The notes under the pieces were generated by a model that had not been told where the DNA came from, did not search any database, and worked only from the letters and a program-made list of their open reading frames with translations. A stretch of DNA of 64,000 nucleotides from Clostridia bacterium (lineage in GTDB: Bacteria; Bacillota; Clostridia; Oscillospirales; CAG-272): the NCBI GenBank assembly GCA_017453205.1, contig JAFTKO010000012.1, positions 1 through 64,000 on the forward strand, read 5' to 3'. A program made the translations under genes and the position numbers. How positions within the stretch are numbered: position 1 is the stretch's first letter; the number at the start of each line of letters is the position of its first letter. Below are positions 1-64,000 of the stretch, piece by piece.

Positions 1-1
1 G

Positions 2-1003
2 GATAAGATCGTCAACGATTACGATTTTGACCGCCTTTCCGCCGAGCGGCTTTCGGATATGATCTTTGATAAATTCGGCGTGCGCTTGGAGGTCAAGCAG
101 GACACCAAAACCGACGAGACTGAGTATGAGATCCTTGTGGGTGAGACCAACCGTGATCTGCATCCCACCGATCTGACCGAGGATCAGTATGTATTCCAAA
201 TGAATGGCAAAAAGCTGGTGATGTGCGGCGGCGCTTATGGCACCACGTGGCATGCGGCGGATGCTTTTGAAGCATGGTTGACAGCAAAGGAAACCGCCAA
301 GGAGGCAGATGCCAACTTTGCACAAGCTGACGGTGTGGCGTCAACCTATCATCTCAAAACCGTGGCTTGCATTGGTGACAGTATTACATATTCCTCTACC
401 GCCACCAATCCCCAGTATCTTTCTTATCCCGCCAATTTGCAACGGCTTATGTGGAAGGATTATTTGGTGTTCGGTTACGGCAAGAGCGCCAAAACGATGC
501 GTAATGACCTTGGGGATGCGTCCTATTCGACCACCAATGAGTACAAGGCATTTATCGAAAATACCATCGGTTATGATCTGGTTCTGATTATGTTGGGAAC
601 CAATGACACCTACTATGATTTGAGCTGGAGTGACGCGGATACCGAGGCATTTAAGGCAAGCTGTAAGAGTATTCTGGATGCCGTCAAGGTGAACAGTCCC
701 GATGCCACTTTTGTGTTGATGAATGCACCGGTGTACTTTGGAAGCGGCAATCACGCCCGCAGTCCCATCCGTGATGTGCAAAAGGAAACCGCGGAGTATC
801 TTTACGCCGAGGGCTATGATATGTATCTCTATAATATGTATGAGTATTCCTCCACGCAAATGGGGAAGGAAATGTTCCCCGACAATTTGCATCCCTCTGA
901 CGCCGGTTATGTCAAGATGGCGGAAGGCGTGCGAGATCTGGTCATTGCCGTGATGGAGAATGGCAGTAACCAATATCTGATTACTTTGGGAAGCGAATCC
1001 TAA
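2..1003 (+). CDS. SGNH/GDSL-family hydrolase, 5' end outside window
   Basis: The reading frame is open to the left edge, so the true start lies outside; 333 residues are visible. An N-terminal segment with an EYEILVGETNR motif resembles the small domain often preceding catalytic domains in clostridial carbohydrate-active proteins. An SGNH hydrolase domain follows. Counting from the Met at 59, the nucleophile motif GDS is at 106-108, the block III motif GTND at 180-183 and the catalytic DNLH at 275-278. Such enzymes usually remove acetyl or other acyl groups from polysaccharides, often outside the cell. Substrate and secretion cannot be judged because the N-terminus is missing. A strong terminator follows 19 bases after the stop codon. 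Confidence 0.85.
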   Translation, partial: DKIVNDYDFDRLSAERLSDMIFDKFGVRLEVKQDTKTDETEYEILVGETNRDLHPTDLTEDQYVFQMNGKKLVMCGGAYGTTWHAADAFEAWLTAKETAKEADANFAQADGVASTYHLKTVACIGDSITYSSTATNPQYLSYPANLQRLMWKDYLVFGYGKSAKTMRNDLGDASYSTTNEYKAFIENTIGYDLVLIMLGTNDTYYDLSWSDADTEAFKASCKSILDAVKVNSPDATFVLMNAPVYFGSGNHARSPIRDVQKETAEYLYAEGYDMYLYNMYEYSSTQMGKEMFPDNLHPSDAGYVKMAEGVRDLVIAVMENGSNQYLITLGSES

Positions 1004-1021
1004 TTGCATTTTATAAAAACA

Positions 1022-1062
1022 CGGCGCAAACGTCTTTCATGATGTTTGCGCCGCATTCTTTT
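1022..1062 (+). terminator. Rho-independent terminator of the SGNH gene
   Basis: A perfect 10 bp stem (1022-1031 with 1044-1053) with a 12-base loop is followed by a T-rich tract. Confidence 0.8.
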
Positions 1063-1238
1063 GGTAAAACATTTGGACTTAAATCTGAACCGATGGAACT
1101 TTCACTTCTTGCTTTTTCACTATTTCCTCTTACCTCAAAATTCTCGGGAGCAATTCGAGGGAAGAGGTTATAAGTAAAAATCCTCGGTCGCATTGCTCCC
1201 GAGAATTTTTGGTGGAGCATTCGGACTTAAATCCGAAC
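1061..1238. repeat. Imperfect direct repeat pair, T-arm/CCA-like
   Basis: The 21-base segments at 1070-1090 and 1218-1238 match at 19 positions, and each is preceded by a TTGGT motif. Read on the minus strand each resembles a decayed tRNA T-arm followed by an acceptor 3' end with CCA (the copy at 1211-1238 ends GCTCCACCA, like the intact tRNA-Ala next door). They could be remnants of duplicated tRNA 3' ends or another small repeat. The repeat is seen directly; its origin is inference. Confidence 0.45.
1139..1207. repeat. Long imperfect hairpin between the direct repeats
   Basis: Arms at 1139-1154 and 1192-1207 are perfectly complementary over 16 bases. A further CGAGG/CCTCG pairing inside extends the stem across a bulge. 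It lies downstream of the minus-strand tRNA and may serve as its 3' processing or termination structure. Confidence 0.6.
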
Positions 1239-1308
1239 AACACCATCGTGGTATGGAGTTTGGCATATCGCCGCACGCCCCCCATCATTGGGAGCGGCAA
1301 CTTGCCGC

Positions 1309-1384
1309 TGGTGGAGCGTAGGGGATTTGAACCCCTGACCCCAACACTGCCAGTGTTGTGCGCTCCCAGCTGCGCTAACGCCCC
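1309..1384 (-). tRNA. tRNA-Ala(GGC)
   Basis: The minus strand folds into a full cloverleaf. The acceptor stem GGGGCGT pairs with ACGCTCC and includes the G3-U70 pair that defines alanine tRNAs. The anticodon loop is CTGGCAG, giving anticodon GGC. The T-arm has GGTTCGAATCC, and the 3' CCA is encoded (1309-1311). A consensus promoter lies about 25 bases upstream. Confidence 0.96.
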
Positions 1385-1407
1385 AAAAATATTGAAACTG
1401 TGAATAT

Positions 1408-1436
1408 ATTTTATCATATGTTGATATTCTTGTCAA
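1408..1436 (-). promoter_or_regulatory. Promoter of tRNA-Ala
   Basis: On the minus strand, -35 TTGACA (1431-1436), a 17 bp spacer, and -10 TAAAAT (1408-1413). Confidence 0.8.
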
Positions 1437-1497
1437 GCCCTTTTTACATTTTTATTTTGATTTATGAAAATTAAGTATTGCTTTTTTTTAAAAAATA

Positions 1498-1526
1498 TTG
1501 ACGAATGTCAAATTTCATGGTATAAT
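1498..1526 (+). promoter_or_regulatory. Promoter of tyrS
   Basis: -35 TTGACG (1498-1503), 17 bp spacer, perfect -10 TATAAT (1521-1526). The leader is only about 35 bases, so there is no room for a T-box riboswitch. Confidence 0.85.
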
Positions 1527-1567
1527 CATATAATCAGTAAGATTTACCGAAACAGGAGAACAAAACA

Positions 1568-2791
1568 ATGACACTTTACGAGGATTTGAAATGGAGAGGT
1601 CTGATTCAAGACATTTCCGATCCGAAGCTCATCGATAAACTCAACGCGGGCGGTATGACCTTTTACATTGGCACCGACCCCACTGCCGACAGCTTGCATT
1701 TGGGACACTATTCGTCCTTTTTAATCACGCGCCGTCTCGCCGCCGCAGGTCACAAGCCTCTGCTTTTGGTGGGCATGGCGACCGCTCTCATCGGCGATCC
1801 CCGCGGCACCGTAGAGCGCAAGCTTTCCGACCGTAAGGAGGTCGAGCATAACTTTGCGTGCCTCAAAGCACAGCTGCAAACCATCTTCCCCTACGAGGTC
1901 GTCAACAACTACGACTGGGTCAAGGATATCAATGTGATCGAATTTTTCCGCGATTACGGAAAATATATCAATGTTGGCTATATGCTTTCCAAGGATCTGA
2001 TTAGACGTCAGATGGAAAGCGGCATTTCCTACGCCGAGTTTTCCTATATGCTGATTCAAGGCTTGGATTTCAAGTATCTGCACGAGAACCGCGGTGTCGA
2101 TCTGCAGGTGGCGGGCTCCGACCAGTGGGGCAACATCACCACGGGCATCGAGCTGATCCGCAAGACCACGGGGGACGAGGTCTATGCCATGACCATGCCG
2201 CTGGTCACCGACTCACATGGCAACAAGTTCGGCAAGAGCGAGGGCAACGCCGTTTGGCTGGATAAGAACAAGACAAGCTCCTACGAGCTCTATCAGTTCT
2301 TGCTCAACTCCGAGGACAGCATGGTCATCGAGTATCTCAAGAGACTGACCTTCCTTTCCCGTGAGGAGATCGAGGCAATTGAAGTCGAGCACAACGCCGC
2401 ACCCGAAAAGCGTTTGGCGCAAAAGAAGCTTGCCGAAGAAATTCTGCGCGATCTCCACGGCGAGGGCGCGTATGAGTCCGCGGTCAAGATCAGTGAGCAG
2501 CTCTTTGCGGGCAACATCAAGGAGATTCCGGTACATGATCTTTTGGCGGGACTCAAGGACGTTCCTCATTTTGAGACAAACGGCGGCGCAATCATGGACG
2601 TGCTGGTGTCTGCGGGGATCTGTTCCTCCAAGAGAGAAGCGCGCGAGTTTATCTCCAACGGCTCTCTCACGGTCAACGGCGAGCCGCTCAAGGCGACCGA
2701 CCTCGAGGTCAATGCCGAGGCTTGCATTGCGGGCAAGTACCTTGTTGTTCGCCGCGGCAAAAAGAAATACTACCTTGGTGAATTGGTGTAA
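1568..2791 (+). CDS. tyrS: Tyrosine--tRNA ligase
   Basis: A class I aminoacyl-tRNA synthetase that charges tRNA-Tyr in the cytoplasm. The HIGH-type signature HLGH is at residues 44-47 and the KMSKS-equivalent KFGKS at 220-224. A C-terminal S4 RNA-binding domain covers roughly 340-405. The length of 407 residues fits the bacterial TyrS family. An AGGAG ribosome binding site precedes the ATG. The HAD phosphatase gene starts 3 bases after the stop and is probably co-transcribed. Confidence 0.97.
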   Translation: MTLYEDLKWRGLIQDISDPKLIDKLNAGGMTFYIGTDPTADSLHLGHYSSFLITRRLAAAGHKPLLLVGMATALIGDPRGTVERKLSDRKEVEHNFACLKAQLQTIFPYEVVNNYDWVKDINVIEFFRDYGKYINVGYMLSKDLIRRQMESGISYAEFSYMLIQGLDFKYLHENRGVDLQVAGSDQWGNITTGIELIRKTTGDEVYAMTMPLVTDSHGNKFGKSEGNAVWLDKNKTSSYELYQFLLNSEDSMVIEYLKRLTFLSREEIEAIEVEHNAAPEKRLAQKKLAEEILRDLHGEGAYESAVKISEQLFAGNIKEIPVHDLLAGLKDVPHFETNGGAIMDVLVSAGICSSKREAREFISNGSLTVNGEPLKATDLEVNAEACIAGKYLVVRRGKKKYYLGELV

Positions 2792-2794
2792 AAC

Positions 2795-3532
2795 ATGTTA
2801 AAGCTCATCGTTTCGGATCTGGACGGAACGCTCTTGCCTTACGGTCAAGTTGCGGTTTCGGAGACGGTGAAGCACCTGCTTCATGAGGCTTTGCAAAAGG
2901 GGATCGCCGTTGCGGTCTCCTCGGGCAGAACCTTGGGGGAGCTGATGCCGCTGTTTTCGGAATTGGAGCGTGACATTTGGTTTATCGCCTGTGACGGTGG
3001 GCATTACTTCCGGAACGGGCGTTCGGTCTATGAAAAAAAGATCGAACGGGAGGATCTGTCCCTGTTCCAAAAGCACGTGGGGGAGGATTTTTCGTTCGTG
3101 TTGCACGGCGCACACCAAAACTATGCGGTGGGTAAGCTCCCTGTCGAGGCGGCGCATTTTTGCGCTGTGCCGATCGCACATGTTGACAATGTTGAGGAAA
3201 AAATCTTCAAGGTCACGTCCTACGGCAAAAAACTCAAGCTGCCGCCGTATTGCGGCTTGCGGATGCACTGGGACGGCGGGGAGCACGGGATGGCGCAGTA
3301 TGTCAATCGCTTTGCAGATAAGGGTGCGGCGCTCTCGGATCTGCAAACACGGCTGATGCTGACAAAATTCGACACCGCTTGTATCGGTGACAGCGAAAAT
3401 GACGTTGCCATGATGCGCAACGCCAAATATTCGGTTTGCATCGGGCAAAGATCCGAAAGGCTCCTTGCCGCCTGTGACTTGCGCTTTTCCAACATCGAGG
3501 ACGCATTGCGGGAATTGATAAAATCAATATAA
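2795..3532 (+). CDS. Cof-type HAD-IIB family phosphatase
   Basis: A 245-residue HAD hydrolase. Motif I is SDLDGT (residues 7-12), with D8 the expected nucleophile and D10 the acid/base. Motif IV is GDSENDVAMM starting near residue 198. The cap between them is of the Cof/IIB kind, so the likely substrates are sugar phosphates or similar small phosphate esters; the exact one cannot be read. It follows tyrS by 3 bases and ends before a terminator. Confidence 0.88.
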   Translation: MLKLIVSDLDGTLLPYGQVAVSETVKHLLHEALQKGIAVAVSSGRTLGELMPLFSELERDIWFIACDGGHYFRNGRSVYEKKIEREDLSLFQKHVGEDFSFVLHGAHQNYAVGKLPVEAAHFCAVPIAHVDNVEEKIFKVTSYGKKLKLPPYCGLRMHWDGGEHGMAQYVNRFADKGAALSDLQTRLMLTKFDTACIGDSENDVAMMRNAKYSVCIGQRSERLLAACDLRFSNIEDALRELIKSI

Positions 3533-3542
3533 AATAAATTTA

Positions 3543-3567
3543 GGAAGCTCCTTTGCGGGGCTTCTTT
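3543..3567 (+). terminator. Terminator after tyrS-HAD operon
   Basis: An 8 bp stem (3544-3551 with 3557-3564) with a short loop is followed by a T-rich tract. Confidence 0.75.
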
Positions 3568-3614
3568 CGTTGTTCCGCTAAATGTTAAAAGTATGTTAAT
3601 AATTCGGATTTGCA

Positions 3615-3643
3615 TAGACAAAATGCGCCTTGTATGATATAAT
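3615..3643 (+). promoter_or_regulatory. Promoter of the Cps-type regulatory operon
   Basis: -35 TAGACA (3615-3620), 17 bp spacer, -10 TATAAT (3638-3643). Confidence 0.7.
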
Positions 3644-3697
3644 ATAAACTATCGGAGTAGGATTTTGTCTTTTTTTGCAAATTCCAAGGAGGGAACC

Positions 3698-4423
3698 ATG
3701 GCACAGTTTTTTGATTTGCATAGCCATATGCTTTGCGGAGTGGATGACGGTGCGAAAACCCCCGAGGATATGTTTGCAATGCTGGAGGCGGCATACGAGG
3801 ATGGAATCCGCGCCATTTGTCTGACGCCGCATTATTCGCCATATCTTTTCGGAGACACCACAAAGTCCTCTGCAAGGTCTTTTGCAATCCTTAAGGATTA
3901 CGTCTCCCAAAAGCATCCGGATATGCGGATTTTTCTCGGTCATGAGCTTGGTTATCATCACGGTTGTCTGCAAGCGTTGAACGATGGAACCTGCCGTACT
4001 TTGGCGGGGAGCCGATATGTACTGATGGATTTTCCCGAGTCGGTCGGTTTTTTTGAGTTGCGTGCGGCAGTCGACCAACTGCAACGCGCGGGGTATTTTG
4101 TGATCTTGGCACATACCGAGCGTTACAGGTGCCTTTTCAAGGAGCTTCGGTGGATCGAGGAATTTGTGGACGGTGGCGGCGTTGTGCAATTGAACGCGTC
4201 ATCGGTCAACGGTGCGTGGGGCAAGGGGTGCGAAAAGCAGTGGAAAAAGCTGATCCGCAAGGGATTGGCGCATATTATTTCCACCGATGCGCACAACATG
4301 ACCACACGTCCGCCGCAGATGTCGGGATGCATGGGTTTTTTGCAAAAGCATTGTGACGCGCAAACCGTCAGACATTTGACTTGGGATAACGCATGCCGCG
4401 TGATCCGAGACGAGATCCTTTAG
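3698..4423 (+). CDS. PHP-type protein-tyrosine phosphatase, CpsB/CapC-like
   Basis: A 241-residue metal-dependent phosphatase of the PHP superfamily. The N-terminal metal-binding motif DLHSH (residues 6-10) followed by GVDDG, the later HTERY, and STDAH near the C-terminus are typical of CpsB/YwqE, which dephosphorylate the bacterial tyrosine kinase. The ATG at 3698 is chosen over one 33 bases upstream because AAGGAGGG (3686-3693) sits just before it. The chain-length protein and kinase genes follow, as in capsule loci. Confidence 0.9.
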   Translation: MAQFFDLHSHMLCGVDDGAKTPEDMFAMLEAAYEDGIRAICLTPHYSPYLFGDTTKSSARSFAILKDYVSQKHPDMRIFLGHELGYHHGCLQALNDGTCRTLAGSRYVLMDFPESVGFFELRAAVDQLQRAGYFVILAHTERYRCLFKELRWIEEFVDGGGVVQLNASSVNGAWGKGCEKQWKKLIRKGLAHIISTDAHNMTTRPPQMSGCMGFLQKHCDAQTVRHLTWDNACRVIRDEIL

Positions 4424-4484
4424 AAAGATCTTTAAAATCAAAGCCTTGCCTTACGCAAGACGGTGAAAGAAAGGATATGTACTT

Positions 4485-5258
4485 ATGGAAGAAGAAAGCA
4501 AACAAGTGGAAATCAGCCTGTCCGACCTATGGTCGATCTTCAAGCGCTGTTGGTGGGTAATGCTGATCGTTGCGGTTGCTGTAATGATATTGGTTTATAC
4601 CGTATTGAATGTAACGCATCAAGACGAATATACCGCTACCGTGACCATTTGGGCAATGCGTATGCCGGAGGGACAGAATGTATCCACCTCGGACGTCTCT
4701 ATTGCTACCTACTTGATCAACGACTACAAGCTCTTGATCAAGAGCGAAGAGATCATGGATAAGGTCATCAACGCGCAAAATCTTTCGCTCACCACCTCCG
4801 AGCTCTCTCAGCTGGTTTCGGTGACGAACGAGTCGAGCACGCGTGTCATGTATCTTTCGGTGACCACAGCTTCGCCCAAGTCCGCACAATCCATTGCAAA
4901 CACCTGGGGCAACATTTTCTGTGACCACATCAACTCCACCATGGGCGGCGAGCCGATGGTCGAGCTTTGGGCAGAGGCACGTGAGCCGCAAAGACCTTCT
5001 AACCCTATTTCCCTTATGATGATTCTTTTGATCTCATTTGTTGGCGCGGTGGTGGTTTACGGTGTTAACTTCATCCGTTTCATTCTTGATGACAAGGTCA
5101 ACACGCCCGAGGATGTGGAAAAATATTTGGGGCTCAATGTTTTGGGATCGATCCCCGATAAAAACAGTCTGCGCCGCAGAAGATCCAAGGATGCATATTA
5201 CTACGGCTACGGCTCCAATTACGGTTACGGTCAGAATTTGGGGAACAGTAATCAATAA
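4485..5258 (+). CDS. Wzz/CpsC-like chain-length and kinase-modulator protein
   Basis: A 257-residue membrane protein with the Wzz layout: a short cytoplasmic start, a membrane helix at about 22-42, an extracytoplasmic coiled segment, and a second helix at about 176-200. In Gram-positive capsule systems this protein activates the partner BY-kinase and sets polymer length. The tail is rich in Tyr, Gly and Asn and follows a basic RRRRS segment, which is unusual and might be phosphorylated or bind polymer. The kinase gene starts 15 bases downstream. Confidence 0.87.
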   Translation: MEEESKQVEISLSDLWSIFKRCWWVMLIVAVAVMILVYTVLNVTHQDEYTATVTIWAMRMPEGQNVSTSDVSIATYLINDYKLLIKSEEIMDKVINAQNLSLTTSELSQLVSVTNESSTRVMYLSVTTASPKSAQSIANTWGNIFCDHINSTMGGEPMVELWAEAREPQRPSNPISLMMILLISFVGAVVVYGVNFIRFILDDKVNTPEDVEKYLGLNVLGSIPDKNSLRRRRSKDAYYYGYGSNYGYGQNLGNSNQ

Positions 5259-5273
5259 GGAACGGGGATAACA

Positions 5274-6101
5274 ATGAAAAAGATTGAACTGATTATCGAA
5301 GAACAACAGAACTATTTTATGCGTGAGGCGTTTAACACCCTGCGTACCAATATCCTGTTTTCCGGAAAGGATGTCAAAACCATTGTCATCACCAGTTGCA
5401 TGGCACATGAGGGAAAGACTACGGTTTCCTTTGAAACTGCCCGCAATTTGGCGGAAAGCGGTAAAAAAGTATTGCTTCTTGACGCCGATTTGCGTAAGTC
5501 GGTGATGGTATCCAGATATACCAAGGTCCGCGGCATTGTCGGACTTTCTCAAGTGCTTTCCGGTCAGGTTGATGTCAATGACGCGATTTGTAAAACGCAG
5601 GTTGAGGGACTTGATATTATATTTGCGGGTCCGTACCCGCCCAACCCCACCGAGCTTGTCGGAAGTCCCGCTTTTAAGGCGCTTTTGAAAGAAAAGCGCG
5701 ATATTTACGATTATATTTTGATCGATGCGGCACCGCTTGGACTGGTCATTGATGCCGCGGTGATGTCAAGCGTTTGCGACGGTGCGATCCTCGTACTCAA
5801 CGCGGGAACCATTAAATACCGTTTTGCACAAACCGTCAAACAACAGCTTCAAAAGAGCGGTTGTAAGATCCTTGGTGTGGTGCTCAATCAGGTCAACTAT
5901 AAGACATCCACAAGCAAATCGTATTATGTGCAGTATGCGCCCAAATATGAGAGCTACTATGAGGGACAGCCGCAAATGCAGGCGCAAAGACCCACTGCAA
6001 CAACGCGTCCCGTGTCTGCCGGAACCGCAACACAGGGTACCCAGCAACAGGTGCGTCGTCCGCAGCAAACGCCTGCGGCAAAGCCGAAGGATCCCGATTA
6101 A
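5274..6101 (+). CDS. CpsD/CapB-like bacterial tyrosine kinase
   Basis: A 275-residue cytoplasmic BY-kinase. The Walker A region HEGKTT ends at residue 50, Walker A' LLLDADLR is at about 67-74 and Walker B ILIDAAP at about 148-154. A tyrosine cluster at residues 217-229 (Y217, Y218, Y221, Y225, Y228, Y229) is the expected autophosphorylation site. A 40-residue Gln/Pro/Thr-rich tail follows, which is longer than usual. It acts with the preceding Wzz-like protein and is reversed by the PHP phosphatase. No glycosyltransferase, flippase or polymerase gene follows; a terminator does. Confidence 0.9.
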   Translation: MKKIELIIEEQQNYFMREAFNTLRTNILFSGKDVKTIVITSCMAHEGKTTVSFETARNLAESGKKVLLLDADLRKSVMVSRYTKVRGIVGLSQVLSGQVDVNDAICKTQVEGLDIIFAGPYPPNPTELVGSPAFKALLKEKRDIYDYILIDAAPLGLVIDAAVMSSVCDGAILVLNAGTIKYRFAQTVKQQLQKSGCKILGVVLNQVNYKTSTSKSYYVQYAPKYESYYEGQPQMQAQRPTATTRPVSAGTATQGTQQQVRRPQQTPAAKPKDPD

Positions 6102-6114
6102 TAAGCTTTCAACA

Positions 6115-6146
6115 AAGAACATCGCCATCTTCGCGGTGTTCTTTTT
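6115..6146 (+). terminator. Terminator of the Cps-type regulatory operon
   Basis: Stem GAACATCGC (6117-6125) pairs with GCGGTGTTC (6133-6141) with one G-U pair, then T5. Confidence 0.82.
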
Positions 6147-6172
6147 CATTTGTTATGATTTTTATATCCGTA

Positions 6173-6201
6173 TTGACATCTTAATAAAAATATGGTATAA
6201 T
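6173..6201 (+). promoter_or_regulatory. Promoter of the XRE-LysR operon
   Basis: Perfect -35 TTGACA (6173-6178), 17 bp spacer, perfect -10 TATAAT (6196-6201). Confidence 0.88.
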
Positions 6202-6257
6202 AAACCTTGTATAACAGTTTGGTTTATTCGCGTACCGTTTTTGAAAGGAAGTTGCCT

Positions 6258-6389
6258 ATGCTTTATCACCACGTCGAGGTGTTGAACGTCAAAACACCGG
6301 TTGATTTTGATTGCGTATTGCAATGGGGGATTTCGCCAATAAGGCAGTACTTTGTAAAAAAGGAGGGTGTGATTTGGAACAAAATTTAG
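6258..6389 (+). CDS. Possible 43-residue leader protein, unknown
   Basis: A short frame starting ATG at 6258 behind a GAAAGGAAG ribosome binding site and ending at 6389. It is the first frame after a perfect promoter and overlaps the start of the XRE gene by 16 bases, which suggests translational coupling. I do not recognise the sequence; it has no signal peptide or membrane helix. It could instead be an untranslated leader. Confidence 0.35.
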   Translation: MLYHHVEVLNVKTPVDFDCVLQWGISPIRQYFVKKEGVIWNKI

Positions 6390-6961
6390 AGCAGACCGTT
6401 GCCGCCAATCTTGCTGAGCTTCGTCGGGCAAAAAGCTGGACGCAAGCCGAGCTGGCGGAAAAGATCAATTATTCGGATAAATCGGTTTCCAAATGGGAAC
6501 GCGGCGAGGGCTTGCCCGACCTCAAGGTGCTGATGCAGCTTGCTGAGTTGTTTGGTGTGACGCTGGATTGCTTTGTCACCGAGGGTGGCGCGGAACAGAA
6601 GCTGCAGAGCGAACCGCCGCGAAAACAGCGTGTCGGCTTTCGCGTGGTAATGGAGCTGTTGGCGGTCTCCATTGTATTTTTGATCGCAACCGTGATCTAT
6701 GTTGCCGCTGCAACCTCCTTTGGGCAAAATTTTTGGACCTGTTTTATTTGGGCGTTGCCCGCGTCATTTTTGCTTTTGACCTTGTTTAACGCACATTGGA
6801 AGTACCGCGTTTGCGTAATCGTGTTTGCTTCGATCTTTGCGTGGACGTTGCTCACGGCGGTCTATTTGCAGTTGCTCACATACAACATTTGGATACTGTT
6901 CCTCATCGGGATCCCCGCGCAGGCGGCAATCATTCTTGGGGCACAGGTGCGAAAAAAATAG
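6374..6961 (+). CDS. XRE-family regulator with four membrane helices
   Basis: A 195-residue protein with an N-terminal helix-turn-helix (about residues 8-62; the SDKSVSKWERG segment is the recognition helix region) joined to four hydrophobic segments. This layout is common in clostridial membrane-tethered regulators that respond to envelope stress or antimicrobials. TTG at 6374 is chosen because AGGAGGG (6361-6367) sits 6 bases upstream; an earlier ATG at 6311 has no ribosome binding site. It is probably co-transcribed with the LysR gene 24 bases downstream. The target genes are unknown. Confidence 0.82.
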   Translation: MEQNLEQTVAANLAELRRAKSWTQAELAEKINYSDKSVSKWERGEGLPDLKVLMQLAELFGVTLDCFVTEGGAEQKLQSEPPRKQRVGFRVVMELLAVSIVFLIATVIYVAAATSFGQNFWTCFIWALPASFLLLTLFNAHWKYRVCVIVFASIFAWTLLTAVYLQLLTYNIWILFLIGIPAQAAIILGAQVRKK

Positions 6962-6985
6962 AAGAATATCGGAGGTGACACCGTT

Positions 6986-7906
6986 ATGAATATTTTGCAT
7001 ATGAAATATGCGGTTGAGGTTGCAAAGCTCGGTTCGCTGAACAAAGCGGCAGAGACCTTGCTGATCGCTCAGCCGAATATCAGCCGCTCGATCAAGGAGC
7101 TGGAAGCCGACCTCGGTATCACTATTTTTAACCGTTCTGCCAAAGGAATGGTAATGACTCCCGAGGGCGAGGAGTTTATCGGTTACGCGCAGGAGATATT
7201 AAAGCAGATCGATCAAGTGGAAATGATCTACAAAAAGGGAACCCCCAAAAAGCAGAAGTTTTCGATTTCCGTACCGCGTGCTTGCTATATTTCCGCGGCG
7301 TTTGCGGAGTTTTCCAAGTGCTTGAATGCGGACCCGGCGGAGGTCTTTTATAAGGAGACCAACTCTCAGCGGACGATCCACAACGTATTGAACAGCGATT
7401 ACAAGCTGGGCATTATCCGTTATGCCGAAAACTATGACAGATACTTTAAACTGATGCTGGAGGAAAAAGGGCTCTGCTATGAAATGGTTGCCGAGTTCTC
7501 CTATGTGCTGATCATGAGCCGCAAGCACCCGCTGGCAGAGAAAAAAGAGATCACCTTTGACGATCTTCCGCCTTATATCGAGATTGCGCATGCCGACCCG
7601 TATGTGCCGTCCCTGCCGCTTGCCAAGGTGGTAAAGGAGGAGCTGCCCGACAACATTGACCGCCGTATTTTCATTTTTGAGCGTGCAAGTCAGTTCGATC
7701 TGCTTTCCGAAAACCCCGAGACCTTTATGTGGGTGTCTCCCGCCTCGCAAAAGGTGTTGGATCGCTATGATTTGGTTCAAAGAAAGTGCGTGGACAATAA
7801 AAAGGTGTATAAGGATGTTTTGATCTACCGAGAGGGGTATAAGCTTACCAAGCTGGACAAGCAGTTTATCACCGACCTTTGCGAGTCCAAGCGCAAACAT
7901 TTATAA
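6986..7906 (+). CDS. LysR-family transcriptional regulator
   Basis: A 306-residue LysR-type regulator. The N-terminal winged helix-turn-helix (about 1-60, with GSLNKAAETL and QPNISRSIKELE) is canonical, and a periplasmic-binding-like effector domain follows. A GGAGGTGA ribosome binding site precedes the ATG. The co-inducer and targets cannot be inferred. The next gene on the strand is adhE, but a terminator and the adhE promoter separate them. Confidence 0.92.
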   Translation: MNILHMKYAVEVAKLGSLNKAAETLLIAQPNISRSIKELEADLGITIFNRSAKGMVMTPEGEEFIGYAQEILKQIDQVEMIYKKGTPKKQKFSISVPRACYISAAFAEFSKCLNADPAEVFYKETNSQRTIHNVLNSDYKLGIIRYAENYDRYFKLMLEEKGLCYEMVAEFSYVLIMSRKHPLAEKKEITFDDLPPYIEIAHADPYVPSLPLAKVVKEELPDNIDRRIFIFERASQFDLLSENPETFMWVSPASQKVLDRYDLVQRKCVDNKKVYKDVLIYREGYKLTKLDKQFITDLCESKRKHL

Positions 7907-7910
7907 ATAA

Positions 7911-7948
7911 AAACAGGCTGTCCCATACGCATGCGGACAGCCTGTTTT
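7911..7948 (+). terminator. Terminator after the LysR gene
   Basis: A perfect 13 bp stem (7911-7923 with 7935-7947). Confidence 0.85.
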
Positions 7949-8112
7949 CGGATGTATCGGGGTTGGTTGTGGCGGGAGGCTTAGGGAAGATGCGTTGGGG
8001 TTATGCACGGTGTGTATCACAATTTATTTTTCAACATTATATCAGCCGTGATAAAACCGATATACTTTTTTAATTATTCCCAAAAGTCCGATTTTGTGCT
8101 AATATATAAATG

Positions 8113-8236
8113 TCAACCGTACAGTTGTATTCATCCATGGCGATCAATCCGTGAACTCCTGACATCGGAGAGGTCTGCTTGGAAATACAGCCAAAAAGGA
8201 AGGTCGCTCACCCGGAACAGGCGATCTTCCTTTTTG
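8113..8236 (+). ncRNA. Candidate small RNA or regulated leader, unidentified
   Basis: The 458-base gap between the LysR gene and adhE holds no credible protein. A weak promoter (TTCCCA, 17 bp, TAATAT, about 8078-8106) is followed by about 125 bases with local hairpins (for example CTCC/GGAG near 8157-8170) and a strong terminator. This fits an independent small RNA or an attenuator leader. I compared it by eye with 6S, SRP and common riboswitch motifs and found no match. Confidence 0.25.
8198..8236 (+). terminator. Terminator in the LysR-adhE gap
   Basis: Stem GGAAGGTCGC (8198-8207) pairs with GCGATCTTCC (8221-8230) with one G-U pair, then T5. It ends a transcript that contains no open frame. 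Confidence 0.75.
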
Positions 8237-8243
8237 TTTTGCC

Positions 8244-8274
8244 GTTATATCGATTGATATAACCCCGATATAAC
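8244..8274. promoter_or_regulatory. Palindrome plus extra half-site upstream of adhE
   Basis: GTTATATC (8244-8251) and GATATAAC (8256-8263) form a perfect 8 bp inverted repeat with a 4 bp spacer. A third GATATAAC follows at 8267-8274. The block lies about 11 bases upstream of the adhE -35 box, as expected for an activator or repressor site. The cognate regulator is unknown; the nearby LysR protein is one candidate. Confidence 0.5.
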
Positions 8275-8284
8275 AAATTGATTA

Positions 8285-8313
8285 TTCACAAGCCGAGAAA
8301 AGTATGTTAAAAT
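8285..8313 (+). promoter_or_regulatory. Promoter of adhE
   Basis: -35 TTCACA (8285-8290), 17 bp spacer, -10 TAAAAT (8308-8313). The -10 lies inside the Rex-like operator. Confidence 0.7.
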
Positions 8314-8321
8314 ATTAACAA
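8304..8321. promoter_or_regulatory. Rex-like operator overlapping the adhE -10 box
   Basis: The core TGTTAAAATATTAACA is a perfect 16 bp palindrome. It matches the clostridial Rex consensus TTGTTAANNNNTTAACAA at 13 of 14 defined positions. Rex leaves its operator when the NADH/NAD+ ratio is high, and adhE is a classic target. Overlap with the -10 box suits simple repression. No rex gene lies in the window. Confidence 0.75.
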
Positions 8322-8364
8322 AGTCAAGAACCTATTGTGGAAATAAATTTTAGGAGGACATAAA

Positions 8365-11067
8365 ATGGAACCCAAAACTTATGAGATTGTTGACAGCGTG
8401 GAGAAGCTGCAGGAAGCAATTACACGCACAAGAGCCGCGCAGCGCATCTTTGCAACCTATACCCAAGAGCAGGTTGACAAGATCTTTCTTGCCGCCGCAT
8501 CTGCAGCCGACAAGGCGCGTATCACACTCGCAAAATTGGCTGTGGAAGAAACCGGTATGGGAATTGTAGAGGACAAGGTGATTAAAAATCACTATGCCTC
8601 CGAGTACATCTACAACGCCTACAAGAACACCAAGACCTGCGGTGTCATCGAAGAGGATACCGCTTACGGCACCAAAAAAATTGCCGAGCCTATCGGTGTG
8701 GTTGCCGCAGTCATTCCCACCACCAACCCGACCTCTACCGCGATCTTTAAGTGCCTTTTGGCGCTCAAAACGCGGAACGCCATTATTATTTCTCCTCACC
8801 CCCGCGCAAAGAACTCCACCATTGCCGCCGCAAAGCTGGTTTTGGAAGCCGCAGTGGCAGCAGGCGCTCCCGAGGGCATCATTGATTGGATCGACGTCCC
8901 CTCGCTGGAAATGACCAACACCGTTATGAAAGAGGCCGATATCATCCTTGCAACGGGAGGTCCCGGCATGGTCAAGGCCGCTTACTCCAGCGGTAAGCCT
9001 GCACTGGGCGTTGGCGCGGGTAACACCCCCGCCATCATCGACGATACTGCGGATATCCTTCTTGCGGTCAACTCCATCATCCACTCCAAGACCTTTGACA
9101 ACGGTATGATCTGTGCTTCCGAGCAGTCGGTCATCGTGCTTGAAAATATTTACGAGGCGGTCAAAAACGAGTTTGCCGCAAGAGGCTGTTATTTCCTAAA
9201 TCCCGACGAGACCGAAAAGGTGAGAAAGACCATCATTATTAACGGTGCGCTTAATGCCAAGATCGTCGGTCAAAGAGCCGCCAAGATCGCAGAGCTTTCG
9301 GGCGTTACCGTTCCCGCGGGAACCAAGATCCTCATCGGCGAGGTTGAGAGCGTAGAGCTTTCCGAGGAGTTTGCACACGAAAAGCTTTCTCCCGTTCTGG
9401 CAATGTACAAGGCAACCGACTTTGAGGACGCACTGGGCAAGGCAGAGCATCTGGTTGCGGACGGCGGCTACGGTCACACTTCTTCCGTTTATTTAAATGA
9501 AGTGACCGAAAAAGAAAAGCTCAGCGCATTTGCCGCACGTATGAAAACCTGCCGTATCTTGGTCAACACACCTTCCTCCCACGGCGGTATCGGTGACCTT
9601 TACAACTTTAAGCTGGCTCCGTCTCTGACACTGGGTTGCGGCTCTTGGGGCGGCAACAGCGTCAGCGAAAATGTTGGTGTCAAGCACCTGCTCAATATCA
9701 AAACCGTAGCCGAGAGGAGAGAAAACATGCTTTGGTTCCGCACCCCCGAAAAGGTATACATCAAAAAAGGCTGTCTGCCCGTGGCTCTTGACGAGCTGAG
9801 AAGCGTTCGCAACGCGAAAAAGGCATTTATCGTAACCGATAGCTTCCTGTATCAAAACGGCTACACCAAGCCCATCACCGACAAGCTTGACGAAATGGGC
9901 ATCACGCACACCACGTTCTTTCATGTTGCCCCCGATCCCACGCTGGGTTGTGCAAAAGAGGGCGCCGCACAGATGCGCGCCTTTGAGCCCGATACCATCA
10001 TCGCACTCGGCGGCGGTTCCGCAATGGACGCGGCAAAGATCATGTGGGTGATGTATGAGCATCCCGAGGCTGACTTTATGGATATGGCAATGCGCTTTAT
10101 CGATATCCGTAAGAGAGTTTATACTTTCCCCAAGATGGGCGAAAAGGCATACTTCATCGCTATCCCCACCTCCGCAGGTACCGGCTCCGAGGTCACGCCT
10201 TTCGCGGTTATCACCGATGAAAACAGCGGTGTGAAGTATCCTTTGGCTGACTATGAGCTGCTCCCCAACATGGCAATTATCGATACTGATTTCCACATGT
10301 CGGCACCTCGCGGATTGACCGCTGCATCGGGTATTGACGCGGTGACGCACGCACTTGAGGCTTATGCTTCGGTCATGGCAACCGATTATACCGATGGCCT
10401 TGCACTCCGCGCCCTCAAGGTGATTTTTGAGTACCTTCCCAGAGCTTACGATAACGGGCTGACCGATGTCGAAGCACGCGAAAAAATGGCAAACGCCGCT
10501 ACTATGGCGGGTATGGCATTCGCAAATGCCTTCCTCGGTGTCTGCCACTCCATGGCACACAAGCTGGGTGCGTTCCACCACCTGCCTCACGGCGTGGCAA
10601 ACGCACTGATGATCGAGGAGGTTCTCCGCTTCAACGCGGCAGAGGCTCCTGTTAAGATGGGTACCTTCTCCCAGTATGATCATCCTCACACCCTTGCCCG
10701 TTACGCAGAGGTTGCAGATTGCCTCGGTATCAAGGGCGAGAATGACACCGAAAAGCTTGAGGGCTTGATCAAAGCCATCAACGATCTCAAGGCAAAGGTT
10801 GGCATCAAGGAGACTATCAAGGATTACAGCATTGACGAAAAGGTATTCCTTGAGAATCTTGACGAAATGGTCGAGCAGGCATTTGATGACCAGTGCACAG
10901 GTGCCAACCCGCGTTATCCTCTGATGAGTGAGATCAAGCAGATGTATCTCAACGCTTACTACGGTAAGCACTTTGTCGAGCCGGATATGCCCAACGCCGA
11001 TGATATTTCCGAGGGCTTCCGTGCCGACGAGATCAAGACCGTATACCGCAAGGGTAAAAAGGCATAA
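8365..11067 (+). CDS. adhE: Bifunctional acetaldehyde-CoA/alcohol dehydrogenase
   Basis: A 900-residue cytoplasmic enzyme that reduces acetyl-CoA through acetaldehyde to ethanol, using two NADH and so regenerating NAD+. The N-terminal aldehyde dehydrogenase domain (about 1-440) has the catalytic Cys at residue 250 in MICASEQSV. The C-terminal iron-dependent alcohol dehydrogenase domain (about 460-880) has GGGSAMDAAK and the metal-binding CHSMAHKLGAFHHLPHG. Length and domain order match AdhE, which forms filaments. TAGGAGGA precedes the ATG. The upstream palindrome fits redox control by Rex. The kinase gene begins 21 bases downstream. Confidence 0.97.
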   Translation: MEPKTYEIVDSVEKLQEAITRTRAAQRIFATYTQEQVDKIFLAAASAADKARITLAKLAVEETGMGIVEDKVIKNHYASEYIYNAYKNTKTCGVIEEDTAYGTKKIAEPIGVVAAVIPTTNPTSTAIFKCLLALKTRNAIIISPHPRAKNSTIAAAKLVLEAAVAAGAPEGIIDWIDVPSLEMTNTVMKEADIILATGGPGMVKAAYSSGKPALGVGAGNTPAIIDDTADILLAVNSIIHSKTFDNGMICASEQSVIVLENIYEAVKNEFAARGCYFLNPDETEKVRKTIIINGALNAKIVGQRAAKIAELSGVTVPAGTKILIGEVESVELSEEFAHEKLSPVLAMYKATDFEDALGKAEHLVADGGYGHTSSVYLNEVTEKEKLSAFAARMKTCRILVNTPSSHGGIGDLYNFKLAPSLTLGCGSWGGNSVSENVGVKHLLNIKTVAERRENMLWFRTPEKVYIKKGCLPVALDELRSVRNAKKAFIVTDSFLYQNGYTKPITDKLDEMGITHTTFFHVAPDPTLGCAKEGAAQMRAFEPDTIIALGGGSAMDAAKIMWVMYEHPEADFMDMAMRFIDIRKRVYTFPKMGEKAYFIAIPTSAGTGSEVTPFAVITDENSGVKYPLADYELLPNMAIIDTDFHMSAPRGLTAASGIDAVTHALEAYASVMATDYTDGLALRALKVIFEYLPRAYDNGLTDVEAREKMANAATMAGMAFANAFLGVCHSMAHKLGAFHHLPHGVANALMIEEVLRFNAAEAPVKMGTFSQYDHPHTLARYAEVADCLGIKGENDTEKLEGLIKAINDLKAKVGIKETIKDYSIDEKVFLENLDEMVEQAFDDQCTGANPRYPLMSEIKQMYLNAYYGKHFVEPDMPNADDISEGFRADEIKTVYRKGKKA

Positions 11068-11088
11068 CAGATAAGGGAGGATAAAATC

Positions 11089-11838
11089 ATGAAACTTGAC
11101 AGAGTGATTGCAGTAAGAAACAATAAGACCATCTACCGTGACGGCGACAAGTGCATTAAGGTGTTCAACGCCGAGTACTCCAAAGCGGACGTTTTAAACG
11201 AGGCACTGAACCAAGCGAGAATCGAAGAGACCGGACTGAACATCCCCAAAATTTTTGAGGTGACCATGGTCGACGGCAAGTGGGCGATCGTGTCCGAATA
11301 CATCAAGGGCAAAACCTTGGCACAGCTGATGCAAGAAGATCCCGAAAAGAAGGACGAATATCTGGAGCTTTTGGTGGATCTGCAGTTGACCGTACATTCC
11401 AAGACCAGCCCGCTGTTGGGTAAGTTGAAGGACAAAATGAACCGTAAGATCAGCATGTCCGAGCTTGATGCAACCACCCGTTACGATCTGCATACCCGTT
11501 TGGAGGGTATGCCTAAGCACAACAAGGTCTGCCACGGCGACTTTAACCCCTCAAACATCATCATTGCCGAGGATGGCACCCCATACATCCTTGACTGGTC
11601 GCACGCAACGCAAGGCAATGCCTCCGCGGACGTGGCGAGAACCTATCTGCTGTTCTGGCTCAACGGTGACATCGACGGTGCCAAAAAGTATCTCGATCTG
11701 TTCTGTGCAAAGAGCAACACTGCAAAGCAATATGTGCAAAAGTGGATGCCCATTGTTGCCGCTTCTCAGTCGGTCAAGGGCAACGAAAAGGAGCGCGAGT
11801 TCCTGCTCTCCTGGGTCAGCGTTGTTGATTACGAATAA
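11089..11838 (+). CDS. APH-family small-molecule kinase
   Basis: A 249-residue protein with the aminoglycoside/choline kinase fold. The Brenner-type catalytic loop HGDFNPSN starts at residue 149 and the metal-binding DW is at 169-170. Similar standalone proteins are common in Clostridia, and most are not proven resistance enzymes; the substrate is unknown. It lies 21 bases after adhE, so it is probably co-transcribed. After its stop there is a 9 bp hairpin without a T-tract, which may only partly stop transcription into the ferredoxin genes. Confidence 0.78.
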   Translation: MKLDRVIAVRNNKTIYRDGDKCIKVFNAEYSKADVLNEALNQARIEETGLNIPKIFEVTMVDGKWAIVSEYIKGKTLAQLMQEDPEKKDEYLELLVDLQLTVHSKTSPLLGKLKDKMNRKISMSELDATTRYDLHTRLEGMPKHNKVCHGDFNPSNIIIAEDGTPYILDWSHATQGNASADVARTYLLFWLNGDIDGAKKYLDLFCAKSNTAKQYVQKWMPIVAASQSVKGNEKEREFLLSWVSVVDYE

Positions 11839-11844
11839 TGAAAT

Positions 11845-11865
11845 GATGCGGGCTAAGCCCGCATC
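11845..11865 (+). terminator. Hairpin without T-tract between kinase and ferredoxin genes
   Basis: Perfect 9 bp stem (11845-11853 with 11857-11865) with a 3-base loop, not followed by T residues. It could be a weak terminator or an mRNA-stabilising or processing hairpin. Confidence 0.4.
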
Positions 11866-11919
11866 GGAATGTACCGAAACGAGCGAGTTTTTAATATTAC
11901 CGTGAAAGGAAAAATAAAC

Positions 11920-12159
11920 ATGAAAATTACAGTTTGTATCGGCAGCTCTTGTCATATCAAGGGCTCCCGTCAAGTCGTTGAGCAGCTCCAATATCTCATC
12001 TCCAAAAACAACCTTGGCGACAAGGTAGAGCTTGGCGGAACCTTTTGTATGGGCAAATGTCAGCAGGGCGTTTGTGTCACGGTGGATGACGGCTTTCATT
12101 CCGTAACGCCCGATACCGTGGACAGCTTTTTTGCGCAGGAAGTTCTTGCCAAGGTATAA
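11920..12159 (+). CDS. Thioredoxin-like [2Fe-2S] ferredoxin, first copy
   Basis: A 79-residue protein with cysteines C6, C11, C43 and C47, the CX4C...CX3C pattern of the thioredoxin-fold [2Fe-2S] ferredoxins related to NuoE/HydC N-terminal modules. It probably passes electrons to or from the hydrogenase proteins encoded downstream. ATG at 11920 is used because GAAAGGA precedes it; an in-frame ATG 51 bases upstream lacks one. A paralogue follows 12 bases after the stop. Confidence 0.85.
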   Translation: MKITVCIGSSCHIKGSRQVVEQLQYLISKNNLGDKVELGGTFCMGKCQQGVCVTVDDGFHSVTPDTVDSFFAQEVLAKV

Positions 12160-12171
12160 AAGGGGACGTTT

Positions 12172-12435
12172 ATGCTGATCGTTCAGGTCTGTGTTGGCAG
12201 TTCCTGCCATCTGAAAGGCTCGGCAGAGATCGTTGAGCTTTTACAAAAAGCCGTGGAAGAACATCACATCGAGGACGAGGTCACACTTGCCGGCAGCTTT
12301 TGTATCGGCAAGTGTAATCGCGTTGGAGTAACGATACAGGTTGAGGATGATGTTCACGTCGGTATTACCCGTGATAATTTCAGAGAATTTTTTAACAAAA
12401 ACATCTTAAACGTAATCCAAGCCGAAAGGAAGTGA
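12172..12435 (+). CDS. Thioredoxin-like [2Fe-2S] ferredoxin, second copy
   Basis: An 87-residue paralogue of the preceding protein. Cysteines C7, C12, C44 and C48 have identical spacing (31 residues between the pairs). Tandem copies suggest a duplication that has diverged, perhaps one partner for each hydrogenase homologue encoded downstream. The stop codon lies 5 bases before the HydS-like start, so translation is likely coupled. Confidence 0.85.
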   Translation: MLIVQVCVGSSCHLKGSAEIVELLQKAVEEHHIEDEVTLAGSFCIGKCNRVGVTIQVEDDVHVGITRDNFREFFNKNILNVIQAERK

Positions 12436-12440
12436 CGCAT

Positions 12441-14117
12441 ATGCCGAGTTGCTTGACACTCAAAAAATCCAATTGCAAAAACTGTTATAAATGTATCCGT
12501 CACTGTCCCGTCAAAGCCATTCGCTTTTCGGGGAACCAAGCCCATATCATCGGCAATGAGTGTATTTTGTGCGGACATTGCTTTGTTGTCTGCCCGCAAA
12601 ACGCCAAGGAGATTGTGGACGGGACCGAAAAGGTCCGCGTATTTCTGCAAAGCGGCGATCCCGTTTTTGTCAGCTTGGCACCCTCTTTTATTGCCAATTA
12701 TGACGGTGTTGGCATCGGCGCTATGCGCAAGGCTTTGAAACAGCTCGGCTTTTACGATGTGGAGGAGACCGCTATCGGCGCTACCATCGTCAAAAACGAG
12801 TATGAGCGAATGCTGTGCGAGGATGAACGCGATGTCATCATTACCTCCTGCTGTCATTCCATCAATTTGCTGATCCAAAAGTATTTTCCCGCGGAGCTCG
12901 AGTATCTTGCGGATGTGGTTTCCCCCATGCAGGCACACTGCGCCGACATCAAAAAGAGATACCCGAACGCCAAGACCGTGTTTATCGGTCCCTGTGTTGC
13001 CAAAAAAGACGAGGCAGAGTATTACAGCGGGATCGTGGATGCCGTGCTGACCTTTGAGGAGCTTACCAACTGGTTAAAGCGCGAGCGAATCGAGCTTGAC
13101 AGGGAAATGGATGCCGACGAGGAAAGCCGTGCGCGGTTCTTCCCGACTACGGGCGGCATTCTGAAAACGATGGCGCAAAATGTACCCGGCTATACCTACA
13201 TGGCACTGGACGGGGTTGAAAACTGCATCTCTGCGCTCAAGGATATCGAGAGCGGAAGGATCCACAAATGCTTTATCGAAATGTCGGCTTGTTCCGGTAG
13301 CTGCATCGGTGGTCCCGTGATGGAGAAATATCACCGTTCTCCCGTCAAGGATTATATGGCGGTGGCGGGTTTTGCGGGAACCAAGGATTTTGACGTGGCA
13401 CAGCCCAATGCAGTCGAGCTGAAAAAGCACTTTACATATATTGAACACAAGCTGTCTCAGCCCACCGAGACCGAGATTGCGGCGGTGCTCCGCCAAATGG
13501 GCAAATTCAAGCCCTCGGACGAGCTCAATTGCGGCTCCTGTGGGTACAATTCCTGCCGCGAAAAGGCGATTGCCATTTGCCAAGGAAAAGCGGAGAGCTC
13601 CATGTGCTTACCCTTCCTCAAGGATAAAGCCGAGAGCTTTTCGGATACCATCGTCAAAAACACGCCCAACGGTCTTATCGTGCTCAATGAAAATCTCGAG
13701 GTTCAGCAGATCAATGACGCCGCGCGCAAGATCATGAATATCCGTGCGGCATCCGACGTTCTCGGCGAGCCAGTGATCCGCATTCTCGATCCCGCAGGAT
13801 TTGTACAAGTGCGCAACAGCGGAAGAAGCATCAGAGACCAACGCGTCTATCTTGCGGAATACAAGAGATACGTGGAGCAAACCGTGGTTTACGATAAGGA
13901 TTCGCGCATGCTGGTCGGCATTATGCGCGACATCACCGACGAGGAAGCAGAGCGCGAAAAGAAAGAAAGCATCAGCCGTCAAACGGTAGAGGTTGCCGAC
14001 AAGGTCGTGGAAAAGCAGATGCGTATCGTACAGGAGATCGCCTCGCTGCTCGGAGAGACGGCGGCGGAAACCAAGATCGCACTGACCAAGCTGAAGGAGT
14101 CGATCGCCGATGAATGA
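12441..14117 (+). CDS. Sensory [FeFe] hydrogenase-like protein with PAS domain (HydS type)
   Basis: A 558-residue putative H2 or redox sensor. Two [4Fe-4S] ferredoxin motifs lie at C12/15/18/22 and C41/44/47/51. An [FeFe] hydrogenase H-cluster domain follows with all expected ligands: TSCCHS (C137, C138), GPC (C185) and SACSGSC (C284, C288). Next is a four-Cys Fe-S segment (C364, C367, C372 and beyond), a PAS domain (about 400-485) and a helical C-terminus. PAS-containing group C hydrogenases are thought to signal rather than turn over H2 in bulk. AAGGAAG before the ATG at 12441 decides against GTG at 12432. The phosphatase gene overlaps its end by 8 bases. Confidence 0.88.
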   Translation: MPSCLTLKKSNCKNCYKCIRHCPVKAIRFSGNQAHIIGNECILCGHCFVVCPQNAKEIVDGTEKVRVFLQSGDPVFVSLAPSFIANYDGVGIGAMRKALKQLGFYDVEETAIGATIVKNEYERMLCEDERDVIITSCCHSINLLIQKYFPAELEYLADVVSPMQAHCADIKKRYPNAKTVFIGPCVAKKDEAEYYSGIVDAVLTFEELTNWLKRERIELDREMDADEESRARFFPTTGGILKTMAQNVPGYTYMALDGVENCISALKDIESGRIHKCFIEMSACSGSCIGGPVMEKYHRSPVKDYMAVAGFAGTKDFDVAQPNAVELKKHFTYIEHKLSQPTETEIAAVLRQMGKFKPSDELNCGSCGYNSCREKAIAICQGKAESSMCLPFLKDKAESFSDTIVKNTPNGLIVLNENLEVQQINDAARKIMNIRAASDVLGEPVIRILDPAGFVQVRNSGRSIRDQRVYLAEYKRYVEQTVVYDKDSRMLVGIMRDITDEEAEREKKESISRQTVEVADKVVEKQMRIVQEIASLLGETAAETKIALTKLKESIADE

Positions 14118-15282
14118 TTTGTGTGCCGATATCGGATATAAGAGCATCAATCACTACGGGGAGGAGCTTTGCGGCGACCATGTGGACGTGGTCGAGGAAA
14201 ACGAAAGCTCTACGGTCATCGTATTGGCGGACGGACTTGGGAGCGGCGTTAAGGCAAGCATCCTTTCCACGCTGACCTCCAAGATCATTTCCACCATGAT
14301 GGCGGCTGGACTGGCCATTGAGGAATGCGTTGCCACCATTGCCGCAACTCTGCCCGTGTGTTCGGTTCGCGGTGTGGCGTATTCCACCTTTACCATCATT
14401 CATCTTTTCAACAATGAGATCGCCGAGATCATTCAGTACGACAATCCGCAGGTCATTGTTCTGCGTGATGATGTCAACTATGATTATCCCAAAACCGAGA
14501 TGAACATCGGCGGGAAAAAGATCTATAAAACGACACTGAAATTGCGTGAAAATGATATCTTTATCGCCATGAGCGACGGCTGCCCCCACGCGGGGATCGG
14601 CGGTATGTACAACTTTGGTTGGAAGCGCGAGGAGATCATCGGCTACATGGAGGCATTGGCACCCGGCGGCTATACAGCCAAAAATATGTCCACGATCTTG
14701 GTGGACGAATGTGAGCGGCTGTACGGCAACAAGCCCGGAGACGATACCACGGCTTGCGTGGTCAAGATTCGCAAAAGAGAGCCGATGAACATTCTGTTCG
14801 GACCACCCTCCAACCGTGACGATTGCAACCGTATGATGTCGCTGTTCTTTTCCAAAGAGGGTAAGCATATTATTTGCGGTGGGACCACCTCGTCGATCGC
14901 GGCGAAATATCTCGGTAAGCCCCTCAAGGCAAGTCTTAATTTTGAACGCTCCGACGTGCCTCCCATTGCGGAGTTGGAGGGTGTGGATCTGGTCACCGAG
15001 GGCGTGATCACGGTCAACCGCGTGTTGGAGTATGCCAAGGATTATCTTGCCGATAACGAGCTGTATGAGCAATGGAGCTTTCAACATGACGGCGCTTCAC
15101 TCATCAGCCGATTGCTGTTTGAGGAGGCGACCGATATCAACTTTTACGTGGGCAGAGCCATTAACCCTGCGCACCAAAATCCCGATCTGCCGATCAATTT
15201 CAATATCAAAATGAATCTGGTCGAGGAGCTTTCGGGTTGCCTCAAGCAGATGGGCAAACGCATCAAAGTCAGTTATTTCTGA
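14110..15282 (+). CDS. SpoIIE/PP2C-type serine phosphatase with unknown C-terminal domain
   Basis: A 390-residue cytoplasmic protein. The first 225 residues or so carry PP2C/SpoIIE motifs: VLADGLGSG with D41, then AMSDGCPH, then PGDDTTACVV. The last 150 residues form a conserved-looking domain I do not recognise. Its start overlaps the HydS-like gene by 8 bases, so the two are translationally coupled. In this context it is probably the output of the sensor, perhaps acting on an anti-sigma antagonist or another phosphoprotein. No kinase or anti-sigma partner is adjacent. Confidence 0.85.
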   Translation: MNDLCADIGYKSINHYGEELCGDHVDVVEENESSTVIVLADGLGSGVKASILSTLTSKIISTMMAAGLAIEECVATIAATLPVCSVRGVAYSTFTIIHLFNNEIAEIIQYDNPQVIVLRDDVNYDYPKTEMNIGGKKIYKTTLKLRENDIFIAMSDGCPHAGIGGMYNFGWKREEIIGYMEALAPGGYTAKNMSTILVDECERLYGNKPGDDTTACVVKIRKREPMNILFGPPSNRDDCNRMMSLFFSKEGKHIICGGTTSSIAAKYLGKPLKASLNFERSDVPPIAELEGVDLVTEGVITVNRVLEYAKDYLADNELYEQWSFQHDGASLISRLLFEEATDINFYVGRAINPAHQNPDLPINFNIKMNLVEELSGCLKQMGKRIKVSYF

Positions 15283-15296
15283 GGAGGAACGAAACA

Positions 15297-16718
15297 ATGC
15301 GCAAATTTGATACCAAGGTACAGCATTTAAAATATAAGGTTTTACGCGAGGTCGCAAGACAGGCGTGGAACGATACGCTTTTGGAAAACGTGCTGGAAAT
15401 CCCCAAAACCATCGTTCCCGGAAAGACCTCCACCATGCGTTGCTGTGTGTATAAGGAACGCGCCATTCTTGCCGAGCGTGTTAAGATCGCCATGGGCGGT
15501 GACAAGGAAAATCCCAACGTCATCGAAGTCATTGACATTGCCTGTGACGAGTGTCCCGCCGCGGGGTATGAGGTAACCGACTCCTGCCGCGGCTGTCTTG
15601 CACACCGTTGTGAGGACGTCTGCAAGCGCGGTGCCATTTCGTTTGACCATAACCACGTGGCGCATATCGATAAGACCAAGTGCGTGGAGTGCGGGCAGTG
15701 CGCAAATGTTTGCCCCTATTCGGCAATCGTCAACCGCAAGCGCCCCTGTCAGGTGGCGTGCAAGGTCAAGGCAATCTCCATCAACGAGGACAATGCCGCG
15801 TCCATTGATAACCACAAATGTATTCAGTGCGGTGCCTGTGTGTACCAATGCCCGTTTGGCGCGATCACCGATAAATCCTTTATTCTCAATGTCATTGATT
15901 TCTTAAAAAAGAGCAACGCCAATCAAAAATACAAGGTCTACGCCATGGTGGCACCCTCGATTTCGAGCCAGTTCAGTTATGCGAAGCTGGGGCAGGTCAT
16001 TACGGGACTGAAAGAGCTTGGCTTCTTCACCGTCATCGAGGCGGCGCTGGGCGCGGATATGGTGGCGCAAGCCGAGTCCCGAGAGCTTGCCGAAAAGGGC
16101 TTTTTGACCAGCTCCTGCTGTCCCGCATTCGTAGCGTATATCAAGTCGGCTTTTCCGGGACTGTTGCAGTATGTATCTCACAATCTCTCTCCCATGGCAA
16201 CGCTTGCCAAGTACATCAAGGAGACGACCGAAAACGCCAAGGTCATTTTTATCGGTCCTTGCACGGCAAAAAAAGCCGAGGCACAGCTGGAAACGGTCAA
16301 GCCTTATGTGGATGCGGTTTTGACGTTTGAAGAACTGCAAGCGTTGTTTGACAGCCGTGATATCGATATCACCACATTGGAAGAGGGTGTGCTCGATAAC
16401 GCTTCTTACTTCGGACGTATTTTTGCACGTTCCGGTGGGCTATCCGATGCGGTGGCGCAGGGCTTGAAGGAGCAAAACATTGATTTTGATCTCAAAGCGG
16501 TTCCGTGCGACGGCATTGAGGCTTGCCGTATGGCATTACTGAAAAAGAGTAAGAATGTGCTTGACGGCAACTTTATCGAGGGTATGGCTTGTATCGGCGG
16601 TTGTATCGGCGGTGCGGGTTGTCTTACCCATGGAGAAAAGAACAAAGCCGAGGTCGACAAATACGGACGTGAAGCATTGGAAAAGACCATTGGCGGTGCC
16701 GTGTCAATGTTGACTTAA
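15297..16718 (+). CDS. Monomeric [FeFe] hydrogenase, group B-like
   Basis: A 473-residue hydrogenase. A Cys-rich N-terminal region is followed by two ferredoxin-type [4Fe-4S] motifs (CVECGQCANVC and CIQCGACVYQC). The H-cluster domain has SSCCPAF (C274, C275), GPCTAKK (C322) and MACIGGC (C432, C436), so all cluster ligands are present. The TSCCP-like Cys that shuttles protons is kept, so it may be catalytic, evolving H2 from reduced ferredoxin. GAGGAGGAA precedes the ATG at 15297. It closes the hydrogenase module and a strong terminator follows. No HydE/F/G maturases are in the window. Confidence 0.9.
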   Translation: MRKFDTKVQHLKYKVLREVARQAWNDTLLENVLEIPKTIVPGKTSTMRCCVYKERAILAERVKIAMGGDKENPNVIEVIDIACDECPAAGYEVTDSCRGCLAHRCEDVCKRGAISFDHNHVAHIDKTKCVECGQCANVCPYSAIVNRKRPCQVACKVKAISINEDNAASIDNHKCIQCGACVYQCPFGAITDKSFILNVIDFLKKSNANQKYKVYAMVAPSISSQFSYAKLGQVITGLKELGFFTVIEAALGADMVAQAESRELAEKGFLTSSCCPAFVAYIKSAFPGLLQYVSHNLSPMATLAKYIKETTENAKVIFIGPCTAKKAEAQLETVKPYVDAVLTFEELQALFDSRDIDITTLEEGVLDNASYFGRIFARSGGLSDAVAQGLKEQNIDFDLKAVPCDGIEACRMALLKKSKNVLDGNFIEGMACIGGCIGGAGCLTHGEKNKAEVDKYGREALEKTIGGAVSMLT

Positions 16719-16788
16719 TGCGTCATATTCGCTCAAAATAGGTAGGCTTGTTATGGCAAAGTAGCTTTTCCCTTTTTGAATCAAATAT

Positions 16789-16828
16789 CCCCCGAAAGCT
16801 TTTTCCTAAGCTTTCGGGGGACTTTTCT
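16789..16828. terminator. Bidirectional terminator between hydrogenase and lacZ
   Basis: A 13 bp perfect stem (CCCCCGAAAGCTT at 16789-16801 with 16808-16820). The plus-strand side is followed by ACTTTTCT. The genes converge here, so it may serve both. Confidence 0.8.
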
Positions 16829-16829
16829 G

Positions 16830-20000
<3,171 letters not shown>

Positions 20001-20002
20001 TT

Positions 20003-20031
20003 ATTATGTCATACTTTTTTACTTTTGTCAA
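20003..20031 (-). promoter_or_regulatory. Promoter of lacZ
   Basis: Minus strand -35 TTGACA (20026-20031), 17 bp spacer, -10 CATAAT (20003-20008). Confidence 0.82.
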
Positions 20032-20104
20032 GAGGTTTTAAAAAAGAGACGCAAAAAACCAAAAATATCTTAAAAAATGAAAAGCGCTTCGGCTTCAATG
20101 CATA

Positions 20105-20134
20105 CAAAAAAGACATCCCGAAAGATGTCTTTTT
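20105..20134 (-). terminator. Terminator of the cold-shock gene
   Basis: AAAGACATC/GATGTCTTT hairpin with a T-run on the minus strand. Confidence 0.82.
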
Positions 20135-20146
20135 GGGGGGCTTGGC

Positions 20147-20359
20147 TCAAGCGAGGCAAACATTCACAGCGCGGAGCTTTGCACTGTTTTTGGGATCGGG
20201 CTCGGTGTCAAACGTCACCTTCTGACCTTCGGTAAGCGTCTTAAAGCCATCGATTTGAATTGCGGAGAAGTGAACGAACACATCGTCACCGCCCTCATCG
20301 TTGGAAATAAAGCCGTAGCCCTTTTCCGCGTTGAACCATTTTACTGTACCTTTGTTCAT
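20147..20359 (-). CDS. Cold-shock protein, CspA family
   Basis: A 70-residue single cold-shock domain that binds single-stranded RNA/DNA and melts RNA structure. The RNP1 motif KGYGFIS and RNP2-like DVFVHFSAI are intact. ATG at 20359 has a GGAGG site. The leader from the promoter is about 115 bases, long for this genome, as is usual for genes of this family with thermosensitive leaders. Confidence 0.95.
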
Positions 20360-20480
20360 TGTCGGGTACCTCCTGATAAAAATGTGTACCCGGAAAAAAA
20401 CAGGGCCCACAATTTCGCGCATCGTTCATCATGATCCGCAAAGCTGTGAGACCAAGGATAATTATCTCGAATACGATATA

Positions 20481-20509
20481 AGTATATCACAAAAAACGCA
20501 AGAAGTCAA
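20481..20509 (-). promoter_or_regulatory. Promoter of the cold-shock gene
   Basis: Minus strand -35 TTGACT (20504-20509), 17 bp spacer, -10 TATACT (20481-20486). Confidence 0.82.
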
Positions 20510-20531
20510 GAGTTTTTTGAAAAAAGAAAAG

Positions 20532-20562
20532 GGAAGAAGTACCCAAGGGGCACTTCTTCCCA
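20532..20562 (-). terminator. Terminator of gap
   Basis: GGGAAGAAGT pairs with ACTTCTTCCC across a short interrupted loop, then a T-rich tract on the minus strand. Confidence 0.8.
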
Positions 20563-20588
20563 AAATTTTAAATTTGCCTGTTCGGAAC

Positions 20589-21608
20589 TCAAGCGAGCTC
20601 AGCGAAATACTTAATGGTGCGAACCATCTGGCTGGTGTAGGAGTTCTCGTTGTCGTACCAAGAAACAACCTGTACCTGATAGGTATCGTCATCGATCTTA
20701 GCAACCATGGTCTGAGTTGCATCGAACAGAGAACCGTAACGCATACCGATTACGTCGGAGGAAACGATCTCGTCGGTGTTGTAACCAAAGGACTCGCTGG
20801 AAGCTGCCTTCATAGCGGCGTTGATGCCCTCAACGGTGATATCCTTGCCCTTTACAACGGCTACCAAAATGGTGGTGGAACCGGTGCAGGTAGGAACGCG
20901 CTGAGCGGAACCGATGAGCTTGCCGTTCAGTTCGGGGATAACAAGACCGATTGCCTTAGCGGCGCCGGTGGAGTTGGGAACGATGTTCTGTGCGCCTGCA
21001 CGTGCACGGCGGAGGTCACCCTTTCTGTGAGGACCGTCCAAAATCATTTGGTCACCGGTGTAAGCATGAACAGTGGTCATGATACCGGACTGGATGGGTG
21101 CGTAGTCGTTGAGTGCCTTAGCCATGGGAGCGAGGCAGTTGGTGGTGCAGGATGCTGCGGAGATGATCTTGTCATCTGCGGTCAGCGTGTTCTCATTTAC
21201 AGAGTAAACGATGGTCTTGAGGTCCTTGCCTGCGGGAGCGGAGATAACAACCTTCTTTGCACCTGCGTTGATGTGAGCCATGGACTTCTCGGTGGAGCAG
21301 TAGAAACCGGTGCACTCGAGAACAACGTCTACACCAAGAGCGCCCCAAGGGCAGTTTGCAGCGTCTTTCTCTGCATAGATCTTGATGTTCTTACCGTTTA
21401 CGGTGATGCTGTCATCATCTGCGGAAACGGTGTCAGCCAGAGCGTACTTGCCCTGTGCGGAGTCGTACTTGAGAAGGTGAGCGAGCATTTTGGGGCTTGT
21501 CAAGTCGTTGATTGCAACTACCTCATAACCCTCTGCACCGAACATCTGACGGAAAGCCAGACGACCGATACGACCGAAACCGTTGATCGCAACTTTTACG
21601 TTTGCCAT
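20589..21608 (-). CDS. gap: Glyceraldehyde-3-phosphate dehydrogenase, type I
   Basis: A 339-residue NAD-dependent glycolytic enzyme that oxidises glyceraldehyde-3-phosphate to 1,3-bisphosphoglycerate. The Rossmann motif INGFGRIGR is at residues 8-16 and the catalytic C154 lies in ASCTTNC. It is a single gene with its own promoter and terminator rather than part of the gap-pgk-tpi-pgm-eno operon common in Firmicutes. Codon use is strongly biased, as expected for a highly expressed gene. Confidence 0.97.
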
Positions 21609-21682
21609 TGGAATAATCCTCCGTGTTTATATAAATTTTTGTTACCTGATGGCAGGAAAGTATTTCTTTCCATTCATTATAT

Positions 21683-21711
21683 ATTTTAACTCATTTTTCG
21701 CAAATATACAA
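21683..21711 (-). promoter_or_regulatory. Promoter of gap
   Basis: Minus strand -35 TTGTAT (21706-21711), 17 bp spacer, -10 TAAAAT (21683-21688). The 320-base gap between gap and manA holds only the two divergent promoters; no other structure stands out. Confidence 0.7.
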
Positions 21712-21866
21712 GCCCTTTGACGAAAATTTATCAATTTTGTAACAATCAATTTAAATTAGCAAAAAAAGGAGCCGATCTGTGTGCATTTTGCGAATGGTTT
21801 TTGTCGTGTTTTTGCAAAAAAACAAGGGGATGTTTCGGTAAGCCGTAAAAGATATGTGATAACATC

Positions 21867-21895
21867 TTGACAAAAAGCGGTTTTCGGTGTAAAAT
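21867..21895 (+). promoter_or_regulatory. Promoter of manA
   Basis: -35 TTGACA (21867-21872), 17 bp spacer, -10 TAAAAT (21890-21895). Confidence 0.82.
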
Positions 21896-21928
21896 AGAAA
21901 GGTAGAAAAAATTCCAAAGGAGATTTTT

Positions 21929-22897
21929 ATGCGTGAATTATACCCTTTGCAGCTTTGCGGTGTGACCAAATCCCCGATTTGGGGCGGCACACGCTTGCTT
22001 CGTGACTGGAACAAGACCTCTGCCGCATCCACCGTCGGTGAGAGCTGGGAGCTGACCGTGCGCACACAGGAAAAATGCGTAGTCACCAACGGCACTCTCG
22101 GCGGTAAGACCTTGGACGAGGTCATCAAGGCTTACGGTACCGCCGTGACGGGCGGCGGTTTTGGCGCGGGAGATTTCCCGTTGCTGATCAAGCTGATCGA
22201 CGCCGAAGATGATCTGTCGGTACAGGTACATCCCGACGATGCGTATGCCGCGCGTGTGGAGAACGACCGCGGAAAGACCGAGATGTGGTACATCGTTGAC
22301 GCCGCCCCGGGTGCCGAACTGATTTGCGGTCTTGCGGACGGTGTGAGTCGGGAGGATTACGCCAATGCGGTCAAGGCGGGCGATGTGATGTCGGCGCTCA
22401 AACGTCAGCCCGTTCGGGTGGGGGAGACCTATTTTATCCCCGCAGGTCTGCCGCACGCCATCGGCAAGGGGATTCTCATCGCCGAGATTCAGCAGAACTG
22501 TGATCGAACCTATCGCGTTTACGATTACGACCGCCGTCAGCCCGATGGCAGTCTGCGCGAGCTGCATGTGGAAAAGGCGCTGGATGTCATTCGTCCCTTT
22601 ACCGATGCCGAGATCGATGCTATCCGTTATTCCAAGGTGAACGGCGTGTATGATCGCAAGCGTTTGTTGGCACATTGTGACTTCTTCCGTGTGGAAAAGC
22701 TGACGCTGAGTGCCGATGCGGAACCGATTTCCGATGGAAGCATGAGACACATTCTCTGTCTCTCCGGCAAGGCACAACTGGCGTATCACGGTGAGACCTA
22801 CACGGTGACACGCGGAGATAGCTGGCTGCTCCCCGCAAGTCTTACGAACGTGACCGCCACGGGTGACGCGACATTGCTTTTGTCATCGGTGGGATAA
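21929..22897 (+). CDS. manA: Mannose-6-phosphate isomerase, class I
   Basis: A 322-residue zinc enzyme of the cupin fold that interconverts mannose-6-phosphate and fructose-6-phosphate. The metal motif QVHPDD (H101) and E118 in KTEMW are present, and the later GLPHAIGKG supplies another ligand. The length fits the short Firmicute type. AAAGGAG precedes the ATG. It is monocistronic between its promoter and terminator, so it probably serves mannose catabolism or GDP-mannose supply. Confidence 0.93.
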   Translation: MRELYPLQLCGVTKSPIWGGTRLLRDWNKTSAASTVGESWELTVRTQEKCVVTNGTLGGKTLDEVIKAYGTAVTGGGFGAGDFPLLIKLIDAEDDLSVQVHPDDAYAARVENDRGKTEMWYIVDAAPGAELICGLADGVSREDYANAVKAGDVMSALKRQPVRVGETYFIPAGLPHAIGKGILIAEIQQNCDRTYRVYDYDRRQPDGSLRELHVEKALDVIRPFTDAEIDAIRYSKVNGVYDRKRLLAHCDFFRVEKLTLSADAEPISDGSMRHILCLSGKAQLAYHGETYTVTRGDSWLLPASLTNVTATGDATLLLSSVG

Positions 22898-22911
22898 CTT
22901 TTCATATTAGT

Positions 22912-22946
22912 AAAAATCACCGCCGTTTGATAGGCGGTGATTTTTG
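22912..22946. terminator. Bidirectional terminator after manA
   Basis: AAAAATCACCGCC pairs with GGCGGTGATTTTT, giving T-tracts on both strands; the next gene converges. Confidence 0.85.
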
Positions 22947-22968
22947 TTATTTTTAAAGCTCGTTAACC

Positions 22969-24327
22969 TTAAATATTAATCACTCCAAAAGCGCTGAGCA
23001 CCGAGGAAAGGAGAATGAGGAGAATACAGATGGGGGCGATATAACGGATGGTCACAGAGAAAAATTTCTTTTGTTTAAATTCTCCCGTCAATTCGATCTC
23101 ATCGATCACGGCTTTTGGTTTTATGAAATATCCAACAAACAAGCAGGTTATAAAAGCGACTACCGGCATCAATACGCTATTGCTGATAAAATCAAAGAAA
23201 TCAAGCACTTGCATACCGATAATCTTAAACTCACTCCATGCACTGTAGCCGAGTGAGGAGGGAATACCGAGGAGCAAAGCACCTGCGAGGACAATGAGAC
23301 AGCAAGACTTTCTGCCGATGGTAAGCTTGTCGCAAAGGATGGATACCACGGTCTCCATTAGGGATATGGCAGAGGTCAAGGCCGCAAAGAATACCATGAC
23401 AAAGAACACGGCACCGATCAAATTTCCCGCTGGCATGGTGTCAAAAATCTTGGGGAGCGTGACAAACATCAGTCCGGGACCCTGCCCGAGCGCCGATTCG
23501 TCGCCGCCCGAAAATGCAAACACTGCGGGGATGATCATCAGTCCTGCGAGAAAAGCGACGCCGGTGTCAAAGATCTCGATCTGATGCACCGATTTTTCAA
23601 TGCTGATATCCTTTTTCATATAGGAGCCGTAGGTGATCATAATGCCCATTGCCAACGACATCGAGTAAAAGAGCTGTCCCAGCGCGGCGACCACGGTCAT
23701 CCCCGAGAGCTTGGAAAAGTCGGGCTTGAGATAATAGATCACACCCTCCCAAGCGCCATCCGTCGTGCACACGGTGTAAATGACGATAAAAACAATCAGT
23801 ACGACCAGTAGGGGCATGATAAATTTGCTGACCTTCTCCACGCCCTTTTCCACGCCGCAAAAAACGATGACCGCGGTGAGGGCAATGAAGAGCGCGAACC
23901 AAAACAGCGGTTCTCCTACTGTCCCGATATAGTTGGAAAAGTAGTCACTCTGCGCCATTGCGGAGGCATTGCCCGAAGCAAAACCGAAAATATATTTCAT
24001 CACCCAACCGCCGATGACCGCGTAGTAGGGCAGAATGATCATGGGGACGATCGACGCAAGCACACCGACAAACGAAAACCGCTTGTCAAGCGCCTTGAAC
24101 GCACCGATGGCGCTAAGCTGTGTTTTGCGTCCGATGGCGATCTCCGCAACCATGAGGGCAAACCCAAAGGTGACCGCCAATGCGATATAGACCAGCAGAA
24201 AGATTCCGCCGCCGTATTTTGCCGCGAGATAGGGGAAGCGCCAAATATTTCCCAACCCCACAGCCGACCCCGCCGCTGCGAGGACAAACCCGATCTTTCC
24301 CGTAAAGGAACTTCTTTTTTCGCTCAT
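22969..24327 (-). CDS. Sodium-dependent transporter, NSS/SNF family
   Basis: A 452-residue inner-membrane symporter of the LeuT fold with about 11-12 helices. The TM1 signature GSAVGLGNIWRFPYLAAKYGG contains the family's sodium and substrate site. Bacterial members usually carry amino acids with Na+; the substrate cannot be read. The length suits bacterial family members with 11-12 helices. Its own consensus promoter lies 57 bases upstream of the start. Confidence 0.92.
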   Translation of the reverse strand: MSEKRSSFTGKIGFVLAAAGSAVGLGNIWRFPYLAAKYGGGIFLLVYIALAVTFGFALMVAEIAIGRKTQLSAIGAFKALDKRFSFVGVLASIVPMIILPYYAVIGGWVMKYIFGFASGNASAMAQSDYFSNYIGTVGEPLFWFALFIALTAVIVFCGVEKGVEKVSKFIMPLLVVLIVFIVIYTVCTTDGAWEGVIYYLKPDFSKLSGMTVVAALGQLFYSMSLAMGIMITYGSYMKKDISIEKSVHQIEIFDTGVAFLAGLMIIPAVFAFSGGDESALGQGPGLMFVTLPKIFDTMPAGNLIGAVFFVMVFFAALTSAISLMETVVSILCDKLTIGRKSCCLIVLAGALLLGIPSSLGYSAWSEFKIIGMQVLDFFDFISNSVLMPVVAFITCLFVGYFIKPKAVIDEIELTGEFKQKKFFSVTIRYIAPICILLILLSSVLSAFGVINI

Positions 24328-24383
24328 GTTTTACTCCACTTTCGTTGCTGTTAAATTTTATTGGGTCAAAGTGCCTTGGCATT

Positions 24384-24412
24384 AGTATACCATAGAATGT
24401 GCAAATTGTCAA
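24384..24412 (-). promoter_or_regulatory. Promoter of the SNF transporter gene
   Basis: Minus strand -35 TTGACA (24407-24412), 17 bp spacer, -10 TATACT (24384-24389). Confidence 0.85.
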
Positions 24413-24551
24413 GAAAAAAGAGATGGAGAAAATAAACGAATTTTATTGCAAAAGCCAATACGAAGGAGCTTGCCGAGCTGATCGAATTTGAATGGTTTGA
24501 GGCATACGAATTGCCTATGGCTTCAACAAAACCAAATAAGCCAAATCTCTT

Positions 24552-25274
24552 TTATCCTTCAAACGTCTTTGCGGCGGCTGTGAGGCTGTAATTTTGAGAG
24601 CCTATGCTGATCAATTCCCACTGCTCGGCGCTACCCGTGTAGCTGATGCGGGAAAGATTGACGCACCGATAAAACGCCATGTCGGCGATTTTTGTGGTGA
24701 CAGCGCGGATGGTCGCGCTTGAGCCCGCACGCATGGGTGGATAGAGAAACAGTGTTGTCATGTCTGCGGAATAAAGAACACCGTCTACATCGCGGTAATT
24801 GGGGTTGGCGGGGCTGACCGATATGTAGGCAAGATTTTTGCAGTCGGCAAAGGCGAGCTTTCCGATATTTGTAACCGATGCGGGGATCTGTACGGCGGTG
24901 ACTGTGGCACAGTTGTAAAATGCCATGGTGGCGATCTCGGTGACAAGCTCTCCGACGGGAGAATATTCGGGGATGACCACGCTGGCATCGGTGCAATTTC
25001 CAATGCCGGAGAGCACACAGGTGCCGTCCCCGTTGCTTGCAAACCGCAGACCGTTGCCAAGGTCGGGGACGGGAGCTTCGGTTTCGGGCGGTTGTGTTTC
25101 CGCATCTCCGGGGAGCGCATCGGATAGGGGTTCTGATGAGGCGGAGCCGCTTTCCGTCGGTTCTGCGGGCGCTTCTTTGATGTATGAGACGCAGACCAAA
25201 GCAACCGTCAAAGCCAATGCCATGGCAAAGGCGATGGCAAGGACGATCATCATCATTTGCGAGTGAGACCTCAT
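24552..25274 (-). CDS. Membrane-anchored leucine-rich-repeat (BspA-like) protein
   Basis: A 240-residue protein with an N-terminal hydrophobic helix (about 8-32), a Pro/Ser/Glu-rich spacer (about 35-75), then BspA-type LRR_5 repeats (IPASVTNIGKLAFADCKNL and similar). It probably sits outside the membrane and mediates binding. ATG at 25274 is chosen because AAAGGAAAG precedes it and the hydrophobic anchor follows at once; the open frame extends much further upstream but crosses the promoter. Related repeats occur in the truncated protein at the right end of the window. Confidence 0.82.
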   Translation of the reverse strand: MRSHSQMMMIVLAIAFAMALALTVALVCVSYIKEAPAEPTESGSASSEPLSDALPGDAETQPPETEAPVPDLGNGLRFASNGDGTCVLSGIGNCTDASVVIPEYSPVGELVTEIATMAFYNCATVTAVQIPASVTNIGKLAFADCKNLAYISVSPANPNYRDVDGVLYSADMTTLFLYPPMRAGSSATIRAVTTKIADMAFYRCVNLSRISYTGSAEQWELISIGSQNYSLTAAAKTFEG

Positions 25275-25311
25275 GACACTTTCCTTTCTTTTTTCGTTCC
25301 TTTTTATTTTT

Positions 25312-25340
25312 ATTATGACATATTTTGATGTGTTCGTCAA
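25312..25340 (-). promoter_or_regulatory. Promoter of the LRR gene
   Basis: Minus strand -35 TTGACG (25335-25340), 17 bp spacer, -10 CATAAT (25312-25317). Confidence 0.8.
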
Positions 25341-25465
25341 GAAAAATCGTGACCGACAAAACGACACAAAAAAACAGCCAACGGCAACGCGCGGGGAGAT
25401 TTTGGAGGATTGCCGACGGAAAACGCCTATCCTTGCCTTTTTGAGGCGAATTGTTTTTTGCATAC

Positions 25466-25494
25466 TTGACTTTAGCGGCAATCTGTGATACAAT
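25466..25494 (+). promoter_or_regulatory. Promoter of dusB
   Basis: -35 TTGACT (25466-25471), 17 bp spacer, -10 TACAAT (25489-25494). Confidence 0.8.
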
Positions 25495-25525
25495 TGTTTA
25501 TGAGAAAAAAGAAGGGAAAAGAGAT

Positions 25526-26557
25526 ATGACCATATCCGATATTCAAATCCCACATGGGTTGTTTTTGGCGCCGCTTGCCGGTGTGAGCGACCGTTCTTTC
25601 CGTCGCTTGGCGCGCAGATACGGTGCGGAATATACCACCAGCGAGATGGTCTCGGCAAAGGCGCTGTGCTACGAACAGCTCAGCCGCCGCCCCGTGACCG
25701 ACGCACGCGTCCGTACCGCACCGCTTGCCGCCGTCATGCGCGACGAGGCTCCTATGGCGGTCCAATTGTTTGGTGCCGAGCCCGATTTTATGGCACGGGC
25801 GGCACAATTGCTTGAAAGCGGCGAATACCGCGGTGCCTGCGGTGAGATCCCTCCTGCGGCGATCGACGTTAACATGGGCTGTCCCATGGCAAAGATCGTG
25901 TGTAACGGCGAGGGCAGTGCCTTGATGAAGGATCCCGCGCTTGCCGAGCGCATCATACGCGCCATGTCGGACGCGGTACGTCTGCCCGTCACGGTCAAGA
26001 TCCGCGCGGGTTGGGACAGAAACAGCATCAATGCGGTCGAGCTTGCAAAGCGCTTGGAGCAGGCGGGCGCAAAAATGATCTGTGTGCATGGCAGAACGCG
26101 CGAGCAGATGTATGCACCGAGTGCCGATTGGGAGATCATTCGACAGGTCAAAGAAGCGGTACGAATTCCTGTGGTGGGCAACGGTGATATCTTTTGTGCC
26201 GCCGATGCGATCCGTATGGTGAATGAAACAGGCTGTGATGGCGTGATGGTGGCAAGAGGCGCGCAAGGTAACCCTTGGATCTTTGACGCGATCCTTTGCG
26301 CAATGGAGGATCGCTCTTACACCCCGCCCACATTGCGTGAGCGGTTTTCGGTGGCAACGGAGCACGCCGAGGCGCTGGTGCGAGAAAAGGGGGAACGCGC
26401 GGGCATCGCCGAGTCACGCAAGCATATGGCGTGGTATCTGCACGGCGTGCGCGGTGCCGCAGCGGCGCGGGACGAGATCATGCAGGCGCAAACGCTTGAC
26501 GAGGTGCGTATGATCTTTGAAAAAATGGAGAATACTCAACTTTTGGAGGGGATTTGA
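25526..26557 (+). CDS. dus: tRNA-dihydrouridine synthase, DusB type
   Basis: A 343-residue flavoenzyme that reduces uridines in the tRNA D-arm. The FMN-binding start APLAGVSDRSFR, the catalytic-Cys motif NMGCPMAKIV, HGRTREQMY and the phosphate-binding GNGDI are all present, and a C-terminal helical domain follows. ATG at 25526 follows a weak AAGGG site; the frame is open upstream but overlaps the promoter. It precedes rpsU, which has its own promoter. Confidence 0.93.
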   Translation: MTISDIQIPHGLFLAPLAGVSDRSFRRLARRYGAEYTTSEMVSAKALCYEQLSRRPVTDARVRTAPLAAVMRDEAPMAVQLFGAEPDFMARAAQLLESGEYRGACGEIPPAAIDVNMGCPMAKIVCNGEGSALMKDPALAERIIRAMSDAVRLPVTVKIRAGWDRNSINAVELAKRLEQAGAKMICVHGRTREQMYAPSADWEIIRQVKEAVRIPVVGNGDIFCAADAIRMVNETGCDGVMVARGAQGNPWIFDAILCAMEDRSYTPPTLRERFSVATEHAEALVREKGERAGIAESRKHMAWYLHGVRGAAAARDEIMQAQTLDEVRMIFEKMENTQLLEGI

Positions 26558-26608
26558 GCCCAAAATTCAATAAATCGAAGAAAAAAAGATAAAATCCGAA
26601 AAAAAGAC

Positions 26609-26637
26609 TTGACATCTTGGCAAAAATGGTGTATAAT
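26609..26637 (+). promoter_or_regulatory. Promoter of rpsU
   Basis: Perfect -35 TTGACA (26609-26614), 17 bp spacer, perfect -10 TATAAT (26632-26637). Confidence 0.9.
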
Positions 26638-26712
26638 ATGGAAAGATAATTTTGTTTTGGGAAAAATTCCGACATATTATCTCTTGTTACCGGTGGAGGG
26701 GAGGGATATAAA

Positions 26713-26889
26713 ATGGCAGAAATCAGAGTTAAGGAAGGCGAGTCTCTGGACAGCGCTCTTCGTCGCTTTAAGCGTGCAACCGCCCGTTCCGGCGTCCTCA
26801 CCGAGCTTCGCAAGAGAGAACACTATGAGAAGCCGAGCGTGAAACGCAAGAAGAAATCTGAAGCAGCCAGAAAGCGTAAGTACAAATAA
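26713..26889 (+). CDS. rpsU: 30S ribosomal protein bS21
   Basis: A 58-residue protein beginning [18 protein letters not shown] and ending in a lysine/arginine-rich tail, the standard bS21 layout. It binds the 30S platform near the anti-Shine-Dalgarno region. A GGTGGAGGGGAGGG purine block precedes the ATG. It is a single-gene unit with a consensus promoter and a very strong terminator. Confidence 0.96.
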
Positions 26890-26908
26890 TTGTACTGCGT
26901 TCAGATGA

Positions 26909-26950
26909 AACATAAGGGAGAAGCCGAAAGGCTTCTCCCTTATGTTTTTG
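26909..26950 (+). terminator. Terminator of rpsU
   Basis: A 17 bp perfect stem with a GAAA loop (arms about 26909-26925 and 26930-26946), then T-tract. Confidence 0.92.
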
Positions 26951-26991
26951 AAACGCATCAATTCAGTTCAAATAAAAGCAACCTTGCGGAA

Positions 26992-27165
26992 CCTTTTGGG
27001 CAGTGGTACCAAAAGGCTATCGGCAGTACCCGAGGAATAGCGAATAAGCATTCCCATCATGCCGGAAAACGAACGAACTACTCGCGAACTTTCCCCATTT
27101 GCTTTTATCCAATGCGTTAAAAGTTTTAAAAGGGGTTTGGGGAAAACTTTTAAAAAGTTTTCCCC
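26992..27165 (+). repeat. Intergenic hairpin repeats after rpsU, with G-rich hairpin copy 1
   Basis: The roughly 300-base spacer before the DUF1667 gene holds no credible gene. It has a perfect 8 bp hairpin (26992-26999 with 27009-27016) and, at 27119-27165, a unit made of AAAAGTTTT, an AAGGGG-type spacer and a 13 bp hairpin GGGGAAAACTTTT/AAAAGTTTTCCCC. The second unit recurs on the minus strand at 41854-41915 and on the plus strand at 53091-53141 with different but still complementary stem bases. No T-tract follows. Confidence 0.7.
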
Positions 27166-27186
27166 AAAAAAACATCTTGTTTTACC

Positions 27187-27537
27187 TCAATCCATATTCG
27201 CGGTGGCAACAACATTGGCACCTGTGCCCAGGATATTTTCAATGACGGTATCCCCGATGCGGGCCGGAAGCCGAACGACAGCTTTGTTGATCTCTGTCAT
27301 GCAGTCGAACATGGATTCCTTGGGGACTGTGCGGTCGGTCTTGACGGGGATCACTTCGCCGTTGTCTGTACGTGCGGTGGAGGTGATAGTGCGCATGGGG
27401 TGAGTGCACTCGTCAATGGCGTATTGCTTTCCGCGCGGGCAGGTAAAGCCCGTAACATTCATAACGGCACCGTTTTCAAGCTCGACCTTCAAGGGACAAC
27501 CCTTGGGGCAGACGATACAAGTCAATTCTCTTATCAT
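27187..27537 (-). CDS. DUF1667 small Fe-S-like protein of the flavoprotein operon
   Basis: A 116-residue protein with a CIVCPKGCPL motif near the N-terminus and another cysteine in FTCPRGKQY, matching the DUF1667 family, which almost always occurs with a glycerol-3-phosphate dehydrogenase-like pair. It probably binds an Fe-S cluster or acts as an electron-transfer subunit; this is inference from context. It is the third gene of the operon; its GGAGG site overlaps the end of the FAD gene, which stops 2 bases before its start. Confidence 0.85.
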   Translation of the reverse strand: MIRELTCIVCPKGCPLKVELENGAVMNVTGFTCPRGKQYAIDECTHPMRTITSTARTDNGEVIPVKTDRTVPKESMFDCMTEINKAVVRLPARIGDTVIENILGTGANVVATANMD

Positions 27538-27538
27538 G

Positions 27539-28780
27539 TTACTGTACCTCCAATTCAAACGAAAGCGCGCCGGCGTTGGCAAAGGTCTCGGGCTTGAGCG
27601 TAATGCTTTCCATCTCGCCGGGTGCGACCTTGGGCTTTTTGCGGGAATAGACCACGTTGTCTCCGTCTTTGACCTTGACGGTCACATTGCGGTAAACGTC
27701 GGCAACACGGAAGAACACGGTGACAGCCTTCTTTTGCGTGATGCGCTGGGGAACGGTATAGCGGATCTTACCGTCGGTGTGCAGAGCAACATCTACCTTT
27801 TCGGCATTCTCGCCCGCAATGTAGGCGGCGGCACTCTTACCGGCGATCTCCGCTTCCTCGGAGACATAGTCCACAAGGTCGTGCACATGCAGGACATTTC
27901 CGCATGCAAAAATGCCTTCGACCTCGGTTTGGCGGTCTTGATCGACTACGGCACCGCCGGTTACTCGGTCAAGCGGCACAGATGCGGTCTTGGAAAGCTC
28001 GTTTTCGGGGATCAGACCGACAGAAAGGAGTAGCGTGTCACAGGGAATGTACTCGCGCGTCTCTGCAATCGGACGGCGGCGCTCGTCAACCTTTGCAATG
28101 GTCACACCCTCGAGCCGCTCTTTGCCGTGAATCTCGACCACGGTATGGCTCAATTTCAAGGGAATGTTAAAATCGTTGAGGCACTGCTCGATGTTGCGTG
28201 CGAGACCGCCCGAGTAGGGCATCAGTTCGCAAACGGCATGGACCTTTGCGCCCTCCAATGTCATGCGGCGCGCCATGATCAGTCCGATGTCGCCCGAACC
28301 CAAAATGACCACATTTTTTCCCGGCATATAGCCCTTTAGATTTACGTATTTTTGCGCGGTTCCCGCACTGTAAATGCCTGCGGGACGTGTACCTGCGATG
28401 TTGAGCGCTCCTTTGGCACGTTCACGGCAACCCATGGCGAGGATCACGGCTTTTGCTTGAATTTGAAAGATACCTTCCTCACTGTTGGTGGCGGTGACAA
28501 CCTTGTCGGGGCTGATGTCGAGCACCATGGTGTTGAGCATGTAGGGGATATTCAATTCCCATACCTGTTTTTCGTATCTCCAAGCGTACTCGGGACCCGT
28601 CAGCTCCTCGCCAAAGCGATGCAGACCAAAGCCGTTGTGGATGCATTGTTGAAGAATACCGCCGAGATGCGCGTCACGCTCCAAAATCAGGAGGTTGCGG
28701 ACGCCGCTCTCGTATGCCGCAACAGCGGCGCTCATGCCGGCGGGGCCGCCGCCGATGATGACAAGATCGATCTGTTTCAT
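27539..28780 (-). CDS. NAD(P)/FAD-dependent oxidoreductase, GlpB-like partner
   Basis: A 413-residue pyridine nucleotide-disulfide-type flavoprotein. The FAD motif GGGPAGMSAAVAA is at about residues 10-22 and a second Rossmann motif VILGSGDIGLIMARR is present. A C-terminal 100-residue domain follows. In related operons it pairs with the GlpA-like protein and DUF1667 and is thought to pass electrons from glycerol-3-phosphate to NAD(P) or quinone. One base separates it from the upstream gene's stop. Confidence 0.88.
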   Translation of the reverse strand: MKQIDLVIIGGGPAGMSAAVAAYESGVRNLLILERDAHLGGILQQCIHNGFGLHRFGEELTGPEYAWRYEKQVWELNIPYMLNTMVLDISPDKVVTATNSEEGIFQIQAKAVILAMGCRERAKGALNIAGTRPAGIYSAGTAQKYVNLKGYMPGKNVVILGSGDIGLIMARRMTLEGAKVHAVCELMPYSGGLARNIEQCLNDFNIPLKLSHTVVEIHGKERLEGVTIAKVDERRRPIAETREYIPCDTLLLSVGLIPENELSKTASVPLDRVTGGAVVDQDRQTEVEGIFACGNVLHVHDLVDYVSEEAEIAGKSAAAYIAGENAEKVDVALHTDGKIRYTVPQRITQKKAVTVFFRVADVYRNVTVKVKDGDNVVYSRKKPKVAPGEMESITLKPETFANAGALSFELEVQ

Positions 28781-28781
28781 C

Positions 28782-30215
28782 TTATTTGACCTCCTTGGTT
28801 TTGCCGACGTTGATGAGAGATTCGCCGCCGAATTTTGTCACTGTCTCATAGGAAACGTTCATTTCTTTTGCCAGCATTTCTACGATGTAGGGGGAACAGA
28901 AGCCGCCTTGGCAACGTCCCATTTGCGCACGGGTACGTCGCTTGACACCGTCAAGGTCGCGGGGCTTGGGATTGGTGCGGATGGCGTTGAGGATTTCGCC
29001 CTCGGTCACGGTCTCGCAACGGCAGATGATACGGCCGTATGCGGGATCCTTTTTGATGATGGCGTTCTTTTCCTCCATGCTTGCCTCGCGGAAAGCGTGC
29101 ATTGCGACGCGGCGGGGCTGATAGGAGGCGTTCTTTTCCAACGGCATGCCCGCGTTTGCAAGCAGTTCAATGACATACTCGGCGATTGCGGGGGCAGAGG
29201 AAAGACCGGGGGATTCGATGCCCGCCACGTTGACAAAACGCTCACGCGGCAGATTGATGATAAAATCGCCCGTGCTTCCGACAGCGCGCAGACCGCAGAA
29301 AGAGGTGATGGTTTTGTTGAACATGACGCTGTCCACGTTTTCCAACGCCTCGCGCATGACATGCGCCAACCCTTCGGGCGTGGTGGAACGGTCGTCCTTG
29401 TCTTCTATGTCGACTGATGTAGGACCCGTGAGCAGGTTGCCGTCCACAGTGGGGGAGACAAGGATGCCCTTGCCCATTTTGCTCGGCGTGCGGAAGATGG
29501 TGTGAGAGACGAGCGTGCCGCATTCCTTATCCAGCAGCACGTACTCGCCGCGGCGGGGATGCACGGTAAAGGAGGTGTCACCCACCATTTTTGCAATCGC
29601 GTCGGAGTAAACACCCGCAGCGTTGATGATATATTTTGCTTGGAGGGTCTCGCCTGCGGAGACGATCTCAAAATAGTCGCCTTTGTCGCGAATGTCAGTG
29701 ACCTCAAAATCCAGCTTGAGGTCGGCGCCATTGTCCATCGCATTACCGATGGCGGCAACGGTCAACTCATAAGGGCAAACGATACTTCCCGTGGGAGCGT
29801 GGAGGGCACAGACCGCGTTTTTGGAAACATTGGGCTCAATGGCGTGCAGCTCGTCGCTGTCAAGCACCTTGAGGTTCTTGACACCGTTTGCTGTGCCGCG
29901 TTTGTAAAGCTCTTCCACGGTGGCGCGGTCCTCGTCGTTAAAGCCGATGACGAGTGAGCCGTTGTTTTTGTACTTGACTCCAAGCTCCTCGCAGACTTTT
30001 TCCATCATTTCGGAGCCGCGGACGTTGAGCTTTGCTTTGAGGCTTCCGACCTTGGCATCAAAGCCCGCGTGGACGATGGCGGAGTTTGCCGAGCTTGCGC
30101 CCATAGCCACATCGTGCTTTTTTTCGACGATGCAGAGAGCAAGGCGATATGCCGAGAGCTCGCGGGCAATCATACCGCCCACAACACCGGCACCGATGAC
30201 AACGATATCGTACAT
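28782..30215 (-). CDS. GlpA-like FAD oxidoreductase with BFD-type [2Fe-2S] domain
   Basis: A 477-residue DAO-family flavoprotein resembling the anaerobic glycerol-3-phosphate dehydrogenase large subunit. The FAD-binding GAGVVGGMIARE is at about residues 8-19. The C-terminal BFD-like [2Fe-2S] domain has ICRCETVTEGE and GRCQGGFC. It would oxidise glycerol-3-phosphate, or another alpha-hydroxy acid, with the two downstream partners. ATG at 30215 is used because AAAGGA precedes it and the promoter lies just upstream. The glycerol kinase gene is about 20 kb away. Confidence 0.87.
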   Translation of the reverse strand: MYDIVVIGAGVVGGMIARELSAYRLALCIVEKKHDVAMGASSANSAIVHAGFDAKVGSLKAKLNVRGSEMMEKVCEELGVKYKNNGSLVIGFNDEDRATVEELYKRGTANGVKNLKVLDSDELHAIEPNVSKNAVCALHAPTGSIVCPYELTVAAIGNAMDNGADLKLDFEVTDIRDKGDYFEIVSAGETLQAKYIINAAGVYSDAIAKMVGDTSFTVHPRRGEYVLLDKECGTLVSHTIFRTPSKMGKGILVSPTVDGNLLTGPTSVDIEDKDDRSTTPEGLAHVMREALENVDSVMFNKTITSFCGLRAVGSTGDFIINLPRERFVNVAGIESPGLSSAPAIAEYVIELLANAGMPLEKNASYQPRRVAMHAFREASMEEKNAIIKKDPAYGRIICRCETVTEGEILNAIRTNPKPRDLDGVKRRTRAQMGRCQGGFCSPYIVEMLAKEMNVSYETVTKFGGESLINVGKTKEVK

Positions 30216-30273
30216 TTTGTTGGATCCTTTCTTTCTTGCCTCCGTGCAAAACGGGGCGTGATTTTTCCTATTC

Positions 30274-30302
30274 ATTATAATATAACTTTGCAAAAGAGTC
30301 AA
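30274..30302 (-). promoter_or_regulatory. Promoter of the flavoprotein operon
   Basis: Minus strand -35 TTGACT (30297-30302), 17 bp spacer, -10 TATAAT (30274-30279). Confidence 0.85.
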
Positions 30303-30492
30303 GAGTGTCGCCGAAATAGGCAAAAATACACATGTGTGGCGAAAAATGCGCAAAAATGAGCAATTCAATGCGTGCGTTTTTTTTTTTTCAAAATCGCGTC
30401 AAGTCTCACTTTTCGCAAAAATAACCGAAAAATCCACATCAAATTATTTGAAATACAGTAAATTTGAAGCCGAAAAAATATAAAAGAAGGTA

Positions 30493-30521
30493 TTGAATTT
30501 TTGCTCGAATTTTGATATAAT
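30493..30521 (+). promoter_or_regulatory. Promoter of guaA
   Basis: -35 TTGAAT (30493-30498), 17 bp spacer, -10 TATAAT (30516-30521). The 70-base leader has one short hairpin (CCGCCA/TGGCGG) and no purine riboswitch core. The rest of the 376-base gap to the divergent operon has no other feature I can support. Confidence 0.78.
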
Positions 30522-30591
30522 AAAGGAGAGATTTCCGCCACCGAAAGGTCTTGGCGGTTTGATATGCAAAAAAACGGGGGATTTTTGAATT

Positions 30592-31572
30592 ATGCAAAGC
30601 AACAAACGACCTGAAACTATGGAACGCATCACCACAAGAGCCTTGGCAGATGCCTTTATCGAAGAACAGGTACGCGAGGTTCGCGCACAGGTTGGCGATA
30701 AAAAGGTATTGTTGGCGCTTTCCGGCGGAGTTGACTCCTCTGTCGTGGCGGCACTTTTGATCAAGGCGATCGGTAAGCAGCTCGTATGTGTACACGTCAA
30801 TCACGGTCTCATGCGCAAGGGCGAGAGCGAGCAGGTCATCGAGGTGTTCCGCAATCAGATGGATGCCAATTTGATTTACGTCGACGCAACCGACCGTTTT
30901 CTCGACCTGTTGGCGGGTGTTTCGGATCCCGAGACCAAGCGTAAGATCATTGGCGGCGAGTTCATCAAGGTATTTGCCGAGGAGGCGTACAAGCTGGATG
31001 GCATTTCTTTCCTGGCTCAGGGAACCATTTACCCCGATATTTTGGAGAGTGACGGTGTGAAAGCACATCACAATGTCGGCGGACTTCCCGAGGACCTCAA
31101 GTTTGAGTTGGTCGAGCCTGTAAAGCTCCTGTTCAAGGATGAGGTGCGCGAGGTCGGCAGAGCATTGGGACTTCCGTCGGGTATGGTTGACCGTCAGCCG
31201 TTCCCGGGACCCGGACTCGGTGTGCGTTGCTTAGGTGCCATTACGCGTGACCGTCTCCATGCACTGCGTGAGGCAGACGCGATTCTGCGCGAGGAATTTG
31301 ACAAGAGCGGACTTGCAAAGAAGGTATGGCAGTACTTTATCGCCGTGCCCGATCTGAAGAGCGTCGGTGTCAGAGACGGCAAGAGATATGAGGGTTGGCC
31401 CGCGATCATCCGCGCGGTCAATACCAAGGATGCTATGAGCGCAACCATTGAAGAGATCCCCTATGCGCTCCTGCACCGCATTACGGATCGTATCACCGCC
31501 GAGGTGGAGGGCATCAATCGCGTATTGATGGATTTGACGCCGAAACCCGTGGGAACCATTGAGTGGGAATAA
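30592..31572 (+). CDS. guaA: GMP synthetase subunit without glutaminase domain
   Basis: A 326-residue protein holding only the ATP-pyrophosphatase and dimerisation domains of GMP synthase, which adenylates and aminates XMP. The P-loop LSGGVDSSVVAALL lies at about residues 42-55 and the C-terminus ends in the usual KPVGTIEWE. The usual bacterial enzyme is about 510-520 residues with an N-terminal glutamine amidotransferase; here about 200 residues are missing and no such domain is encoded nearby. Archaea split the enzyme in two in this way. It would need a separate glutaminase subunit or free ammonia. Confidence 0.9.
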   Translation: MQSNKRPETMERITTRALADAFIEEQVREVRAQVGDKKVLLALSGGVDSSVVAALLIKAIGKQLVCVHVNHGLMRKGESEQVIEVFRNQMDANLIYVDATDRFLDLLAGVSDPETKRKIIGGEFIKVFAEEAYKLDGISFLAQGTIYPDILESDGVKAHHNVGGLPEDLKFELVEPVKLLFKDEVREVGRALGLPSGMVDRQPFPGPGLGVRCLGAITRDRLHALREADAILREEFDKSGLAKKVWQYFIAVPDLKSVGVRDGKRYEGWPAIIRAVNTKDAMSATIEEIPYALLHRITDRITAEVEGINRVLMDLTPKPVGTIEWE

Positions 31573-31679
31573 TGCCAAAAATGGCGAAAAGCCTTGCGGC
31601 ATAAAGGTTTTTGAATTTCAAAACGCCCTCGTGGCAATGTTTTGGCAACCTTCGAGTATGATTCATAAATAAAAAATTT

Positions 31680-31719
31680 GAGCTAACAGATTTCTTGTTG
31701 AAGTCTGTTAGCTCTTTTT
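31680..31719. terminator. Terminator between guaA and the lipoprotein gene
   Basis: GAGCTAACAGATTTC pairs with GAAGTCTGTTAGCTC with one G-T mismatch pair, then T5. Convergent genes flank it. Confidence 0.87.
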
Positions 31720-31739
31720 GCGGTATAAAATCGTTTTAT

Positions 31740-33347
31740 TTAATCTTTTGCAAGGCGGGTATAGACATATTTCGAGGTGGTGACATCTTGGTAGCTGACA
31801 AGCAGGGCATCCTCACTTTGTGCCAAGACCGTAAAGGTATCGCTTGAAGTTGTGAAGAAAAGCTCTCCGCTTAAGCTGTAATAGTCGTACTGCGCTGTAA
31901 AGGAGTATTGATAGTCGGTGTCTGCACTGTAATGTTTTACGACATAGTAATTTTGTTTGCAAGTCAACGGTGAGTAATCGGCAAACTCTCTGTCTTGCGG
32001 GAGAGTGAGCTCGGTTTCTCCGCTTTTGTTGTATTTGTAAAAGTGGAGCTTGCCGTCTATGGTTTTGGAATAGAATGCGGCGGTATCCCCTGCGGTGGAA
32101 ATGGCAGAATAGTTGCTATTGTTTAGGTCAATGACAAGCTCAAAATCGGGGTTATAAATCTTGCCGTCAAACAAATAGCCGTAGTCCTTGGTAGTGCCCA
32201 CTGCGAGAGTGGTGCGAACGAGCTCACCGTTGGTATCGAGAATGGCATAGCCGCTCTTGGTGGGGACGTAATAATATTCACTGTTCAAGGGAAGCACCAA
32301 GCCTTTTTGTCCCTCGACATAATGATCAAGCTTTGCGCCGATTTTTCCGTCATTGTCCATCAAAACATAATGGACTGTGGAGGAATCGATCACGCCGTCG
32401 ACGATCGCGTAATATGCCAGCACATTCTCTACTTCATCGGTAAAGATGTCCTCAAAATCGATCTTGCCGGGAGACTGTGTTTCCTTGTTGTATACGGTGG
32501 ATACATACACATCAAGCTTTGGCTCGGTCTCCTGTTTTTTGGCGGGATCAAAAAGAACATGATGTACGGTATATTTTTGCTCTTTCATATAATCATATTT
32601 GCTTGAGGTGGGATCGGACAAAAGTGAATACTGTACAAAAAGCTTGCCGTTGTCCAAGAGATACAGCTTATAATTTGTGCTGTGTCCGGGTGCCTCGTAA
32701 ACAGCAACGGCTTCAAATTTTTCATTGTAATAAACCGCACTTCTGCCGTTGATGGAGATCACATAATGATCCGTAAAGGTGTAGTTTGCCGAAAGATCGG
32801 TAAATGGCGGGACGGTATATTCCTTTTTCAGTTCTCCGGCCTTGATGTAGTAAAATTTCTCGTTAAATAGTACACCGTCATCGGTCACACTGAGTTCAAC
32901 CTCGCCGTCAGCTTTTGTCAAAAGCGTTCCGCTTTGGGTGTAGACCGCGGTGGTTTTGGCTTTGGTGTCGGCATCGGTTTCGATGATCTTGATATAACCG
33001 TCATACAGGACCGCGTCGTCCTCTTTGGCGATTTTATCCGCAGGGACCTTCAATACAACGCGGTCGAGCGCCACGTTGTAGAAGCAATATTCCTTGGCGG
33101 ATGGGTCCTTGTATTTCAGAAAACAATATTCGCCTTCTATGGAGTTCGCCGACTCTGGCAAGGTTACCGCAGTGCTCGAGGTGTACCCCGTTTGGAACGG
33201 CATGGATATCGAGGTTTCGTAAATTTTATCAAAGTCTTTGGCTTTTTTGCCGATGGTTCCGTCGTCATCTTTGGAGCAGGCGGTCAATGCACCGATCAAC
33301 AAGGATGCCGAAAGCAGGGATAGGATCAGTTTTTTTAAGTTTTTCAT
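31740..33347 (-). CDS. Large extracytoplasmic lipoprotein of unknown function
   Basis: A 535-residue protein with a lipoprotein signal peptide and lipobox LTAC (lipidated Cys at residue 24). The mature part is rich in Tyr, Asp, Lys and beta-strand-like repeats such as DGKLHFYKYN and NGKLFVQYSL, which suggests a beta-propeller or similar repeated sheet. I do not recognise a named family. AAGGAG precedes the ATG. It is monocistronic and anchored on the outer face of the membrane. Confidence 0.8.
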   Translation of the reverse strand: MKNLKKLILSLLSASLLIGALTACSKDDDGTIGKKAKDFDKIYETSISMPFQTGYTSSTAVTLPESANSIEGEYCFLKYKDPSAKEYCFYNVALDRVVLKVPADKIAKEDDAVLYDGYIKIIETDADTKAKTTAVYTQSGTLLTKADGEVELSVTDDGVLFNEKFYYIKAGELKKEYTVPPFTDLSANYTFTDHYVISINGRSAVYYNEKFEAVAVYEAPGHSTNYKLYLLDNGKLFVQYSLLSDPTSSKYDYMKEQKYTVHHVLFDPAKKQETEPKLDVYVSTVYNKETQSPGKIDFEDIFTDEVENVLAYYAIVDGVIDSSTVHYVLMDNDGKIGAKLDHYVEGQKGLVLPLNSEYYYVPTKSGYAILDTNGELVRTTLAVGTTKDYGYLFDGKIYNPDFELVIDLNNSNYSAISTAGDTAAFYSKTIDGKLHFYKYNKSGETELTLPQDREFADYSPLTCKQNYYVVKHYSADTDYQYSFTAQYDYYSLSGELFFTTSSDTFTVLAQSEDALLVSYQDVTTSKYVYTRLAKD

Positions 33348-33368
33348 GGTGTCTTCTCCTTTTTATAA

Positions 33369-33397
33369 AGTATATCATATTTTCTGATTTTTTGCAA
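33369..33397 (-). promoter_or_regulatory. Promoter of the lipoprotein gene
   Basis: Minus strand -35 TTGCAA (33392-33397), 17 bp spacer, -10 TATACT (33369-33374). Confidence 0.72.
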
Positions 33398-33591
33398 TAA
33401 GAATTTATTCCGATTTTTTCACTTCATTTATCCTTTTGCTATCTGTGAGCGCCCCGACTGCGTGGGCGTTTCGCTCCATAGCATGGATGTTTTCAGAAAG
33501 GATTGAAAAAGCGGTTTGCCATCTAAAAAAACAACAAAAAAGAAGTCAAAAAATTGTCGAAAAACACGGGGGAAATTTTTGCGATTTTCTA

Positions 33592-33620
33592 TTGACAAAA
33601 CGCGGGATAAAGAGTATAAT
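33592..33620 (+). promoter_or_regulatory. Promoter of the MATE gene
   Basis: Perfect -35 TTGACA (33592-33597), 17 bp spacer, perfect -10 TATAAT (33615-33620). The 330-base gap upstream also holds a GAGCG...CGCTC hairpin near 33448-33477, otherwise nothing. Confidence 0.88.
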
Positions 33621-33677
33621 ATTCCAAACTTGAACTTGTTTCGGTTCGGTTGATTTTATCCTACGGAGGAATGCGAC

Positions 33678-35063
33678 ATGACCAATGATCTTACCAAGGG
33701 CTCCCCCATCAAACAGATCTTTTTGTTTTCCATCCCGTATCTCATCGGCAATCTCTTTCAGCAGTTTTATAACATCGCCGACATGGTCATCGTCGGGCGC
33801 ACGCTTGACGCGCTTGCTTATACCGCCGTGGGTGCTACGAGCAGTCTTGTTTGGTTTGCAAGCGGCGCCATCCAATCGCTGACCTTAGGTTTTTCTGCAT
33901 TGACCGCGCGTTATTTCGGCGCCAATGACGAGGAGGGGATTAAGCGGAGCTTTGCGGCAAGCATCAAGCTTTCGGCAATCATTTCGGTTCTGCTTGCGGT
34001 GGTTTGTACGTTGTTTGCGCGTCCGATCCTCGAGCTTTTGCGCACGCCCGATGATATCATCGACCGTTCTTATGCTTACATCGTGTGGATCTTTGCGGGC
34101 TTGGTTGCCACGGCGCTGTTCAATCTGCTTTCCAATATGATCCGCGCGCTCGGTGACTCCAAAACGCCGCTGTGTTTTTTGATCATTGCGTGTCTGATTA
34201 ACATTGTACTTGACGTCGTGTTCATCGCGTTTTTTGGAATGGATACCGATGGAGCGGGACTGGCCACCGTGTTGGCACAATTGATCTCGGGTGTCTTTTG
34301 CATCGGTTACATCAAAAAAAGACAGCCGCTCCTGCATTTTTCGGAACGGCATTTTAAAAATGACCGCACGCTGGACATACAGCTTTTAAAAGTGGGGATG
34401 CCCATGGCGTTTTTGAACATGGTGCTCTCGATCGGCGGTATCGTCATGCAGTTTGTGACCAACGGGCTGGGGACGCTTTATGTTTCGGCGCAGACCACGG
34501 GCGCTAAGATCGTCAATTTTGTGACACAGCCGTTGCTTTCTTTCAGTTCGGCTCTTTCGGTGTTTACGGCACAAAACTACGGCGCCAAAAAATATCTGCG
34601 TTTGGTGGATGGCGGCAAAAAGACGCTTTATCTCGGCTTTGCGTGGAGCACCATTGCCTCGGTCATCATGCTTTTGTGCGGTCGCTTTTTGGTCGTGTTA
34701 TTGGCGGGTGAGGTTGCGGAGACAGTAGTAGACAACGCCCAACTGTATATTGTCATCAGTACACTTTGTTCCTTTTTTTTGACACCGCTTGTTGTGTGGA
34801 AGGCAGTCCTGCAATCGATCGGACGTTCGACCTCGGCAATGATCTCGGGCTTTACCGAAATTGCCGCACGCGCCGGGCTTTCGCTTGGGGTGATTGCATT
34901 GATGAGCGCCGGTTTGGTGAGCGAGGGCCTCGGATTTGTTTTTATTTGCTTTTGCGATCCCTTCGCTTGGCTGATCGGTATGCTGACAGTGCTTTTTGAG
35001 TACACCGCAACGGTCAAGGAGTTCAAACGTCATGCAAGGGCGACGGGGGAAAGCTTGGGGTAA
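33678..35063 (+). CDS. MATE-family efflux transporter
   Basis: A 461-residue membrane protein with about 12 helices in two similar halves. The family start (GSPIKQIFLFSIPYLIGNLF then QQFYNIADMVIVGR) and the mid-protein NMVLSIGGIVMQ are typical of the NorM/DinF-like clostridial group. It exports cationic drugs or metabolites using a Na+ or H+ gradient. An ACGGAGGA site precedes the ATG. No linked regulator is seen. Confidence 0.92.
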   Translation: MTNDLTKGSPIKQIFLFSIPYLIGNLFQQFYNIADMVIVGRTLDALAYTAVGATSSLVWFASGAIQSLTLGFSALTARYFGANDEEGIKRSFAASIKLSAIISVLLAVVCTLFARPILELLRTPDDIIDRSYAYIVWIFAGLVATALFNLLSNMIRALGDSKTPLCFLIIACLINIVLDVVFIAFFGMDTDGAGLATVLAQLISGVFCIGYIKKRQPLLHFSERHFKNDRTLDIQLLKVGMPMAFLNMVLSIGGIVMQFVTNGLGTLYVSAQTTGAKIVNFVTQPLLSFSSALSVFTAQNYGAKKYLRLVDGGKKTLYLGFAWSTIASVIMLLCGRFLVVLLAGEVAETVVDNAQLYIVISTLCSFFLTPLVVWKAVLQSIGRSTSAMISGFTEIAARAGLSLGVIALMSAGLVSEGLGFVFICFCDPFAWLIGMLTVLFEYTATVKEFKRHARATGESLG

Positions 35064-35187
35064 TTTTTGTACCAAATTGCTCGGAAGGAAATACGCATTG
35101 GAATTGTCAAGATATGTACAGTCGAAAAATCCCCCCACAAAAATTCTAATAAATATAAAATCGTACTTATCAAAGGAGTTTGGAAGA

Positions 35188-35772
35188 ATGCAAAAATTTA
35201 AAATTGAACAAAGCGGAACCACATTCGCTATCGCAAATTTCCCGTGGGCAAAGGACTATCCCGCAACGCCGCATACCGAGGTCACGGTCTCTTATGATGA
35301 CGCGGGCTTTCGATTCCGTTTTGTATCTTATGAGACGCATTTGCGCGCCGTGGAAACCGCGCACAATACGGCAGTGCACAAGGATAGCTGTATGGAGGTC
35401 TTTATGCAGTTCACCCCCGCGACCGACGAGCGCTACATCAATATCGAGATCAATCCAAACGGCGCGGCGTACAGCGCGGTTTCTTATTGCCGCGAGCGTT
35501 CGCAACAGATCAATCCCGCCGACATCGACACACTCGGGATCAAGACCTCTGTTTACGACGACCGTTGGGAGATCGTTCTGACCGTTTCCAAGGAATATAT
35601 CCAAAAGCAGATCCCGTCCTATCGGCACGGAAAGGGCAGTATCCTGCGCGGGAATTTTTACAAATGCGGGGATGAGACCGATCATCCGCATTTTGGGTGC
35701 TTTCACAATATTGTTTGGGAGCAGCCCGATTTTCACCGTCCCGAATTTTTTGCCGAATTTGAGCTGATATGA
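35188..35772 (+). CDS. CBM9-like carbohydrate-binding domain protein
   Basis: A 194-residue protein that is almost entirely a family 9-like carbohydrate-binding module: FRFRFVSYETHLRA, then DSCMEVFMQF, then YINIEINPNGA and a final PDFHRPEFFAEFEL. There is no signal peptide, so it is probably cytoplasmic, as in many short clostridial members; the ligand is unknown. AAGGAG at 35173-35178 sets the start at 35188. It follows the MATE gene by 124 bases with no clear terminator between them. Confidence 0.85.
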   Translation: MQKFKIEQSGTTFAIANFPWAKDYPATPHTEVTVSYDDAGFRFRFVSYETHLRAVETAHNTAVHKDSCMEVFMQFTPATDERYINIEINPNGAAYSAVSYCRERSQQINPADIDTLGIKTSVYDDRWEIVLTVSKEYIQKQIPSYRHGKGSILRGNFYKCGDETDHPHFGCFHNIVWEQPDFHRPEFFAEFELI

Positions 35773-35835
35773 AAAAATAAAATTCGACATTTCGCTAAAA
35801 TTTTGCTTTCTTTTTCATTCTGCTTCAATTTTTTC

Positions 35836-35864
35836 TTGACAATTGGCAAAAAAGAGTTTATAAT
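35836..35864 (+). promoter_or_regulatory. Promoter of the F420 ligase-like gene
   Basis: Perfect -35 TTGACA (35836-35841), 17 bp spacer, perfect -10 TATAAT (35859-35864). The leader is about 107 bases. Confidence 0.9.
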
Positions 35865-35971
35865 AGTAGAGTGAAAACCAAATCATTCATTTTTGAAGGG
35901 CGGAGCCGTTTTCCCGATGTGCAAACATTTGCTTTTTGGTGGCGTCCGCAAAAGAAAGGGTTTTGAAAACA

Positions 35972-37174
35972 ATGGCTATGAAAGAACGTAGAGTCGGTAC
36001 CGTTTCCAGAGGTATCCGTTGCCCCATTATCCGTGAGGGAGACGATCTCGCTGCGATCGTAACCGACAGTGTATTGGAAGCCGCGGCTTGCGAAGGTTTT
36101 GAAATTCGCGACCGTGATGTGATCTCGGTAACCGAGTCGATCGTGGCTCGCGCACAGGGCAACTACGCGTCTGTTGAGGACATTGCCACAGACGTCCGTG
36201 CAAAGCTTGGCGGAGGAACTGTCGGTGTTTTGTTCCCGATCCTGTCGCGCAACCGTTTTGCCATCTGCCTGCGTGGTATCGCCATGGGCGCCAAGAAAAT
36301 CGTTCTCATGTTGAGCTATCCCTCGGACGAGGTCGGAAACTCGCTGATCACCATGGATCAGATCGATGAGGCGGGCATCAATCCTTACAGCGATGTGCTG
36401 ACGCTGGAGCGTTACCGCGAACTGTTCGGGGCGGAGACCAAGCTGGAGTTCACAGGGGTGGATTATATCAACTACTACGCCGATCTCATCCGTTCCTGCG
36501 GTACCGAGGTCGAGGTTATTTTTGCAAACCAAGCAAAAGCCATTTTGGATTATACCGATTGTGTTTTGACTTGTGACATTCACACCCGTGCACGCACCAA
36601 GCGCATCCTCAAAGCAGCAGGTGCAAAGGTCGTTTGCGGCTTGGACGATATTATGACCGCACCCGTCAACGGTAGCGGTTGCAATGAAAAGTACGGTCTG
36701 CTCGGCTCCAACAAATCCACCGAGAATACGGTCAAGCTCTTCCCGCGTGACTGTCAAGATCTGGTGCTCGACATTCAAGCGCGCATTCTCAAGGCGACCG
36801 GCAAGCATGTTGAGGTCATGGTCTACGGTGATGGCGCGTTCAAGGATCCCAAGGGCAAGATTTGGGAGCTTGCCGATCCGGTCGTATCTCCCGCATTTAC
36901 CGACGGTCTTGTGGGTACGCCCAACGAGCTCAAGCTCAAGTACCTTGCCGACAATGATTACAAGGATCTTTCGGGAGAAGCGCTCAAGGCGGCCATTTCC
37001 GAAAGCATCCGTGCCAAGAGCGGCTCGCTTGTAGGCAACATGGCGGCACAGGGAACCACCCCCCGTCAGCTCACCGACTTGATTGGTTCGCTCTGCGACT
37101 TGACCAGCGGTTCCGGCGACAAGGGTACCCCCGTGGTGTTTATCCAGGGTTACTTTGATAACTACACAAACTAA
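35972..37174 (+). CDS. Coenzyme F420-0:L-glutamate ligase (CofE)-like protein
   Basis: A 400-residue protein with the CofE/F420 ligase fold: RGIRCPIIREGDDL at the start, DVISVTESIVARAQG, and a GAKKIVLMLSYPSDE segment. In methanogens and actinobacteria this enzyme adds glutamate to F420-0. Similar proteins are widespread in Clostridia that do not make F420, where the substrate is unknown; a gamma-glutamyl or folate-type ligase is possible. No other F420 gene is in the window. Start at 35972 is set by AGAAAGGG upstream; an in-frame start 36 bases earlier has no site. Confidence 0.85.
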   Translation: MAMKERRVGTVSRGIRCPIIREGDDLAAIVTDSVLEAAACEGFEIRDRDVISVTESIVARAQGNYASVEDIATDVRAKLGGGTVGVLFPILSRNRFAICLRGIAMGAKKIVLMLSYPSDEVGNSLITMDQIDEAGINPYSDVLTLERYRELFGAETKLEFTGVDYINYYADLIRSCGTEVEVIFANQAKAILDYTDCVLTCDIHTRARTKRILKAAGAKVVCGLDDIMTAPVNGSGCNEKYGLLGSNKSTENTVKLFPRDCQDLVLDIQARILKATGKHVEVMVYGDGAFKDPKGKIWELADPVVSPAFTDGLVGTPNELKLKYLADNDYKDLSGEALKAAISESIRAKSGSLVGNMAAQGTTPRQLTDLIGSLCDLTSGSGDKGTPVVFIQGYFDNYTN

Positions 37175-37184
37175 AAGATTATCA

Positions 37185-37212
37185 AAAAAGACTGCGTTGT
37201 GCAGTCTTTTTT
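37185..37212. terminator. Terminator after the F420 ligase-like gene
   Basis: AAAAGACTGC pairs with GCAGTCTTTT across a 5-base loop; T/A tracts on both strands serve the convergent genes. Confidence 0.87.
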
Positions 37213-37222
37213 GTGTTTGCAG

Positions 37223-37513
37223 TCAATGTTTCTTTTCCAAACAATCCACCAGCTTTAATACCAGTTCTTTTTCGTCATTAGTTAGGGCTGTGATGTCTAC
37301 CATGGTTTTATCGGAGACAGAGATCAGATAATCGACATCCACGTGAAAAATTTGTGACATTTCGATGATATTGGAAAGGGAAGGAGAGGAAAGCGACATT
37401 TCCCAAGAGTTAACGGCGCTCCTTGAAATACCCAGTTTTTTGGCAAGATCGGTTTGTGTCATTCCCAATTTATCGCGGAGATAGCGAATCCTGTCTGCAA
37501 TATGCAAAATCAT
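37223..37513 (-). CDS. XRE-family DNA-binding regulator
   Basis: A 96-residue protein with a classic helix-turn-helix (IRYLRDKLGMTQTDLAKKLG, then ISRSAVNSWE, residues about 8-42) and a short C-terminal extension typical of clostridial SinR-like regulators. It is divergent from the membrane protein at 37678, and the shared spacer holds an imperfect palindrome (TTATCAACA ... TGTTTGATAA, about 37556-37591), so it probably controls that pair. Confidence 0.9.
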   Translation of the reverse strand: MILHIADRIRYLRDKLGMTQTDLAKKLGISRSAVNSWEMSLSSPSLSNIIEMSQIFHVDVDYLISVSDKTMVDITALTNDEKELVLKLVDCLEKKH

Positions 37514-37598
37514 TTTATATCATACCTCTTTTTTTATTTCTACTATCATTATAGCTTATCAACAATGATTTATAATTATCTTGTTTGATAAATAACAC

Positions 37599-37627
37599 TT
37601 GACAAAAGAGCGAAAAAAATGTATAAT
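37599..37627 (+). promoter_or_regulatory. Promoter of the SHOCT membrane protein gene
   Basis: Perfect -35 TTGACA (37599-37604), 17 bp spacer, perfect -10 TATAAT (37622-37627). A likely operator palindrome lies just upstream. Confidence 0.88.
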
Positions 37628-37677
37628 AGAAATCGGCAAGGGAATTTTGTGTCGTTTTATCGAAGAAAGGGAAAAAG

Positions 37678-38241
37678 ATGAAAAAGGATTTTACAAAGGT
37701 TTTGATCGTGATCGGTTTGGTTTTGGTATTGGTCGGTATTTTGCTCAACGGCTTGATCAATGAGGAAACAGTGGAATACGTGTTTGCTATTCCTTATCTT
37801 GCCGTTGCGTTGTCTTGCACGTTTGTGCTTTCCAAAAATGAGATGCTTGTCAATATGGGGTATATTTTGTCGTCAATGTGCGGTGTTTACGGGATTGTAA
37901 TGTTTCCGATGGGAAGATACATGCTGATGATTTCCGCCATCGGGATGATCCTTATGCTGATTGCCGCCGTCATTTATACAATCGCAAGGACATTGGAATT
38001 TTCGGGTTTTGTAAAAACAAACGTAGCGTCCGATGCGGTTGCTTTATTGATACAGTATAAGCATATGGAAAAAGAAGCGGTGATTACCACAGAAGAATTT
38101 GAAATGTTAAAAAATAAAACATTTGAAAATTCCAAGCCTCAAATTTCTTCTTTGGAGGATTTGAAAAAATGGAAGTCGCTGTTGGATCAGCAGATTATCA
38201 CTGAGGAAGAGTTTGCAAGCTTGAAGTCGAAGGTCTTTTAA
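37678..38241 (+). CDS. Four-helix membrane protein with two SHOCT-like tails
   Basis: A 187-residue protein with about four membrane helices in the first 110 residues. Two short SHOCT-like segments follow: AVITTEEFEMLKNKTF and QIITEEEFASLKSKVF, each preceded by a helix. SHOCT motifs are thought to mediate oligomer or protein contacts; tandem copies are unusual. The divergent XRE gene probably regulates it. The function is unknown. Confidence 0.8.
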   Translation: MKKDFTKVLIVIGLVLVLVGILLNGLINEETVEYVFAIPYLAVALSCTFVLSKNEMLVNMGYILSSMCGVYGIVMFPMGRYMLMISAIGMILMLIAAVIYTIARTLEFSGFVKTNVASDAVALLIQYKHMEKEAVITTEEFEMLKNKTFENSKPQISSLEDLKKWKSLLDQQIITEEEFASLKSKVF

Positions 38242-38280
38242 GAAAAACGGAACGAAAAAACGGCACAAAACAGAGGACTG

Positions 38281-39621
38281 TCAATCGGCAGTCCCCTTGC
38301 TTTTTTTGTGAAAATATTTTTCCGTTTCTTGTTTGATCTCCTTTCGCATCAGTACCAACATCAGCAGGTTGAGCGTCGTCAGCGCCGCAATGGCAAAGTC
38401 CGAAATGTTCCACACGCTCTCCGGGGCGGTGATGGCTCCGACAAATATGCAAATGCCGAGAGCAAGTAAGTAGAGGTATTTTGCAAGCGGTTTGCGCGTC
38501 AAAAACGCCAAGCTTTCCAAACCGTAATTTGCCCAGCAAAGCACCGTCGCATAGCCAAAGCAGAGGATCGCCGCGCAAAAGAACCACTCCGACCATCCGC
38601 CAAGCACTGAGGAATAGGCGCGGATGGCTGTCATAATGGCGTCATTTTCAAAGAGCTCGGCGTTCGGAAAGCCCACAAGGATCACCAAAGCTGTGACGGT
38701 ACAAAGCAGGATCGTGTCAACAAATACCTCAAAAATCCCCCAAACCCCCTGTGCCGCGGGGGAAGAAGTGTGTGCGGCGGCGTGTGCGGTGGGGGCGGTT
38801 CCGCATCCCGCCTCATTGGAAAGGAGCCCACGCATGGTGCCGATGCGCAACGCGCGTGAGGTCAAAAAGCCGATGACACCGCCGCCCATGCTCTCTGCGG
38901 AGAATGCCTCACGGAAGATCGACGCAAAGGCTTCTCCCACAGTGTCACGGCGCAAAATGAGCACTGCCACCGACAGGATCAGATATCCTGCCGTCATGAT
39001 AGGGACGAGAAGCTCGGTGAGCGCGGAAATTCCTTTACTGCCGCGAATGATGACGGGGAGTGCGAGCACGGCGAGAATGATACCTGTGATCCACGTCGGA
39101 AGCTTCAACACGCCCTCGAATGCCGAGGAGATGGCGTTGACCTGGATTACACAGCCCATGCCCAGCGCGTCAATGATCATGAGGAGCGCAAAAACCCCCG
39201 ATATCACTGTCGCTGTGCGGAGCATTTTGTGCGATGTAAAACAATCCTTTATATAATAGTAGGCGCCGCCGAAAAATCCGTTTTTGTGTTCTCTGCGGTG
39301 GGAGACTGCCAATAGGATCTCGGCGTATTTGAGGACGGTGGCGACCAGTGCCGACACCCACATCCAAAAAATTGCGCCCGCGCCGCCGATGCGGATCGCA
39401 CTTGCCACGCCTACAATGTTTCCCACGCCAAGCGTTCCCGCCAGTGCCAACATCACTGCGCGGAACGGCGACACACCGCCCTCCGGTGCGGGGGTGCGCA
39501 GGGCTTTCCACATTTTGCGCGGACTGCGCAAGGGCTGAAATTTGAGATAACAAAGAAAATACAGCCCGCATACCATCAAAAGCGGCGGTACCAACCCGCC
39601 CGTCAGTATCCATTTCAACAC
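38281..39621 (-). CDS. Sodium:amino acid symporter, AGCS (alanine/glycine) family
   Basis: A 446-residue transporter with about 10-11 helices. The family signatures are present: LGVGNIVGVASAIRIGGAGAIFWMW early on, then GGAYYYIKDC and NEAGCGTAPTAHAAAHT. It would take up alanine or glycine with Na+. GTG at 39621 follows a GGAGGTG site. The first TM region is short compared with some members, but the core is complete. It converges on the SHOCT gene, with a small hairpin (38273-38290) between stops. Confidence 0.92.
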   Translation of the reverse strand: MLKWILTGGLVPPLLMVCGLYFLCYLKFQPLRSPRKMWKALRTPAPEGGVSPFRAVMLALAGTLGVGNIVGVASAIRIGGAGAIFWMWVSALVATVLKYAEILLAVSHRREHKNGFFGGAYYYIKDCFTSHKMLRTATVISGVFALLMIIDALGMGCVIQVNAISSAFEGVLKLPTWITGIILAVLALPVIIRGSKGISALTELLVPIMTAGYLILSVAVLILRRDTVGEAFASIFREAFSAESMGGGVIGFLTSRALRIGTMRGLLSNEAGCGTAPTAHAAAHTSSPAAQGVWGIFEVFVDTILLCTVTALVILVGFPNAELFENDAIMTAIRAYSSVLGGWSEWFFCAAILCFGYATVLCWANYGLESLAFLTRKPLAKYLYLLALGICIFVGAITAPESVWNISDFAIAALTTLNLLMLVLMRKEIKQETEKYFHKKSKGTAD

Positions 39622-39776
39622 CGAAAAACACCTCCGACACCCAAAGCGGTTCCTTTTTTATTGTATGAGCAAGGTTGTCTTTCTATTCCTCGGCGAACTG
39701 CGTCGATTTTTAGCACCCGCCCCCCACAATAAAACAATAAATTTGTTAAAAGAATGTGAATATTACAAAAAAGGGC

Positions 39777-39804
39777 TTGATTTTTCCAAAAAAAGGTTTA
39801 AAAT
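39777..39804 (+). promoter_or_regulatory. Promoter of groESL
   Basis: -35 TTGATT (39777-39782), 16 bp spacer, -10 TAAAAT (39799-39804), followed at once by CIRCE. Confidence 0.7.
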
Positions 39805-39815
39805 AATAGCAAGAG

Positions 39816-39842
39816 TTAGCACTCCAAGCTTTTGAGTGCTAA
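39816..39842. promoter_or_regulatory. CIRCE operator (HrcA site)
   Basis: TTAGCACTC (39816-39824), a 9-base spacer and GAGTGCTAA (39834-39842) match the CIRCE consensus perfectly. HrcA represses groESL here until heat shock. No hrcA gene is in the window. Confidence 0.97.
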
Positions 39843-39897
39843 TTTTCAAAGTAAAAAATCATATTTCGAGAGAAACAAATAAGGAGGACTCTGAACT

Positions 39898-40185
39898 ATG
39901 AACATCAAACCGCTTTCCGACAGAGTGGTAGTAAAGCTCGTCGAAGCCGAAGAAAAAACGAAAACAGGTATTTTTTTGACCGCGTCCGCACAGGAAAAGC
40001 CGCAGGTCGCCGAGGTGGTAGCCGTAGGTCCCGGCGCACGCGACGATAACGGTAAGCTGATCCCGATGGAAGTTAAGGTCGGCGACAAGGTCATCACCGG
40101 TAAATATTCGGGCACCGAAGTCAAAATGGACGGCACCGAGTACACAATCGTCAAACAGAGCGACATTCTCGCAATTGTAGAATAA
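39898..40185 (+). CDS. groES: Co-chaperonin GroES
   Basis: A 95-residue co-chaperonin that caps GroEL. It has the standard start [11 protein letters not shown], the mobile loop region TKTGIFLTA and the end QSDILAIVE. The AAGGAGGA site is strong. It is controlled by the CIRCE element upstream and groEL follows 17 bases after its stop. Confidence 0.98.
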
Positions 40186-40196
40186 TGGAGGCGTAA

Positions 40197-41834
<1,638 letters not shown>

Positions 41835-41853
41835 GATAAATACCTGTGATTTT

Positions 41854-41915
41854 GCGGGGGAAGAAACTTTTTGCAAAAAGTTTCTTCCCCCGCACCCCCA
41901 TCTTCAAAAACTTTT
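41854..41915 (-). repeat. G-rich hairpin repeat, copy 2 (minus orientation)
   Basis: Perfect 19 bp arms (GCGGGGGAAGAAACTTTTT at 41854-41872 and its complement at 41875-41893) with a 2-base loop. On the minus strand they are preceded by AAAAGTTTTTGAAG and GGGGGT, the same arrangement as the copies at 27119 and 53091. No T-tract follows, so it is not a normal terminator. Confidence 0.75.
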
Positions 41916-41942
41916 ACAAAATGGATTTGTCTATCCTCAAAC

Positions 41943-41969
41943 GGAACTGCTGCATGGCGGTTCTTTTTT
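41943..41969 (+). terminator. Terminator of groESL
   Basis: GAACTGC (41944-41950) pairs with GCGGTTC (41957-41963), one G-U pair, followed by T6. Confidence 0.8.
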
Positions 41970-41989
41970 AGTTGCGTTGTAAAATAAAA

Positions 41990-42018
41990 GAAGGAACCGC
42001 GATGTTTGCGGTTCCTTC
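41990..42018 (-). terminator. Terminator of the minus-strand gene at 42347-43498
   Basis: Perfect 11 bp stem (41990-42000 with 42008-42018); on the minus strand it is followed by TTTTATTTT. The four-hairpin repeat therefore lies in that gene's 3' untranslated region. Confidence 0.78.
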
Positions 42019-42057
42019 AGCTTGATGACAAAGATGTTCGCATTGGCAAAATAGATA

Positions 42058-42225
42058 AAAGTTTTCGTCCGCCTTTTTCAAAAGGCGGTGCAGTGGAGGG
42101 CGCGGAGCCCTCCTCGCGCTCCGCAGAGCGCGAAATTCCTCATACGGCGTTCTCTTTTGTGAGCTTTTCTCTTGCGCCTCTTTCTTGCAAGAGAAAAGCG
42201 GCTAAGGTGTTTTTGCAATTTAACA
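42058..42225. repeat. Four-hairpin dispersed repeat, copy A
   Basis: A 168-base unit repeated at 60939-61106. It has four hairpins in order: H1 42069-42088 (9 bp), H2 42095-42113 (GGAGGGC/GCCCTCC), H3 42116-42131 (GCGCTC/GAGCGC), H4 42163-42199 (12 bp). The 47 bases at 42090-42136 are identical in both copies. H1 and H4 differ between copies but each keeps full pairing. It encodes no credible protein. Another hairpin (42256-42265 with 42279-42288) lies just outside. Confidence 0.85.
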
Positions 42226-42346
42226 AACTGTTATTTTTTGAATGGGGGCAGCGGTCGGAAGAAACCGCAGTGTTTGCAGTTTCTTCCGAGAATAGCTTTA
42301 ATCTGTTTGGTGAAAGTTTTTTATCCCGCCGGAGGCACGCTCCTGT

Positions 42347-43498
42347 TTAATCCTTGACCAGTTCCAAGGCATCAAAGTCGACGGAGTAGAGAATTTTGGT
42401 AGCAGAGGGGATGGAGACGGGGATGCGGGAGGCGATGGGCTTAGAGGAGGTGACGGGGAGCTCGTCAAAGATCCATTCATTGCCGCCGCCGAGGATCTTG
42501 TTGTCGGCGTTGAGATATTGGTAATGTACGATGACCGAGCGGAGGGGACGGTCGTAGGTGTTGGAAAGGTTAGCGAGAAGCTTAGTGGCGTTCTCGGGGC
42601 GGGAAACACGGAGCTCGGAGAGCTTGATGTGCTTCATAATGGGGGTGGAGAGCTTAAAGTGAGAAGATGCCTTTGCCGTGGCAGAGAGACTTGCGACTGC
42701 CGCACCGCGGATCTTTTTGGTTACGCCAAAGTGGTAGATGGCACGGGGATCGATGGATTGGAGCTGATCCTTGATGACTGTGATCACATTCCCGTCGCGG
42801 TCCTTGAGCGTGATATCAATGCCGATGCCGCGCGCCATGCGGTCGGGGTTGGGGTTTTCGATGTCTATACCGAGCGAGAGCATATAGGTGTCGCCGTCGC
42901 GCTTTCCCGCACTTCCGCCCAATGCACGAATTTTGAGGGGAAGGGGTTCGGGCTCGGGCGCGGCGGTCAGATCGTCCAGCATGCGGCGGAAGGACTCGTA
43001 ATAGCTCCACGTGTAGGTCTTTTCGGGGTTGCGGTCCTCCATATAGGCGAACTCCATCAGACATACCGTAAACAGGCGCAGATATTGCATGACAGTGCCG
43101 ATCTGCTCCCCGTCAATGCCGAGAGCAAGACAGGTCGACCAATACGAGCCGTCGGAGAGGGTAAAGCGGTTGCCGTATTTGCGGGAGAGTGCGCGGTAGG
43201 CGTCGCATTTTTGGTCGCGGAATGCCTCGATCATGGTCGTTACGATTGACTCGTCGAATATTCCCGATACGGCGTGGCGGTAAAAGCTTTCGGCGGCGTC
43301 AGGCTCCCAGCCTTGCGCGTATGCCTCGGAAAGCAGAGCGAATGAAAACTGCCCGTACATATTCAAGTCGGGGAGCAGGGGGCACAGGTCCAATTGTCTT
43401 TCGGGATTGACCACACAGGAGAGAGAAAGAAACTCGCGTATGTCGCGGATCACCTCTCCAACGCCCTTGCCGACTGCCTTTTGAAATTCTGTTTCCAT
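42347..43498 (-). CDS. Unknown cytoplasmic protein, possible FxLYD-like C-terminus
   Basis: A 383-residue protein with no signal peptide or membrane helix. The first 180 residues are helical with many Tyr, Leu and Glu residues. After a short AAPEPEPLPL linker, the last 190 residues look beta-rich, with a segment like an FxLYD domain (SNTYDRPLRSVIVHYQYLNA). I do not recognise the whole. ATG at 43498 has an AAAGG site about 13 bases upstream. It has its own terminator and is divergent from nfnA. Confidence 0.75.
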   Translation of the reverse strand: METEFQKAVGKGVGEVIRDIREFLSLSCVVNPERQLDLCPLLPDLNMYGQFSFALLSEAYAQGWEPDAAESFYRHAVSGIFDESIVTTMIEAFRDQKCDAYRALSRKYGNRFTLSDGSYWSTCLALGIDGEQIGTVMQYLRLFTVCLMEFAYMEDRNPEKTYTWSYYESFRRMLDDLTAAPEPEPLPLKIRALGGSAGKRDGDTYMLSLGIDIENPNPDRMARGIGIDITLKDRDGNVITVIKDQLQSIDPRAIYHFGVTKKIRGAAVASLSATAKASSHFKLSTPIMKHIKLSELRVSRPENATKLLANLSNTYDRPLRSVIVHYQYLNADNKILGGGNEWIFDELPVTSSKPIASRIPVSIPSATKILYSVDFDALELVKD

Positions 43499-43552
43499 CC
43501 GTATTTACCAAACCTTTCCGTAAAAAATCTTTGAAAAAATCAACTTTGGCTA

Positions 43553-43581
43553 TTGAAATCTTAAAAAAAATGTTGTATAAT
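43553..43581 (+). promoter_or_regulatory. Promoter of nfnAB
   Basis: -35 TTGAAA (43553-43558), 17 bp spacer, perfect -10 TATAAT (43576-43581). Confidence 0.8.
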
Positions 43582-43693
43582 GTACAATATCTTATTTATT
43601 ATACACCCAACCGCCGATTTTGGCAAGAGGAATTTTGGATTTTGGTGTGTTTTTTCATCAAAATCCCGCAAACAGAAAGGTCGTGGATCAAAA

Positions 43694-44536
43694 ATGTATC
43701 GAATTTTGGAAAAAAGAAAACTGAATCCCACGGTGACGCTGATGAAGATTGACGCGCCCGCGGTTGCAAAAAAAGCCAACCCCGGACAGTTCATCATTTT
43801 GCGTACCGATGCCGACGGGGAACGAATCCCCTTGACCATTGCGGACTATGACCGCACGGCGGGCAGTGTGACCATTATTTTCCAAATCGTGGGTGCGACC
43901 ACCGAACAGCTGAACCATATGGAGGCGGGCGAATGTCTGCACGATTTTGTGGGACCGCTCGGCAGAGCCACCGAGACCGATGGCAAAAAGAAAGTTGCCG
44001 TGGTGGGCGGCGGCGTGGGTTGTGCCATCGCTTACCCCGTTGCAAAAAAGTTTTTTGAGCAGGGGACCGAGGTGCATACCATCGCGGGCTTCCGCAACAG
44101 CGAGCTGGTCATTCTTGAGGACGAGTTTGCGGCGGCGTCCACACGCTTTGTCAAAATGTCGGACGACGGTTCTTGGGGGGAAAAGGGGCTTGTGACCGAT
44201 GCGCTCCGCAAGCTGATCGAGAGCGGTGAGCAATACGATGAGGTCATTACCATCGGACCGCTCCCCATGATGAAATTCGTTTGCAAGCTGACAAAAGAAT
44301 TTGGAATTAAGACTGTCGCTTCCATGAACCCGATCATGATCGACGGTACGGGCATGTGCGGCGGTTGCCGACTGACTGTGGGCGGCGAAACAAAATTCGC
44401 CTGTGTCGACGGACCCGAGTTTGACGGTCATCTAATCGATTTTGACGAGGCAATTGCGCGTTCGTCGATGTATAAGCCCTTTGAGAGAGCGGCGCACGAG
44501 GCGACCTGCAATCTCTTTGCCAAGGAGGTCAAGTAA
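43694..44536 (+). CDS. nfnA: NADH-dependent ferredoxin:NADP+ oxidoreductase, NfnA-type subunit
   Basis: A 280-residue FAD/[2Fe-2S] protein of the ferredoxin reductase family. The FAD motif RIPLTIADYD, the nucleotide-binding VVGGGVGCAIAYP and the C-terminal cysteine cluster MCGGCRLTV followed by FACVDGPEF are present. With NfnB it bifurcates electrons: NADPH reduces NAD+ and ferredoxin, or the reverse. A PyrK-like or sulfide dehydrogenase subunit is a weaker alternative, but the adjacent NfnB gene decides. ATG 43694 has a GAAAGG site; the upstream part of the frame overlaps the promoter. Confidence 0.92.
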   Translation: MYRILEKRKLNPTVTLMKIDAPAVAKKANPGQFIILRTDADGERIPLTIADYDRTAGSVTIIFQIVGATTEQLNHMEAGECLHDFVGPLGRATETDGKKKVAVVGGGVGCAIAYPVAKKFFEQGTEVHTIAGFRNSELVILEDEFAAASTRFVKMSDDGSWGEKGLVTDALRKLIESGEQYDEVITIGPLPMMKFVCKLTKEFGIKTVASMNPIMIDGTGMCGGCRLTVGGETKFACVDGPEFDGHLIDFDEAIARSSMYKPFERAAHEATCNLFAKEVK

Positions 44537-44537
44537 T

Positions 44538-45926
44538 ATGCCGAACATGTCACCTAAAAAGAACCCCATGCCGTCGCAGGATGCCAAGGTTCGCGCACGT
44601 AATTTTGAAGAAGTCGCTTTGGGATATACCGCGCAAACAGCACTGGACGAAGCGGACCGCTGCTTGAATTGCAAAAAGCCGCTTTGCGTCGAGGGCTGTC
44701 CCGTTGGCATCTCGATCCCGAGCTTTATCCAAAAAGTGAAAGTGGGCGAGTTTGAAGAGGCCTACCGCATTATCACCGAGTCGAGCTCTCTGCCTGCCGT
44801 TTGCGGACGTGTCTGCCCGCAGGAAAGCCAGTGCGAGGGCAAGTGCGTGCGAGGGATCAAAGGCGAGCCCGTCGGCATCGGACGTCTTGAGCGGTTTGTA
44901 GCCGATTACCACAACGCAAACAACACCGCGGCGCCGCAAAAGCCGATTGCAAACGGTCACCGCGTGGCGGTGGTCGGGTCGGGTCCTTCGGGGCTTACCT
45001 GCGCGGGCGATCTTGCCAAAAAAGGATATGATGTCACCGTATTTGAGGCGCTCCATACTGCGGGCGGTGTGTTGGTGTACGGCATTCCCGAGTTCCGTTT
45101 GCCCAAGGCGATCGTGGCAAAGGAGATCGAGACACTGAAAGCTTTGGGCGTTAAGATCGCGGTCAACACCGTAGTCGGCAAGACCGTGTCTGTCGAGGAA
45201 TTGATGAAAGAAGAAGGATTTGAAGCCGTGTTTATCGGTTCGGGCGCGGGACTGCCTCGCTTTATGAATATCCCCGGCGAAAATCTCAAGGGTGTGTACT
45301 CGGCAAACGAGTTTTTGACACGTGTCAATTTGATGAAGGCTTACCGTGATGGCAGTACCACGCCCATTCAACACGCAAAGCGCGTAGTAGTGGTCGGCGG
45401 CGGTAACGTGGCAATGGATGCCGCGCGCAGTGCTCTGCGTCTCGGTGCCGAAAAGGTCTACATCGTCTACCGACGCTCGTTGGAAGAGCTTCCCGCACGA
45501 AGAGAGGAAGTCGAGCACGCGATGGAGGAGGGCGTGGAGTTCAAGCTGCTCAACAATCCCGTCGAGATCCTTGGCGACGAGAACGGCTTTGTATGTGCTG
45601 TCAAATGCGTATGTATGCAGCTTGGTGAGCCCGACGCGTCGGGCCGTCGTAGTCCTGTGGAGGTTCCCGATTCGGAGTTCCTGCTTGCATGTGACAGCGT
45701 GATCATGTCTATCGGCACCTCTCCCAATCCCTTGATCAAATCGACCACTGCGGGGTTGGAGGTTAACCGTCGCGGCGGTATCGTGGTCACCGAGGAAACG
45801 GGAAAAACCTCGCTCGACGGTGTTTATGCGGGCGGTGATGCCGTTACCGGTGCCGCAACCGTCATCCTTGCCATGGGCGCCGGCAAAACCGCCGCCAAAG
45901 CGATCGATGAATATTTAAATCGTTGA
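44538..45926 (+). CDS. nfnB: NADH-dependent ferredoxin:NADP+ oxidoreductase, NfnB-type subunit
   Basis: A 462-residue GltD-like flavoprotein. The N-terminal Fe-S region has DRCLNCKKPLCVEGCPVGI and VCPQESQCEGKC, and two Rossmann folds follow (VVGSGPSGLTCAGDLAKKG and VVVVGGGNVAMDAARSA). Electron-bifurcating Nfn links NADH, NADPH and ferredoxin. AAGGAGGT precedes the ATG, which lies 1 base after the nfnA stop. It would supply NADPH for the GDH encoded 1.7 kb downstream. Confidence 0.93.
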   Translation: MPNMSPKKNPMPSQDAKVRARNFEEVALGYTAQTALDEADRCLNCKKPLCVEGCPVGISIPSFIQKVKVGEFEEAYRIITESSSLPAVCGRVCPQESQCEGKCVRGIKGEPVGIGRLERFVADYHNANNTAAPQKPIANGHRVAVVGSGPSGLTCAGDLAKKGYDVTVFEALHTAGGVLVYGIPEFRLPKAIVAKEIETLKALGVKIAVNTVVGKTVSVEELMKEEGFEAVFIGSGAGLPRFMNIPGENLKGVYSANEFLTRVNLMKAYRDGSTTPIQHAKRVVVVGGGNVAMDAARSALRLGAEKVYIVYRRSLEELPARREEVEHAMEEGVEFKLLNNPVEILGDENGFVCAVKCVCMQLGEPDASGRRSPVEVPDSEFLLACDSVIMSIGTSPNPLIKSTTAGLEVNRRGGIVVTEETGKTSLDGVYAGGDAVTGAATVILAMGAGKTAAKAIDEYLNR

Positions 45927-45937
45927 ATATCTTGCCG

Positions 45938-45968
45938 GGAGGGGATCTTTTTGAAAGAGATCCCCTCC
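45938..45968. terminator. Terminator after nfnAB
   Basis: GGAGGGGATCT pairs with AGATCCCCTCC; the plus-strand side runs into TAAAAAATTTT, so the T-tract is weak. Confidence 0.6.
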
Positions 45969-46094
45969 TAAAAAATTTTCACGCATTATTTTGGTCGGTG
46001 TTGTAAAAAAAGACGTTTTTTATGTGACGTGAGGTGCGTTTTTTCGGTCTGTTAGGGTGAAAGGTACCTTTACAACAGGGAAGGAGGAAATTAA

Positions 46095-46649
46095 ATGACC
46101 GACGAACAGATCGTGGATCTATACAACAAACGCTCCGAGGACGCCTTGTCAGAGACCGAAAAGAAATACGCGCGTTATTGCCGATATATTGCTTTTTCGA
46201 TCCTGGGCGATGAGGAGGATGCAAAGGAGGTCGTCAACGACACGTATTTGCGGGTGTGGAACAGCATACCGCCGCAATGTCCCCGCTCGCTCAAGGCGTA
46301 TCTCGGAACCGTGACGCGTCATCTTTCACTTGACTATTTGCAAAAAAAGCAAAGCGTGCGGCGCGGCGGCGGGCAATATCACTTGGCATTGGAGGAACTG
46401 GAGGAATGTATTCCCGACAGCTCCGATGACTTGAATGCATCGATTGCACTGCAACAGATATTGAACCGTTTTTTGGGAGGATTGCCTCGCAAAACGCGTG
46501 ACATTTTTGTGCGCCGCTACTGGTATATGAGCCCGATCGCCGAGATCGCAAAGGATTACTCTATGGGTGAGAGCGGTGTCAAAATGCTTTTGCACCGCAC
46601 AAGAAACAAGCTGAAAGAATATTTAAAAAAGGAGGGCTTTTTTGTATGA
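46095..46649 (+). CDS. ECF-type RNA polymerase sigma factor
   Basis: A 184-residue sigma factor with region 2 (about 28-92, YIAFSILGDEEDAKEVVNDTY) and region 4 (about 125-178, LPRKTRDIFVRRYWY, with GVKMLLHRTRNKLKEYL). It directs polymerase to a small regulon when released by its partner. Its stop overlaps the next start (ATGA). GGAAGGAGG lies upstream. A near-palindrome GTGAAAGGTACCTTTAC at about 46058-46074 in the leader may be regulatory. Confidence 0.93.
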   Translation: MTDEQIVDLYNKRSEDALSETEKKYARYCRYIAFSILGDEEDAKEVVNDTYLRVWNSIPPQCPRSLKAYLGTVTRHLSLDYLQKKQSVRRGGGQYHLALEELEECIPDSSDDLNASIALQQILNRFLGGLPRKTRDIFVRRYWYMSPIAEIAKDYSMGESGVKMLLHRTRNKLKEYLKKEGFFV

Positions 46650-47407
46650 AAACCAAAGATTTACTTTATGCCATGGGCGGTATTGACGTGCAATGGATTT
46701 TAGATGCCGCACCCGATGAGGCGGTGCCGAAAGGAAAGACCGGTAAACGCAGATGGGTTATCCCGACAGCGGTTGCTGCAGGCGTATGCGCCGTATTGGT
46801 CTCCGTGTCGGCAGTCTCTACGCTTGCGCGAAACATTGCACTGACAGACGATTCTTACGGGGTACGTGCAAGCTACGCTTGGTTTGTTCCGAAACAGGAA
46901 AAGACAGCAGACCTGCTGGCGTACATGACCGAGGAGGAGCTGTTTTGCAAATGGGATACTGTAGTTTTTCGCGGTACGGTGACAAGCATCGAAAACATCG
47001 TTCTCAATTTTGACGGTCTAAAGGAGTACCGTGCGCTTGTGGAGCTCGAGGTGAGCGAGACCTACCGCGGAGAGGTGGGGGAGAAGGTCACGCTGTTGCT
47101 GCCCTGCCCGATCGGGAACGGTGTGCGTTCGACCGATACCGACACGGTAGACGAGCTGAAGGTGGGTATGAGCGGTATTTTTATGCCGTTGCTGTATGAT
47201 GAGACCTCGGTGATCTCGATGAACGGTGCAAGCTTGGCTCTCCTGGATATTGCCGACGGTGCCTTTCCCGATGGGGTACGCTATGCTTTTTTGGAGGGCA
47301 AGGACGGTTTGATTTTTGACGGGAATGCCTATCCGAGCCTTACGGATGCCGAGACACTGGATGAGATCGAGGCTTATGTGAAAGAGATGATCCAAAAGAC
47401 AGAGTAA
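46646..47407 (+). CDS. Putative membrane anti-sigma factor
   Basis: A 253-residue single-pass membrane protein. A short cytoplasmic start carries no classical zinc anti-sigma motif, a membrane helix lies at about 38-61 and an extracytoplasmic domain of about 190 residues follows (WDTVVFRGTVTSIENI and ALVELEVSETYRGEVGEKV suggest a beta-fold). The ATGA overlap with the sigma gene is typical of sigma/anti-sigma pairs. The signal and the outer fold are not recognised. The 255-base gap after it holds a small hairpin (47429-47445) and the gdhA promoter. Confidence 0.75.
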   Translation: MKTKDLLYAMGGIDVQWILDAAPDEAVPKGKTGKRRWVIPTAVAAGVCAVLVSVSAVSTLARNIALTDDSYGVRASYAWFVPKQEKTADLLAYMTEEELFCKWDTVVFRGTVTSIENIVLNFDGLKEYRALVELEVSETYRGEVGEKVTLLLPCPIGNGVRSTDTDTVDELKVGMSGIFMPLLYDETSVISMNGASLALLDIADGAFPDGVRYAFLEGKDGLIFDGNAYPSLTDAETLDEIEAYVKEMIQKTE

Positions 47408-47518
47408 AATTTTGACTTTTGTGTAACCCCGATGTCTCGCATCGGTATTTGCCCGCATATACTGTTCTTGTGCTTAAAGAATTTAATTTAATTCGCTAAA
47501 ATTTTTTTGCAAAAACTG

Positions 47519-47547
47519 TTGACAAAATGCAATTTTTGTATTATAAT
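47519..47547 (+). promoter_or_regulatory. Promoter of gdhA
   Basis: Perfect -35 TTGACA (47519-47524), 17 bp spacer, perfect -10 TATAAT (47542-47547). The leader is about 110 bases. Confidence 0.9.
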
Positions 47548-47662
47548 AATTTCGTTTCATAATCGCTATTTGAAGGAAAATGAGGCGAGAATCACAAAAT
47601 TGTGAAATTCTTGTCAATCAATCTTGCAAAAAGCAAAGCCAAATTCAGGAGGAACATACAGA

Positions 47663-49015
47663 ATGAGCATCAAGAACGAATATCTGGCAAAGGTCATGCA
47701 AGACGTGATCAAGCGCAACCCCGGTGAGCCCGAGTTCCATCAAACAGTCAGCGAAGTGCTGGAGTCCTTGGAGCCTGTGGTGGAAAAGAGCCCCGAGTTT
47801 ATCGAAAAGGGTGTCATCGACATGATCGTTGAGCCCGAGCGTATCATCAAATTCCGCGTTCCGTGGGTGGATGATCAAGGCAAGGTTCAGGTCAACCGCG
47901 GTTACCGTATCCAGTTTAACAGCGCGATCGGTCCTTACAAGGGTGGCTTGCGTTTCCATCCCTCGGTCAACGAGAGCATCATCAAATTCCTCGGATTTGA
48001 GCAGACCTTTAAAAACTCTCTCACCTCGCTCCCCATGGGCGGCGGTAAGGGCGGTTCCGACTTTGATCCGCAGGGCAAATCCGATGCAGAGGTCATGCGT
48101 TTCTGCCAAAGCTTTATGACCGAGCTTTCCAAGCACATCGGCGCAAATACCGATGTTCCCGCGGGTGATATCGGTGTCGGCGCACGTGAAATCGGTTATC
48201 TGTACGGTCAGTACAAGAGACTGCGCAATGAGTTTACGGGCGTTCTTACTGGTAAGGGACTTCCTTACGGCGGTTCTTTGATCCGTCCCGAGGCGACCGG
48301 CTACGGCGCGGTTTACTACACCGTAGAGATGTTGAAGTATTTCAAGGACGATATCAAGGGCAAGACCTTTGCCATTTCCGGCTTCGGTAACGTGGCTTGG
48401 GGTACGGTCAAGAAGGTCAATGAGCTGGGCGGTAAAGTGGTTACCATTTCCGGTCCCGACGGCTATATCTACGATCCCGACGGTGTCAGCACCGAGGAAA
48501 AGGTCAACTTCATGCTCGAGATGCGCGCTTCTTGCCGCAACAGAGTGCAGGACTATGCCGATAAGTTTGGCGTACAGTTCTTCCCGAAGGAAAAGCCTTG
48601 GGGCGTTAAGGCAGACATTATCATGCCTTGCGCAACGCAGAACGAGGTTGGTATGGAAGAGGCAAAGAAGATCGTTGCCAACGGCATTAAGTACTACGTG
48701 GAGGTCTCCAATATGCCCACCACCAATGAGGCAGTTGCCTACCTCAAGGAGAACGGCGTCATTGTTGCTCCCTCCAAGGCAGTTAACGCAGGCGGCGTAG
48801 CGGTTTCCGGACTTGAGATGTCTCAAAACTCCATGCGTTACAGCTGGACTGCAGAAGAAGTCGACGCAAAGCTGTACACCATTATGGCGAACATCTTTAA
48901 GGCATCGATCGATGCGGCTCATGAGTACGGCTTGGGCGATGACTTGGTATCGGGTGCGAACATTGCGGGCTTCCTCAAGGTTGCAAAAGCAATGCTGGCT
49001 TACGGCGTTGTCTGA
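47663..49015 (+). CDS. gdhA: NADP-specific glutamate dehydrogenase
   Basis: A 450-residue hexameric enzyme that aminates 2-oxoglutarate to glutamate with NADPH. The active-site region PMGGGKGGSDFDP contains the catalytic Lys, RFHPSVNESIIKFLGFEQ fits the small-hexamer type, and the dinucleotide-binding SGFGNVAWG is in the second domain. CAGGAGGA at 47646-47653 sets the start. It is a single-gene unit with strong promoter and terminator, so it is probably highly expressed; nfnB nearby can supply NADPH. Confidence 0.97.
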   Translation: MSIKNEYLAKVMQDVIKRNPGEPEFHQTVSEVLESLEPVVEKSPEFIEKGVIDMIVEPERIIKFRVPWVDDQGKVQVNRGYRIQFNSAIGPYKGGLRFHPSVNESIIKFLGFEQTFKNSLTSLPMGGGKGGSDFDPQGKSDAEVMRFCQSFMTELSKHIGANTDVPAGDIGVGAREIGYLYGQYKRLRNEFTGVLTGKGLPYGGSLIRPEATGYGAVYYTVEMLKYFKDDIKGKTFAISGFGNVAWGTVKKVNELGGKVVTISGPDGYIYDPDGVSTEEKVNFMLEMRASCRNRVQDYADKFGVQFFPKEKPWGVKADIIMPCATQNEVGMEEAKKIVANGIKYYVEVSNMPTTNEAVAYLKENGVIVAPSKAVNAGGVAVSGLEMSQNSMRYSWTAEEVDAKLYTIMANIFKASIDAAHEYGLGDDLVSGANIAGFLKVAKAMLAYGVV

Positions 49016-49036
49016 TTTTCAAAATTTATATTTTAC

Positions 49037-49066
49037 AAGACCACCGAGCGATCGGTGGTCTTTTTT
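49037..49066 (+). terminator. Terminator of gdhA
   Basis: GACCACCG pairs with CGGTGGTC, followed by T6. Confidence 0.9.
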
Positions 49067-49106
49067 ACGCATTTCAATTCCTGTCCGTTCTTCCATGCAA
49101 AAATCC

Positions 49107-49135
49107 TTGATTTTTGTACAACGATATGTTATAAT
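49107..49135 (+). promoter_or_regulatory. Promoter of the lipid kinase-glpK cluster
   Basis: -35 TTGATT (49107-49112), 17 bp spacer, perfect -10 TATAAT (49130-49135). Confidence 0.82.
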
Positions 49136-49196
49136 GATATCAGATAACAACAAATACGCTTTGAAACGCTTTTTTGAAAGGGGATTTTATCGGACT

Positions 49197-50168
49197 ATGA
49201 AACACGTGTTTGTGATCAATCCCGCGTCGGGAAAGGAAAACTCATTTGAGACCATCAAAAACGCACTGGAGGCAATGCAGACGCCCGTGGATTATGAGCT
49301 TTATGAAACACAGGCACCGGGAGACGCCACGGCGTATATCCGTGAGTATTGCCGCGATTGTACCGATTCTGTACGCTTTTACGCTTGCGGCGGTGACGGA
49401 ACGCTCAATGAGGTTGTCAACGGCGCGGTCGGCTTTGCACATGCAAGCGTGGGGTGTTATCCTTGCGGCTCGGGGAATGATTTTGTCAAGTATTACGGTG
49501 GAAAAAAAGCCTTTTTGAACATACACGAATTGTTGGATGCTGACGAGGAGACCATCGATTTGATGCGCGTGGGGGGCAAATATGCCGTGAACGCCACGCA
49601 TTTCGGCTTTGACTCCTGCGTGGCAAAGACGATGATGAATGTTCGCCGTAAAAAGCTGATCGGCGGCAAAAACGCATATACCACAGGCGTTGTTGTGGGT
49701 CTGTTTAAGGCGATGAAAAACAAATGTAAGGTATGGGTGGACGGTGAACTGATCAATCCCGCGGGCAACATCCTGCTTTGCACAGTTGCAAACGGACAGT
49801 ACGTAGGGGGCTCTTTCCGCTGTGCGCCGCGTTCACTTGACAACGACGGGCTGCTGGAGGTCTGTTTGGTTCGCCCCGTTTCGCATTTGACCTTTCTTTC
49901 CATGATGAAAGAGTACGGCAAAGGTACCCACCTCGATCATCCCAAACTCCAAAAATATTTGGAGTATCGCCGTGGTAAAAGCGTGACGGTGGAGGCGCCC
50001 GAGGGATTTGTTTACGCTGTGGACGGTGAGTTGGTCGCGCAAAACCGCTTTACGGTGGAGGTTGTACCCGACGCGCTCCGTTTTGCCGTGCCCAAAAGTG
50101 CAAGCCCTTTGATCGGTGAGACACATGTCCCGCACACCGTCGGAGCGAAAGAAAGCGTTTGGGTCTGA
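49197..50168 (+). CDS. YegS/BmrU-type lipid (diacylglycerol) kinase
   Basis: A 323-residue kinase of the DagK/YegS family. It has the start VFVINPASGK, the nucleotide motif CGGDGTLNEVVNG, CGSGNDF, and the C-terminal DGLLEVCLVRP. It phosphorylates diacylglycerol or related lipids at the inner face of the membrane. GAAAGGGG lies about 13 bases before the ATG. It begins a run of four genes with gaps of 3, 28 and 12 bases: lipid kinase, unknown protein, glpK, membrane protein. Confidence 0.92.
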   Translation: MKHVFVINPASGKENSFETIKNALEAMQTPVDYELYETQAPGDATAYIREYCRDCTDSVRFYACGGDGTLNEVVNGAVGFAHASVGCYPCGSGNDFVKYYGGKKAFLNIHELLDADEETIDLMRVGGKYAVNATHFGFDSCVAKTMMNVRRKKLIGGKNAYTTGVVVGLFKAMKNKCKVWVDGELINPAGNILLCTVANGQYVGGSFRCAPRSLDNDGLLEVCLVRPVSHLTFLSMMKEYGKGTHLDHPKLQKYLEYRRGKSVTVEAPEGFVYAVDGELVAQNRFTVEVVPDALRFAVPKSASPLIGETHVPHTVGAKESVWV

Positions 50169-50171
50169 AAT

Positions 50172-50909
50172 ATGCGAAAAAAGAAAATAGAACAAGGGTT
50201 TGAGTATTTAAAGGATGGACATGAAGAACGCGCCGTGGAGCGCTGGAGCCGCGACTTGAAACGCTCGCCCGAGCAGGTACTAAAGTCTTGTGAGGAGGCG
50301 GTCACACAAGCCGAGAGCACGGATGCTGCAGCAACATTCACAGAGGTTCACACTCAGTGCGTAACGCTTTTGCGCGGCTTTTGTGAGATGCTGATTGCAC
50401 AAACGGCGAGGATACCAAAACCGACCAGTATTTTCTTGGGAGAAGAGGAACGCAAGCCTGCTTACGCCGCGATCTGTCGGTTGCTTGGAGAGACCGAGAC
50501 CTTTAGAAAGAATTTCGGCGCGGCGACCATGGAGGTGATGGCAATTGAAAGTCTGCTTTCCCGTTGTACGCGTGCGCGAAATCACGCAACGCGGATTTTG
50601 GCGGACGTGGGTGCCGCAACACGGCGGGTACCGGTGACCGATGCGTTTTTTTCGGCACACGGAATGCTCCGCGCGAGGTTGACCGCAGAGAACGAAAATG
50701 CTATGCGTGTTGCCGAAAAATCAACGGCTTTACAGGGGAAGGTGACCGCATTTTACAGCGACGTACTGCCAAATTTTTGCATACGTGCCGAAAAAGCCGC
50801 GGATATGGCGCATGACGGCGAAGCCTGCAACCCCATGGTGCTCATACGCCTGTGTGGGGAACTCCGCGAGGCGACGGAAAATTTGGTAAGACAGTTGGAA
50901 AAGTATTAA
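50172..50909 (+). CDS. Unknown helical cytoplasmic protein
   Basis: A 245-residue protein with no signal peptide or membrane helix. It is rich in Ala, Glu and Arg with heptad-like spacing ([17 protein letters not shown]), so it is probably an all-helical bundle. It begins 3 bases after the lipid kinase stop and precedes glpK by 28 bases. I do not recognise a family. Confidence 0.7.
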
Positions 50910-50937
50910 CCGAGTAATATTTTTATGGAGGTTGCAT

Positions 50938-52428
50938 ATGGCAAAATACTTGCTTGCGTTGGATCAAGGGACGACAAGCTCCCGTTGCATTATTTTCGAT
51001 TGCCAGGGCAATATCTGTTCCAAGGTGCAAAGGGAGTTTCCGCAAATTTTCCCGCGTGACGGCTGGGTGGAGCATGACGCCACCGAGATTTGGGCATCGC
51101 AAATGGGTGTTGCCGTGGAGGCAATGCTTGCCATTGGTGCGTCTGCCGCCGATATCGCCGCCATTGGTATCACCAATCAACGTGAGACCGTGGTTGTATG
51201 GGAAAAGGCTACGGGCAAGCCGATCTGCAACGCCGTTGTTTGGCAATGCAGACGTACGGCAGAGGATTGCGAACGGCTCAAACGCGAGGGTGTTGAGAAT
51301 GAGATCAGAACCCGCACGGGACTGTTGCTCGATCCTTATTTTTCCGCAACCAAGTTGAAATGGATCCTCGATCACGTCGAAGGTGCACGCGAACGTGCGC
51401 AAAGAGGGGAGTTGTTGTTTGGAACGATCGATACATGGTTGATCTATCAACTTACGGGCGGTAAGATTCATGCTACCGATCCCTCCAATGCCGCACGTAC
51501 CATGCTTTTCAATATTCACACATTGGAGTGGGACGCGGAGCTACTGCGTTTATTTGATATCCCCGCTTGCATGATGCCAAAGGTTTTGCCGTCCTCGGGG
51601 GTGTTCGGTTACACCGACGCGCGGCTTTTTGGTGGGGAGATCCCGATCGCGGGCGTGGCGGGAGATCAGCAGGCGGCGCTGTTCGGTCAGTGCTGTTTTG
51701 ACGCGGGAGATGCAAAAAATACCTACGGTACAGGTGGATTTCTGCTGATGAACACGGGTAAGGCACCGATCTTGCCCAAGCAAGGATTGCTTTCCACGGT
51801 CGGATGGCAGATCGGAAACAAGGTCAGCTATGTTCTTGAAGGCTCGGTGTTCGTCTGCGGCGCGGTCATCCAGTGGTTGCGTGACGGATTGGGACTGGTC
51901 AAAAATGCCGCCGATACCGAACATATGGCAAACAAAGTGCCCGACAGCGCGGGCGTTTACCTCGTTCCCGCTTTCGTCGGGCTTGGCGCACCCTATTGGG
52001 ACGCTTACGCGCGCGGCGGGATTCAAGGACTGACACGCGCCACCAACAAATATCACATCGTGCGCGCCGCATTGGAGAGCATGGCGTATCAGACCGCCGA
52101 TGTTCTTGCGGCAATGCAGACCGAAACGGGGACACCGCTTTCCGCTTTGCGCGTGGATGGCGGAGCCTCGGCAAACAATTTCCTGCTGCAGTTCCAAGCC
52201 GACATCTTGGGGACAAAGCTGATCCGTCCCGCTTGCGTGGAGACCACCGCATGGGGGGCGGCAACACTGGCGGGGCTTGGGGTCGGTGTTTATTCGGATA
52301 TTGACGAATTGCATGCCGCGCGGAGAATTGACCGCACGTTTGGCGCGCAAATGTCCGCGGTTGAGCGCGAACAACTCCTTGAAGGCTGGCACCGCGCTGT
52401 GGAACGTACCCTTGGGTGGGCAAAATAA
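50938..52428 (+). CDS. glpK: Glycerol kinase
   Basis: A 496-residue FGGY-family kinase that phosphorylates glycerol to glycerol-3-phosphate. [15 protein letters not shown] at the start, [11 protein letters not shown] and [16 protein letters not shown] are canonical. ATGGAGG at 50925-50931 sets the start at 50938. The product is the presumed substrate of the GlpA-like operon at 27187-30215. No glycerol facilitator gene is adjacent. Confidence 0.97.
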
Positions 52429-52440
52429 AGAGGATGGATT

Positions 52441-53058
52441 ATGGTTTTACAGATTTGTATTCGTCAATCCGTGGTGGACGATGGTTGGCAGCTTTTTGTA
52501 GATGATGTGGAAATGACGCTGACATACATGGATTTTACCGAGCCTCGCGCTTACTCCAAAGTGAAGCTTGATCCCGGGACTCATACGGTAAAGATTGAAA
52601 AAAACTCCTCCTACCGTTCCGTAAAAAGTGCGATGGCGCATTCCTTTATGGGCTGGTTGGAGGCAGTATCGGGCGGCGGCTCCGAGGTGGAAGCTGTGTG
52701 GAACGGTACCAAAAATATCCGCGCGCTTTACACGGTCACGGTAGCGGATGAAAATGCGGATCTTACTTATTCTTTTCAAAACGCAACACTCGAGCGTTGC
52801 TCAGTCGAATGCAAAACCGTATCGGAAGAGGTGTTTGAAAATAAGCAAGATAAGCGCCGCTGGTGGTTGACATGGAAATTGCCGATTATGCTGTTAAGCG
52901 CGGCCGTGTTTTTGCCTTTATGGATTTTCAGCATTACAATGCTGATCCGTGAATTTGATTTTGCCGTATTGCTGTTGTTTTTGTTGCTTACTGTTATTAT
53001 TGGCGTGTTTGTGTGGGCGTTTTTTATTTACAAGCGTGGAGAGAGGAAAAGTAAATAA
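52441..53058 (+). CDS. Unknown membrane protein with two C-terminal helices
   Basis: A 205-residue protein. The first 130 residues look beta-rich (RQSVVDDGWQLFVDDVEMT and PGTHTVKIEKNS resemble a PEGA-like or carboxypeptidase-regulatory fold). A basic segment precedes two membrane helices at about 147-170 and 175-196. The soluble domain is probably cytoplasmic. It follows glpK by 12 bases and ends the operon. Confidence 0.72.
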   Translation: MVLQICIRQSVVDDGWQLFVDDVEMTLTYMDFTEPRAYSKVKLDPGTHTVKIEKNSSYRSVKSAMAHSFMGWLEAVSGGGSEVEAVWNGTKNIRALYTVTVADENADLTYSFQNATLERCSVECKTVSEEVFENKQDKRRWWLTWKLPIMLLSAAVFLPLWIFSITMLIREFDFAVLLLFLLLTVIIGVFVWAFFIYKRGERKSK

Positions 53059-53090
53059 GTGAGGGTAACCAAGATGACTTCTTGTTGAAC

Positions 53091-53141
53091 AGTTTTAAGG
53101 GCGCGGGGAGAGGAACTTTTTTCAAAAAGTTCCTCTCCCCG
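53091..53141 (+). repeat. G-rich hairpin repeat, copy 3
   Basis: AGTTTTAAGGG followed by a perfect 18 bp hairpin CGGGGAGAGGAACTTTTT (53104-53121) with its complement (53124-53141) and a 2-base loop. It has the same layout as copies at 27119-27165 and 41854-41915 but different stem bases that still pair. It may end the glpK cluster although no T-tract follows. The rest of the 302-base gap holds only the next promoter. Confidence 0.75.
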
Positions 53142-53246
53142 AAAAATATTTGTTCTTCTTGCCAATAATTCCCGATTTTCCTTGCATTTTGCGGTATTTT
53201 CCGCAAAAAAGTCGCAAAAAAATTAAAATTTTTTTCCTCAATCTTA

Positions 53247-53275
53247 TTGATTATATGCGAAAGATGTGGTACAAT
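53247..53275 (+). promoter_or_regulatory. Promoter of the envelope operon
   Basis: -35 TTGATT (53247-53252), 17 bp spacer, -10 TACAAT (53270-53275). It overlaps the first possible start of the long frame, which supports the later TTG start at 53361. Confidence 0.78.
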
Positions 53276-53360
53276 ATTACTATATAACCGAATTTTTCGG
53301 AAAAAGTTCATTTTTGAGGGACTTTGGACGGCAAATTTGACGGAACGGAGGGCGAAAACC

Positions 53361-56231
53361 TTGCAATATTCACTATTATTCACTTCTGCATTCGGCGTGG
53401 GATTGACCAACACGGGATTTTTGGTCGCCATCGCGGTACTTGCATGTATTTTGGGTGCCGAGGTCGCCGGCATTTGTATCCTAATCAGTAAAATGTCGCG
53501 CGCACGCAGAGCCGAGTTGGAACGCGAACAGTCGGATGAGGACAATGACGGCTCATCTACCTATCGCAACTATGCCGCGGCGGCTGTCTTTTTCTTCGGT
53601 GCCATTCCGAAAGCCTCCTACATCGCACTGACTGTGCTTGCCGCACTCGCGGCGGTTGCGGCGGTCTTGTTTGTAGTGCTTTTGATTATCTTCCGCGCAC
53701 GCGGATATGATTTTGCGTCATCGGCTTGGTATCAAGCGGCACAGGCACAGGATCGCGAACGCAAGTCCGAGCCGGAAGAGATTCCCGAGGCGAAAAATGA
53801 GGAACCTGTTTATGCCGTAGCGGAGGAGACTTTGCCCGACGAGAGCGAGGAACAGCGACAAGAGGCGTACACCGAGATCGAACAAACGCCCGCAGAGGAA
53901 GAGCCTTTTGCTATGTTCGCTGAGGAGCCTCAAGAGGCTTACGACGAACAAAACATACAGGAGGACACGCAAGAAACGGAGCCCCCCGCCCCGATAGAGG
54001 AAGTGTTTGTTGCAGAACCTGTGACCCGGTCGGTGGATATGACACCCGTACAGCCTGCCGCCGCGACGACTACCGTGACCACTGTGCGCGAGGAACCCGC
54101 GTTTGCCGACGGTTCCCAGCCTTATAAGGTTGTGGAAAAGGTTGTGACCGAGACCTTTAAAGAGGTTTATACCGAAACGCCCAATACTGCACAGCCGCAG
54201 GCCGCCGCAACGTCAACCAACGACGCTGTTCTTGAAAAGTTGGTCGATCTTTTGGACTATGAGATCCGCAACCGCCGTGAGAACGAGCGCACCGAGAACG
54301 CAAAAAACGATCAGAATGATGAGGAAAAGAAAAAGGGAAGCATTGCCACCTTTGCAAAGACCGATCTCCCCGCCGATGAGGATGAGGACGACGAGGATGA
54401 AAATGAGGAAGACGACGAGCTTGATACCGACGAACGCGATGAGTTGAAAAACGGCGAGGATGATGACCGTGACGATGAGGAAAACGACACCGACGGCGAT
54501 CATTTTACCGGAAACGAGCGCATCATCGGCTTTGACGAGGATACGGGATGCTATATCGTGGCGCATTACCGCAAGAGCTTTGAGGCAAAGCTCATCCAAT
54601 CGCGTCCCAATATCAAAAAGTATTACAGCGATCTCAAAAACGCACTGCTTTCCTATAAGGGTACCAAGAGCCGTATCAGTTGGACGGCAGACAGTTTCCA
54701 CAACGGTCGCACGCAGATTGCAAAGATCAATGTCAAAACACGTATTTTGGAGCTTTATCTCGCGCTGGATCCCGCCACACTGGAGGGAACCGTCTACCGA
54801 GGCAAGGATGTGAGCAGCAAAAAGAAATATGCCGACACGCCCTTCCAGTACAAGCTCCGCACGCCCCGAAAGTTCAAATGGGCAATGGAATTGGTACAGC
54901 GTGTATGTGAGGAACAAGGTCTCTCTCCCATTGACATTGAGCATGTCAATTACGACGAACAGTATCCCTTTGATACCACCGATAATCTGGTGGCGCGTAA
55001 GCTGATCAAGGAGTATATCCGTGAGGAAAAGCCCGCCACGACTTTTGAGCTGGCGCCCGATCATGTTCCTGCCGTTCCCGACGAGGACGACAGCGTCATC
55101 CCCGCCAACGCAAACTTCTCTTGGGAGTTTGATAACGAGCGTATGCCCGAGCCCGAACCCGAGCCTGTTCCGGAGCCGGAGCCTGTTCCTGCACCCGAGC
55201 CCGAGCCGGAATCGATTCCCGAGCCGGAGCCTACACCGGCGCCCGCTCCCGAACCTACGCCCGCGCTTGCACCGCAAGCATCAATTAAGCGTGAAACGGT
55301 GAAGGTGACCGAGATGCGTTACACCGAGCGTTATTATAATGATGCAAAACCGACCTACGAACAGGTCATTACCACAACCGAGCCGATCGAGGCGATTGCA
55401 GTTCCCGCAGACGAGCCCGAGAAAGCCCCCGCCGCACAGGAACCCGAAACGATCAAGATCGATATCGAAGAACCCGTGATCGATCTTGCAGAGGAAACTC
55501 CCGAGATGTCTGTTGTTGAGGACGTTGCTGAGCAGTCCGAAGAGGAGGAGACCGTAGCGGCTGTGGCCATGACCGCACCCGTAGCAAAGTCCGAGGCGGA
55601 GGTCGATGAGATCGATGATGAGATCGACGAGGAACGCTTCTTTGACGATGCTCCCGCCGAAGCTCCTGTGGAGACACCCGCCGAGACGGAAGCTTATGAG
55701 GAGCCCGAACAGCCCGTTGAGGCGATACAGGAACAAGAAAATAACGCGTTGCCGTTCCGTCCGTCGTATTATGCAAACCGCAATTACTACGAGGAAAATG
55801 ACAGCGCGGAACAGACCGAGGAAATCTCCGAAGAGAACGGTGAGCAATCCGAGGAGACTGTATATGAGGAAGAACCCGAATACACGGAGGAACCCGAGGG
55901 GGATGCCACATATGAGGAAACGACCGAGTATGTGACCGAAACCGAGCCTGTCCCCGAGGAATACGTGGAGTCACCCAAACCTGCGGTCAACATCAATCCC
56001 TCGGTGGCAGTGGTGGATATCTGTTCCTTGGAAGAGCATTTTCCGGCGGGGGCTGTCATCAATCTTGATACTCTCAAGGCACGTGACTTGGTACTGCCGT
56101 CGGCGACAGTGCTTAAGATCTACGCCGGTGGAACACTTTCCAAAGCATTTACAGTAGAAGCAAATCATTTTACCCTTGACGCTATCAAAGCCATCAGCGA
56201 TGCCGACGGGGATTCCGTGATGGTGCGGTAA
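53361..56231 (+). CDS. Acidic membrane protein with C-terminal L15-like domain
   Basis: A 956-residue protein. TTG at 53361 is chosen because GGAGGG (53347-53352) sits 8 bases upstream and the frame before it crosses the promoter. Two membrane helices lie at about 20-44 and 86-111. A very acidic region (about 115-380) follows. Next is a folded domain at about 381-556 (RKSFEAKLIQSRPNIKKYYS and onward), known to me from other Clostridia but without function. Then a Pro-Glu repeat stretch (about 596-640), a second acidic region, and at about 873-956 a domain like the C-terminal half of ribosomal protein uL15 (INLDTLKARDLVLPSATVLK). Databases often label such proteins uL15-family, but this is not a ribosomal protein. 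The giant repeat protein gene follows 14 bases downstream. Confidence 0.8.
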   Translation: MQYSLLFTSAFGVGLTNTGFLVAIAVLACILGAEVAGICILISKMSRARRAELEREQSDEDNDGSSTYRNYAAAAVFFFGAIPKASYIALTVLAALAAVAAVLFVVLLIIFRARGYDFASSAWYQAAQAQDRERKSEPEEIPEAKNEEPVYAVAEETLPDESEEQRQEAYTEIEQTPAEEEPFAMFAEEPQEAYDEQNIQEDTQETEPPAPIEEVFVAEPVTRSVDMTPVQPAAATTTVTTVREEPAFADGSQPYKVVEKVVTETFKEVYTETPNTAQPQAAATSTNDAVLEKLVDLLDYEIRNRRENERTENAKNDQNDEEKKKGSIATFAKTDLPADEDEDDEDENEEDDELDTDERDELKNGEDDDRDDEENDTDGDHFTGNERIIGFDEDTGCYIVAHYRKSFEAKLIQSRPNIKKYYSDLKNALLSYKGTKSRISWTADSFHNGRTQIAKINVKTRILELYLALDPATLEGTVYRGKDVSSKKKYADTPFQYKLRTPRKFKWAMELVQRVCEEQGLSPIDIEHVNYDEQYPFDTTDNLVARKLIKEYIREEKPATTFELAPDHVPAVPDEDDSVIPANANFSWEFDNERMPEPEPEPVPEPEPVPAPEPEPESIPEPEPTPAPAPEPTPALAPQASIKRETVKVTEMRYTERYYNDAKPTYEQVITTTEPIEAIAVPADEPEKAPAAQEPETIKIDIEEPVIDLAEETPEMSVVEDVAEQSEEEETVAAVAMTAPVAKSEAEVDEIDDEIDEERFFDDAPAEAPVETPAETEAYEEPEQPVEAIQEQENNALPFRPSYYANRNYYEENDSAEQTEEISEENGEQSEETVYEEEPEYTEEPEGDATYEETTEYVTETEPVPEEYVESPKPAVNINPSVAVVDICSLEEHFPAGAVINLDTLKARDLVLPSATVLKIYAGGTLSKAFTVEANHFTLDAIKAISDADGDSVMVR

Positions 56232-56245
56232 GGAGGTCGTAAACC

Positions 56246-59200
56246 ATGTTGAAAAAAATCTATCAAAAACTTGCGCTTGCGGCGGTGCTCCTGCTGACTG
56301 TGGCGGCAATGCTCGGCACGGTCATTCAAGCCGCATCCACTGACGTATATGTTGTGACCATTGATTACAAAACAAGCGAGTGCACGGTTACGGTTACGGT
56401 GGACGGCAAAGTGCTTTCCGCAAATGACGGAACTGCGGGAGAGTATCATATTCCCAAAAACCATGCCACGGTTTCTATTCAAATCATTCCCAAAATCGGC
56501 TATGAGGTTTCTGCATTGACCGATCGGGAGACCAACAAGGCGTTGGTTTCCTCCAATACCGACGGTGATACTTATGAGCCGATTTTGACCAAGGATATGA
56601 ACTATTATGTGACCGGTACTGCAAAAAACTATACCATCAAGGAAATTGCTGCTGCAGGTATGACACATACCGAGGTGTTTGGTACCATGGAGTATCAATA
56701 CGATTCCGAAGAGACGGTCAGCCTTCCGATACCGACACTGGAAGGGTACAATTTTACCGGTTGGAAGATCTATGACAATGCCGATGTTTCCTTTCAGCTC
56801 AGTACAATTACGGGCAATGCGGTCATCTTTCCCACCAGCAGTTATCCTACCGTAGGGGATGTTTTGTTTGCCGAGCCGATGTGGGTAGGAACGCCTCAGC
56901 CTGTGACGCGCCTTGACCTTGAGTACGGTTCGACGATCCCCGTCAACTACGGCAACAACGGTGTGGTATATACCACAACCTGGCAAGAGCCCAACGGTAC
57001 AACGGGTATTACCGGTCTTGACGGAAATGACACCGATGCCGATCTCAACAAAGCGGGGACTGTGAAAGCGACCTTTGATGAAGAAGGCTACAAGATGTAT
57101 GTCGGTTATGAGCCTTTTGCCAAGTATGCCTCGAACTCCGAGTATTACTCGCAGCTTGCAAAGGTAAAAACCGATGCCGATGCCAATAAGATTTATCGCT
57201 ACTATACCCCAATCACGTATATTTTGACTTACGAGGGAATCGGCGATACAAGCGCATATCCCAAAACACATGTATATAATACAGAAACATCGTTTGAAAA
57301 GCTTCAGCCCGAAAAGGTCGGTTATATTTTTGCCGGTTGGAAGGTCTATATCGTGAAAAACGATGAACGAGTTGATGTTACCTCACAAATCAACTCGGAA
57401 GTTACCGTGATTAAAAACCTTAAGCTGGAAGCCCGCGAGATGTGTCTTGCCGAGGGTAATACTGCCAACGAGATCATTCTTGAAGCTAACTGGACTCCCG
57501 AGACCTATGGCATCACCTACGATTGGGCATGCACCGACACGGTTGAGTTTGATACCGACAAATATGGTGAGATCGTTTATGACAGTGTACTTGAGATTAC
57601 AGAGTTGCCCGTGCGTGTTGGCTACAACTTTGAGGGATGGACATTAACAACCGCAGATGATAAGACCGAAACGATTTCGGTAGAGGACGGCAAAACCGTG
57701 ATCTATGGAAAATACGCGTCGGATATTACACTGACAGCTGTTTGGTCTCCCAAAAAGTTTGCCGTTACCTTGGATGGCAACGGCGCCGACAGTACCGATC
57801 ATACCGCGAGTATTGAGGCAACCTTTGACGCGGCGCTGACACTTCCCACCGATTTTAAGGCGCCCTCGCGCGTGGGTCATACTTTCCTTGGATATTCGCT
57901 TGACAAAGACGGGACAACGCTTTATATCAAAGCCGATATCAATGAGGACGGGTCTGTAACGCTGACAAGCTTGGTAGACCAATGGAAGATCGATGAGGAT
58001 ACCACGCTTTACGCGCAATGGAGCGTCAATTCCTACAAGGTAACTGTAGATATCGATACGGAAAACACCACCGTTACCATCATCGATGCCGATGAAAACG
58101 GCAGATATGATTACGGTGAGGAGATAACGATCCGTATTGAGGTGCTCAACAAATACAAGCTGGTCAAGTGGGAGGGTGCTGCGGTCGATCACACCACGAC
58201 CTACGAGTATAAGTTTACACTCGGTCCCGAAGATCGCACCTTGACGGGCGTGGTTTTGCCTGCCGAAACGGTTCCCGCGTTTGTGATCGATTATATCAAA
58301 GAAGTGATTACCACCGACACAGGGGTCATTCGTGACGGTCATTATCTGATTACTTGCGACGGTGAGCAATCACTTGATGTGGTCGTTAATAAAGGAATGA
58401 TCTCTGTCAATGGCGCCAATCCCAAATCTACGCTTTCCATACCCGAGGCCTACTTTGGAAAAAACTTGAAGATTTTGGTTTACGGTGTGGACGGTAATAC
58501 TGCGAACAGCGATGTGATCAGCCTAACCGTGGAAGCAAGGCCGGCAATGCCCGAAATGAACACCGCCACTGCCGAAATTAAGCACGTTTATCAGTATGAG
58601 GAGACGCAGATCGTAATCGAAATGACCGATCTTTCGGCATTGAGTCAATATGAATTTGCTTGCTCCGAGAATGCCGACAGCACAGGTCTTACTTGGTGGA
58701 GCGTTGCAAATGCCGACGAACGCTATTTTGTGGTTTCCGAGGACGGGAAGGTCATGTTTGTCAATCTAAAGCCCGGTGCTTCCTATTATGTTTTTGTGCG
58801 TGTCAAGGCTGTAGAGGATGATCATGCCCACGGTGTGGAGTTCCGTACAGATATTGACACCCACTCCGACAACACGTTGGAGGCAAAGAAGAACGCAATG
58901 CTCGATCTGATCACGGATACCGACGGCGAAATGGTCAAGGCATTGATCGATCAAGCCATCAAGGATGCAAACGAGCTTGTCAGTCCTTCGCCCGATTTCT
59001 ACAACAACCTTGAAGCCATCTATAACCGAGTACTTGCGGGAATTGAGTTTGCAAGAACACAGGACGCGCGTATCGCGGAATTGAAAGCATTGCAAGACAG
59101 CTTGATCGCAAGCGGGGAATTTAGCAACGACAATGTAAACCTCATCAACAATATTTGTGAGGCGGCGGTTCAGACCGTTAAGAATGCGACTGCGGTCGAA

Positions 59201-60841
59201 AATGTTCAAAGCGCATATGAGAGCGGCATGTCGCAAATGAGAGCTGTTCCCGTCACGTATTTGGTTTACGGTGACATGGAGCTGACCGCAAAAGACGGAC
59301 TCGATCAAGGAACCACGCTTTATCAGGATCGCAACAGCAACATTGCCGATTTGACCAATGCGGTGGATACCGCTATCCAAACAGGAAAATTTGCTTATGG
59401 CGGCAGTGCGATGACACAAGCACAGGTTGCCGAGGCGCTCAAGTCTCTTGACGTGATGGCGGCATATCAAATGCGTCTGACCGATGCCCAAAATGTGACC
59501 GTAACGCCCGACGGTAAGTTTGTTATTCGTTTGCTCCTGCCCAATGAGCTGCGCAATGTGAGCGGCTTGCAGGTTGCTTACTACAATGAAAAGACCGGTG
59601 AGCTTGAGGTGTTGGACACCGAAAAGGACGGCAACTGTGTGGTATTCTATGCTTCTCACATTGACGATTTTGTGATCCTCGGCGATCCCACTATGAATTT
59701 GACCGGATTTATTGTGGCGCTTGGATTGATCCTTGCTTGCCAGTTGATCGGTATCATTTTGCTGTTGGCGCGCCGTGCAAAATATGCAAAGAGCGTTCGC
59801 CGTTACAGCTTGGCATTGCCCGCACTGCTGACCATTCGCTTCCTGCCCGATAACGGCATGACGATTTTGTTTGTACTGGGCGGATTGGTCGTGTTGTTCC
59901 AAATCGTCCTAATGTATCTCTTGCTTTCCTCTGAGGTGGTCTATCACCAAAAGCATAAGCGCCGCAACGAGAACAAGCAGGCGCCCGCCGAGGATGTTCC
60001 CGCGATGGCGGAACAGCTTGAGGAGAGCTATAACGAGTCCTCTTACGGCGAAACGACTGTCGTGCTGACCGCTTTGCCCGAGGAACACGCGGAGGAAGAG
60101 GCGGATGAGGAGCTCGAGGATACAGAGGATGACACGGATAGTGACCGTGCACTTTCCGAAGAGGACGCTGTCGAGCAGACCGAAGAGGATATGGAAATGT
60201 CCGATGAGGTGTATGAAGAAGCGGTAGCCGAGGATGCTGAGGCTTATGACGATTTCATCGAGCCTGCCGCAAATCCGCGCTATTCTTTGCCCGACGAGGC
60301 ATTTGAAGGCTATGCCGTCAACGATGAGTTGACCGAGGAAGAGCTCCCCGCCGACGAAGAATATGCCGCCGACGAGACTTACACCGAGGACACCTCCGAT
60401 GAAGTCGAGACAACCGCATGGGACTATGATGACGAAGCCACAGCCGAGACCGAAGAGGGCTCCGAGTGGCAAGAGGAGTCTGCCGAATGGCAATATGACG
60501 AAAGCCCCGAAGACATCGAGGATGGTTCGACACAGGCGTTTGACACCGAGACTTACGACACCGAAGCATATGCTGAGAACGGGGAGTATATACAAACCGA
60601 GGAGGTCTATTCCGAGGACGGTGAGTACGCCGAGACCGAGGAAGTCTATGCCGAGGATGGTGCATATTCCGAAGCGGAGGACGTTGAAGCATATGCCGAA
60701 GCCGATGTCTACGACGAGAATTCCGAGTATGATGAAAATGCGGTATACGATGAAAATGCCGTATATGACGAGACCGAGGAAATTCCAGCCGACACCGACG
60801 AGGACGAAGAGCCCAAACCATATGACGGTTACGAAGAATAA
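56246..60841 (+). CDS. Giant surface protein with InlB-type repeats and acidic Tyr-rich tail
   Basis: A 1531-residue protein. A signal peptide (about 1-30) leads into Listeria-Bacteroides (Flg_new/InlB B-repeat) units of the GYxFxGW type near 150-180, 345-375, 440-475 and 530-570. A helical coiled region follows (about 870-1000). Two membrane helices lie at about 1151-1175 and 1190-1230, then a 290-residue cytoplasmic tail dominated by Glu, Asp, Tyr and Ala with short repeats (YAEDG and YDENAV types). A large extracellular repeat domain joined to a long acidic cytoplasmic tail is unusual for InlB-type proteins, which normally end in a sorting signal; no LPXTG is seen. AAGGAGG precedes the ATG. 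It forms an operon with the L15-domain protein. Confidence 0.85.
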   Translation: MLKKIYQKLALAAVLLLTVAAMLGTVIQAASTDVYVVTIDYKTSECTVTVTVDGKVLSANDGTAGEYHIPKNHATVSIQIIPKIGYEVSALTDRETNKALVSSNTDGDTYEPILTKDMNYYVTGTAKNYTIKEIAAAGMTHTEVFGTMEYQYDSEETVSLPIPTLEGYNFTGWKIYDNADVSFQLSTITGNAVIFPTSSYPTVGDVLFAEPMWVGTPQPVTRLDLEYGSTIPVNYGNNGVVYTTTWQEPNGTTGITGLDGNDTDADLNKAGTVKATFDEEGYKMYVGYEPFAKYASNSEYYSQLAKVKTDADANKIYRYYTPITYILTYEGIGDTSAYPKTHVYNTETSFEKLQPEKVGYIFAGWKVYIVKNDERVDVTSQINSEVTVIKNLKLEAREMCLAEGNTANEIILEANWTPETYGITYDWACTDTVEFDTDKYGEIVYDSVLEITELPVRVGYNFEGWTLTTADDKTETISVEDGKTVIYGKYASDITLTAVWSPKKFAVTLDGNGADSTDHTASIEATFDAALTLPTDFKAPSRVGHTFLGYSLDKDGTTLYIKADINEDGSVTLTSLVDQWKIDEDTTLYAQWSVNSYKVTVDIDTENTTVTIIDADENGRYDYGEEITIRIEVLNKYKLVKWEGAAVDHTTTYEYKFTLGPEDRTLTGVVLPAETVPAFVIDYIKEVITTDTGVIRDGHYLITCDGEQSLDVVVNKGMISVNGANPKSTLSIPEAYFGKNLKILVYGVDGNTANSDVISLTVEARPAMPEMNTATAEIKHVYQYEETQIVIEMTDLSALSQYEFACSENADSTGLTWWSVANADERYFVVSEDGKVMFVNLKPGASYYVFVRVKAVEDDHAHGVEFRTDIDTHSDNTLEAKKNAMLDLITDTDGEMVKALIDQAIKDANELVSPSPDFYNNLEAIYNRVLAGIEFARTQDARIAELKALQDSLIASGEFSNDNVNLINNICEAAVQTVKNATAVENVQSAYESGMSQMRAVPVTYLVYGDMELTAKDGLDQGTTLYQDRNSNIADLTNAVDTAIQTGKFAYGGSAMTQAQVAEALKSLDVMAAYQMRLTDAQNVTVTPDGKFVIRLLLPNELRNVSGLQVAYYNEKTGELEVLDTEKDGNCVVFYASHIDDFVILGDPTMNLTGFIVALGLILACQLIGIILLLARRAKYAKSVRRYSLALPALLTIRFLPDNGMTILFVLGGLVVLFQIVLMYLLLSSEVVYHQKHKRRNENKQAPAEDVPAMAEQLEESYNESSYGETTVVLTALPEEHAEEEADEELEDTEDDTDSDRALSEEDAVEQTEEDMEMSDEVYEEAVAEDAEAYDDFIEPAANPRYSLPDEAFEGYAVNDELTEEELPADEEYAADETYTEDTSDEVETTAWDYDDEATAETEEGSEWQEESAEWQYDESPEDIEDGSTQAFDTETYDTEAYAENGEYIQTEEVYSEDGEYAETEEVYAEDGAYSEAEDVEAYAEADVYDENSEYDENAVYDENAVYDETEEIPADTDEDEEPKPYDGYEE

Positions 60842-60858
60842 CTGTGAATATTAAATTT

Positions 60859-61173
60859 AGGGGGAAGAAAAGCTTCATGTAAGAGCTTTTCTTCCCCCTT
60901 GAGATTGTAGAAAACTAACGAGTTTCGTCAGTTTGCTGAAAGTTTTGGTCGAGCTTTTTCAAAAGCTCGCGCAGTGGAGGGCGCGGAGCCCTCCTCGCGC
61001 TCCGCAGAGCGCGAAATCACTTCTTCGGCGCTTTCTTTTTGCAAGCTTTTTCTTTGCGCCTATATGGTCAAAGAAAAAGCGACTAAAGGCTTTGTGCAAT
61101 TTGACATTTTTGTACCTTTGGTCTACACTCTGAGGGGGAAGAAAAGCTCTTACATGAAGCTTTTCTTCCCCCT
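60859..61173. repeat. Perfect 41 bp inverted repeats bounding the four-hairpin repeat
   Basis: 60859-60899 and 61133-61173 are exact reverse complements over 41 bases, and each also folds on itself (GGGGGAAGAAAAGCT with its complement). They enclose copy B of the four-hairpin repeat, giving a 315-base unit built like a miniature inverted-repeat element. They could instead be matched terminators of the converging genes. No target-site duplication was recognised. Confidence 0.85.
60939..61106. repeat. Four-hairpin dispersed repeat, copy B
   Basis: The second copy of the 168-base unit seen at 42058-42225, in the same orientation. H1 is 60950-60969 and H4 is 61045-61080. The 47 bases at 60971-61017, spanning H2 and H3, are identical to copy A. 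In H1 three base pairs differ from copy A and all three are compensated; H4 likewise has three compensated pairs. It lies between the converging surface-protein and hemolysin III genes and encodes no credible protein. Confidence 0.85.
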
Positions 61174-61204
61174 AAAAATATGATCATGTTACATAAAAAT
61201 ATTA

Positions 61205-61876
61205 TCAGATCACATAAAAGAAAATGCAGATGAATTGCATGATACTGCCTGCTACCACGAACAGGTGAAAGACCGAGTGCATGTAGCGGTGCTTTTTGCC
61301 AATGCCATAGAGTACGGCTCCCACGGTGTAGGAAATACCGCCGGCAAGGCACCAAAGCAGTCCGGGGAGCGGGATCGCCTCTATGGCGGTCTTTGCCGCA
61401 AGCAGAATGCTCCAACCCATGCCGATATAACAGATCATCGAAAGCTTGGAATATTTTTTCAGATCGATCGCTGTCAGCGTTGCTGCCATTGCCGCAAGTC
61501 CCCAAACGATGCCAAAGAGTACCCACGCCCAAGCGGGGGAGACGGGGCGGATTGAACAAAAGAGAATGGGAGTATAGGTACCGCCGATGAGGAAGTAAAT
61601 GGTGCAATGGTCAATGACTTGCATCACCTTTTTGCCCATGCCGGGGCGGAGCCCATGGTAGATACTGGACGCAGTATAGAGCAGAATAAGCGATGCACCG
61701 TAGATCGCACTTCCCACCACGCCCCAAGCGTTGTGATGCAGTGCCGAAAAAACAACGCACAGTACCAGTGCCACGACGCCGAGCCCGCCGCCCACAATGT
61801 GTGAGATCATGTTCATGCGTTCCTCGGCGGTGGTGTAGGTCGGCAAAATGCGGTCGGCTAATTTGGTTCTTTTCAT
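61205..61876 (-). CDS. Hemolysin III family membrane protein (PAQR-like)
   Basis: A 223-residue protein with seven membrane helices. Family motifs are present: EERMNMISHIVGGGLGV near the start, SSIYHGLRPG with a metal-site His, VIDHCTIYFLIGGTYTP, and the final HSVFHLFVV. Bacterial members are often named hemolysin III, but the role is uncertain; the fold is that of PAQR hydrolase-like receptors. GATAAGGAGC precedes the ATG. Confidence 0.93.
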   Translation of the reverse strand: MKRTKLADRILPTYTTAEERMNMISHIVGGGLGVVALVLCVVFSALHHNAWGVVGSAIYGASLILLYTASSIYHGLRPGMGKKVMQVIDHCTIYFLIGGTYTPILFCSIRPVSPAWAWVLFGIVWGLAAMAATLTAIDLKKYSKLSMICYIGMGWSILLAAKTAIEAIPLPGLLWCLAGGISYTVGAVLYGIGKKHRYMHSVFHLFVVAGSIMQFICIFFYVI

Positions 61877-61920
61877 ATTCAGCTCCTTATCAAAAAACGC
61901 AAGATGTGGTTTGTAATACT

Positions 61921-61949
61921 ATATTATCACATTTTTATTATTATGTCAA
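61921..61949 (-). promoter_or_regulatory. Promoter of the hemolysin III gene
   Basis: Minus strand -35 TTGACA (61944-61949), 17 bp spacer, -10 TAATAT (61921-61926). Confidence 0.82.
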
Positions 61950-62059
61950 TAGGAGACGGAAAATATTCACAACATATTAAAAAACTTTTGAAAAGCGTAA
62001 GACTTTTTACGATTGGTTTTCTACGATTTCTAAAAATGAGATGATTGTGCAGAATTTAA

Positions 62060-62088
62060 AAACCGCCCCACTTTGCGTGGAGCGGCTT
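62060..62088 (-). terminator. Terminator of the truncated surface-protein gene
   Basis: AACCGCCCCAC pairs with GTGGAGCGGCTT (one mismatch) across a short loop, with a T-run on the minus strand. Confidence 0.8.
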
Positions 62089-62101
62089 AATTATTCAAAA
62101 A

Positions 62102-64000
62102 TTATTCCCAAATGGTAGGAACACCATCAACATAGTGCCAATAGTTACCGTTTTCTGCCGGTTGAGTTTCGGAATAAAAATACACTGTTGCTCTTTTCAA
62201 TATAGAGCTTTCTTCACTGATACTAATGGCTGACCATTCTATTTCTTCACCTGTGTAATATACTTCTTTTATTTCATTGCAAAGATAAAAGGTTTGTTGC
62301 AGAACCGAGATAATGCTAACAGGCAGAACTATTTTTTCCAGTTTACTACAGCCGCGAAATGAGTTGTATATGCTTTCAACAGTATCTGGAATAATTATCT
62401 CTGTTATATTCATTTCATAAAAGGCATACCACCCTGTGTTTATAAGTCCTTTAGGAAGGTCAATTTGTTTAACAGATGTACAGTAATAAAAGGCATAGTT
62501 CCCTATATACTTAGTGTTTGGGGAAAGGATGATTTCTTCAAGATTATCACAATTATAGCAAATATAGTTAGGAATTTTCGTTAAATTTTCGCCAAACACA
62601 ATTTTTTTGATTCCTTCATTTTTTATAAATGTTCCACCCTCGGGAGGAGCATATGAAGAATCATAATATACAGTCGTAAGAGATTCACAACCTAAAAATA
62701 TTTGGGAGCCTATGTGTGTTACATTGGCAGGGATTCTTATTTCTGTAATGCCAACACACTTATAAAAAGCTTTGTTTGCAATATCTGTTACTGTTTTGGA
62801 AATATATATGTTCTTTATATGAGCAAGGTTTTCAAAAACTTTTTCTCCGATCGCGGTTACTTTGTATCCGTCGATATATGCTGGGATGTAGATATCTTCA
62901 TCTTCACAGGTTCCTATTCCTATTATCGTACAAGTTGTGGCATCATCATTTACTTTGTACGCAAGTCCGGTAGATCCTATCGCATCTGTATATGAATCAA
63001 TATAGTTGTCACCACAAACCGTACAAATATGTGTAGTATATCCGTCCTCTGTTTTGGTCGGTTCGGTTATAACGCTTTCGTACTTATGCAAAGAGTCATA
63101 ATCATATGTATATGTACCACTCGACACATCGTAATAGCAAGAGAAGCCATACCCCGTTGTTGTATCTATATTTATAAAAATTGTGTGATACAAACCGGAC
63201 ATCAAATATACTGTTTGAGTTGTACTCCAACTTCCATCATAACTTACATAGGTCTCAGGATAAATACTTGATATGTTTGACCCATATATGTCATGAACCA
63301 CAACAACTGCGTTAGCATCAAGGTGCTCACTACCACAGCCTATGATATTAACTGTTAACGAATATATGTAGCAGTACCCTCCATTAACATATGCACTTCC
63401 AATGGAGGTAAGCGATATGGAACAAGACATGTTATCCCAACTTGTAGTTTTGCTATATGTACATTTTTTGCACTTGTATTCATCGTATCCATTTTCCAAA
63501 CAAGTGGTAGGGCAAGATGTGATATAAATTGAATGTCCGGTAGCAACGATGGTATCTGTCTTAATAGTTGCCGAGCATACGGAGCAGACTTGGTGCTTAC
63601 TTCCGTCCTCGGTACAGTTAGCTTCTTTGTCGGTAATCCACTCGCCGTCGGTGTGGCTGGCAGGAATGTTATTTTGTGCTATGAGAGTTTCGGAACACCG
63701 AGAGCAATGCTTGCCCTCGGTTTTACCATCTGTGGTACAGGTAGCCGCTACGGCATTGTCGATAACCTCAACGTGACCAAGAGCACCAATTTTCTGCGTT
63801 TCCTTTTCACCGCAAGAACAAGAGCGTTCTTTTTCGCCCTCATCGATGCAAGTTGCGTCCTTGACAGTTTCCCATTCACCAAAAGTGTGAATATGGGTAT
63901 TAGGTTCTTTTGTTTCATCCGTTGTGTGCTCTCCGTCAGTATCGGATGGTTGCTGTGTAGATTGCTCATTGCCGATAGATGGCTGATCTGTTCCGTTATC
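62102..64000 (-). CDS. Surface protein with Cys-repeat and BspA-like LRR domains, 5' end outside window
   Basis: The frame is open from the right edge, so the start is missing; 632 residues are visible. The first part is a Thr/Ser/Asp-rich linker. At least four Cys-pair repeats follow, with the pattern ATC...G...C.xC...GH (for example [21 protein letters not shown]), common between domains of clostridial cell-surface proteins. A beta-rich segment comes next, then BspA-type LRR_5 repeats to the end ([20 protein letters not shown] and similar). It is probably extracellular and adhesive. The coding sequence is AT-richer than its neighbours, which may hint at transfer or relaxed codon use. Confidence 0.85.

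What the first reader, a model, noticed from the sequence alone, without database searches (positions are those of the whole stretch)
42058..42225. 168-base four-hairpin repeat with compensating stem changes (copy A and copy B)
The unit recurs at 60939-61106 in the same orientation and length. A 47-base centre holding two hairpins is identical. In the outer hairpins H1 and H4 the stem bases differ, yet six changed pairs (three in each) are all compensated. That pattern is expected if the folded form, as RNA or as single-stranded DNA, is under selection. Copy A lies in the 3' untranslated region of a minus-strand gene and copy B between converging genes, so roles in transcript 3' ends, nucleoid binding or a miniature mobile element are possible. 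I have an unverified impression that similar units occur in other gut Clostridia; I know no name for the family.
Basis: partly seen in the sequence, partly recalled or inferred. Interest (0 to 1): 0.78.

Follow-up and report, generated by a model that had tools for sequence, protein, structure and literature searches.

The report
Terminator-hopping mini-transposon carrying a triple helix
The two repeats belong to a large family of small jumping DNA elements in gut Clostridia that land on the hairpins ending genes, copy those hairpins, and carry inside them a folded structure whose three matched strands change together as a triple helix would require.

Summary
The repeat is real and compensated, but it is part of something longer. 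The own genome holds 17 significant places; 17 of 25 same-genus genomes, own included, match. Full elements (231-326 bp) end in inverted repeats CAGAnTGTAGACnAAA and lie between two copies of one terminator stem-loop: 26 of 32 rows exceed the 99% control, 25 of 31 loci after removing a double count. A related species has the empty jag-mnmE site with one stem-loop. IS1182-type elements share ends and target, so this is a MITE family. Stems covary. New: hairpin H4 is an H-type pseudoknot whose upstream pyrimidine tract matches the H4 purine arm in parallel Hoogsteen register, perfectly in 86 of 88 parsed copies (of 98), and changes with it. That predicts a 9-11-layer triple helix. H1 and H3 show no G-U excess and orientation no sense bias, so RNA-level selection is not shown; a single-stranded DNA fold is my favoured, inferred, working form. 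The three-hairpin module is found in 55 of 295 genomes of the order. No Rfam family matches.

The parts
41990..42018 (.). copy A, left flanking stem-loop (GAAGGAACCGC..GCGGTTCCTTC), counterpart of 42257-42287
   Evidence: direct alignment score 33; copy A's flanks exceed the 99% control (27)
   Evidence: CM match 42067-42199, E 1.2e-31
42069..42088 (+). copy A hairpin H1
42095..42113 (+). copy A hairpin H2 (loop GCGGA)
   Evidence: position carried over from the alignment
42114..42133 (+). copy A hairpin H3 (loop CGCA)
42146..42149 (+). copy A pseudoknot stem S1, 5' strand GGCG (pairs with 42175-42178)
   Evidence: row L001
42150..42158 (+). copy A third strand L1 TTCTCTTTT
   Evidence: row L001
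42163..42174 (+). copy A stem S2 (H4), 5' arm
   Evidence: row L001
42188..42199 (+). copy A stem S2 (H4), 3' purine arm CAAGAGAAAAGC
   Evidence: row L001
42257..42287 (.). copy A, right flanking stem-loop (GGAAGAAAC..GTTTCTTCC)
60856..60899 (.). copy B, left copy of the target terminator stem-loop
   Evidence: 44 nt, 100% complementary to 61133-61176; row L005
60900..61132 (+). copy B, whole mobile element, ends TGAGATTGTAGA.. / ..GGTCTACACTCTG
60950..60969 (+). copy B hairpin H1
60976..60994 (+). copy B hairpin H2
   Evidence: position carried over from the alignment
60995..61014 (+). copy B hairpin H3
61027..61030 (+). copy B pseudoknot stem S1, 5' strand GGCG (pairs with 61057-61060)
   Evidence: (row L005)
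61032..61040 (+). copy B third strand L1 TTTCTTTTT
   Evidence: (row L005)
61045..61056 (+). copy B stem S2 (H4), 5' arm
   Evidence: (row L005)
61069..61080 (+). copy B stem S2 (H4), 3' purine arm CAAAGAAAAAGC
   Evidence: (row L005)
61133..61176 (.). copy B, right copy of the target terminator stem-loop (loop inverted relative to the left copy)

Best explanation
The unit is the interior of a non-autonomous mobile element (MITE). It is moved by an IS1182-type transposase that recognises the shared ends CAGAnTGTAGACnAAA. The element inserts at the foot of an intrinsic-terminator stem-loop, and repair copies the stem-loop, so it ends up between two stem-loops with a T-tract left outside. The interior holds three near-perfect hairpins and an H-type pseudoknot: S1 GGCG:CGCC, and S2 with a pyrimidine loop lying in its major groove as a 9-11-layer triple helix (T.A-T, C+.G-C). 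I commit to the fold working in single-stranded DNA, during movement or replication of the element, rather than as an RNA; this last step is inferred. Shown: ends, target, duplication, shared ends with the IS, covariation of stems and of the third strand. Inferred: that the transposase acts on this MITE, that the triple helix forms, and what it does. My confidences: MITE of IS1182 type at terminators 0.9; selected triple helix 0.75; DNA rather than RNA as its working form 0.55.
For: Flanks: 26 of 32 full-length rows have left and right flanks more alike than 99% of 2000 mispaired controls (locus L051 is counted on both strands, so 25 of 31 loci). Empty site: between jag and mnmE the own genome has the element between two stem-loops (L285), G004 has one near-identical stem-loop and no element (L290); the left neighbour is the same protein in both. 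Tandem case: three stem-loops alternating with two elements (L070). IS: IS1182-model matches in 3 of 26 genus genomes, G005, G012, G021, which are three of the four genomes with exact TIR matches among the five scanned; an IS end carries the same TIR and abuts a stem-loop (L178); 12 of 16 ends fitting the IS patterns have a stem-loop of 6 bp or more ending within 8 nt. TIR pattern: 86 matches in G021, 65 in G012, 10 in own, 4 in G005, against 0, 1, 0, 0 for the reversed pattern. Stems: 98.4% of 859 cells paired, 109 cells changed on both sides, 0 of 500 shuffles. Third strand: perfect in 86 of 88 parsed copies, 98 in all; 78 of 91 under a cruder parse against mean 30.2 and maximum 42 in 2000 shuffles, while the equal-length antiparallel model fits 16 of 91. 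S1 changes G-C to A-T in G005 (GGCA/TGCC) and in another genus (L191, L233). DNA rather than RNA: 9 G-T against 9 A-C in H1 and H3; tandem gene contexts 19 sense, 26 antisense.
Against: No intact transposase was recovered: all listed IS1182 matches are partial and below the curated cut-off, and the own-genome copy that I read is internally deleted (L165). The own genome has TIR-bearing copies but no IS1182 match. In G023 the exact TIR pattern gave 0 matches against 2 for the control. 6 of 32 rows show no flank duplication, and of 82 further cores without full first-type ends only 21 exceed the 99% control (copy A among them), some of these being tandem arrays. The empty site is another species, not another strain. 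The triple helix is a sequence inference; C+.G-C triples need protonated C. L1 can also pair antiparallel with the S2 purine arm over 7 nt in 43 of 63 copies, because the tracts are locally symmetric, so a switch between two hairpins is not excluded. 10 of 98 copies were not parsed; in the looser, L114 and L107 match poorly. In other genera, 7 of 13 chosen copies parsed and 5 were perfect. The copies are related, so cells are not independent events. The terminator comparison (16 G-T, 7 A-C) is small. Nothing tested what the fold does.
Confidence: 0.72

Rival explanations
1. The fold works as RNA: a structured 3' untranslated module or small RNA whose triple-helix pseudoknot blocks exonucleases or binds a protein, and the transposon ends are only how it spread.
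For: Loops are better conserved than stems: in the alignments the H3 loop CGCA and H2 loop GCGnA mostly stay while the stems change (the counts accept only YGCR loops in H3, so they cannot prove this). H-type pseudoknots with major-groove triples are known RNA folds (listing). Insertion leaves the element upstream of a far T-tract in several sites (read).
Against: G-U is not favoured: 9 G-T against 9 A-C in H1 and H3, while 52 one-sided terminators in the same loci have 16 G-T and 7 A-C in 548 pairs (small numbers). No sense bias in tandem gene contexts, 19 against 26 of 92. No expression data.
Confidence: 0.25
2. The hairpins have no function: perfect palindromes are kept perfect by template-switch (quasi-palindrome) correction and by spread of recent master copies.
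For: In H1 and H3 few single mismatches (9 G-T, 9 A-C, 39 other beside 2,427 Watson-Crick pairs) stand next to many double changes; the copies are a mobile family; further small palindromes lie inside the hairpins of several G021 and G012 copies.
Against: Template switching makes inverted repeats; the third strand is a parallel (mirror) match and still changes with S2. The three-hairpin layout is kept across genera.
Confidence: 0.2
3. L1 is an alternative partner of the S2 purine arm (a two-state hairpin switch) rather than a third strand.
For: Antiparallel pairing over 7 nt is possible in 43 of 63 copies.
Against: Over the full tract length the antiparallel model fits 16 of 91 copies, the parallel one 78 of 91, and the asymmetric tracts are mirrored, not repeated.
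Confidence: 0.1
4. The flanking stem-loops are part of the element, not duplicated target.
For: Stem-loops flank most full-length copies.
Against: Their sequence differs from site to site while left and right agree within a site, and an empty site keeps one.
Confidence: 0.03

Closest known systems
IS1182-family insertion sequences, IS1272 in particular (PMC5678879: abstract, section 22 and part 1 of section 29 read)
   Same: transposase family of the partner IS; target is a stem-loop
   Different: IS1272 was reported to replace the stem-loop with no target duplication; here the whole stem-loop is duplicated, which that paper draws only as a possible pathway (its Fig 13, pathway b)
MITEs and small dispersed repeats with folded interiors: BOX, RUP, SPRITE of pneumococcus (PMC3049150, passages), QMITE2 (PMC10969869, passages)
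   Same: short, intergenic, terminal inverted repeats, strong folding, presumed mobilisation by a resident IS
   Different: no triple helix or third-strand covariation in the passages seen; target here is the terminator stem-loop; sequences were not compared directly
H-type pseudoknot RNAs with major-groove triple helix (SAM-V and guanidine-III riboswitches: search listing only; telomerase RNA: recalled)
   Same: order S1, pyrimidine L1, S2 5' strand, S1', S2 3' strand, with L1 parallel to the purine strand of S2 (layout recalled)
   Different: here 9-11 consecutive pyrimidine-motif triples, in a dispersed mobile element, nucleic acid unknown
REP palindromes as IS targets (PMC1525189: abstract and outline)
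   Same: IS insertion into extragenic palindromes
   Different: target there is a repeated REP sequence; here the stem-loops differ from site to site
MALAT1/ENE triple helices (listing PMC11411715; ENEs of plant and fungal transposons recalled)
   Same: U-rich strand on an A-rich duplex, some in transposon RNA
   Different: ENE uses an internal loop and an A-tract, not an H-type pseudoknot (recalled)

Membership tests
MITE | short element without its own transposase, in many copies | tested here: met
   17 places in own genome; 32 full-length rows of 231-326 bp, too short for a transposase; longer TIR-bounded spans were inspected by ORF only
MITE | terminal inverted repeats | tested here: met
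   copies of the second type have other ends
MITE | target duplication on insertion | tested here: met
   26 of 32 rows, empty site; only 21 of 82 among cores without full first-type ends
MITE | ends shared with an autonomous IS of the host group | tested here: met
   only partial transposase genes recovered
IS1182 family (partner IS) | IS1182 transposase model | tested here: inconclusive
   3 of 26 genomes match, best E 4.7e-41, none over the curated cut-off; PF13751 over its cut-off in 2 of 26
IS1182 family (partner IS) | insertion at palindromes or stem-loops | tested here: met
   12 of 16 ends by script (15 ends in G012, 1 in G005 that may belong to another small element); two more by eye
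IS1272-type stem-loop replacement | target stem-loop removed, no duplication | tested here: not met
   stem-loop present on both sides
Rfam RNA families | match to a covariance model | tested here: not met
   window at gathering scores: one tRNA only; six loci at E up to 1: four matches, all in L016 and below their gathering scores
H-type pseudoknot with major-groove triple helix | S1/L1/S2 order with L1 Hoogsteen-matched to S2 | tested here: met
   sequence level only:
H-type pseudoknot with major-groove triple helix | triples seen by structure determination or probing | not testable with these tools
   no bench data
REP/BIME with RAYT transposase | Y1 REP-associated transposase | not tested
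   no search made
group IIC intron at terminators | intron-encoded reverse transcriptase and domain V | not tested
   no reverse-transcriptase search was made; Rfam gave no such match at gathering score in the window

The most novel reading that the evidence does not exclude
A bacterial mobile-element family keeps a long pyrimidine-motif triple helix inside an H-type pseudoknot, with all three strands coevolving, in at least three genera of one family by exact pattern and a fourth by eye (L190, L231). Its working form may be RNA (a 3'-end stabiliser spread by transposition) or folded single-stranded DNA used in transposition. My searches (open-licence papers, seen mostly as listings) showed no precedent in bacterial repeats.
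Probability: 0.55. Interest if true: 0.88.

Novelty: new variant of a known kind. Interest (0 to 1): 0.74.

Why it matters
About a hundred natural copies with some ten tract patterns display the triple code directly, so a natural triple helix can be tested with rematched third strands rather than by crystallography alone. The family also gives natural evidence for whole stem-loop duplication, a step only drawn as a possibility for IS1182-type elements in the paper I read, and shows how an element can enter the 3' ends of genes while a stem-loop and T-tract remain. It gives an origin to hairpin repeats that occur in 55 of 295 genomes sampled from one order of Clostridia.

Tried and rejected
PF01609 gave no match in the own genome; the partner was found only with IS1182-specific models in relatives. 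Spans of 2-3 kb suggested by TIR spacing in G012 and G021 turned out to be pairs of small elements (judged by ORFs and by eye). The first parses of the third strand covered 63 and 91 of 98 copies, and several of the 13 failures are pyrimidine runs taken from upstream of GGCG; one search uses a GGCG anchor and lets L1 start up to 3 nt in. In one search two copies of another genus (L191, L233) fail because the anchor was misplaced; by eye they match. The gene-context count uses simple ORF calling; its background (92 converging of 392 adjacent pairs) includes element sites. H2 was parsed poorly by script (15 G-T, 16 A-C, 108 other), so H2 is judged. Two-sided terminators gave 4 G-T and 4 A-C. Rows dropped: 44 partial hits of 174, duplicates down to 109, then 11 outside 140-190 nt, leaving 98; hits not reaching both ends; for the covariance model 41 of 42 chosen copies were aligned and 22 of these kept so that S2 stayed in register; I chose 13 of the 65 order-level copies for the third-strand check. 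Considered and set aside without a search: terminator function of the inner hairpins (no T-runs follow them, by eye), type III antitoxin RNA, coding function. Papers: PMC5678879 abstract, section 22 and part 1 of section 29; PMC10969869 and PMC3049150 passages; PMC1525189 abstract and outline; all others search listings only. That ISfinder lists long duplications for some IS1182 members is recalled, not checked.

Full report
OBSERVATION. The two copies exist as described: 168 nt each, a 47-column identical centre, compensated changes in H1 and H4. They are the only direct repeat longer than 24 nt in the window and fold better than all 200 shuffles. The window lies in an incomplete MAG of 2.29 Mb in 44 contigs, 73% complete.

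FAMILY. A search of the own genome gave 42 places at E up to 10, of which 17 have E below 1e-10 and the rest E of 0.03 or more; some of the 17 lie at contig ends and are probably two halves of one copy. Of 40 genomes (own included), 18 match: 17 of 25 of the genus and 1 of 15 others of the order. A pattern search of named genomes returned 17 stretches, all MAGs titled Clostridia bacterium or Oscillospiraceae bacterium; those whose titles name a source come from deer and sheep gut.

BOUNDARIES AND TARGET. With flanks added, the repeat turned out to be part of an element of 231-326 bp with ends CAGAnTGTAGACnAAA and their inverse. Outside these ends lie two copies of a terminator-like stem-loop that differs from site to site. 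For 32 full-length rows, 26 have left and right 60-nt flanks more alike than 99% of 2000 mispaired controls; 19 match best directly, 7 best inverted, because the loop of one copy is flipped, as in copy B. One locus (L051) is counted on both strands, so the loci are 25 of 31, 6 of them inverted. Six rows show no duplication. Among 82 further cores without full ends of this type, tested with 130-nt flanks, only 21 exceed the 99% control; copy A is one of them (33 against a threshold of 27), and some of the 21 are tandem arrays in G004 whose flanks repeat for that reason. In G005 two elements in tandem alternate with three stem-loops. The gap between jag and mnmE (gene names recalled) gives an empty site: the own genome has the element between two copies of AGGGGAAAATCyGTTGGATTTTCCCCT, G004 has a single AAAGGGGAAAATCCATGGATTTTCCCCTTT and no element; the left neighbour is the same 254-residue frame in both.

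PARTNER. The IS1182 transposase model matches 3 of 26 genus genomes, G005, G012 and G021, each time partially and under the curated cut-off; PF13751 passes its cut-off in 2 of 26. In G012 a transposase C-terminus is followed by the same TIR and a stem-loop (L178), a left IS end carries the TIR and a promoter-like stretch (L170), and 12 of 16 ends fitting the IS patterns have a stem-loop of at least 6 bp ending within 8 nt (two more have one by eye with a longer loop; one of the 16, in G005, may belong to another small element). An internally deleted copy of this IS sits in the own genome at C29:95537 (L165). The exact TIR pattern, sought in five genomes, has 86, 65, 10, 4 and 0 matches in G021, G012, own, G005 and G023 against 0, 1, 0, 0 and 2 for its reversed form. 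IS1272 of the same family targets stem-loops but is reported to replace them without duplication; the same paper sketches whole stem-loop duplication as an alternative pathway (PMC5678879). The family here behaves as that alternative.

FOLD. On 22 copies, 40 pairs: 98.4% of 859 cells form standard pairs; 19 pairs and 109 cells are changed on both sides; 0 of 500 shuffles reach these values or the covariation score; the count of further pair types is not significant (34 against 31.6, 74 of 500); sliding the partners destroys the signal. The alignment was not fitted to the structure, but the 22 copies were chosen from 41 for register of S2, and two of them are misaligned at S1. The H4 region is more than a hairpin. 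Upstream of it lie GGCG and a pyrimidine tract; GGCG can pair with CGCC in the H4 loop (93.2% of cells, one pair with a double change; GGCA with TGCC in G005 and in genus g24). This is the strand order of an H-type pseudoknot, with the pyrimidine loop L1 running parallel to the purine arm of S2. L1 matches that arm by the triple code T.A, C.G: 86 of 88 parsed copies perfect, one with one mismatch, one worse, 10 of 98 not parsed. Some ten patterns occur, among them TTTCTTTTT/AAAGAAAAA, TTCTCTTTT/AAGAGAAAA, TCTCTTTTT/AGAGAAAAA, TTTTTCTTTT/AAAAAGAAAA and TTTCTTTTTT/AAAGAAAAAA. Under a cruder parse 78 of 91 are perfect; shuffling L1 among copies gives 30.2 on average and 42 at most in 2000 trials; at the level of distinct pairs 19 of 30 are perfect against at most 14 in 5000 shuffles. 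The rival antiparallel model fits 16 of 91 over the full tract but 43 of 63 when a 7-nt overlap is enough, so an alternative short hairpin is possible beside the triple helix. Copies A and B alone already show three triples changed on all three strands.

RNA OR DNA. H1 and H3 in 98 genus copies hold 1,489 Watson-Crick, 6 G-T, 7 A-C and 17 other pairs, and in 65 order-level copies 938, 3, 2 and 22, with 14 stems too short to count and 30 distinct H3 forms. The script trims stem ends and accepts only YGCR loops in H3, alike for both kinds of mismatch. Fifty-two one-sided terminators in the same loci, scored the same way for G-T and A-C, hold 16 G-T and 7 A-C in 548 pairs; 18 two-sided ones hold 4 and 4. 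So the family does not show the G-T excess expected of RNA selection, though the numbers are small. In 92 gene contexts the element lies between converging genes 37 times, in tandem genes 19 times sense and 26 times antisense, between diverging genes 10 times; converging pairs are 92 of 392 in the background. There is no sense bias. This favours a DNA fold or palindrome correction for the plain stems. Correction by template switching cannot make the parallel match of L1, so I take the third strand as evidence of selection on a triple helix in single-stranded nucleic acid, most likely DNA.

SPREAD. The covariance model finds matches in 55 of 295 genomes of the order, 36 of 149 genera (stricter filters, best candidates only), and in 3 of 299 of the phylum sample, own included, the other two weak. 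Most distant matches that I read keep H1-H2-H3 with other 3' hairpins. The commonest exact triple-helix sequence occurs in 3 of 295 genomes, three genera, all of the own family; a fourth genus has a variant read by eye (L190, L231). Of 13 copies from other genera that I chose for the check, 7 parsed and 5 were perfect. The unit is therefore modular: a three-hairpin part spread over the order and a pseudoknot part seen so far only in one family.

KNOWN OR NEW. No Rfam family matches the window at gathering score apart from one tRNA elsewhere in it, and six further loci gave only four sub-threshold matches in one locus. Literature searches on MITEs at terminators, IS1182, triple-helix pseudoknots and repeats of gut Clostridia brought up the IS1272 work and pneumococcal BOX/RUP/SPRITE as nearest relatives; I saw nothing describing this family (open-licence papers only, listings of the top hits). 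I file it as a new variant of a known kind: a MITE by the tested features, with an unusual target duplication and an interior for which I found no precedent.

Noticed in passing
L157-L168, L171-L174 (G021, G012): Several copies carry further small palindromes inside their own hairpins (for example CGTGCTATGCACG in H1, GGCACCGGAGGTGCC between H2 and H3), so some elements grow to about 550 bp.
   Followed up: partly
L172:440-1250: One element is inserted inside a small hairpin of another copy, with that hairpin present on both sides: nested insertion that again duplicates a palindrome.
   Followed up: no
L169:560-780 and L156:2760-2940: Minimal elements of about 50-70 nt consisting almost only of the two ends, forming one hairpin.
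   Followed up: no
window 60856-60899 / 61133-61176; rows: In 6 of 25 duplicated loci the loop of one stem-loop copy is inverted relative to the other while the arms agree; local loop inversion or a feature of the insertion.
   Followed up: no
G000 contigs C29 and C37: Three pairs of matches have mirrored positions with a constant sum (about 130,993), so these two contigs seem to hold the same long stretch in opposite orientation: redundancy in the assembly.
   Followed up: no
L071, L074, L105 (G004): Tandem arrays of the core unit, up to three in a row, without the CAGACTGTAGAC ends.
   Followed up: partly
L188-L264: The three-hairpin module H1-H2-H3 is spread over many families of the order, in some copies right after a stop codon, followed by different hairpins.
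   Followed up: partly
window 56246-60841: Very long ORF (1531 aa, with a Tyr/Glu-rich acidic tail) directly upstream of copy B.
   Followed up: no
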